Virus record (IMG/VR): IMGVR_UViG_3300046811_000135
Span: 1-23,340 of that record
Reading direction: 5' to 3' (one strand)
DNA length: 23,340 bases
Origin: a virus
Part shown: positions 1 to 23,340 of the stretch, one piece after another
How the letters are laid out: every line of letters starts with the position of its first letter
Numbering within the stretch: position 1 is the stretch's first letter
Made by a program: the position numbers and the translations under genes
The notes under the pieces: model-generated
What the model saw: only the letters and a program-made list of their open reading frames with translations
The model's database searches: none
Told to the model about the DNA's origin: nothing

Positions 1-234
1 GCCGCGCTGCACGGGGGCGATGTACTCGTTTGGCTTCGGGCCCTGCTCACACTCGATCTCGGCGTAGGGCATCGGGGTTGCCGGCGTCTTGCCCTGGACG
101 ACCTTCGACAGCACCTTGCCCGACGTCATCCCGCCGACCAGCGCCGTTACGGCGTCCGGGTCGCCGGCCAGCTGGGCGAGGAAGGCCGTCCGGGTGTCGT
201 CATCTTCGACCGGGGCCGGGTCCAGTGGCATCAT
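1..234 (-). CDS. Tail-completion protein, DUF3168-like, cut by the left edge
   Basis: An open minus-strand frame starts at tandem ATG codons (234 and 231) and runs off the left edge, giving the first 78 residues. The start shares an ATGA overlap with the stop of the upstream gp10-like gene, so the two are translationally coupled. The N-terminus contains a stretch reading FLAQLAGDPDAVTALVGG, followed by a segment rich in T, P and Y (TPATPMPYAEIE). This matches the general layout of DUF3168/tail-completion proteins: a short helix, 'alvgg', then 'Pyv.i'. Such proteins sit at the head-proximal end of siphovirus tails and follow gp10-like genes in HK97-type gene order. Only the N-terminal part is visible, so the family call rests on a weak motif plus position. 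The reading frame itself is secure. Confidence 0.55.
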   Translation of the reverse strand, partial: MMPLDPAPVEDDDTRTAFLAQLAGDPDAVTALVGGMTSGKVLSKVVQGKTPATPMPYAEIECEQGPKPNEYIAPVQRG

Positions 235-620
235 TCACCCTCGAGCTTCACCGCGGCAATGGTCGCCTGCAGTTGGGGCATGACCGCCTTCAGCGTGGCC
301 ATCAGCCAGGGCCGGGGCCGCATGTATCGGGTTCCCAACTCGAGGAAGAGCCCATAGATCGCGTTCTTGCTGATCCCGACTCGGCTGGTCAGCGCGGGCT
401 CATCGTACTCACGCTGAACGTTCCCCTGCAAAAACCCCGTCCGCTTGCGCGGGGCCTCGCCCGGCTGACTCGGCGTCTTGTGCGGCGGAGGGTTTGAGAT
501 GTTCAGGAGTTGCAGGCAGTGAGCCCAGAAGAACTCGGTGCAGCGGACGATTGCCTCCCAGACTGCCGCGCGGAGCTTCGGCTCGAGTTCGTCGCCATGC
601 CAATCCACGCGGGCGTTCAT
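231..620 (-). CDS. HK97 gp10-like head-tail/tail-completion protein
   Basis: This is a protein of 129 residues. The ATG at 620 is preceded by a GAGG-type site (GAGGCAAGCAAA). The frame stays open further upstream, but an earlier start would overlap the plus-strand gene at 664. The N-terminal half is helical (DELEPKLRAAVWEAIVRC). The middle has a basic loop (GEAPRKRTGFLQGNV), and the C-terminal half contains the family hallmark: YGLFLELGTRYMRPRPWL, corresponding to 'YA.flE.GT..m.arPfl' of HK97 gp10-type proteins. These proteins form part of the connector or tail-completion ring joining head and tail. The DUF3168-like gene follows with an ATGA overlap, the usual partner order. The family call is good; the exact ring position is inferred. 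Confidence 0.8.
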   Translation of the reverse strand: MNARVDWHGDELEPKLRAAVWEAIVRCTEFFWAHCLQLLNISNPPPHKTPSQPGEAPRKRTGFLQGNVQREYDEPALTSRVGISKNAIYGLFLELGTRYMRPRPWLMATLKAVMPQLQATIAAVKLEGE

Positions 621-663
621 TTTGCTTGCCTCATCCACGGGCCGGTGCGAAAATCGCTGGCCC

Positions 664-1038
664 ATGGACACCTTGAATTGCCCGCATTGTCAGACGCAAG
701 TTGCTGGCCCGTTTGGCATCCTCATTGAATGCCCCGGCTGCCGCGCCGTGTTCAGTCCTTCCGACGCCGGCGGCGAGACTAGCCGGCCCGCGAAGGCGCA
801 GCGCCGTAGCGGTAGCTTTGCCTGTCCGTTCTGCGGGTCTGACGATTATCCGGGGCAGAAGAGAAGTATCAGCGTCGTCGGATGGGTATTGTTTGGGCTT
901 TGGCTGCTGGCGTCTGTCGCGTTCGCGATCCCGTTTTGCTTCCCGCTTTTTCTGGCTCCGCTGGCCGTTCTCTGGCTGCTCATTCCGACCTGGCGAACGG
1001 TTTGCTCATCCTGCGGGAATCGCATTCACTTCTCATGA
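664..1038 (+). CDS. Plus-strand zinc-ribbon membrane protein
   Basis: This is a protein of 124 residues starting MDTLNCPHC. It has four Cys-x-x-Cys knuckles: CPHC and CPGC near the N-terminus, CPFC at about residue 59, and CSSC close to the C-terminus, suggesting two zinc ribbons. Between the last two knuckles lie about 45 hydrophobic residues (VVGWVLFGLWLLASVAFAI, then a second segment ending LAVLWLLI), probably two membrane spans forming a hairpin. The zinc ribbons would then face the same side, probably the cytoplasm. It is transcribed against its neighbours, lying between the gp10-like gene (divergent, 43 bases away) and the small membrane gene at 1026-1280 (13-base tail-to-tail overlap). 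No clear ribosome site precedes the ATG. Orientation and membrane nature suggest a moron-type accessory gene, for example acting on the host envelope. No function is recognised. Confidence 0.7.
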   Translation: MDTLNCPHCQTQVAGPFGILIECPGCRAVFSPSDAGGETSRPAKAQRRSGSFACPFCGSDDYPGQKRSISVVGWVLFGLWLLASVAFAIPFCFPLFLAPLAVLWLLIPTWRTVCSSCGNRIHFS

Positions 1039-1280
1039 GGCCGGCCGATTCTTCCACCCATCGGGATCATTGACCGGATCCCATTCGGCCGGCGGCTCGG
1101 CGGGTTCGGCCGGAGCCGCTTCCCCGACCGGATAGGCGGGTATGCCTGCAGAGCGACAACGCGGATCGGGCGCGTGGCATAGCGTAGCCTTCGCAGAAGA
1201 AGACCGATCGCGATTGCCTCGAGGATGGTCGCGACCGAGAGCAGGAAGATTATTTCGACCAGCGATTGAGTCGTATCCAT
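1026..1280 (-). CDS. Small single-pass membrane protein
   Basis: This is a protein of 84 residues. The ATG at 1280 forms TGATG with the stop of the upstream gene and is preceded by GGAGG at good spacing, so the start is well supported. A single hydrophobic helix spans about residues 7-28 (LVEIIFLLSVATILEAIAIG). It is followed at once by a strongly basic tail (LLRRLRYATRPIRV and further Arg/Lys/Pro-rich sequence). By the positive-inside rule the tail should be cytoplasmic. Size and topology would fit a holin-like or envelope-interacting small phage protein, but it lies in the connector block with no endolysin nearby, so a lysis role is speculative. Its last 13 bases overlap the plus-strand gene ending at 1038. 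Confidence 0.65.
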   Translation of the reverse strand: MDTTQSLVEIIFLLSVATILEAIAIGLLLRRLRYATRPIRVVALQAYPPIRSGKRLRPNPPSRRPNGIRSMIPMGGRIGRPHEK

Positions 1281-1975
1281 CACGCCTCCAGTACCGCCTC
1301 GATCGACGGCAGCTCGTCGAGCTTCTCCGCGTTCTTCAGCGCCTTGATCGTCAGATAATACGTCACCCCACCGTTGACCCACTTTACCCGATCTTCAAGC
1401 GTCAGCGTCGCCACCGGCTTCGCAACGTAGATCGTGTACGCCGTCTTGAAGCCGATCAGCCCGCGTTCTTCCGTCTCCTCGCGGCTCATCTCTTCCACGC
1501 GGGCAGGCACCTGGGCGTAGGGCGTCGATCCGCCCCCACTGCCCGGGAACGTCTTCACGGGCACTCCGGCCGCGTCGTTCGCGATGTCCGCGCGCTGCAC
1601 GTCGATCAGGTCTTGCAGTTGGTGGGCGATCGACAGGGCGAGCCCGCGGACCTTCCACACCTGGTAGCCGGTCGCGTCGCGGCACTGACCCCAAACCTCC
1701 TGGATGACCCACGGCAGGTTGTCGAGCTGGTGATCGGTCAGCACGTCCGCCGGCTTCGGGATGAAGTTGAGCGGCATCTCCGGAACGGGTAGTAGCCAGT
1801 TCAATTCGGCGCCGACGTAGACGCCGCCCGAGGTGGCCTTCTCGCGGGCGTTCAACTCGATCCGCATGGCGCGGTCGATGTTGCATTTCGCGCCCTTGCC
1901 GTTGCGCACGGATTCCACCGTCACGGATTCGACGTTTGACCAGACTCGATAATTCCGGCTCAAGTCGAGCTGCAT
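1280..1975 (-). CDS. Conserved phage protein, possible head-tail connector component
   Basis: This is a protein of 231 residues starting MQLDLSRNYRVW. The ATG at 1975 has GGTGAG upstream, and the next gene overlaps its stop (TGATG). Visible features are a beta-rich N-terminal region (VESVTVESV), a GGVYVGAELNWLLP stretch, a PADVLTDHQLDNLPWVIQEV segment around residues 75-95, a helical region with HQLQDLIDVQRADIANDAAG, and a C-terminal part with GLIGFKTAYTIYVAKPV. It lies between a virion-type protein and the gp10-like/DUF3168-like pair, where head-closure or neck proteins usually sit. The role as a connector or virion component is inferred from position. I do not recognise the family with certainty. 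Confidence 0.6.
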   Translation of the reverse strand: MQLDLSRNYRVWSNVESVTVESVRNGKGAKCNIDRAMRIELNAREKATSGGVYVGAELNWLLPVPEMPLNFIPKPADVLTDHQLDNLPWVIQEVWGQCRDATGYQVWKVRGLALSIAHQLQDLIDVQRADIANDAAGVPVKTFPGSGGGSTPYAQVPARVEEMSREETEERGLIGFKTAYTIYVAKPVATLTLEDRVKWVNGGVTYYLTIKALKNAEKLDELPSIEAVLEA

Positions 1976-1979
1976 GGGC

Positions 1980-2396
1980 TCACCAGACGTATTCCTTGAT
2001 CGTCGGCAGCATGAACGAAACCACGAACGGCTGACCGCTGGCCGGCGTGAAAAGGAAATCCACCTGGAAGCGGTCGCCGCTGGGCACCAGGGCGGTCGCC
2101 GGCAAAACGAATTTGAAGTTGTAGCCGACCAGACCATCGGCCCCGAGATTCGTCGTCGTCTCGCCCGTGGCCAGCTGCCAGGGGAGATCGTTCTGCAGCA
2201 GGTTAAAGATCGTGCTGCTGATCGTGACGGACACCGCCGAGACGACGGCGAGCCCGGTCGTCAGATCGGTAACGGTATAGGTGATGGTGGAAATGTCGGC
2301 CTGAACCATCGGCACGGCGTTCGCGCCCAGGACGCGCGTCATGAGCAGAGCGCCGCTCTTGCCGGGGATCGATTGCGAAGTTGCGAGGTAGATCAC
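1980..2396 (-). CDS. Putative virion protein, 138 aa, beta-rich
   Basis: A GTG start at 2396 forms a GTGA overlap with the stop of the upstream gene and has GGGAGAAG about 10 bases upstream. An in-frame ATG at 2342 (MTRVLGANAV) is an alternative start. The sequence is mostly beta-type with alternating hydrophobic and Ser/Thr residues (DISTITYTVTDLTTG; SAVSVTISSTIFNLL). It has a GYNFKFVLP segment near the middle and FQVDFLFTPASG before the end. Phage proteins that begin with 'vtrv.gan..pmvqadistItY..' are small Ig-like or jellyroll-like structural proteins. A virion or neck role is inferred from this texture and the neighbouring structural genes, without specific family identification. Confidence 0.6.
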   Translation of the reverse strand: MIYLATSQSIPGKSGALLMTRVLGANAVPMVQADISTITYTVTDLTTGLAVVSAVSVTISSTIFNLLQNDLPWQLATGETTTNLGADGLVGYNFKFVLPATALVPSGDRFQVDFLFTPASGQPFVVSFMLPTIKEYVW

Positions 2397-2641
2397 CGCG
2401 GCTTCTCCCTGGCTCGTTTCTGGCGTTCGGCGATCGCCGCTTCTTCGGCTTCAACCCGGATGCGATGAGCTTCGACGCGGATCTCTACTTCGGCCTTTTG
2501 CTCGAGCGTCAGGCAGGTTTCGATTCGCTCCACCACTTCCACACGGCTTTTCTGGCGAACCCAATCGGGCGAGCGCGTCCATCGATCACGCACAACCCGA
2601 TGGAATAGCTCGTTCAGGTTGATCTGCTTCGGTGCCATCAT
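2393..2641 (-). CDS. Small charged coiled-coil phage protein
   Basis: This is a protein of 82 residues, with tandem ATG codons at 2641 and 2638 only five bases after the stop of the repeat-protein gene. The N-terminal half is basic (FHRVVRDRWTRSPDWVRQKSR). The C-terminal half is a long charged helix of Glu, Ala, Arg and Ile (KAEVEIRVEAHRIRVEAEEA) with coiled-coil character. The stop overlaps the next start as GTGA, so it sits in a coupled operon. No family is recognised; it could be a structural linker or assembly factor. The alternative strand here also has an open frame, but operon spacing and overlaps favour the minus frame. Confidence 0.6.
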   Translation of the reverse strand: MMAPKQINLNELFHRVVRDRWTRSPDWVRQKSRVEVVERIETCLTLEQKAEVEIRVEAHRIRVEAEEAAIAERQKRAREKPR

Positions 2642-2645
2642 GGCT

Positions 2646-4388
2646 TTATGCCGTCTCAATCCCCACCGTGATCATGCCCGCCACAAAGACGCCGCCGGCA
2701 ATCACGAAGTAGGGCCCACCAATCGCCGACGGGGGCGCCACGACGATAAAGCTGGCGCCCAGCCAGCCGGTATTCTGGCTCGCATCGATCATCCGCGGTC
2801 GAATCGGCAACGGCTCCGAGGGCTGCCGGAGCCAGCCGAAGGACTGGGCCGGGAGTTGGGTCGGCTCCAGCGGTCGGACGGTCAGCGACTGCGCAAGCCG
2901 CTGGATCGGCGGATTCGGGACGTTCGCCTGCACGAGCCAGGTCATCGTGAAGCGCTGCGAATCCGTGATGAGCGGCGCAACCGTGGCATCCAGCGGCACG
3001 AAGCGGCGCACGGGCAGCGGCGCCGGCGAGGGCGTCAGCCAGCCTATCGCCTGGTCGATCTGGAAGGGGGCTAGCGGGAGAACCGTCTGCGTCTGGGCGT
3101 ACTTCGCCAGCGGACGCAGCGGATCGTTGATCCGGACGAACCATTTATCGACCGTGATCGAGGCGATTGCCTGGGGCGGCGCCTCGCTCGGATTCTGCGG
3201 TGGATAGGCCCGGCGCGGCAGCGGCAGCGGATCCGGCAGCTGGATCGACCAGCGCGGGAAACCGGCTTGAACCAGGTCGGGGAAGATCGTAAACGACATT
3301 CCGCCCGTGCCCGGCGGCAGCCGCTTCACCGGGATCGCTTCGGGCTGCTGGCGATACCAGGAGATCCCCGGCGTCGGCGTGTAGAGCGACGGCTCGGCGA
3401 GGTTGTAGGTGGAACCGCCGGCGATCGTCGGCACGAAGCGGCGCGGGGCCATCTCGGACGAAACCATGTACTGGGCGCCCATCGGCAAGCCGCCCGTGAG
3501 GTAGGAAATCGTCACGCGCACGGCATCGACCGCAGCCGATCCTCCGAACTGCGTCCCGATGACCGCGAGGGCAACGCCGAACGTGGCGGAATTAATGTCG
3601 CTCGCATTCCAGCCCAGCCCCCACAGATCCGAGAGGCCGCCGTAGCTCTGGTAGGCGAGGGCGACTTGCTGCCAGTTGCTGGCCGCCGACCTGTCCTCGC
3701 TGCCGATGACGCCGCCCTTGATGACGCGCACGGCGAAGTCGGCGAGTGTGTCATTGCCGACCGGGTTACTGTTGAACCTCTTCCATTCGACCAGAATGCC
3801 GCGGATCGTCGCGGTTGCCGGTATCGCAAAGCCAAAGTTATTCCCGATGAGCCAGTTGCTTACGACGTTGCTGCTGATGTTGATTGTTGCCGAGCTCCCA
3901 TCGTCCGCCGTGATGCGCGACGGGTTCGACCAGGGAAGGTCGCCGATGCTGGTGTCGTTCGAACCCGTGCCCGCGATGGTCGGGCCTATGTTCGTGATCG
4001 TCTGCGGACCACCTGGGAACGGATCCCCCTGCACGAACACGGGCGGCGCGATCAGGTGCGAGGCCCCGCTGGGCAGGACCTTCGCCAGCGGCCGCAATGG
4101 ATCATTCGTCTGCCGAGCCCAGGCCGCGAATCCCTCAAATGGCAGGCCCGTTACGCCACCCGGCACCCAGTTCCCGCCGATGTCCGGATTGAGCAGCCGA
4201 GCCTTGATCGGTCGCGGCGCCTCATTCGTCGGCACGGCCCAGGCCATGCCCGAGCCAGCCGTAACGAAAGGAAGGTTGATCTGCAGGAGATGTACGGGCG
4301 TAGCGCCGCCGCGGTCAGCCAGCCGGGGAATCGGCGGGGGCGCGGCGTTGCCGAAGAAGTCGTAGTAGGCGGTCCCTTGCAGGGGCAT
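2646..4388 (-). CDS. Large W/P/R-repeat virion protein with inserted beta-sandwich domain
   Basis: This is a protein of 580 residues, starting at the ATG at 4388 with a GGGG-type site upstream. Two kinds of sequence alternate. The first is a degenerate repeat of about 34-40 residues centred on Trp followed by Pro and basic residues; examples start near W50, W90, W344, W380, W416, W450, W484 and W519 (such as WARQTNDPLRPLAK, WFVRINDPLRPLAK, WLTPSPAPLPVRR). The second is a beta-sandwich-like domain at about residues 130-297 with ATIRGILVEWKRF, YGGLSDLWGLGW and a final AVDAVRVTISY. The C-terminus is hydrophobic and Gly-rich (IGGPYFVIAGGVFVAGMITV). It is probably a virion surface or fibre-like protein. 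The function is inferred from repeats, beta domain and location among structural genes. Confidence 0.7.
   Translation of the reverse strand: MPLQGTAYYDFFGNAAPPPIPRLADRGGATPVHLLQINLPFVTAGSGMAWAVPTNEAPRPIKARLLNPDIGGNWVPGGVTGLPFEGFAAWARQTNDPLRPLAKVLPSGASHLIAPPVFVQGDPFPGGPQTITNIGPTIAGTGSNDTSIGDLPWSNPSRITADDGSSATINISSNVVSNWLIGNNFGFAIPATATIRGILVEWKRFNSNPVGNDTLADFAVRVIKGGVIGSEDRSAASNWQQVALAYQSYGGLSDLWGLGWNASDINSATFGVALAVIGTQFGGSAAVDAVRVTISYLTGGLPMGAQYMVSSEMAPRRFVPTIAGGSTYNLAEPSLYTPTPGISWYRQQPEAIPVKRLPPGTGGMSFTIFPDLVQAGFPRWSIQLPDPLPLPRRAYPPQNPSEAPPQAIASITVDKWFVRINDPLRPLAKYAQTQTVLPLAPFQIDQAIGWLTPSPAPLPVRRFVPLDATVAPLITDSQRFTMTWLVQANVPNPPIQRLAQSLTVRPLEPTQLPAQSFGWLRQPSEPLPIRPRMIDASQNTGWLGASFIVVAPPSAIGGPYFVIAGGVFVAGMITVGIETA
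2799..3359 (-). repeat. Tandem W-P-R repeat block within the 580-aa protein
   Basis: This stretch encodes residues 344-530, holding six consecutive repeats with spacing of 34-36 residues between the Trp anchors. The consensus is W, five to seven variable residues, a Pro/Leu-rich core and then Arg or Lys. Two further copies lie at about 4077-4250, on the other side of the beta-sandwich. At DNA level a near-identical tract recurs near 3103-3125 and 4080-4102 (CTTCGCCAGCGG followed by one or two changed bases and GGATC), suggesting that the repeats arose by duplication. Confidence 0.7.
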
Positions 4389-4402
4389 CGGTTACCCCGC
4401 TT

Positions 4403-4693
4403 TCAGGAGGCCCGGGAGACAATGGGGCGGAAGTCGAGCGGGCGGCCCTTTTCGATGTTTTCGCAGAGCAATTCTTGGGGAATACAGGCCGTGCCGGCGA
4501 TGCAGTTCGGACCGCAGGTGACCTTGTGGCAGATCCTGCAGACGCCTCGCAGCCGGCCGCTACCGGGAGACACGACCCAATGGCCGCCGCAATGCCCGCA
4601 CTGCAGCGTGTCGGCTTCCCTGGTGCCGTCGGGTCCGGTCACGATGGCATAACCGGCGGCGCGGGTCGCGGTGTGCTGCTTATCGCCTGCCAT
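4403..4693 (-). CDS. Small phage zinc-finger protein (Cys-rich)
   Basis: This is a protein of 96 residues. Of two ATG codons (4705 and 4693), 4693 is preferred because GGGGGAT lies just before it, while 4705 directly follows a terminator U-tract. Cysteines and histidines cluster in the middle: CGHCGGHW, then CRICHKVTCGPNC, then a further Cys pair (GTACIPQELLC). This layout of a treble-clef-like knuckle followed by CxxC...CxxxC, with a polar N-terminus containing YAIVTGPDG, recurs in small proteins among phage head genes. The metal binding is evident from the residues; the role (virion component or small nucleic-acid binder) is unknown. It is followed by the 580-aa repeat protein 14 bases downstream. 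Confidence 0.7.
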   Translation of the reverse strand: MAGDKQHTATRAAGYAIVTGPDGTREADTLQCGHCGGHWVVSPGSGRLRGVCRICHKVTCGPNCIAGTACIPQELLCENIEKGRPLDFRPIVSRAS

Positions 4694-4705
4694 GGCATCC
4701 CCCAT

Positions 4706-4737
4706 AAAAAAGGCGCGGGCCCTGCTCGGCCCGCGCC
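4706..4737 (-). terminator. Strong rho-independent terminator (minus strand)
   Basis: A perfect 10-bp stem (GGCGCGGGCC pairing with its complement at 4712-4721 and 4728-4737) encloses a six-base loop. On the minus strand six T residues (4711-4706) follow. It lies in the 62-base gap between the 68-aa gene (stop at 4756) and the 96-aa zinc-finger gene. The T-tract abuts the upstream candidate ATG at 4705, so transcripts that pass it carry the hairpin close to the start. Confidence 0.85.
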
Positions 4738-4755
4738 ACCCCGCTCGGCACTGAT

Positions 4756-4962
4756 TTAGACCGGGCAGGCCACGCCCGGATGCGCGACGGCGAAATCCTT
4801 GCGGTAGCAGTCCGCGCAGAGCGTATCTCTCTCTTCGGCGGAACGCTGAGGCTCGGCCGGATGCTTGACCGTCTTCGCCGTCTGGGATTCGTAACCGTGG
4901 CCCTTTACGGCCGGGTCAACGATCGCGTCCAGATCGGCCTCGCATCGATCGCACTTCGCCAT
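4756..4962 (-). CDS. Very small zinc-binding protein (68 aa)
   Basis: The ATG at 4962 follows a GGAGG site at good spacing. The protein has CDRC near the N-terminus and CADCYR near residue 50, two Cys pairs that could hold one zinc ion. The region between them is polar and charged (VKHPAEPQRSAEERDTL). The gene ends just before a strong terminator, which closes the transcription unit. No family is recognised. Similar Cys-pair mini-proteins are common accessory genes in phage head regions. It may be a small regulatory or virion-associated protein; only the metal-binding pattern is visible. Confidence 0.65.
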   Translation of the reverse strand: MAKCDRCEADLDAIVDPAVKGHGYESQTAKTVKHPAEPQRSAEERDTLCADCYRKDFAVAHPGVACPV

Positions 4963-5025
4963 GATTCAGACCTCCATTGCCAAAGAAGAAACGTTTCCTC
5001 CGGCCGATTATAGCCGGGAAACGCT

Positions 5026-5481
5026 TTACTCCTCCCAGGAAATCGAGGTATCGGCCGCCTGCGTGCTCGTGGACAGAAGCGAGCGAACGCCGATGCCGTT
5101 GCTGGCGGTCGCCGGGCAGACGATCTCATAGCCCGGATTCACGATCCAGCGGAAGGTCGCGCGCTGGTTCCAGGTGAACAGCAAGAGGTTACTGCTCGCC
5201 GTGTAGGTCGGCTCGACGCTGAACACGCCCTGATTGAACACCGCAAGCGAGGCCGGGTCGCCCGGGTCCAGCGCAATCGGCGTGAACGTGCCGCCGGGCG
5301 TGCCAACGGCCGTGAACCGCAGCACGGTCATTTGTGCGGCCTGGTCGGCCGGCGTCGCTTCCGAGCCGACGAGGATTTCGTAGACCTTGGGCCGGATCGT
5401 GCTGGCGGACTGCACGCTGCCCGTGGTCTTGTTCGTGCCCGTGGCCACGGTGGCGGCGATGCCCGTATACTTGCGTCCCAT
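5026..5481 (-). CDS. Beta-rich phage structural protein (151 aa)
   Basis: The ATG at 5481 is preceded by AGGAAAGGA at ideal spacing. The protein starts MGRKYTGIAATVATGTNKTT and is dominated by Thr, Ala and hydrophobic residues in beta-type alternation. It includes TIRPKVYEILVGSEATPAD, LDPGDPASLAVFNQG, LLLFTWNQRATFRW and a Gly-rich end (NGIGVRSLL) closing with a Trp-Glu-Glu tail. I recognise the style as that of small virion proteins in tailed-phage genomes ('rp.iydl.vgs.atpaD' and 'NQRatfRW'), probably a decoration, fibre or tail-associated beta-sandwich. No specific family name can be given. A clear ribosome site and isolation from neighbours suggest strong expression. Confidence 0.65.
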   Translation of the reverse strand: MGRKYTGIAATVATGTNKTTGSVQSASTIRPKVYEILVGSEATPADQAAQMTVLRFTAVGTPGGTFTPIALDPGDPASLAVFNQGVFSVEPTYTASSNLLLFTWNQRATFRWIVNPGYEIVCPATASNGIGVRSLLSTSTQAADTSISWEE

Positions 5482-5537
5482 GTGCGGAATCCTTTCCTCG
5501 GTTCAGGCCGCGGCGTCCTGCCGGGGCGTTGGGTTCG

Positions 5538-6032
5538 TTATCGGTGGCCGGCGATCAGATTCTTGGTCATCCGGGCCATCTGGATCTGTTGCTGCTCGGC
5601 GCGGGCTTCCATCATGTACAGGTTTCGCTGCATGGCCGCGTTCGAAATCCACAGCATCGCGTGCCACTCGTTCAGCGTGATCAGTTCGCCACCTTCCCGC
5701 GTGACCACGCCGTCCGCGTGCAGTTGGAAGGTTACTTCCTTGTCGGTCCAGTCCGGCTCCGCGTCCGGGCACGTCTCGCGCATCATGACATCGGCTTTCG
5801 CGGCGAGGATCGCCCAATCGTGAAAGGTGACGTCATTCCGCTGCAGCAGTTCCGACTGTCCCTTGACGAGTCGGATGCTGACGCTCTTGCTGGGCAGTTC
5901 GATCCCGTTCGGCTGCTGCTGTTGCTCCTGCATGAACGCTCCTGGATGACAGTGCTTCAGCTTCCTGCTGCTGCCGCATGGGCAGGGTTCATTCCGGCCG
6001 ATCCTTCGTCCGGGGTTTGTGATCGATCCCAT
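5538..6032 (-). CDS. SEC-C zinc-motif protein (alternative short start at 5933)
   Basis: This protein has 164 residues. Residues 12-30 form a textbook SEC-C motif (GRNEPCPCGSSRKLKHCH), a zinc-binding element known from SecA and many small proteins. The rest is alpha-rich and hydrophilic, with a Gln-run (MQEQQQQPNG), a DWAILAAKADVM helix and a C-terminal helix rich in Met and Gln. The ATG at 6032 lacks a good ribosome site, whereas the in-frame ATG at 5933 has AGGAG seven bases upstream. A 131-residue form without SEC-C is therefore also likely. The SEC-C part overlaps the last 76 bases of the glycosyltransferase-like gene in the -1 frame. Function unknown. Confidence 0.7.
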   Translation of the reverse strand: MGSITNPGRRIGRNEPCPCGSSRKLKHCHPGAFMQEQQQQPNGIELPSKSVSIRLVKGQSELLQRNDVTFHDWAILAAKADVMMRETCPDAEPDWTDKEVTFQLHADGVVTREGGELITLNEWHAMLWISNAAMQRNLYMMEARAEQQQIQMARMTKNLIAGHR

Positions 6033-6760
6033 TTGTACCGAAGGTCCTCGTCCTGCTTGTAGCTGCCCCAGGCCTTGTTATTCGAGAAGCGCCATTTCCC
6101 TTCGTGGTGGATCGTCACCCGGCGGCTAATGGCACTGGGCAGGCCCAGTTCGTGGACCTTGCGGGAAAAGAACCAATCCTCGCTCTCGTCAATCGTGTCC
6201 CACTCGCCGGCCGCGTTGCGGTAGTTCTTTTCCCTGAATTCGAAATGGGCTATCTGGCCGCCCTCGCTGTCCGTTTGCCGCCACTGCGGGAATCGCAGAT
6301 CCGCGATCCAACAGCCGTTATTGTGCAGGAGCATTCGCCCCGGGTAGCCCAGCGTCGCCGCGTCGAAGACGGGGGGCTGCTGCATCAACTCGGTCGCCGT
6401 CAGAAGCCGGAACGGCGTCCACGGGTCGTTCTCGTCGCCGAGCCCACAGCTCATCTTGCCCCGCGGATCCTTGATCGCGATCGGCACACTGAGCAGGGCG
6501 AGATTGTACTGAACCACATCCTCAATCAGCGGATCGAGCCAGCCGTAGCAATTGGGGAACGTGTCCGTATGCAGCATGGCGAACAGTTCCCGCTCGCCGC
6601 GCTCGAAAGCATTGTTCCCCTCGCACCATGTCTTGTTGAAGTTGCCGACCGGCCTGCAGGAGCCGAATACTTTGACGTCGTGGTTCAGGGATGCGTGCTC
6701 GATGAAGTCCCAAAGCTCCATCGGAACGACCAGACCCGGAACCCCGAGCATCACTTTCAT
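5957..6760 (-). CDS. Glycosyltransferase-like phage protein (GT-A type)
   Basis: This is a protein of 267 residues. The ATG at 6760 forms an ATGA overlap with the preceding gene. The order of motifs resembles short GT-A glycosyltransferases: an N-terminal strand (MKVMLGVPGLV), HTDTFP at about residues 64-69 in the place of a nucleotide-sugar-binding segment, LLHNNGCWIADLR at about 144-156, then SEDWFFSRK at about 193-201, the 'ED.(w)f' acceptor/catalytic signature, and a C-terminal VTIHHEG. The exact sugar and acceptor cannot be read from the sequence. A role in decorating virion proteins is inferred from its location among structural genes. It overlaps the SEC-C frame at its 3' end. Confidence 0.65.
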   Translation of the reverse strand: MKVMLGVPGLVVPMELWDFIEHASLNHDVKVFGSCRPVGNFNKTWCEGNNAFERGERELFAMLHTDTFPNCYGWLDPLIEDVVQYNLALLSVPIAIKDPRGKMSCGLGDENDPWTPFRLLTATELMQQPPVFDAATLGYPGRMLLHNNGCWIADLRFPQWRQTDSEGGQIAHFEFREKNYRNAAGEWDTIDESEDWFFSRKVHELGLPSAISRRVTIHHEGKWRFSNNKAWGSYKQDEDLRYKWDRSQTPDEGSAGMNPAHAAAAGS

Positions 6761-7059
6761 ATCGCCTGGCTCCGCACATCGTAGGGCCCGGCGAGCATCG
6801 CGCGGACCTTCATCAGTTGCTCAAGATGCCGGCCGATCATCTCCTGGTAGGCGCTCCAGGAGTAACTTTTGCCATCAACCGAGCTGTCGGGCTGGGGCGT
6901 CACCACGCCGAGCAATTGGGCCTGGTTCACCACCCGTTGAACATCAGCCTGCGTCGGGCTGCCCGCCGGCCCGGCCGCGGCCACCATCTCCGTGACCATC
7001 ACCAGAATCAGGGTGTAATTCGTGATGGCCCGATCGACGTTCTGCGATTGCTGGCTCAT
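6757..7059 (-). CDS. Small hypothetical phage protein (100 aa)
   Basis: The ATG at 7059 shares an ATGA overlap with the stop of the upstream gene, and its own stop overlaps the glycosyltransferase start the same way, so all three are co-translated. The N-terminal part is an amphipathic or weakly hydrophobic helix (AITNYTLILVMVTEMVAAAG). A Gln/Val-rich helix follows, then a C-terminal helix (MIGRHLEQLMKVRAMLAG). It is probably all-alpha. No family is recognised. Position suggests a small virion assembly or accessory component. Confidence 0.6.
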   Translation of the reverse strand: MSQQSQNVDRAITNYTLILVMVTEMVAAAGPAGSPTQADVQRVVNQAQLLGVVTPQPDSSVDGKSYSWSAYQEMIGRHLEQLMKVRAMLAGPYDVRSQAI

Positions 7060-7298
7060 AGCTCATCCGGCAGCACGGGCGGATAGTCCTCGATCAGCGT
7101 CACATGATGCTGAACCTGAAAGACGCCCGTAATGCCACAGAGATCGTTGTAGCGGTCGATCGCCTGCTGGGGGCTGTCGGCGAGCAGCTCGGCGGCCGGG
7201 ATGCCGGGAAGCTCCACGCGATAACGCGGCATCGCGACCTGGCCGGCGTTGAACCGGCGATCGGCGACTTCCTGCGTGATGCGTTCGGCTTCCGTCAC
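7056..7298 (-). CDS. Small phage protein related to the 140-aa protein at 8801-9223
   Basis: This is a protein of 80 residues. A GTG at 7298 with GGGGGAA upstream is chosen over a TTG at 7325, which lacks a ribosome site. The core ITQEVADRRF, then a beta segment, then AIDRYNDLCGI resembles the C-terminal part of the protein encoded at 8801-9223 (ITQEIADAKY ... EAQARYLEIMGI), implying a shared domain. This pattern, a short helix, a beta strand and 'A...Y....GI', looks like a compact alpha/beta module that recurs next to virion genes in phages. Function unknown. The stop overlaps the next start as ATGA. Confidence 0.65.
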   Translation of the reverse strand: MTEAERITQEVADRRFNAGQVAMPRYRVELPGIPAAELLADSPQQAIDRYNDLCGITGVFQVQHHVTLIEDYPPVLPDEL

Positions 7299-7335
7299 GG
7301 GCTTCCCCCTGCCACCATCTGCCAAAGTCTGCCAA

Positions 7336-7992
7336 TTACGGGAGAATCGCTTCCACTTCGTCCCAGTTCACGGAGAGCATGTAGTTGCCCGTCGCGACGC
7401 CCAGCACGCCGATCACCAGGGCGAACTGAGAGGGCACGATGAACGGATGGGAGGCGAGATCCACGCTATAGCCGACGCTCGTGGTCGTTGCGGCACCGTG
7501 GCCGATGCCACCCAGACACGTCCAGATGCCCTGCACCACGGTCTGAGCCGCCGCAATGAACCCGACGGGGGTTGCGGCGCTACGGCTCGCCTGCGTGGCA
7601 AAGTTGGCGCCATTCGCTGTCAACGGCGTGGCGAGTTTGCCGCCGGTCACACCGGCGAACAGAGTCGAGCCGGTAGCGCCCAGCGTGCCCGAGCCGTAGC
7701 TGAAGGAGAGGCGACGGACGACAAGCACCTTGGTTCCGCTCGAAGGCGTCGAGTTGAATAAGACGACGGGGCCCGTGGTGGTCGGCAGGTCGATGATCGC
7801 GGCCACGGCCCCGGCGACGGCGCTCGTGCCACCCTGGAAGGAACGGCCCGAGCGGGCCATTTCGAAGCCAACCGGCTCGAGCTGGGCCAGGCGGGCATTG
7901 CCGAGGTTGGACATTTCTTCGACAAGGCCCTGACCCGAGCCGGTCGATTTGAAACTGATCGTCGTTACTTGTCCCTGGATGGGATCGGCCAT
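7336..7992 (-). CDS. Virion protein, paralogue B of a tandem pair
   Basis: This is a protein of 218 residues. The ATG at 7992 follows AAAGGAG and a spacer nearly identical to that of paralogue A at 8739. It starts MADPIQGQVTTISFKS and ends WDEVEAILP; the homologue begins MADPIQPQ and ends WDEVEAVLP. Shared central motifs are FEMARSGRSF, LSFSYGSGTLGA and HGAATTTSVGYSVD. The composition is beta-rich with Gly, Thr and Ser, consistent with a jellyroll or beta-sandwich virion component such as a decoration, spike or tail-associated protein. About half of the aligned positions are identical to paralogue A, and the main differences lie in the middle. The exact structural role is unknown. Confidence 0.7.
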   Translation of the reverse strand: MADPIQGQVTTISFKSTGSGQGLVEEMSNLGNARLAQLEPVGFEMARSGRSFQGGTSAVAGAVAAIIDLPTTTGPVVLFNSTPSSGTKVLVVRRLSFSYGSGTLGATGSTLFAGVTGGKLATPLTANGANFATQASRSAATPVGFIAAAQTVVQGIWTCLGGIGHGAATTTSVGYSVDLASHPFIVPSQFALVIGVLGVATGNYMLSVNWDEVEAILP

Positions 7993-8039
7993 TGCGAAAC
8001 TCCTTTATCGGCGGCCCGTCATTGGCTCCGTGTGTTCAT

Positions 8040-8059
8040 GTAGTCCGTCCGTGGACTAC
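8040..8059 (-). other. Stem-loop at the end of paralogue A
   Basis: A perfect 7-bp stem (GTAGTCC pairing with GGACTAC) with a six-base loop covers the stop codon of the gene at 8056-8739. No T-tract follows, so it is not a standard terminator. It could be a 3' mRNA-stabilising or processing structure. Confidence 0.4.
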
Positions 8060-8739
8060 GGGAGAACGGCCTCGACCTCATCCCAGAAGACGCTCATCAG
8101 GTACTTGGCCGTGGTGCCGGTATCGGCCAGCACGCCGAAGTTGAGCCCGAAGCCCGGCGGCACGATGAGCGGCGAATTCGAGATGTCCACCGTGTAGCCG
8201 ATGCTCATCGTGGTTTCCGCCCCGTGAGCGATGCCACCGAACAGGGCGAGGGCCGCACCCGAGGGGAAGCCGGTTTTCGCGGTATCCATGAAGGCAACCG
8301 AGGCGCCCGTGCCACGGGTAGCACCGATCGAGAAGCCGGTGCCGTTGGCGGTCAGGATACAGTTGCCGGTGACGGCGGAGGGCGAAACGCCCGCGAAGAC
8401 GGACGAGCCGAACGCGCCCAGCGTGCCCGAGGCATAGCTGAACGAGAGCCGCTTGATCACCAGATGGCGCGGCGGGTTGTTCGCCGGGTTCGCGGCGTTG
8501 TACAGGATGTGCTTCGCCGTCGTGGTCGGCAGATCCACGAGCGGAATCGTGCCGTTCGTGACGGCCTGGATGCCGCCACAGAAGCTCCGGCCGCTGCGGG
8601 CCATCTCGTAGCCCGGGGCCTCGAGCTGGCAGTAGCGCTGGGCGCCCAGGTTGGTCATTTCCTGGAAGACGGAATTGCCACCCGAGCCAACGCTCTTGAA
8701 GGCGACCGTGGTTACCTGGGGCTGAATGGGGTCGGCCAT
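8056..8739 (-). CDS. Virion protein, paralogue A of a tandem pair
   Basis: This is a protein of 227 residues. The ATG at 8739 follows AAAGGAG at good spacing. It begins MADPIQPQVTTVAFKS and ends FWDEVEAVLP. Core motifs are YEMARSGRSF, LSFSYASGTLGA, then GGIAHGAETTMSIGYTVD and a C-terminal IVPPGFGLNFGVL segment. It matches paralogue B across the whole length with several small gaps, so a gene duplication is clear. Composition (Gly, Ser, Thr, Ala, beta alternation) and position soon after the major capsid gene suggest an abundant virion surface or decoration protein. A hairpin precedes the gene and another covers its stop. Confidence 0.72.
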   Translation of the reverse strand: MADPIQPQVTTVAFKSVGSGGNSVFQEMTNLGAQRYCQLEAPGYEMARSGRSFCGGIQAVTNGTIPLVDLPTTTAKHILYNAANPANNPPRHLVIKRLSFSYASGTLGAFGSSVFAGVSPSAVTGNCILTANGTGFSIGATRGTGASVAFMDTAKTGFPSGAALALFGGIAHGAETTMSIGYTVDISNSPLIVPPGFGLNFGVLADTGTTAKYLMSVFWDEVEAVLP

Positions 8740-8766
8740 GCGGAAACTCCTTTTTCCTTCTCAAAG

Positions 8767-8785
8767 AAGGCCGATCCTCGGCCTT
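8767..8785 (-). other. Stem-loop, weak terminator or attenuator candidate
   Basis: A perfect 8-bp stem (AAGGCCGA/TCGGCCTT) with a three-base loop lies between the 140-aa gene (stop at 8801) and paralogue A. On the minus strand it is followed by CTTTG only, so termination would be inefficient. It may set the relative expression of the virion genes. Confidence 0.5.
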
Positions 8786-8800
8786 TGCGAGTGATTCGTT

Positions 8801-9223
8801 TTAGGCTGCCTGCGCGGCCGCGGGTTCCACCACGACCTTATAGTCGTGCTTTTTGATGCCCATGATTTCGAGGTAGCGGGCCTGGGCCTCGAGATCCGAG
8901 TTCGCCGAGAGGGTCAGGGCGAAATGCTCGCTCACGTTCGGGCCGGGCTTGCCGTCTTCCTTCGTGCTGTCGAGCTTGCAGGTGAAGCGCTCGCCCTTGG
9001 TCCCATACTTTGCGTCGGCGATTTCCTGGGTGATGACCGAAGCGGGGCGGCCCGTCTTCGCCTTCCAGGCCTCGTATTCGGGGTCGAGGATCTTCGCGCG
9101 GCTGTTGGTCACGGCCTCGAGGGCCACGCGACTGCGGCTCTCCGCTTCGTCGAGTCGCGCCTGGATGCGCTTCCACTCGCGTTCGGAGATGGTGACCGTC
9201 TTGGGCTGCTCTTCGTTGGCCAT
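8801..9223 (-). CDS. Hypothetical virion-associated protein, 140 aa
   Basis: The ATG at 9223 is preferred over that at 9247 because GAGGG and AGG tracts lie before it. The N-terminal third is a charged helix (REWKRIQARLDEAESRSRVAL), probably coiled coil. A mixed region with GRPASVITQEIADAKYG follows, and then an alpha/beta C-terminal part with LEAQARYLEIMGI and HDYKVVVE. The C-terminal part is related to the 80-aa protein at 7056-7298. The gene follows the major capsid gene by about 50 bases, where decoration, head-stabilising or accessory proteins are often found. The specific role is not identified. Confidence 0.65.
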   Translation of the reverse strand: MANEEQPKTVTISEREWKRIQARLDEAESRSRVALEAVTNSRAKILDPEYEAWKAKTGRPASVITQEIADAKYGTKGERFTCKLDSTKEDGKPGPNVSEHFALTLSANSDLEAQARYLEIMGIKKHDYKVVVEPAAAQAA

Positions 9224-9274
9224 GGCCTGGAAACCCTCGTGTACCATTGGGCGTTACAGTGGGGCGCCCCGATC

Positions 9275-10453
9275 TCAGGTGTCGTTCTTGGTCAGCTTGC
9301 GGGGCTCGTACATCTGCCCCACGCCGCGGTAGCTGACCTTGTGACGCGCCCAGATGTCCTGCTCGAATTCGGCCTCGCTGTTGCTGGCGGCCTGGGTCGC
9401 TTCGATGTCCCAAACGCTCATCCACAGAATCGCGGCCTTGAAATCGCCGTAGAACCACTGCGACGTCGAGCCCGTGCGGGCCTTCACGTACTGGTTGCTC
9501 AGCACCTTCGGCTGGCGGTCGCTGTAGGGATTCTTGCCCGTGGTGCGGATCGTGGTCGTCTGGGCTCGCATGTCCACGGTCTGAACTTCGGTCGCGCCGA
9601 CGATGCGATTCGCCGTGCGGACCAGGGCGGACGGAACCAGGATGGTCGGATTCGCCGGGATGCCGATGGGCTCGCCCGTGTTCGGATCGGTCATCGCGTC
9701 GAAAAGCAGATCGGCCTTCTCGAGGGCCCGCCATTCGTTGGCCTGGCCGTCGAGGGCATTGCCGGTCTGGCTGTTGATGTACGCGCCCGACGTGAGGTAG
9801 GTGTTCAGGCTCACGCCGTTGCGGTTGTAGTTGTTCTTCTGGCCGGTCGCGTAATCCAGGACTTCCTTTTCCTTGAGAACGGAAGCCCAGCGGGTGCCCT
9901 TGGACGCATAACTGAGAACCAGGCTCGTGCGGTCGGCGACGATGATTTCGCGCGTGACGGGAACAATGAAGCCATGCTTGATGGTCGCCGCGGTGTCGGT
10001 CCACTCTTCGTTCAGACCAACGTAGGGGTAGCGGGCACCTTCCTCGACGACTTCGGCCTTGTCGCCGATCTGGCCGACGCCCGGGATGCGCTCGCCGTTC
10101 AGGAACTCCGTCGTCTGCGTCGTGCAGAGTTCGGGCCACAACAGCGACGGGTCTTCGTAGGCTTCGCGGATCTTGTTGTAGACGATCTGGCCCGTGATGT
10201 TGCTGAAGTCGCCCGTGGAGACGGCCTGGGCGGCTTCCAGGATCGCAGCCCGGTTGCCACGGCCGCGGCGGAACTGGATTTCGTACAGAAGCTCGCGGCC
10301 GTTCGGGATGAGGGCTTCGAACAGGTCGCGCATCGAGAAGTTTTCGGGGCGCAGCTCTTTCGACTCGAGGCCTTCGCAAAGGTCGGCCATGCACTGCTGG
10401 GGCTCAAGCTCGTACTGCCGCTTGAGTTCCTTGACGTTGATCATCTTGAACAT
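9275..10453 (-). CDS. Major capsid protein (HK97-fold type)
   Basis: This is a protein of 392 residues. The ATG at 10453 follows AAGGA nine bases upstream (an ATG three codons later is an alternative). The N-terminus is helical and charged (INVKELKRQYELEPQQCMADL), the common N-arm and delta-like region. The middle shows capsid-type features: ELCTTQTTEFLNGERIPGVG, an EEGARYPYVGLNEEW stretch, a beta region with HGFIVPVTREIIVADRT and helix KEKEVLDYATGQKN. The C-terminal domain has PNTGEPIGIPANPTILVPSA and ends with a short WARHKVSYRGVGQMY segment. Length, location downstream of protease/scaffold and internal layout identify it as the capsid shell protein. I assign the HK97 fold by position and length. 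Confidence 0.82.
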   Translation of the reverse strand: MFKMINVKELKRQYELEPQQCMADLCEGLESKELRPENFSMRDLFEALIPNGRELLYEIQFRRGRGNRAAILEAAQAVSTGDFSNITGQIVYNKIREAYEDPSLLWPELCTTQTTEFLNGERIPGVGQIGDKAEVVEEGARYPYVGLNEEWTDTAATIKHGFIVPVTREIIVADRTSLVLSYASKGTRWASVLKEKEVLDYATGQKNNYNRNGVSLNTYLTSGAYINSQTGNALDGQANEWRALEKADLLFDAMTDPNTGEPIGIPANPTILVPSALVRTANRIVGATEVQTVDMRAQTTTIRTTGKNPYSDRQPKVLSNQYVKARTGSTSQWFYGDFKAAILWMSVWDIEATQAASNSEAEFEQDIWARHKVSYRGVGQMYEPRKLTKNDT

Positions 10454-10513
10454 GGGTCGCGTCCTTGCGTTTTCAGGAAAGCCCCGGGTCCGAATCCGTT
10501 CAAGCCAGGGGGA

Positions 10514-11251
10514 TTACGTGAAGAGTCGCGCCAGCATTTCGTGGGCTTCGTAATCGATGTTGAGCACTTCTGCCGAAGACGAGCCGTTCTTGAGGCCGAA
10601 GAAGACCTTGCTTCGCCCCATGCCCGTGTAGACGAGCTGGTCCTTGATGAAGGAGGTGCCGGGCCGGCCGCCGCTGATCTGTAGCTGCACGCCATCGACC
10701 CAGTAGGTGACTTCGGCCAGCGTCGAAGAGACGGGCTCGATCTCGATGCGCAATCGCTGGTAGGTCGAGCCGTTGCCGGCCGTCTTCGTGCTGGTGTTCT
10801 TGTACTGCGTGGTGACGTTCGAGCTGCACGTCTGCCAGAGCGTGGAGCCCTGCTTCGTGTAGATCACCGCGCCCGAGAAGGAGGATTTCGCGTCGAGGGT
10901 CGTGTCGGCAATCATGCCGTTGGAAACGGCGTCCGAGATGCCGAACATGACACCGATGTTGTTCACGTTGGCCTGGGTGAACTGCACATCCGCTTCGAAG
11001 ATCATCGCCTTGTTGGCCTGGACCAGGAACAAGGCCACGGTCGAGCCCACGTACAATTCGCGGTTGGTGCTCGAATCGATCGCGGACATGGTGAGAATGC
11101 CAGCGTCGCCGCTGTTGACGGCCACGGTGGCGGAGCCGTTCAGCGTCTTCGTCCAGAACTGGGCATCGACGTAAAAGTCGAAGTCATCGAACCGGCCATA
11201 GGTCCGGCGGAGCTTGAAGGAGTCATGCAGGTCGGCCTTGTTCATACCCAT
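10514..11251 (-). CDS. Jellyroll-like virion protein next to the major capsid gene
   Basis: This is a protein of 245 residues. The ATG at 11251 follows AAAGGG at suitable spacing. The sequence is almost wholly beta-type: FDDFDFYVDAQFW, ATVAVNSGDAGILTM, a lectin-like core with KAMIFEADVQFTQANVNNIG and IGVMFGISDAVSNG, LRIEIEPVSSTLAEVTYWVD, and a C-terminal SKVFFGLKNGSSSAEVLNID. The pattern resembles a concanavalin/LamG-type jellyroll, as in phage decoration or adhesion proteins. It sits between the protease-scaffold gene and the capsid gene, where capsid-decoration proteins commonly lie. The fold is inferred, and no ligand is visible. Confidence 0.68.
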   Translation of the reverse strand: MGMNKADLHDSFKLRRTYGRFDDFDFYVDAQFWTKTLNGSATVAVNSGDAGILTMSAIDSSTNRELYVGSTVALFLVQANKAMIFEADVQFTQANVNNIGVMFGISDAVSNGMIADTTLDAKSSFSGAVIYTKQGSTLWQTCSSNVTTQYKNTSTKTAGNGSTYQRLRIEIEPVSSTLAEVTYWVDGVQLQISGGRPGTSFIKDQLVYTGMGRSKVFFGLKNGSSSAEVLNIDYEAHEMLARLFT

Positions 11252-11273
11252 CGGAAATCCCTTTCCGTGTCCA

Positions 11274-11290
11274 GACCGGCTCCGCCGGCC
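11274..11290 (-). other. Short GC-rich stem-loop between protease/scaffold and jellyroll gene
   Basis: A 7-bp stem with one G-T wobble (GGCCGGC pairing with GCCGGTC) and a three-base loop lies in the 69-base gap downstream of the protease/scaffold gene. No T-tract follows. It may act in mRNA processing or stability. Confidence 0.35.
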
Positions 11291-11320
11291 GTGTGAATCT
11301 CATTCAGGCAAGCCCGCAGA

Positions 11321-11905
11321 TCAGCGAAGCAACGCGGCCCGGCGGTCCTTGGCTTCCTTCGGCAGAGCATCGTTGCGCGACTCCTGCACGGGCCGGCCAG
11401 GCGAGCCGCTCCGGGGCGCCGAGCGGTTGCCGCGAAGCTCGCCAATCATGGCCTTGCGGTCCTTCTCATTGCCAAGCGCGAGCAGTGCCTTCCGCGTGGT
11501 GGCGCTCGGGCTGAACTGCATCGACTCGCACAGATCGCGGACGGCGAGGTCATCCTTGAGCGACTTGACTTCCGCCTTCAGCTCCCGAGATTCCTTCACG
11601 GCGCTATCGCCCTTCACGCCGTCATCGTCGTCCTCTTCGACGGGGGCGGCTTGCTCGCCCGTGTCGGGCTTCATCAGCTTCATGATCTTTTCGGCCAGGG
11701 CGTGATCCTCGGGCGCCTCGCTGGCGACCAGCTTCTTGATCGCCTCAACCAGATCGTCCTTGTGATCGCCCACCCCTTCGGCGGCCGGCTCGTCGGCGTC
11801 CATCATGTCCGGGGCGTATTCGTCGCCCATCTCGAGGAGCTTCTTCTTGCACTCCCCGTCCATGGCCGATTCGCGAAGGAGCTTGCGGAGGGTTTTGGTC
11901 TTCAT
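11321..11905 (-). CDS. Possible internally initiated scaffold protein, nested in the protease gene
   Basis: An in-frame ATG at 11905 (protein MKTKTLRKLLRESAMDG, 194 residues) has AAGGA about seven bases upstream, better than the site of the full-length gene. It lies exactly where the protease domain ends and the scaffold-like region begins. A separate scaffold made from a start inside the protease gene is established for lambda (C/Nu3). Here it is inferred from the ribosome site and domain boundary. The product would be an acidic, coiled-coil assembly core removed by the protease. Confidence 0.5.
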   Translation of the reverse strand: MKTKTLRKLLRESAMDGECKKKLLEMGDEYAPDMMDADEPAAEGVGDHKDDLVEAIKKLVASEAPEDHALAEKIMKLMKPDTGEQAAPVEEDDDDGVKGDSAVKESRELKAEVKSLKDDLAVRDLCESMQFSPSATTRKALLALGNEKDRKAMIGELRGNRSAPRSGSPGRPVQESRNDALPKEAKDRRAALLR

Positions 11906-12532
11906 CTTCGTTTCCTTGCCTTCGAAGAGGCTGGTATTCGTGCCGCCGTAGCTCACGACGTCCACCGAGCGAACCTCGGGAATCTCGCGGATCACATAGA
12001 CGCCGTTGACCACCTCGCCCACGCCCCGGGCGTTGTGGGACAGGGCGAAGGCCTCGGGCATGGCTTCCGCCGCATTGGCGATGACGTTGGCCATCTCGAC
12101 GGATTCGAGCATGACCAGATCAGCGTAGGTCTCGCCCTCAACCACGCGGGCCTTGACGAGTTTGCCAAGCCGTTCGCGGCTGCCGCGGTCCTGATTCGGA
12201 TTCAGCCGCGGCGGATGGTCGATGTTGACGAGCAGGTTTTCATAGAGCGGCAGGGATTCCTGCAGGGCCGAATCGAGGTATTCCGTCCCGTTCTCGGCCC
12301 CCTGGATGCCGTGGCGATTGGGGGATCGCTTGCCAACGACCTTCACCCCACGGATGATAATGAGGCCGGGCTGGGTGCGATCGACGCGGCTGGCGGCATC
12401 GCCCGTAAACCCGCTGACTCGCTCCTCGCGGAGTTCGGCGCGGAGAACCCGCCCGGCGGGGCGTCTTGCCCCTGCGGTGGCCCTTCCCTGGGACGGCCGG
12501 GCGGATCGTGGTTTAATGGCGGCGCGCGTCAT
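11321..12532 (-). CDS. Prohead protease with C-terminal scaffold domain
   Basis: This is a protein of 403 residues. The ATG at 12532 is used although no strong ribosome site precedes it. The frame is open further upstream, but that part would overlap the divergent plus-strand gene and reads as low-complexity sequence. The first ~45 residues are Arg/Pro-rich. The protease domain follows: LIIIRGVKVVG, then NIDHPP (candidate catalytic His at about residue 106), ALSHNARGVG (candidate catalytic Ser at about 165) and VDVVSYGGTNTSLF. This matches the His...Ser layout of T4 gp21/HK97-type prohead proteases. The C-terminal half is acidic and helical (DEYAPDMMDADEPAAEG and an SRELKAEVKSLKDDLAV coiled coil), typical of scaffold. 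It precedes the capsid gene, as expected for shell maturation. Confidence 0.78.
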   Translation of the reverse strand: MTRAAIKPRSARPSQGRATAGARRPAGRVLRAELREERVSGFTGDAASRVDRTQPGLIIIRGVKVVGKRSPNRHGIQGAENGTEYLDSALQESLPLYENLLVNIDHPPRLNPNQDRGSRERLGKLVKARVVEGETYADLVMLESVEMANVIANAAEAMPEAFALSHNARGVGEVVNGVYVIREIPEVRSVDVVSYGGTNTSLFEGKETKMKTKTLRKLLRESAMDGECKKKLLEMGDEYAPDMMDADEPAAEGVGDHKDDLVEAIKKLVASEAPEDHALAEKIMKLMKPDTGEQAAPVEEDDDDGVKGDSAVKESRELKAEVKSLKDDLAVRDLCESMQFSPSATTRKALLALGNEKDRKAMIGELRGNRSAPRSGSPGRPVQESRNDALPKEAKDRRAALLR

Positions 12533-12544
12533 ACGGATGCAAGG

Positions 12545-12961
12545 ATGGATGCGCGGGGAATCCGGGGGCAAATTCCGATGGTATGGCAAGCCAAGGATGG
12601 AAGCTGGTGGCGATGGCACGAGAACGCCAATGGGCCGATTCCGGCTGAGCCTCCCCCGATGCAAATGGACCGACAGGGCCTCCTCATCCTCTCGGACGAA
12701 GACAAGGACGACATTGCCCGGCGCGTGGTGGCGATGCTGAGGCCGGCGCAGCCCTGGATGAAGGTTCCTCCGGTGTCCGACCTATCGCAGAAAACGGCTG
12801 ATGTAATAAAGTCGATGATGGAAGACGCGCCCGTCCAGAACAAAGCCGTCATTGTGACCAAGCAAGACTTCCTCGCCGAGACCTACCCCGGCGAGGCTTT
12901 CGACAAGGCGCGAGTCGCCGATGAGCCGCAGATTGTGGAGGGCGAATGTCGCAACCAGTGA
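12545..12961 (+). CDS. Plus-strand hypothetical protein (138 aa)
   Basis: This is an open plus-strand frame of 138 residues from the ATG at 12545 (AAGG lies immediately before it). A second ATG at 12578 with GGGGGC upstream is an equally good start (MVWQAKDGSWWRWHENANG). After a Trp-rich N-terminus come a Pro-rich linker, a charged helix (SDEDKDDIARRVVAML) and a C-terminal helix (LSQKTADVIKSMM). The last 16 bases overlap the next plus-strand gene, so the two form a small operon. Its start is only 13 bases from the divergent protease start. Codon-like composition and the linked gene support it, but no family is recognised. It is set against the direction of nearly all other genes. Confidence 0.55.
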   Translation: MDARGIRGQIPMVWQAKDGSWWRWHENANGPIPAEPPPMQMDRQGLLILSDEDKDDIARRVVAMLRPAQPWMKVPPVSDLSQKTADVIKSMMEDAPVQNKAVIVTKQDFLAETYPGEAFDKARVADEPQIVEGECRNQ

Positions 12962-13494
12962 CCCACACGCTGCAAAAACTCCTGGACGACGCGCAGGCCT
13001 ATCTGCAGGTCCTGTCCGACCGCCTCGAGGAAGAGCATCAGACCGGCGCCGCGACGGTGCGACTGCTGGGCCAGGATCTGCTGCGCATGGTTGCGGAGTT
13101 CGAAAAGCTGCAGGAGTTGGAGATGGTCGCGGGGGATCTGTGGCGGGAATACCTGGCGTCACGGGGCGATATCCCGCCCGGAAACGTCCGTGATGGACTC
13201 CGCGCCCTTAAACGATTCTTCACGCCACCTCGCGAGCCGGGCCGAGAAGGCTGCCCATCATGCGGCTGCTGGTTCTATCCAGATGCCGGGCCATGCGGGA
13301 ATTGCCTCAACCAAGCGAATGCCCGTGCCGCCCGAAGCATCCTCAACCCAGCGGCCTCAGAATCGGCGTCGCATAACAAAGGCAATTCCAGGCAATGTGA
13401 GGCGCCCCCTTCGGACGCTCCGCCGGATCCGCAGCCTCGAGCGGTGGATGAGGTAGCTGGGCCAGCCCCTTCTGCCACGGCTCCGGCTCCTTGA
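12946..13494 (+). CDS. Plus-strand coiled-coil and zinc-ribbon protein (182 aa)
   Basis: The ATG at 12946 follows GGAGGGCGA, an excellent ribosome site. The N-terminal ~80 residues form a long amphipathic helix (HTLQKLLDDAQAYLQVLSDR and LLGQDLLRMVAEFEKLQELE). A Cys-rich ribbon follows (CPSCGCWFYPDAGPCGNC). The C-terminal part is Pro/Ala/Ser-rich, probably disordered. Its final 152 bases run antisense to the 3' end of the minor head gene, a long convergent overlap. That part is read as disorder in this gene and as the conserved C-terminus of the head protein in the other. The plus-strand partner at 12545 overlaps its start. No function is recognised; a zinc-ribbon plus coiled coil suggests a nucleic-acid or protein-binding accessory factor. 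Confidence 0.65.
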   Translation: MSQPVTHTLQKLLDDAQAYLQVLSDRLEEEHQTGAATVRLLGQDLLRMVAEFEKLQELEMVAGDLWREYLASRGDIPPGNVRDGLRALKRFFTPPREPGREGCPSCGCWFYPDAGPCGNCLNQANARAARSILNPAASESASHNKGNSRQCEAPPSDAPPDPQPRAVDEVAGPAPSATAPAP

Positions 13495-14344
13495 AATACT
13501 CCGTCCCGTCCCGCGCGACATGCCACGGCCGCGAATTCGGGTTCCCGTGCACACTGTGAATCGTCCACCCAATCACCAGGTCCCCGAGCTGGTCCGCCGT
13601 CTGCTGCTGGGTGTGGTGGGCGATTGCCATCCCGTAGGTCCGCGCTAGCCGCTTCGCCGAGGTGCGAATCCCTTCCATCGCCGGGCGCAGGTCCTGCGCG
13701 ATCGCTTTCACATCCTTCCCCTGCGAATAACCGAGGCTGATGATCCCGGCGAGGATGTTCGGGCTGAACCTGGCGCTTACCGTGCCCCGTAGCCGCTGCT
13801 CCCAGGTCTGCCCGTTGATCTGCAGCCCGCGCACGATCCGGTAGACGCTGAGCCGGTCAGGGGGCGGGAAGAGGAGCGACTGAATCAGGTTGCGGGCTGC
13901 CGTCTCGTCGGTGGGGATGGCGTCCATGGGCATGTCGATCCGCAGGCCGGCGGCGTCCAGGGCGAACTGCAGCAAACCGGCCTCCATCACATCCCGGCTT
14001 TCGCGGACGCGGTGGACGTTGCCCTTCTGGGCCAGCGCCGCAGCCAGGTAGTTCGCCGGCAGCGTGCGGGCCAGGGCCTTCGCGGAATGCTCGTGGGCTT
14101 CCGTGGCGAGTCCGGCCAGGCCATCCGCAAGGACGGCGTCGAGCGCGGGGAGCGTGCCACGCAGGAGATGCCGGGCCTCCATGAACGCGGTTGCGCCCTG
14201 GGTGTGCGTGCGCAGGATGGACATCAGGCCGCGCCAGACGGCGCCCAAGGCCCTATCGGTGGCGTTGCCGATCCGGTCGGCCGCGGCGCTGGCGGCGAGC
14301 TGGCGGGCGTGGCCGTGGGTGGCGAGTTGGCGGGTGAGGGTCAT
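13343..14344 (-). CDS. Minor head protein, Mu gpF/SPP1 gp7 type
   Basis: This is a protein of 333 residues. The ATG at 14344 overlaps the portal stop as ATGA, indicating translational coupling. The N-terminal two-thirds are helical. The C-terminal region carries the family hallmark: VHGNPNSRPWHVARDGTEYF, then PHIAWNCLCYATPIL, matching the 'R..H...DG...' and 'NCrCy..P' signature of the Mu gpF/SPP1 gp7 head morphogenesis family. Such proteins bind the portal and enter the head early, and some carry toxin or nuclease domains. Here the extra module is on the portal instead. The last 152 bases are overlapped antisense by a plus-strand gene. The family call is strong. Confidence 0.85.
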   Translation of the reverse strand: MTLTRQLATHGHARQLAASAAADRIGNATDRALGAVWRGLMSILRTHTQGATAFMEARHLLRGTLPALDAVLADGLAGLATEAHEHSAKALARTLPANYLAAALAQKGNVHRVRESRDVMEAGLLQFALDAAGLRIDMPMDAIPTDETAARNLIQSLLFPPPDRLSVYRIVRGLQINGQTWEQRLRGTVSARFSPNILAGIISLGYSQGKDVKAIAQDLRPAMEGIRTSAKRLARTYGMAIAHHTQQQTADQLGDLVIGWTIHSVHGNPNSRPWHVARDGTEYFKEPEPWQKGLAQLPHPPLEAADPAERPKGAPHIAWNCLCYATPILRPLG

Positions 14345-17283
14345 TCCTTGATCGGGTGTAGTTTTCCGTCAGCCGAAACGGTCATGACTCGCGCGGGCAC
14401 CTTCTGCCCGGTCTGCATGGCCTTTACCGCGCGATGGTGCCCCTCTTCGATGTAGTCCTTTCCGTTATGCCTAATGACAAGAATCGGCTTATCCTCACGC
14501 AGCGGACCCTTGATGCGGTCTAGCGCATCGCTCAGGACGTTCCTTTGGGTGGCGATGAGGTTTTTTGGATCCAGCTTATGCGTGTGCTCGCTGGAGTTCA
14601 TGGCGTTGTGGCGATCGTTGCTGTTGATGCTCGGGTATGGCTTATTTTCCACTGGAAGCTGAATCGGTATCGCTTTCCGTTCTGGTAAAGACGGATTGGC
14701 TGGGCGCTTAGCCTTCGGTTTTGAAGCCGGCTTAGTGGCCGAAGAAACATCGACGCGCTCAACGGTATTTTGCATCCCGTGAATTCTTCTCGAAATGTGA
14801 TCCAGGGCATCCTTTTTCGATTTGAAGCGGCCAGGAATGCCTAAATCGTTCGCGACTTTTGCGGAATCTTTGACCGAGAGCGTTTTCGCCGCACCCTTAA
14901 TTGCAGCATCGAGAGCCGCGGGGTCCAGGTTTTTCTTGCTCGCGGCGTCAAGGTGTCCGCGGAATGCTGAAGTAGCTTGGTCTATGTTGCTCGGCGGAGT
15001 CGCCGGTTCGCTGGAATTCGCCGGCGGAATTTCTACGTTGTTGAATTCCGACGTGAGATGCTTAATAGAGCTGTCCTGGACTTTCTTGGGGTCGCCCGTA
15101 GCCTGGGGGAGATCGGTTCTCGCTAGGCGAATATCCCCGCGCTGATGCGCCGCCAGAAGATCCGCCTTGAATTGATCGAGGGTCTTTCCGCCAAGCTTTC
15201 CATCGGCTTTCAGCTTGTCGTAAACGTCAAGGATGTGAACCTTGTGAGGCATCCACTCCGGCGCCTCCGCGTGAGGCCGGCCGTTGAAGGCGTTCGGAAT
15301 CTCTTTGCCCGCAGCGTGAACTTCGTCGGCTAGGTTTTTGCCCCCCGGTTCAATGGCCTTCGCCGGCTGTTCCCATTGCTTCGTCTTCCGGTTGTAGACG
15401 GACCCCTGCCGCTTCTGGTGCCGCTGATTCTGCTGCCGCGTCCGAGGCCCGAATTCTTCCTTGGTCGGGTCGAAGGATTGAGCCGCAACGCGCTTGCCGT
15501 TCAGGTAGTGAATCTTCCGCCCGCGCTTATCCGTGATGACCCCCGTGAACCCCGCTTCCAGGCAAACGGCGTCCATCGACTCCAGCAGGGATTCGGAAAC
15601 GGGGCCACTCAGGCCGCCGCCTGAGCCCGGCTGTCCCTCGGGCGGAAGTCCGAACGGCGACGCGCCACCCCCCGCCCCACCCCCCTGCTCGTCCTGATAC
15701 TCCTGGTTATTCGCCTGCACCGTATCCCAATCCAGCCCGCGCTCGCTCGCGCACGTCTGCCGGTCCTTCCACCCGTTCATGACACCCAGCTGATCTTCCT
15801 GGGCCTTCTCCAGCTCGTTGCGATGCAGCACGGCCGGGGCCTCGACGTCCAGGTCCACGACGTCCAGCGTGTCCTTCGGGAGAAGCCCGCACTCCACGGC
15901 CCAGAGGATCGCCTTCCACACGATCAGCCCGAACGCAATCTTGTAGTATTCCTGGTCCGTCTGCCCGGCGCGCACGGCCGGGGCAGCTGCCGATTCCAGG
16001 CTGGAATAATTCCCATTGCTCGCGTCGCCGGTCCAAAATTCCGGAGCGCAGAAAGCCGCGTTCGCCTGGCGGAGATCCCCGCTCACGCCGGACAGATAGC
16101 TCTGCGTCTGATCAGCCGGCGGCGAGGCCAGCTCCTGCCCACCACCCACGCGGCGCACTGTGCCCGGCCGGATCCGCTCCACGTTCTCCGTGTGGCCCGT
16201 GGTTCCGTTGGTGCGCGTGAAGACCTTCACGGCGTCGCTCAGGTCCTGGGCCTGGGCCTGCGTGGCTGTGGTCGATTGCCAGATTTCCGCCGTCGCCGCG
16301 CGGACGGCCGCCCCCATGCTGGCGTGTTTCTGCAGCTTGGCGGCCCGCTCGAGGGCCTTGAGCGTGTCGAATTGGAAAGGGCTAATGCCGCGCTTGACCG
16401 TGCTTGCCGTGTCGAGGCCCTTCAGGTGGACGATCTCCTTCGCGGGGATCATCTCCCAGCTGCCCTTATCCTCGGGCTTGCCGCCCCCGCCACCCTTCGC
16501 GGACGGGTCCGGCCAGAAGGCGGCGTATTCCTCGGGCGTCTCCACGTCCTCGACGGGCTGCATCGAATGGCGAATGCCGACGGACCAACCTTCCTGCGCC
16601 GTGCCGCCGTGCCCTTCCCTGATCTGCTCCGGTTCGATGAAGCGGATGTACGTGCAGCCGTTCTCCTGGTGGAACAGCCGGACGAAGCACTCGCCGTCCC
16701 CGCCGTTCTCCCGCCGGAAGATTTCCCGCTCGCGCGTCATGGCGACGAGCATGTTGCTCCGCGGGTCGATCTGGTTCGCGTTGAAGCGGTTAGAGCGGAG
16801 GAAGTAGTCAACGAACGTCTGCGTTTTTTTCGCAGTGGCTTCCGCCTCGGGCGTCGGATCGTCACCCTTCGCTTTCGTCTTGTAACTGAATCCCTTGCCG
16901 ATGACGTTATTCGTCATGTTCTTGAGCAGGCCGATCGCGAAGCTGTTCGTCTGGCAAAGGATGCGGCTTTGCTGCCGGCGCTCGTCTAGCTCGACCTGCG
17001 TGCGCCAGATGGGCCAGTTGTAGCCGTGCCGGCGGTCGCTGGGGATGTTCGCCGGAACCCAGCGCTCGCCGTCTTCGTCCTGGCTCGAGGGGCGTAGCCG
17101 GTCCCAGAGATCCGAGCCGCCGAAGTCGTCCCACCAACCCCAGAGGCCCTCATAGAGATCGCGTTCGTAGCCGGCCTTCGCCGCGGCAGCCTGGACGCGC
17201 AGCAGCTTTGCCTGCTCCTTCGCTTCGGAGATGGTGGCCTTGATCTCGACGGGCTTTTTCGGGCGTCCGTTCAGGGTTGTCAT
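14341..17283 (-). CDS. Portal protein with a 420-residue C-terminal extension
   Basis: This is a protein of 980 residues; portals are usually 400-600. The ATG at 17283 follows AAGGAAG. Residues 1-530 are a lambda-family-type portal: RILCQTNSFAIGLLKNMTNN near 106-125, YIRFIEPEQIREG, IVHLKGLDTASTVKRGISPF around 285-305, and ASNGNYSSLESA at 421-432. A Gly-rich linker (about 533-560) leads to the extension: a short beta motif (RGRKIHYLNGKRVA), a winged-helix-like segment (about 678-727, VHILDVYDKLK ... FKADLLAAHQRGDIRLART), a SAP/HeH-like segment (about 798-836), a Lys/Pro linker, and a terminal ParB/sulfiredoxin-like segment (about 905-970, KPILVIRHNGKDYIEEGHHRA). The extension is lower in GC than the portal core. 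The portal call is firm; the extension domains are inferred. Confidence 0.8.
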   Translation of the reverse strand: MTTLNGRPKKPVEIKATISEAKEQAKLLRVQAAAAKAGYERDLYEGLWGWWDDFGGSDLWDRLRPSSQDEDGERWVPANIPSDRRHGYNWPIWRTQVELDERRQQSRILCQTNSFAIGLLKNMTNNVIGKGFSYKTKAKGDDPTPEAEATAKKTQTFVDYFLRSNRFNANQIDPRSNMLVAMTREREIFRRENGGDGECFVRLFHQENGCTYIRFIEPEQIREGHGGTAQEGWSVGIRHSMQPVEDVETPEEYAAFWPDPSAKGGGGGKPEDKGSWEMIPAKEIVHLKGLDTASTVKRGISPFQFDTLKALERAAKLQKHASMGAAVRAATAEIWQSTTATQAQAQDLSDAVKVFTRTNGTTGHTENVERIRPGTVRRVGGGQELASPPADQTQSYLSGVSGDLRQANAAFCAPEFWTGDASNGNYSSLESAAAPAVRAGQTDQEYYKIAFGLIVWKAILWAVECGLLPKDTLDVVDLDVEAPAVLHRNELEKAQEDQLGVMNGWKDRQTCASERGLDWDTVQANNQEYQDEQGGGAGGGASPFGLPPEGQPGSGGGLSGPVSESLLESMDAVCLEAGFTGVITDKRGRKIHYLNGKRVAAQSFDPTKEEFGPRTRQQNQRHQKRQGSVYNRKTKQWEQPAKAIEPGGKNLADEVHAAGKEIPNAFNGRPHAEAPEWMPHKVHILDVYDKLKADGKLGGKTLDQFKADLLAAHQRGDIRLARTDLPQATGDPKKVQDSSIKHLTSEFNNVEIPPANSSEPATPPSNIDQATSAFRGHLDAASKKNLDPAALDAAIKGAAKTLSVKDSAKVANDLGIPGRFKSKKDALDHISRRIHGMQNTVERVDVSSATKPASKPKAKRPANPSLPERKAIPIQLPVENKPYPSINSNDRHNAMNSSEHTHKLDPKNLIATQRNVLSDALDRIKGPLREDKPILVIRHNGKDYIEEGHHRAVKAMQTGQKVPARVMTVSADGKLHPIKE

Positions 17284-17298
17284 GGGGCCTTCCTTGGC

Positions 17299-17535
17299 CT
17301 AGCGAGCCTTGAGCAATTGAATGAAATCGTCCAGCGAAAGCGTCGGGATGACGCATGCCTCGGTCACCTTGGGGAGAAGGGGGCCATCCAGTTTCAGAAT
17401 GAGGCTTCGGCTCCCGTCGTGATCCCAATTGACGCGAATCGCCGAACGACACCGGCTGCCGGATTGCTTCACGGCCTTTCGGAATTCGGGCATCCTCTTC
17501 AAGTTGGCGACGCAAACGAGCAGCTTGCCCTGCAT
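17299..17535 (-). CDS. Small hypothetical protein between terminase and portal (78 aa)
   Basis: The ATG at 17535 follows an excellent AGGGGGAA site, and the gene occupies the gap between the large terminase and portal genes exactly, which supports it. It has an N-terminal beta strand (KLLVCVANLKRMPEFRKAV), a basic middle (RCRSAIRVNWDHDGSRSLILK) and a C-terminal helix (LSLDDFIQLLKAR). It is probably a small alpha/beta protein. No family is recognised. Small genes in this position are often packaging or portal accessory proteins, but nothing in the sequence fixes its role. Confidence 0.65.
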   Translation of the reverse strand: MQGKLLVCVANLKRMPEFRKAVKQSGSRCRSAIRVNWDHDGSRSLILKLDGPLLPKVTEACVIPTLSLDDFIQLLKAR

Positions 17536-17545
17536 AGCTTCCCCC

Positions 17546-19132
17546 TCATGTGATCAGCCGGGGCGCTCCGCCCCCGGCCTCGTTCTCGCCCTTCGTCAGC
17601 AGGTGCCGCAGCAGCCGCTCGAGCATCTCCAGCGCATCCGGCCCGTCGTCATGATCCCCGTTCGGGAAGTCCCGAAGCTGCTGCACGAGCAAGGCCGCCC
17701 CCGGCGATCGCGACTTCACCCGCAGCTTTCGCTGGCTCAGGTAGGGCCCCAGGCGGCGCACCCGCATCATTTTCGCCACGTTGCCCGTCGGGATGCCATA
17801 GACCGCCACGGGGCGCGGCCGCTTCTTCATCTCGCGGGCGATCTCGATACAGAGCAGCTCCTGGAATTGATCCACTTCCGAGCCCCAGGCGTGCGGATGG
17901 AAGCGGTCGCAGAGGGCGAGGCCATCGCTGACGATCTTCGACGTGTCCCGCCGCTGCAGGTCGGCGTCGAGCCAGAGGACACCGTTCTTGTCGGTGCCGC
18001 CGTAGACGAAGGCGGAGTAATCCCCGTGCTTGGCGTCCTTGCCCTTCGACGGGTCCAGGGCGATCGCCTTCATGACGAGGTTGTCCGGCCAGGCGTCGAA
18101 CCAGAAGGCGGCATGGTCGAAGTATTCCGGGGGCCACTCGCAGGCCTCGGGATTCGTCGGGTCGTTCTGCCGCTCCGAGGCGAAGGCCGTGACGCCGATC
18201 GACACGCGAAGCAGCATCAGGGCATAGAGCGAATCCCGCTCGGGCCACACCACTTCGGCGCCGGCGTCCATGGCCTTCTGGTTCGCGAGGTAGAAGGCTT
18301 TCGCGTTGGCCTGCCGGTCATCGTCGTCGTGGTCCAGCAGGAATTGCTCCCACTCCCGCCACAGGTCCATGCGCTTCGGCCACGAGATGACGGACGTGAA
18401 CAGGTGCGAGGTCCAGCCGGCCCCGTCCTTCGGTGAGTGAAGCCGGCAGACGATGCAGTCTCGATGTAAAGCCGTTCCCAGAGCGATGATGTTCGTGATC
18501 GGGCTTCCCGCGTTCGATACGTCCTTGACCAGCCATTCCCAGGATCGCTCCCGCTGCAGGGCGCTCAGGATGTGCCCGGTGTTCTGGGGATCGTCCACGA
18601 TGATCAGGCTCGGCCGGTGCGATCTGTTCTTCCGTCCGCGTAATTTCGTGCCGGTGCCGATAGCCTCTATCATGACGCCGTTGGCCAGGCGAATCCGATC
18701 CTCTCGCCAGATGGCGCCCCGGCCGCTGAGATGGGCATAGTCCGTGCGGAGCAACTCGTTTGTTTCCAGCTCGGCCCGGATCGCGTCCAGGTATTTGTGG
18801 GCCTGGTCGCCCGTGTCCGAGGTGAGAATGATGTAGGGCTCGATGCCGTGGATCGCGAGGTAGAGCGGGTAGGCGAACGTGGACCAGGTGGACTTTGCCG
18901 CCCCGCGGGGCGCCAGCACGTTCAACCTCTGCCCGCGGGTTCGGTGGAAGTCGCTCAGCCGCGGCACCAGCCAGGCGTGAAATTTGGAGGGAGCGACCGG
19001 GAAGTAGCCAGGCACGTAGCGATAGGCCCACTCACGCAGCGGCGGCGCCGGGATCGGCCGGCTGGTCGCCCGGAGCAGCCGGAAGGCCGCCAGCTGCCCC
19101 TGAGCCTGCTGGATTAACGCTGCGAAGCTCAT
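17546..19132 (-). CDS. terL: Terminase large subunit (ATPase/nuclease)
   Basis: This is a protein of 528 residues. The ATG at 19132 follows GAGG at about seven bases. The N-terminal ATPase has the Walker A motif LAPRGAAKST (about residues 73-82), adjacent acidic Walker B LIIVDDP (about 176-182) and a motif III-like IALGTALH (about 216-223). The C-terminal nuclease shows the first acidic position in IALDPSKGKDAKHGDYSAF (about 357-375), a GSEVDQFQE segment (about 417-425), and the final acidic motif DDGPDALEML (about 495-504). All expected catalytic parts are present. It cuts and pumps DNA into the prohead through the portal encoded downstream. The start overlaps the small-terminase candidate by 101 bases. 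Confidence 0.93.
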   Translation of the reverse strand: MSFAALIQQAQGQLAAFRLLRATSRPIPAPPLREWAYRYVPGYFPVAPSKFHAWLVPRLSDFHRTRGQRLNVLAPRGAAKSTWSTFAYPLYLAIHGIEPYIILTSDTGDQAHKYLDAIRAELETNELLRTDYAHLSGRGAIWREDRIRLANGVMIEAIGTGTKLRGRKNRSHRPSLIIVDDPQNTGHILSALQRERSWEWLVKDVSNAGSPITNIIALGTALHRDCIVCRLHSPKDGAGWTSHLFTSVISWPKRMDLWREWEQFLLDHDDDDRQANAKAFYLANQKAMDAGAEVVWPERDSLYALMLLRVSIGVTAFASERQNDPTNPEACEWPPEYFDHAAFWFDAWPDNLVMKAIALDPSKGKDAKHGDYSAFVYGGTDKNGVLWLDADLQRRDTSKIVSDGLALCDRFHPHAWGSEVDQFQELLCIEIAREMKKRPRPVAVYGIPTGNVAKMMRVRRLGPYLSQRKLRVKSRSPGAALLVQQLRDFPNGDHDDGPDALEMLERLLRHLLTKGENEAGGGAPRLIT

Positions 19133-19520
19133 TCATCGCCTCGGTCAGTTGCTTACACAGCTCGGCCTGCTCGTCGTGGGTCGAGAGGGAGTCCTGCCTC
19201 CGTACCATCTCAATCCAGTTCTTGACGGCGCCGTTGCTCGTGCGGCCGTCATCGTGGCCCATGTTCCGCTTGGTCGTCTCCACGGCCTGGGCGAAGCCGG
19301 CGGCGTCTAGAGGGAAGTCGTGGCGGATCGCCTTGCCGATCAGAACGTTCATCTCCCGCGCGGTCAGGCCCGACTCGTCGCGGCGTGAGCCAGAGGCCCC
19401 AGGTTCAGGTGTCCTACTCGCAGATTCGGCGGCCGTCATAATCGCCGGCTGCGCACCTGCCCCCAGAGCCCCCGGCTTTTTCCGGCCTGTTTTGCCCTTC
19501 GAACGTTTGCCTTTGGACAT
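19032..19520 (-). CDS. Small terminase subunit candidate
   Basis: This is a protein of 162 residues. The ATG at 19520 is the best start (MSKGKRSKGKTGRKK); the ribosome site is weak. The N-terminus is strongly basic, followed by an Ala/Ser/Pro-rich linker, a compact helical core (LTAREMNVLIGKAIRHDFPLD ... NGAVKNWIEMVRRQDSLSTHD) and an Ala/Gly/Pro-rich tail. It directly precedes and overlaps the large terminase by 101 bases, and DNA-recognition small subunits have similar size and basic ends. There is no recognised TerS family motif, so the call rests on position, size and composition. It is just downstream of a terminator. Confidence 0.55.
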   Translation of the reverse strand: MSKGKRSKGKTGRKKPGALGAGAQPAIMTAAESASRTPEPGASGSRRDESGLTAREMNVLIGKAIRHDFPLDAAGFAQAVETTKRNMGHDDGRTSNGAVKNWIEMVRRQDSLSTHDEQAELCKQLTEAMNELRSVNPAGSGAAGGLPAAPGDQPADPGAAAA

Positions 19521-19531
19521 GGAAACACCAA

Positions 19532-19558
19532 ACAAAAATCGCCGGTTGGCAGCCGGCG
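19532..19558 (-). terminator. Rho-independent terminator after the replication module (minus strand)
   Basis: A perfect 6-bp stem (CGCCGG/CCGGCG at 19540-19545 and 19553-19558) with a seven-base loop is followed on the minus strand by ATTTTTGTT. It separates the coiled-coil gene (stop at 19590) from the small-terminase candidate (start at 19520). The T-tract lies only 12 bases from that ATG, so either an antiterminator or a downstream promoter is needed for packaging genes. Confidence 0.7.
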
Positions 19559-19589
19559 AGGATAAGGGGGGGCGGAGTCCGGGGGGAAA

Positions 19590-19838
19590 TCAGGTCAGGA
19601 ACTTACCATCAGCACGCAATCCCATGTCCTTTAATATCCGGTCGCGAATTCTTTTCGCTTCCCAGACGATCAGAGGGTTGTCAAAGCACGGACCATCCGC
19701 CGCGAGCTTGGCGAGTTGCTGTCGCTGAAAGTTGTAGAGTTCGACCAACTTGACCAGTTCACGGCGCTGTCGGCGAAGTCTTCTAACCTGCGTCTGTGCC
19801 CCGGTCAGAGAGGTAGCCTTGTAAGTTTTTTCACGCAT
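19590..19838 (-). CDS. Small basic coiled-coil protein (82 aa)
   Basis: The ATG at 19838 (MREKTYKATS) overlaps the RusA gene by eight bases and has GGGAGGG upstream. Residues 15-45 form a strongly basic helix (VRRLRRQRRELVKLVELYNF), followed by QRQQLAKLA and a C-terminal helix (EAKRIRDRILKDMG). It is probably a coiled-coil dimer with a basic surface, compatible with DNA or RNA binding. It is the last gene before the terminator. No family is recognised, and the role is unknown. Confidence 0.65.
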   Translation of the reverse strand: MREKTYKATSLTGAQTQVRRLRRQRRELVKLVELYNFQRQQLAKLAADGPCFDNPLIVWEAKRIRDRILKDMGLRADGKFLT

Positions 19839-20322
19839 CAAACAACCCTCCCTGCTCCCCCTCCGGTTCACACGGCGCATCAATCGGCGCCAACTCCTCG
19901 ACGCTCACGGTCACGCTCGGCGCCTCTTCTCCCGCTGCATACACCTTCCGCAGCAGCAGCTGGGCCACCTGGGCATCGTCCTTCCACACCACGTTCGTCA
20001 ACGCATCCATCACGGCCTTAGCCACGTTCTCCGCGTCCGGCCGTTTCCCGTGCCACTGCCGCGGCATGGCTCGCTTCTTCCAGACCAGATTCGCCGGGCG
20101 CGGGAAGACGAATAGCAGCTCGCCGGCCAGCGGGCGATCGAGCAGCGGGCCCGGGAAGACTTCGGCCGCCGCCTGCTGCAAACTCGCCTTGAAGGCGTTC
20201 ACGGGGTCCCTCGTCGGCGTGTAGTTCTGGGCGAACGTGCGGCCGACCTTGGTACGCACGACGCGCACGCGCTGGCGGGGTTGGGCGATCGGCAGGGCGC
20301 GGATGGTGAAGGTCAGCCTCAC
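19831..20322 (-). CDS. RusA-type Holliday junction resolvase
   Basis: This is a protein of 163 residues, longer than the typical ~120. A GTG at 20322 forms a GTGA overlap with the preceding stop. The RusA catalytic block is clear: KRPDAENVAKAVMDALTNVV followed by WKDDAQV (about residues 93-119), with Asp residues near 96, 106 and 115-116 that bind metal. The N-terminus (MRLTFTIRALPIAQPRQRVR) fits the family's first beta strand. RusA enzymes resolve branched DNA during phage replication and recombination. The C-terminus adds an acidic tail ending QGGLFDA, which resembles a sliding-clamp-binding motif (QxxLF). It lies in a coupled cluster with the methylase and two small genes. Confidence 0.88.
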   Translation of the reverse strand: MRLTFTIRALPIAQPRQRVRVVRTKVGRTFAQNYTPTRDPVNAFKASLQQAAAEVFPGPLLDRPLAGELLFVFPRPANLVWKKRAMPRQWHGKRPDAENVAKAVMDALTNVVWKDDAQVAQLLLRKVYAAGEEAPSVTVSVEELAPIDAPCEPEGEQGGLFDA

Positions 20323-20501
20323 GGCGAGCCCTCCGATTTCGCATCGAACAACCCGGCCGGCTTCGGCGGCAAGAGGGCCTCATCCACCCTCCGCTCGAGG
20401 TCGCGGCAATGGCTGATCAGGGCCTGATCCCGGGTGCGGAAATACTCCTTTTGCTTCGATCGCATGAGCTTCACCAGGGAGCGGAATTCGGGGTCGGTCA
20501 T
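20319..20501 (-). CDS. Small charged phage protein (60 aa)
   Basis: The ATG at 20501 overlaps the methylase stop (TAATG), and its own stop overlaps the resolvase start, so it is locked in a translational chain. The protein starts MTDPEFRSLVKLMRSKQKEYF, followed by a helix (ISHCRDLERRVDEAL) and a Pro-rich end containing PAGLFDAKSE. Short proteins with 'F..LV..MR..Q..YF.tRd' are widespread in phage replication regions. The C-terminal AGLFDA echoes the end of the neighbouring resolvase. Function unknown. Confidence 0.7.
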   Translation of the reverse strand: MTDPEFRSLVKLMRSKQKEYFRTRDQALISHCRDLERRVDEALLPPKPAGLFDAKSEGSP

Positions 20502-21355
20502 TAGAAGAGCATCCTTTCGGCGTGCCCGTTGACGAGCAGGACCTCCGGCGCAACCGTGGTCCCTTCGCCTTTATTTCGCCCTGGGTTGATCATCGATTTG
20601 ACGAGAGCGCAATCGATCTTCTGCCAATCCGGATAAAGCTCCTCGAGCTTAGGATGGTCGTAATAGCTCACCACGATCCTGCACCGTTCGAAACGCTTGA
20701 TCGCCGCGGCAAGCCGCGCATGATCATCGGCCGCGAAGTCGTGAACATACTTCGCCCCTTTGGTGAAGTAGGGCGGATCGATGTAAACCGCCGTTCCTTC
20801 GGCGTCGTCGAGTCTCTCAAGAACCGTGATCGCGTCCCGATTCAGAATCTGCACACCCACAAGCCGACGATGCCACTCTGGCAATGATTCGCAGACTGAT
20901 TCCCACCGCGTGGCGCCGTTGCCACCGTTCGCCGAATAGCGGACGGCAAATGTCCCCGTATGCGAAAGCGGCGTGCCCGAGACGCCATTCAGGCCCATCC
21001 ACGAAAAAACGATATACCAGTAGGCCCGCTCGACGTCGGGCGTGCCGGGCTCAATCTCCCGGCCGATCAGGAACGCCTTAGCGATCGGAAGCAACGCCTC
21101 GTGAAACAGACAGCGATTCACTCGGCCGTAGAGGTCGAGAGCCGTCTTCTCGCCCTGGACGACAAGCGCGAGGTTGATCAAGTCCGTGTGCAGATCGTTG
21201 ACCGTCTCGTAAGTGCAACGCTTTTTCGAGAACAGTACCGCACACGATCCGCAGAACGGCTCCCAATAGCAGCGATGCTTCCCCAAGGCCTCAACGATGC
21301 GCGGCGCCAGCGTCCGCTTGCTGCCGAACCAGGGTGCAAGAGCCGAAATCTTCAT
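20501..21355 (-). CDS. D12-class DNA adenine methyltransferase (Dam-like)
   Basis: This is a protein of 284 residues. The ATG at 21355 follows AAAGGAAG, and the motif starts immediately after it, so the longer upstream frame is not used. Features of the D12 class (Dam family): APWFGSKRTLAPRI at residues 7-20, the SAM-binding WEPFCGSCAVLF at 31-42, VNDLHTDLIN at 52-61, and the catalytic YIDPPYF at 191-197. A NPGRNKGEG segment and a final helix complete the fold. It methylates the N6 position of adenine in a recognition site that cannot be read from the sequence. A phage copy probably protects virus DNA from host restriction. It is followed by two small coupled genes and the resolvase. Confidence 0.92.
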   Translation of the reverse strand: MKISALAPWFGSKRTLAPRIVEALGKHRCYWEPFCGSCAVLFSKKRCTYETVNDLHTDLINLALVVQGEKTALDLYGRVNRCLFHEALLPIAKAFLIGREIEPGTPDVERAYWYIVFSWMGLNGVSGTPLSHTGTFAVRYSANGGNGATRWESVCESLPEWHRRLVGVQILNRDAITVLERLDDAEGTAVYIDPPYFTKGAKYVHDFAADDHARLAAAIKRFERCRIVVSYYDHPKLEELYPDWQKIDCALVKSMINPGRNKGEGTTVAPEVLLVNGHAERMLF

Positions 21356-21383
21356 TCGCTTCCTTTCGCCGGCGGCGCCGGGG

Positions 21384-21908
21384 TTACTCCTTCCCGGCCA
21401 CTTCACGCGCGAAATTAAACACGCCCTGCGACCAAACCTCTTCGACATGGCGCACGGCCAACACCTCGCCCGAATGCTCGCCGTGCCGCGAGGCCATCAG
21501 ATGGAAGCCGCCGAACTGGAAATCATGCTTCCGCAGCCGGATCTTCGGCCGGTTCGCGTCGTCGTACATGAACGCGCCGACCTTGTTCTTGCGGACTTCG
21601 ATGTGATGCAGCTCGTGATCGAGCACGGCCAGGCGATGCTGCTTCGTCCATTCCTTCCAGCCGTCTCCGCCCCCATCCAGGCAGATCGTCACATCCTTGA
21701 GACCGGCCACGCGATCGCGGAGGCTGTTGATCTTCACGATCGCCTTCGCCGGCCAGCCCGCATGAACGAGCGCCGGACCTTCCTCGTTCGCGGCGAAGAG
21801 GTAGGTGATCGAGACGTCCGCCTTGCGGATTTCCTCGTGGTTTTTGAGGATCAGCCGCGCGGCCATCTCGATCGTGTCGCTGTCGCATTCCTGGTAGTAC
21901 GTGGACAT
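21384..21908 (-). CDS. Putative phage metallopeptidase (HELHH motif)
   Basis: This is a protein of 174 residues. The ATG at 21908 follows AAAGGAG; the frame is open further upstream, but the longer version lacks a ribosome site and is low-complexity. The zinc-protease motif LDHELHHIEVR lies at about residues 96-106 (H98, E99, H102), with LRKHDFQFGGFH (about 125-136) likely giving the third ligand. The N-terminal SDTIEMAARLILKNHEEIR and ICLDGGGDGWKEWTKQHRLA stretches match the layout of the 'putative phage metallopeptidase' family. The substrate is unknown. It could cleave a host regulator or a phage protein. It sits between the helicase loader and methylase in the replication block. Confidence 0.82.
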   Translation of the reverse strand: MSTYYQECDSDTIEMAARLILKNHEEIRKADVSITYLFAANEEGPALVHAGWPAKAIVKINSLRDRVAGLKDVTICLDGGGDGWKEWTKQHRLAVLDHELHHIEVRKNKVGAFMYDDANRPKIRLRKHDFQFGGFHLMASRHGEHSGEVLAVRHVEEVWSQGVFNFAREVAGKE

Positions 21909-21922
21909 TGGGAGACTCCTTT

Positions 21923-22498
21923 TCAGGTGTTGAGAAGACGCAAACCCTTCAAAATCTCGGCCCCGGTTCGGTTGTCGAGCGGCGCCGGCTGGGCGTCGAT
22001 GCCGATTGCCTCGATCGTTTCTTTCAGGCTGTTCGGCAGCAACCCTTGCCGCTGATCTCGCGCCGCCATGGCTTCGTAGGCTTTCAGAAAATGGGCTCGG
22101 AGCGTGTCCAGATCGTCCAGTTTCGTGTCGCAAAGAGCCCGCCAACCGATCGCCCGAACAGCCTTCGCAACGGCCGGCGGCATCGTCGCCAGGGCTTCGC
22201 GTTCCCGCGAAAGACCGTAGCGCCCGACGGCCCAAAAAGCGGATTCCCAGGCCTCGATCGCCAGCGGCAGACGATGCGAACCAGTCGCCGCGGCCGTCGC
22301 TGCTTTCCGAATCGCCCCGACGGTTGGGATCGTCGGGTAAATGCTTTCGAGCAGGCACTGCTTCGCCGCGATCTGGACCGCTGCAGTCGGTAAGTCTTGC
22401 AGCAGGTCGAAGTAAACTTCGGCCTGGTGCTCGGTGAAGTCCTTAACCACGGCCGCCGAAATGTATGCGGCGACGAGAACCCAGTCAGCTCGTGTCAT
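21923..22498 (-). CDS. Helicase-loader-like phage replication protein
   Basis: This is a protein of 191 residues. The ATG at 22498 overlaps the end of the upstream replication gene by 14 bases. The N-terminal part (VVKDFTEHQAEVYFDLLQDL, then AAKQCLLESIYPTIPTVGAI) resembles the SPP1 G39P-type replicative helicase loader/inhibitor: 'F....v.vY...L.dlp...v..A........fPti..i'. The C-terminal part is helical (KAVRAIGWRALCDTKLDDLD). Such small proteins deliver DnaB-type helicases to the origin. The pairing with the winged-helix replication protein upstream supports this. The match is from memory of the pattern, with no catalytic residues to check. Confidence 0.6.
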   Translation of the reverse strand: MTRADWVLVAAYISAAVVKDFTEHQAEVYFDLLQDLPTAAVQIAAKQCLLESIYPTIPTVGAIRKAATAAATGSHRLPLAIEAWESAFWAVGRYGLSREREALATMPPAVAKAVRAIGWRALCDTKLDDLDTLRAHFLKAYEAMAARDQRQGLLPNSLKETIEAIGIDAQPAPLDNRTGAEILKGLRLLNT

Positions 22499-23306
22499 GG
22501 GAAGCCCCGTTTGCGGCGAATTTCTTGAGGCCGGAATAGCTCAGATTTTCCGGCGCGGCGCGCGCGGGAGGACGTTCCCACCGCCGCGCAAACTGCCAGA
22601 GTTTTTCGGTTTTCGCCCGGCCCGGAGCGTTGATGGCGTCGCGGATCTCCGAGGCCGGGGCGCGAGTTAGGATGTCGCGCATGGTCGGCGTTACTTCGCG
22701 CGGGTCCTTCTCGATCGACCGGGACGGGCAGGCGGAAACGCTGGCGAACGCTTGGGCTAGATCCTCCGCACTGTCGGCAAACTCCGAAGCCGAAAGCGGC
22801 TCGGTGGCCGCGTATGGTGCGTGCTGCACAGGTACGGGTGCAGGAGGATCGCACGCGCGGGGGGTTTTTTCTTCCCTCTTCTCTTCTCTTCTCTTCTCTT
22901 CTGTAGTCCCGTTTTTGTCCCGTTTTTTCTGGGACAAATCCGGGACAACTTCGTCCCGAGATCGGTAGGCTTGTTTTCGCCGAGTCTCAACTAGACGGCT
23001 CTTGGCGGAATTGCCCAGCCAGCGGTCGAAGTTGGGGACGATAAGACCTTCCGAGTCGTGAGTCTCAAGCCATCCTGTGGCGACGACTGAGTTCCAGAAA
23101 ACCAGGTCGGCACCGATGATGCTTGTGAGTTGGGATAGGCTAACGCCGGGGATCGATCCATCGACCGATTCCCCGTCTGCCCATTCCCAGAAGTCGAGCA
23201 GAAGCCCGGCCACCTCGTGGCGCGACCGGCCGGTAGCCGCCGCTATCACAACGACTTCGCGCTTGCGTGTCAGACCCTTGCAAGCTGGAATCCAATCGCC
23301 TGCCAT
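22485..23306 (-). CDS. Winged-helix phage replication protein
   Basis: This is a protein of 273 residues. The ATG at 23306 (MAGDWIPACKGLTRKREVVV) with GGAAAGGA about six bases upstream is preferred over a TTG at 23324. The N-terminal ~105 residues form the well-known phage module 'DWI....l.....V..iA..tg.....v.G.Ll.fW.waD' and 'VVATGWLE ... GLIVPNFDRWLGNSAKSR', a winged-helix DNA-binding domain found in O-like initiators and DnaD-type proteins. A low-complexity charged linker (Lys/Glu/Arg) follows, encoded by a pentanucleotide repeat at 22876-22900, and then a less conserved C-terminal region with APASEIRDAINAPG. It probably binds the origin and recruits the helicase through the loader encoded next. 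The origin itself is not evident in this window. Confidence 0.7.
   Translation of the reverse strand: MAGDWIPACKGLTRKREVVVIAAATGRSRHEVAGLLLDFWEWADGESVDGSIPGVSLSQLTSIIGADLVFWNSVVATGWLETHDSEGLIVPNFDRWLGNSAKSRLVETRRKQAYRSRDEVVPDLSQKKRDKNGTTEEKRREEKREEKTPRACDPPAPVPVQHAPYAATEPLSASEFADSAEDLAQAFASVSACPSRSIEKDPREVTPTMRDILTRAPASEIRDAINAPGRAKTEKLWQFARRWERPPARAAPENLSYSGLKKFAANGASHDTS
22876..22900 (-). repeat. Pentanucleotide simple repeat, five perfect copies
   Basis: Five uninterrupted copies of CTCTT on the plus strand (AAGAG on the minus strand) lie inside the replication gene, encoding part of a Lys/Arg/Glu linker at about residues 136-147. Imperfect flanking copies extend the purine-rich tract. 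Because five is not a multiple of three, gain or loss of one copy would shift the reading frame. Confidence 0.85.
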
Positions 23307-23340
23307 GGAATCCTTTCCTTCCAAATCGAGCCTTTGCCTT

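Follow-up and report, generated by a model that had tools for sequence, protein, structure and literature searches.

The window, by which we mean the whole stretch of DNA that was analysed, comprises the 23,340 bases of one virus record. Its minus-strand late-gene block includes terminase, portal and major capsid protein genes and, downstream of the last of these, a 580-aa ORF with an ATG start at 2646-4388. This ORF, the target of the present analysis, encodes tryptophan-anchored repeats (W-repeats) on both sides of a beta-sandwich domain. It is the third gene of a cassette in which 5026-5481, 4403-4705 and 2646-4388 follow one another within 2.9 kb. For the product of 5026-5481, we coined the label MAKYAI. 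The features of the locus are as follows.

17549-19132, minus strand: terminase
14344-17283, minus strand: lambda-type portal
13346-14344, minus strand: Mu-F-like
9278-10453, minus strand: major capsid protein
5026-5481, minus strand: MAKYAI, 151 aa, core NQRA[ST][YF]RW, cassette partner (up to 44% identity, E 2.5e-30)
4403-4705, minus strand: Cys-rich putative zinc-ribbon protein, 100 aa, cassette partner (homologues adjoin other W-repeat genes)
2646-4388, minus strand: W-repeat protein, 580 aa, third member of the conserved cassette
4011-4388, minus strand: N-terminal repeat stretch, aa 1-126, with repeats W50 and W90 (pLDDT 30-45, without secondary structure)
4080-4106, minus strand: NDPLRPLAK copy 1, aa 95-103, N-terminal side of the domain
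3489-4010, minus strand: inserted beta-sandwich domain, aa ~127-300, with a predicted CBM or galactose-binding-like fold (pLDDT 88-98, fold matches)
3102-3128, minus strand: NDPLRPLAK copy 2, aa 421-429, C-terminal side of the domain
2754-3488, minus strand: C-terminal repeat array, aa 301-545, with W344, W380, W416, W450, W484 and W519
2649-2753, minus strand: hydrophobic Gly-rich C-terminal tail, aa 546-580, which ends GGPYFVIAGGVFVAGMITVGIETA and, by its sequence, contains no lysine or arginine

An identical copy of the target ORF is present in IMGVR_UViG_3300046788_000219, a 46.9-kb contig; of the 20,453 bases compared between it and the window, 20,452 are identical. Scanning IMG/VR with the target protein alone returned only this copy, and searches of Pfam, PHROGs, NCBIfam and PDB sequences gave no useful match. 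In L006, the phage whose capsid protein is most similar (55%), no W-repeat gene was seen in the downstream region.

Other genes of the block also stood out. The portal (980 aa) has a C-terminal extension, aa ~879-969, that matches PF23719 (VapB-like) with an E-value of 7e-6, just under the curated cut-off, which would make it an unusual portal fusion. Just downstream of the capsid gene are two adjacent, similar ORFs of 218 and 227 aa (7336-7992 and 8056-8739) that both begin MADPIQ and have no convincing family match; they are possibly duplicated decoration proteins. The stretch from the capsid gene to the cassette also contains a 267-aa ORF whose sequence suggests a glycosyltransferase, with no match in Pfam or PHROGs (5957-6760), and a SEC-C motif protein (5538-6032, Pfam E-value of 1.5e-7).

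Repeats and inserted domain of the W-repeat protein

The repeats of the target are real, beyond chance. Eight units of the type W-x5-[ED]-P lie on both sides of the domain, with tryptophans W50 and W90 before it and W344, W380, W416, W450, W484 and W519 after it. Their spacing is 40 residues before the domain and 36, 36, 34, 34 and 35 after it, and possible degenerate units without a tryptophan occur near aa 8 and aa 307. Position W+6 is D or E in six of the eight units, and W+7 is P or A in all eight. The strict motif W-x6-7-P-[LIVPR]-[RPI] occurs six times, whereas 20,000 shuffles averaged 0.33 and never exceeded 5. The claim of an earlier note on this DNA that at least eight W/P repeats, spaced about 34-40 residues, flank a domain is confirmed. 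A looser motif, W-x5-8-P-x2-4-[RK], was also found six times (shuffle mean 1.2, P about 0.001). When the chain of tryptophans was tested over the whole protein, P was only 0.03 because the domain has tryptophans of its own. The same note had pointed to near-identical DNA tracts at 3103-3125 and 4080-4102, and these turned out to lie in the codons of the two NDPLRPLAK copies that flank the domain, which are identical at 23 of 27 nt. The longest exact repeat in 1000 shuffles of the target was 6 aa, versus the 9 observed here.

We predicted the structure of the full-length target with AlphaFold, using an alignment that included 32 relatives of the domain. The repeats, which had no alignment depth in this run, received a pLDDT of ~26-45 and no secondary structure. 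A clean array modelled from an alignment of 18 sequences likewise showed no regular structure (pLDDT 53, pTM 0.17). Thus, the description of the protein as fibre-like was not borne out by the monomer prediction, with which an oligomeric fibre is still compatible.

The domain, by contrast with the repeats, was modelled at a pLDDT of 88-98 with nine strands over aa ~130-300. By this model, its bounds are aa ~127-300, compared with 3498-4001 (aa 130-297) for the beta-sandwich-like region first noticed. Its best Foldseek match was 1gny (CBM15, E-value of 1.4e-4), and VIA-align gave Z 9-10 over ~120-143 residues. The structures matched include CBM15, CBM32, CBM4, CBM61 and CBM22 at 3-15% sequence identity, and the fold is confidently predicted to be a CBM-like or galactose-binding-like beta-sandwich. 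At the level of this predicted fold, the earlier suggestion of a carbohydrate-binding-type domain holds. None of the CBM family profiles matches the target (E-values up to 1 in Pfam and up to 0.1 in NCBIfam). Because the fold is common and is shared by non-sugar binders, namely MAM domains, Eph receptor ligand-binding domains and cyclases, it does not in itself establish glycan binding, and the domain is a putative sugar binder.

We used an alignment of three domain sequences to scan IMG/VR and found the domain in 46 further loci, where it either makes up almost all of a ~180-220-aa protein or is embedded in larger ones of up to 2355 aa. A tblastn search also identified it in the 'tail tubular protein A' of the metagenomic podoviruses MW202473 and MW202478. 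Three loci with the same cassette illustrate its various positions: a relative of the domain is directly followed by a W-repeat in L241, forms a separate gene in L252, and in L186 occurs twice, once as a gene of its own some 1.2 kb upstream of the cassette and again inside a 767-aa protein downstream. Judged by these sequence contexts, the domain is a mobile phage module. Since this module sits in a repeat family that is mostly without it, the best reading is that the domain was placed into an older repeat array, as had been proposed from the sequence. The lower GC of the domain, noted at the same time, is true (0.632, versus 0.683 and 0.686 in the flanking repeats). However, GC3 in the domain (0.829) is not below that of the N-terminal repeats (0.80 and 0.869 in the two repeat regions), and the drop sits in codon position 1 (0.531 versus 0.704 and 0.653). 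The drop is an effect of amino-acid composition and not independent evidence of insertion, so we rejected it as a sign of horizontal insertion.

W-repeat proteins and their gene neighbours in other phages

As a lead for the target repeats, we used the W-x5-E-P-V-R repeats (WEPR) of metagenomic phage proteins, to which a relation seemed possible. A two-repeat DNA pattern for these identified 24 stretches in IMG/VR, 22 of which contained ORFs with at least three repeats in register; the remaining two, L074 and L076, had two repeats each. The search for related phage proteins that had been suggested for this DNA thus turned up a large family. Bacterial and archaeal contigs (257 Gb) served as a negative control; none of the 41 matches of the same pattern there was a W-repeat ORF, which suggests that the arrays are essentially viral. 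A target-like DNA pattern matched IMG/VR 57 times, and the target itself was the only W-repeat among these matches. Neither a tblastn search of 50,697 phages with three W-repeat proteins nor one of plasmids with the target gave a match. The repeat, which the earlier note did not recognise, has no model in Pfam, PHROGs or NCBIfam, and a full-text literature search found no paper on it. The repeat family and the cassette described below therefore appear to be undescribed in the libraries and literature searched.

We compared the target units with those of other phages by profile-profile alignment. With hhalign, they matched a profile of 128 W-x5-EPVR units at 81% (P 1.2e-5), while the best of 100 controls, in which columns were permuted with the W fixed, reached 37%. 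Against 210 units of several flavours from other cassette proteins, the match was 59%, with at most 6.8% in the controls (n = 100) and a shared register of W0, [DE]+6 and P+7. As a single sequence, the target scored 4.2 against the WEPR HMM, within the range of shuffled sequences (maximum 5.5), so we call it a divergent relative and not a member of the EPVR subtype. Its relation to the family consequently rests on the profile-profile comparison and on synteny. On this evidence, we consider the target a divergent member of a large phage W/P-repeat family.

Arrays in this family range from 2 to about 15 repeats. Spacing in the WEPR proteins is mostly 34-36 residues (range 31-43), compared with 34-40 in the target. 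The motif is short and strongly conserved and comes in the flavours EPVR, P-T-x-x-P-P and Y-P-D-R; the surrounding sequence and the linkers are variable, and an alignment of WEPR triple repeats was too variable for scanning the collection. Unnamed domains, recognised by reading the sequence, lie between the W-repeats of L063, L233 and L245; a LamG-like identity was considered for those of L233 and L245 and dropped, as Pfam and PDB sequence searches gave no confirmation. The W-x-P-x-[YF]-P-D flavour is found in proteins of up to 1235 aa (L207:7258-10017, L233:8854-12408 and L245:7649-11356), and in L233 as many as 24 tryptophans follow one another at regular spacing. A repeat of another type, ~20 aa long, follows the domain in the tail proteins L003:7944-10205 and L004:7965-9923, and a similar-looking repeat follows a W-repeat in L199:8236-10038, so phages seem to shuffle both their repeat types and their domains.

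The two cassette partners of the target have homologues at the equivalent place in WEPR phages. Using HMMs, we found MAKYAI upstream of the WEPR array in all 11 testable genomes; the twelfth context, L180, was left out as its array starts at the contig end. A scan of IMG/VR for MAKYAI yielded 227 loci. Among the best 79 non-target loci of these, 70 had the Cys-rich gene, which probably encodes a zinc-ribbon protein, at most 2.5 kb downstream, with a median gap of 4 nt, while none of 143 control loci contained MAKYAI or the Cys-rich gene. Strongly periodic W ORFs were found downstream in 15 of 62 loci, versus none among 435 upstream ORFs. The third position is variable: it may hold W-repeat arrays of several flavours, repeats of other kinds or different large proteins, and in many MAKYAI loci no W-repeat gene was recognised in the vicinity. 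The pair of MAKYAI and Cys-rich genes with a highly variable third gene (L191-L270) may be a general marker of phage adhesin loci. Among 50,697 phage records, MAKYAI was found in one, the metagenomic MW202566 (INPHARED). None of the 692 bacterial genomes sampled (398 + 294) yielded it; this set had no positive-control genome, so these are weak negatives.

Pfam matches among 93 downstream cassette proteins included Laminin_G_3 (n = 3) and beta-helix (n = 3), as well as single matches to pectate-lyase-like, GH42M, GH130, BNR, fn3 and DUF2341 families; most of the 93 had no Pfam family. The cassette is found in several settings. In several WEPR phages, it lies between the capsid gene and the SU10-type adaptor genes, upstream of the adaptor and stabilisation genes. 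In L186, the order of MAKYAI, Cys-rich and W-repeat genes is intact, and the cassette lies downstream of the tape-measure gene, beside tail genes. In L213, it lies upstream of the terminase and portal genes. This occurrence in different phage types and gene blocks argues for an accessory role rather than one in core assembly. The capsid coating suggested in the earlier note would be no more than a candidate function, the cassette adjoining head genes in some phages and tail genes in another.

Possible roles of the W-repeat protein

Our preferred reading, put forward with about as much confidence as doubt, is that the target forms an accessory part of the virion with a surface or attachment role, namely an extended multivalent arm that displays a glycan-binding-like domain. 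As the third, variable member of a tailed-phage late-gene cassette, it would consist largely of a long, Pro-rich and probably extended chain with W-x5-[ED]-P-[VLI]-[RP] every ~35 residues, which may serve as a multivalent tether or arm fixed to the virion. The mobile beta-sandwich, inserted after the second tryptophan repeat, would be displayed by this arm and might hold glycans of the host surface or the environment, either ahead of the main receptor interaction or alongside it. An extended arm is suggested by the proline content of the W-repeat chain (16-17%), its lack of a predicted fold and its variable linkers, while glycan display is suggested by the fold of the domain together with the lectin- and polysaccharide-type genes at the locus.

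Some of these features could also be read as a docking array, in which each W-x5-[ED]-P binds one folded partner, much like a scaffoldin with its many enzymes, and the inserted domain merely rides along. The motif, short and strongly conserved where the sequence and linkers around it vary, would fit this, as would the absence of a predicted autonomous fold for the repeats and an array size that changes (2 to about 15) without loss of the linked MAKYAI gene. The partner might be a capsid or tail subunit or the MAKYAI product, and the latter could be the obvious candidate if the motif docks. Conversely, the many MAKYAI loci without a recognised W-repeat gene nearby indicate that MAKYAI is not dependent on the W-repeat protein, and we regard docking as unlikely. 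We also doubt that the protein is a classical trimeric fibre, with repeats that form an intertwined shaft only when oligomeric and a beta-sandwich that binds the receptor as a knob on its side. In favour of a fibre, the period of 34-40 residues is fairly regular, and monomer predictions often do poorly on oligomeric fibres. Still, spacings across the arrays vary from 31 to 43, which is unusual for an intertwined shaft, the pLDDT of the repeats is very low, and neither the target nor the scanned W-repeat relatives matched collagen, beta-helix or S74-chaperone families.

The position of the target among head-assembly genes might instead point to an internal or assembly protein, such as a scaffold, a staple or an ejected internal protein, and assembly factors can contain disordered Pro-rich chains. 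We think this very unlikely: the domain and the Pfam-matched downstream cassette genes are often of lectin or polysaccharide type, which suits the outside of the particle, and the L186 cassette lies in the tail region. That the repeats are Pro-rich low-complexity linkers of no common origin, alike by coincidence, is scarcely credible to us. The single-sequence score within the shuffles and the P of only 0.03 for the whole-protein W-chain would agree with coincidence, whereas the strict motif count, the exact 9-aa repeat, the two profile comparisons that beat all 200 controls and the gene order shared with W-repeat genes elsewhere speak against it.

A broader and, in our view, rather unlikely idea is that of a virion display system in which the W-repeats are docking motifs on a disordered multivalent scaffold, whose gene lies next to those of MAKYAI, its conserved partner, and the Cys-rich protein. 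Phages would swap lectin-like or glycan-active modules on this scaffold, and the system would move between the head and tail gene blocks of unrelated tailed phages. If true, virion display would use a scaffoldin-like architecture on virus particles.

Returning to the cassette itself, the 227 loci with MAKYAI come from uncultivated phages; most of the loci examined have the Cys-rich gene next to it, and many have W-repeat genes downstream. If the cassette is a modular surface-display system, it could serve annotators as a marker of adhesin genes within phage dark matter, and what the repeats dock to would become a simple question open to testing.

Comparison with known systems

The closest counterparts of the target are the WEPR proteins (L057-L080 and L179-L190), which share its repeat register and period, its location in a late structural locus and the upstream MAKYAI gene. 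Like the target, some of them carry other domains before or between the repeats. The repeats of the target are more degenerate, with D/E-P-L-[PR] instead of E-P-V-R, and the N-terminal signature [FW]QYQ-x3-[AE]-P of many WEPR relatives is absent or, in its AYYDFFGNAAPPP, at best degenerate.

Based on the predicted model, the inserted domain has its jelly-roll or galactose-binding-like beta-sandwich fold in common with CBM15, CBM32, CBM4, CBM61 and CBM22, although identity to these is only 3-15% and no CBM family model matches. Homologous domains are found in the 'tail tubular protein A' of MW202473 (34%, E-value of 1e-10) and MW202478 (32%, E-value of 1e-6). There, the domain is followed by tandem repeats of another type, with ~20-aa units and not W-repeats, and unlike the target, the protein runs on into a tail-tubular-protein region.

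As a class, decoration and head-fibre proteins are accessory structural proteins of tailed phages. Such proteins, including phi29 gp8.5, are covered in PMC7602432 and PMC6542822, and we found no sequence relation between proteins of the phi29 gp8.5 type and the target. Modular accessory structural proteins of phages with a sugar-binding-like domain, the general kind to which the target would belong, are already known.

What the first reader, a model, noticed from the sequence alone, without database searches (positions are those of the whole stretch)
14341..15610. Portal protein carries a long C-terminal extension ending in a ParB/sulfiredoxin-like segment
Seen: one uninterrupted 980-residue frame. 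The first ~530 residues are portal-like; the remaining ~420 include a winged-helix-like stretch (IRLARTDLPQ context), a SAP/HeH-like stretch and a terminal KPILVIRHNGKDYIEEGHHRA motif. Known: ParB/Srx-fold proteins have a G-x-H-R type motif with 'I.ATQ..v' upstream, and phage minor head proteins (Mu gpF/SPP1 gp7) sometimes carry toxin or nuclease domains delivered with DNA. Inference: this phage may have moved such a module onto the portal, with a role in DNA binding, host takeover or exclusion of rival phages. A fold on the DNA-facing end of the portal is a novel arrangement worth testing.
Basis: partly seen in the sequence, partly recalled or inferred. Interest (0 to 1): 0.8.

Follow-up and report, generated by a model that had tools for sequence, protein, structure and literature searches.

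The report
Phage portal with ParB-like tail
A metagenomic virus carries, on the protein ring through which its DNA enters the capsid, an acquired tail ending in a nucleotide-binding-type module of the kind also seen in bacterial toxins, which suggests that the ring doubles as a carrier for an early-infection weapon or DNA-handling device.

Summary
One uninterrupted 980-codon minus-strand frame (14341-17283) joins a lambda-family portal (PF05136) to a ~420-residue tail, and the last ~90 residues are a ParB/sulfiredoxin (ParB/Srx) domain: PF23719 E 1.6e-7, AlphaFold model at pLDDT 92.5, and all 50 listed Foldseek PDB rows in the ParB/Srx group. The SAP/HeH reading is plausible but unproven; the winged helix is unresolved. 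The tail looks acquired (fourfold-site GC3 0.66 v 0.88 in the core). Ten of 16 assessable relatives of this portal carry tails over 150 residues, none matching the window's at BLASTP E 0.01. The same GHHR module sits on an unrelated portal family (PF06381, three contigs, one also with an ADP-ribosyltransferase), on a MuF-type protein and on XkdF proteases. Effector domains on portals are in print (PBECR, 2H, InPase, Nudix, ART), as are DGHHR ParB toxin domains. In the listings I searched I found no ParB/Srx domain on a portal, and a 2025 survey of the fold does not use the word in its main text. Best reading: capsid-internal, portal-borne NTP-binding effector or DNA-handling module; reaction and delivery are inferred. 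New variant of a known kind.

The parts
14341..17283 (-). portal gene, 980 aa, one open frame
   Evidence: PF05136 and phrog_21
15973..16998 (-). lambda-family portal core matched by PF05136 (residues 96-437)
   Evidence: E 5.1e-15, 55.9 bits
15259..15648 (-). junction/linker, residues 546-675; composition still close to the core (fourfold GC3 0.833)
   Evidence: AF2 single sequence, block pLDDT 45-68, no strands
14749..14991 (-). residues 765-845, helical HeH/SAP-like stretch
   Evidence: AF2 helices, block pLDDT 67-85; no SAP match or among the rows listed
14344..14685 (-). residues 867-980, ParB/sulfiredoxin-fold domain
   Evidence: PF23719 E 1.6e-7; model pLDDT 92.5; Foldseek and VIA matches
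14545..14547 (-). Gln913 of the L-x-x-x-Q motif, present in 18 of 18 aligned rows
14431..14442 (-). GHHR, residues 948-951, predicted phosphate-binding loop; present in 18 of 18 rows, 13 of which were picked by a pattern containing GHHR
13343..14344 (-). separate MuF-type head protein, 333 aa, start codon overlapping the portal stop; MuF match spans 207-324 of 333 residues, so no effector tail
   Evidence: PF04233 E 1.8e-5, 25.9 bits, below its 29.6 cut-off; PHROG head morphogenesis; overlap seen
17546..19132 (-). terminase large subunit
   Evidence: phrog_38 E 6.7e-82
9275..10453 (-). major capsid protein
   Evidence: PF25209 E 4.6e-14

Best explanation
The gene makes a portal whose C-terminus was extended by acquired modules ending in a DGHHR-type ParB/Srx domain. 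Twelve copies should sit inside the capsid against the packaged DNA (inferred from known portal architecture). The domain most likely binds a nucleotide through its GHHR loop and acts as early-phase cargo, cutting or clamping DNA or modifying a nucleotide or host target at the start of infection, like the polyvalent effectors proposed for MuF proteins. Shown: the fusion, the ParB/Srx fold (by prediction and fold comparison), foreign composition, tail variability, recurrence of the module on other head proteins, and rough evidence of purifying selection on its counterpart in a second portal family. Inferred: location inside the head, nucleotide binding, the reaction, and release from the portal.
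For: Fold. L-x3-Q in 18 of 18 aligned rows; GHHR in all 18, but 13 were selected through a pattern with GHHR, so the unbiased part is the window and four named records found by plain tblastn. Same module on PF06381 portals L038, L041, L048, with an ART on L048; on a MuF-type protein in DLP_3; with XkdF proteases in L039, L042 and L011; beside ART-PolyVal in L046 (28.4 bits, under the 31.2 cut-off). Weak matches (E 0.03-0.9) to DarB-like antirestriction proteins of Burkholderia phages. DLP3 gp2 was found in purified phage by mass spectrometry, 8 peptides, 20% coverage, 1 of 21 phage proteins listed (PMC7326821, section read). DGHHR is the conserved motif of ParB toxin domains (PMC3482391). Tail composition 0.664 v 0.882, permutation p 5e-5, the floor of 20,000 permutations. 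pN/pS of the ParB tail in three PF06381 portals 0.14-0.24, v 0.34-0.43 in their cores. No PF13614 ParA and no PF02195 in the 46.9-kb copy at E 0.001.
Against: Portals are not normally ejected (general knowledge), so an effector on a portal needs a release step, for which there is no evidence here. No immunity gene, no catalytic proof. TM-scores to solved ParB/Srx structures are modest (listed TMq up to 0.52) and VIA Z stays under 8. PDB sequence matches are weak (ParB E 0.016, the other six 0.6-1.2). The window reads EGHHR; 16 of 18 aligned rows read DGHHR. None of the other tailed portals found in the window's own portal family shows the ParB module, so selection on this very copy cannot be measured, and pN/pS in the PF06381 group rests on near-saturated synonymous sites. 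The authors of the DLP3 paper called gp2 in the virion sample surprising and allow that it may not be structural.
Confidence: 0.55

Rival explanations
1. Structural role: the tail is a DNA-binding crown extension that organises, senses or retains packaged DNA, with the ParB/Srx domain as an NTP-gated DNA contact or clamp; nothing is delivered.
For: Portal C-termini can project into the capsid (P22, PMC4992974, start of abstract in the listing). HeH-like helices; SAP-like and MarR-like stretches, all under their Pfam cut-offs, in tails of relatives L015, L016, L005. ParB and Noc are DNA clamps and are among the fold matches.
Against: Tails are absent or short (60 residues or fewer) in 6 of 16 assessable relatives and mutually dissimilar in the rest, unlike an essential crown. 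ADP-ribosyltransferase and C39 peptidase tails do not fit a DNA-crown role.
Confidence: 0.22
2. The ParB/Srx module acts in the infected cell before or after assembly, for example as a SerK/SbnI-like small-molecule or protein kinase or a superinfection-exclusion factor, the portal being only a convenient expression partner.
For: SerK shares DGHHR and the fold (SerK Z 7.0); weak NCBIfam SerK match, E 0.014. Six of 17 distinct carriers are small stand-alone frames.
Against: In 8 of 17 distinct carriers other than the window the module is fused to a head protein or encoded next to the portal; a free enzyme would gain nothing from a portal.
Confidence: 0.12
3. Decoy: the domain mimics the ParB/Srx (GmrS, DndB) subunits of host restriction systems and poisons them.
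For: GmrS is predicted ParB/Srx with a DGQQR loop (PMC4619093, passages); injected T4 internal proteins block GmrSD (PMC12373910, passages).
Against: No GmrS- or DndB-family match of the domain was listed in Pfam scans; no host is known.
Confidence: 0.05
4. Recent hitchhiking fusion with no function, on its way to loss.
For: Foreign composition; 6 of 16 assessable relatives do without a long tail.
Against: The tail's ~420 codons remain open with intact motif residues; the equivalent fusion on PF06381 portals appears to be under purifying selection.
Confidence: 0.06

Closest known systems
Polyvalent and effector-bearing head proteins (Iyer et al. 2017, PMC5512222; PMC9503650)
   Same: effector-type domain fused to a portal, MuF or head protease encoded among late genes
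   Different: portal fusions named in the passages I read are PBECR, 2H, InPase, Nudix, ART and lysozyme; no ParB/Srx portal is named there, and the DdrB-like ParB family described is another one
DGHHR ParB toxin domains of polymorphic toxins (PMC3482391)
   Same: ParB/Srx superfamily, DGHHR-type motif, C-terminal position
   Different: carrier is a phage portal, not an RHS or haemagglutinin protein; no adjacent immunity gene; first motif residue is E
Stenotrophomonas phage DLP3 gp2 (PMC7326821)
   Same: GHHR ParB/Srx domain at the C-terminus of a head-type protein next to the portal; detected in the virion sample
   Different: carrier is MuF-type (PF04233 E 2e-4, under cut-off; PHROG minor head protein), not the portal; its authors link ParB to phagemid lysogeny
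SerK/SbnI free serine kinases, sulfiredoxin, ParB/Noc
   Same: fold; SerK shares the literal DGHHR loop
   Different: no SerK C-terminal part; no PF02195 ParB match and no ParA partner found

Membership tests
Lambda-family phage portal (PF05136) | profile match over the portal core | tested here: met
   55.9 bits v cut-off 32.9
ParB/sulfiredoxin superfamily | ParB/Srx fold | tested here: met
   pLDDT 92.5 model; the 50 listed of 168 Foldseek PDB rows are Srx, ParB, Spo0J, Noc, KorB, PadC, SerK, SbnI or the SerK-like 1vk1; VIA Z up to 7.2, rmsd 2.9 over 76 residues
ParB/sulfiredoxin superfamily | G-x-x-R type phosphate loop with conserved Arg | tested here: met
   GHHR at 948-951, aligned with GERR of 4umk ParB and with DGHHR of SerK; conservation among pattern-picked rows is by construction
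ParB/sulfiredoxin superfamily | nucleotide binding or hydrolysis | not testable with these tools
   needs a binding assay
Pfam PF23719 (VapB-like) | score over curated cut-off of 27 bits | tested here: met
   31.7 bits for the last 114 residues, but 26.5 for the whole protein
Canonical ParB of ParABS | PF02195 match | tested here: not met
   no match at E 0.001 in 5 of 5 records incl. the window and its 46.9-kb copy; control genomes ring in 10 of 14
Canonical ParB of ParABS | ParA (PF13614) encoded nearby | tested here: not met
   none in 5 of 5 records; control genomes ring in 14 of 14; records may be fragments
Polymorphic toxin with DGHHR ParB domain | DGHHR motif in a C-terminal ParB domain | tested here: inconclusive
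   window has EGHHR; 16 of 18 aligned rows have DGHHR
Polymorphic toxin with DGHHR ParB domain | immunity gene directly downstream | tested here: not met
   the portal stop overlaps the start of the MuF gene
Phage polyvalent/effector-bearing head protein | effector-type domain fused to a virion structural protein among late genes | tested here: met
   portal between TerL and MuF genes
Phage polyvalent/effector-bearing head protein | present in the virion and delivered | not testable with these tools
   of the homologues only DLP3 gp2 is known to me to have virion mass spectrometry (PMC7326821)
MuF polymorphic toxin | MuF domain in the same polypeptide | tested here: not met
   MuF is the separate gene 13343-14344
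DdrB-like ParB (family named in PMC5512222) | profile match | tested here: inconclusive
   no such Pfam family listed at E 1 or 0.5; divergent members could be missed
SAP/HeH domain | SAP fold or profile | tested here: inconclusive
   helices only; no SAP or the rows listed
Winged helix | helix-turn-helix with wing strands | tested here: inconclusive
   low-confidence model without strands

The most novel reading that the evidence does not exclude
The portal ring is a general, hypervariable cargo platform: in at least two unrelated portal families phages swap C-terminal effector modules (ParB/Srx NTP switches, ADP-ribosyltransferase, C39 peptidase, DNA-binding pieces) onto the inward face, and a release step frees up to twelve copies that enter the host with the DNA.
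Probability: 0.35. Interest if true: 0.75.

Novelty: new variant of a known kind. Interest (0 to 1): 0.55.

Why it matters
Portals are usually treated as conserved, passive gateways. A lineage in which 10 of 16 assessable portals carry long, mutually dissimilar tails, and a toxin-type nucleotide-binding module found on two unrelated portal families, point to the portal as a cargo site beside MuF. It makes an open question testable: how cargo fixed to a ring that stays with the capsid could act in the host. It also adds a context that the 2025 survey of the ParB-CTPase fold (PMC12704722) does not mention in its main text (supplements not seen); that survey searched with PF02195 and TIGR00180-type models, and the five records tested here have no PF02195 match.

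Tried and rejected
Rejected: chromosome/plasmid partition (no PF13614, no PF02195); two genes fused by an assembly error (near-identical copy in a longer contig); ordinary crown extension (long tails absent or dissimilar in relatives). The closest portal with a full core, L013 (52% over the core), has a different 170-residue tail with a hydrophobic, membrane-like stretch by eye.

Led nowhere: protein searches of phage records with the tail (E 0.1) and with the whole portal (E 0.01); PDB sequence search with the tail alone; genome-contig scans with portal and PF06381-tail profiles (60 and 55 pattern stretches, none confirmed), so no host is known; single-sequence AlphaFold of residues 640-880 (mean pLDDT 59.2) and its structural matches, generic helical (best Z 6.0; no SAP or winged-helix protein recognised among the 50 listed rows, the only DNA-binding ones being HNF-1A at Z 3.9); an alignment of putative winged helices (A8), too poor to use. 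My reading of kinase-like stretches in the L015 and L048 tails is by eye; Pfam gave no kinase.

Junction motif H-x(2-5)-GQF[ST]-x-GG: a strict pattern, written after seeing examples, hits 15 times in 417 open frames of 200 aa or more; 12 hits are in tailed portals, 1 in L053 (a frame cut by its contig end, portal by similarity only) and 2 elsewhere. The looser first pattern gave 63 hits against a mean of 37.7 in shuffles. A collection scan of 9 loci shows it also in frames that look like head proteases and others. It is not in the window's tail, so I did not build on it. The pattern count (22 of 3,738 frames with L...Q...GHHR) is circular, as most of those loci were fetched by that motif, and is not used as evidence.
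Full report
Observation. The 980-codon frame at 14341-17283 (minus) is real. Residues 96-437 match the lambda-family portal model PF05136 and 97-605 the PHROG portal family. The gene sits between a terminase-large-subunit gene (with a 78-codon frame between) and a MuF-type gene whose start overlaps the portal stop. A copy with 1 mismatch in 14,940 bases lies in a 46.9-kb IMG/VR contig.

The last 114 residues. They match PF23719 at E 1.6e-7 (31.7 bits, cut-off 27). The family is named VapB-like antitoxin, but the rows aligned here look like ParB/Srx: 18 of 18 have L-x3-Q and GHHR, all 18 match PF23719 and 12 of 18 match PF08857, a putative ParB-like nuclease family, at E 0.1. A caution: 13 of the 18 rows were fetched through a pattern that contains GHHR, so the constancy of GHHR in them is by construction; the window and the four named records found by plain tblastn have it without such selection, and the L-x3-Q part was not selected for. 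The AlphaFold model made with a 14-row alignment has mean pLDDT 92.5 and pTM 0.83. Foldseek against the PDB gave 168 matches with E up to 10; the 50 listed are sulfiredoxins, ParB, Spo0J, Noc, KorB, PadC, SerK or SbnI, or the SerK-like 1vk1; the best has E 1.5e-4 with TMq 0.44. VIA gives Z 7.2 for a sulfiredoxin, 7.1 for Noc, 7.0 for SerK and 6.8 for ParB; these are under 8, so taken alone they would be middling, but they point the same way. A search of viral predicted structures again lists many ParB/Srx proteins, among them 445- and 245-residue entries whose lengths fit DLP_3 gp2 and the Rhizobium phage protein (identity by length only). A profile search of PDB sequences with 18 homologues returned 7 sequences up to E 10, all ParB, SerK or its relative 1vk1, or SbnI: ParB at E 0.016, the rest at 0.6-1.2; SerK shares the literal DGHHR. 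The 14-sequence profile gave ParB at 0.01 and two unrelated chains at 0.14 and 0.27.

The middle of the tail. A single-sequence model of residues 640-880 has mean pLDDT 59.2; a four-helix stretch at residues 766-843 has block pLDDT 67-85, compatible with a helix-extended-loop-helix unit, but no SAP match was listed. The presumed winged helix at 676-764 is unresolved.

Origin. Fourfold-degenerate GC3 is 0.882 in the core, 0.833 in residues 546-675 (not distinguishable, p 0.18) and 0.664 in residues 676-980 (permutation p 5e-5, the floor of 20,000 permutations). Windows of 101 codons in the tail range from 0.61 to 0.72; in 11 other frames of the window that I took as genes the 5% point is 0.76 and the minimum 0.652, so the two ranges overlap at the edge. 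In 12 of 13 other tailed portals the tail is also lower than the core, in some by little (L005, L019); the exception is L010 (not tested one by one). The tail looks acquired.

Relatives of this portal. A profile scan of viral contigs gave 18 loci, one being the copy. Of the 17 others one (L014, same contig as L007) is cut within the core. Tail length was taken as frame length minus the end of the match to the window's portal. Of the 16 assessable, 10 have tails of over 150 residues (L005, L010, L013, L015, L016, L017, L019, L021, L029, and L028, cut by the contig end) and 6 have 60 or fewer (L006, L008, L018, L020, L025, L027). Their contents differ: a C39 peptidase on L010 (PF03412 E 1.2e-16), a SAP-like stretch on L015 (E 2e-4) and MarR-like stretches on L016 and L005 (E 1.3e-3 and 0.014), the last three under their cut-offs, and otherwise unknown sequence. 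All-against-all BLASTP of 14 tails at E 0.01 found, outside the PF06381 group, one 24-residue match (L005-L028), and the window's tail matching the three PF06381 portals (E 2.6e-7, 6.7e-7, 1.2e-4), each alignment taking in the ParB part. None of the ten other tailed portals of the window's own family shows the ParB module.

Other carriers of the module. A profile scan matched 183 stretches and confirmed 17 loci, one the copy. The other 16: three PF06381 portals (L038, L041, L048; E 3.1e-104 to 1.5e-110), of which L048 also carries an ADP-ribosyltransferase (PF03496 E 4.7e-16); three frames with the module before an XkdF-type protease (L039 and L040, one residue apart, and L042; PF14550 tested for L039 and L042); one beside ART-PolyVal (L046, 28.4 bits, under its cut-off); six small frames, of which the one in L043 is the gene of Arthrobacter phage Sonali; and three identical 270-residue frames (L047, L049, L050). 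From 27 named records with weak tblastn hits (23 phage, 4 plasmid; E up to 10) I looked at five: DLP_3 gp2 is a MuF-type protein with the module at its C-terminus (PF04233 E 2e-4, under its cut-off; PHROG minor head protein E 2.8e-17), the Rhizobium phage protein joins it to XkdF, the Gordonia phage Mareelih protein follows its portal (weak: PF08857 E 0.055), Sonali gp83 stands alone (PF23719 E 1.4e-30), and a Halobellus plasmid protein joins it to CBS domains. Counting identical or near-identical copies once, that is 17 distinct carriers besides the window; in 8 the module is on a head protein or encoded next to the portal (3 portals, 3 proteases, 1 MuF, 1 Mareelih), and in 1 more beside ART-PolyVal. 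Among the three PF06381 portals its pN/pS is 0.14-0.24, against 0.34-0.43 for the portal core and 0.41-0.50 for the linker; synonymous sites are near saturation, so these are rough.

What it does. In print, ParB domains of polymorphic toxins have a strongly conserved DGHHR motif predicted to be part of the active site (PMC3482391, passages). Osa has ATPase and DNase activity, and plant sulfiredoxin a nuclease activity besides its reductase function (PMC4619093, passages). The 2025 survey of the fold reports CTP, ATP or GTP binding by different members, heads one section with the statement that sequence does not reliably predict which, and does not contain the word portal in its main text (PMC12704722, passages and outline). 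The DLP3 paper lists gp2 among 21 phage proteins found by mass spectrometry (8 peptides, 20% coverage), calls it surprising, allows that some listed proteins may not be structural, and links ParB to phagemid lysogeny (PMC7326821, passages and the section on structural proteins); the MuF-type part of gp2 would explain its presence. Fusions of PBECR, 2H, InPase, Nudix and ART domains to portals are reported and most are proposed to be injected (PMC5512222, PMC9503650, passages). I therefore favour capsid-internal cargo that binds a nucleotide and acts on DNA, nucleotides or a host defence early in infection; residues 676-845 may help bind DNA. The weak step is delivery, since portals stay with the capsid: a cleavage, or action from the capsid, has to be assumed. 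The structural rival (DNA-handling crown) is the main alternative.

Verdict. The feature is real and well delimited; the ParB/Srx part is established at the level of predicted fold; function is inferred. It is a new variant of a known kind. Literature searches in which I saw no portal-ParB/Srx report. They cover open-licence PubMed Central only, and only the listed top rows (15 each of 212, 27, 47 and 177 papers; 1 of 1 and 4 of 4) were seen; of the four papers, PMC9319048 was not opened.

Noticed in passing
L048:3243-6767: A PF06381 portal of 1175 residues carries the GHHR domain and an ADP-ribosyltransferase domain (residues 983-1146); the stretch between looks kinase-like by eye and resembles phage proteins some of which are annotated as ADP-ribosyltransferases.
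   Followed up: partly
L010:9308-11497: A portal of the window's family ends in a C39-type cysteine peptidase (PF03412 E 1.2e-16), which could in principle process head proteins.
   Followed up: partly
L010:11233-13215: The MuF-type protein next to that portal appears by eye to be interrupted by an intein-like insert.
   Followed up: no
L013, L015, L017, L005, L028, L029, L038, L041, L048, L053: A short linker motif H-x(2-5)-GQF[ST]-x-GG recurs in portal tails, often where a module seems to begin, and also in other phage frames incl. protease-like ones; possibly a cassette junction or cleavage site.
   Followed up: partly
L031:825-2162 (phage DLP_3 gp2): Annotated as a ParB-like nuclease and its presence in virions called surprising by its authors, but it has a MuF-type part, so it is more likely a head protein with a ParB/Srx tail.
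   Followed up: partly
window 17546-19132: The terminase resembles that of Mu-like Pseudomonas phages such as DMS3 and JBD30 (about 36% identity) although the portal is of the lambda family.
   Followed up: no
window 20501-21448: A D12-class adenine methyltransferase gene lies upstream of the terminase (PF02086 E 9.4e-21) with the lowest fourfold GC3 (0.764) of the 11 frames measured.
   Followed up: no
BFVD row 11: Part of a Ralstonia phage RP31 protein annotated as RNA polymerase beta-prime matches the ParB/Srx model (Foldseek E 7.4e-4).
   Followed up: no
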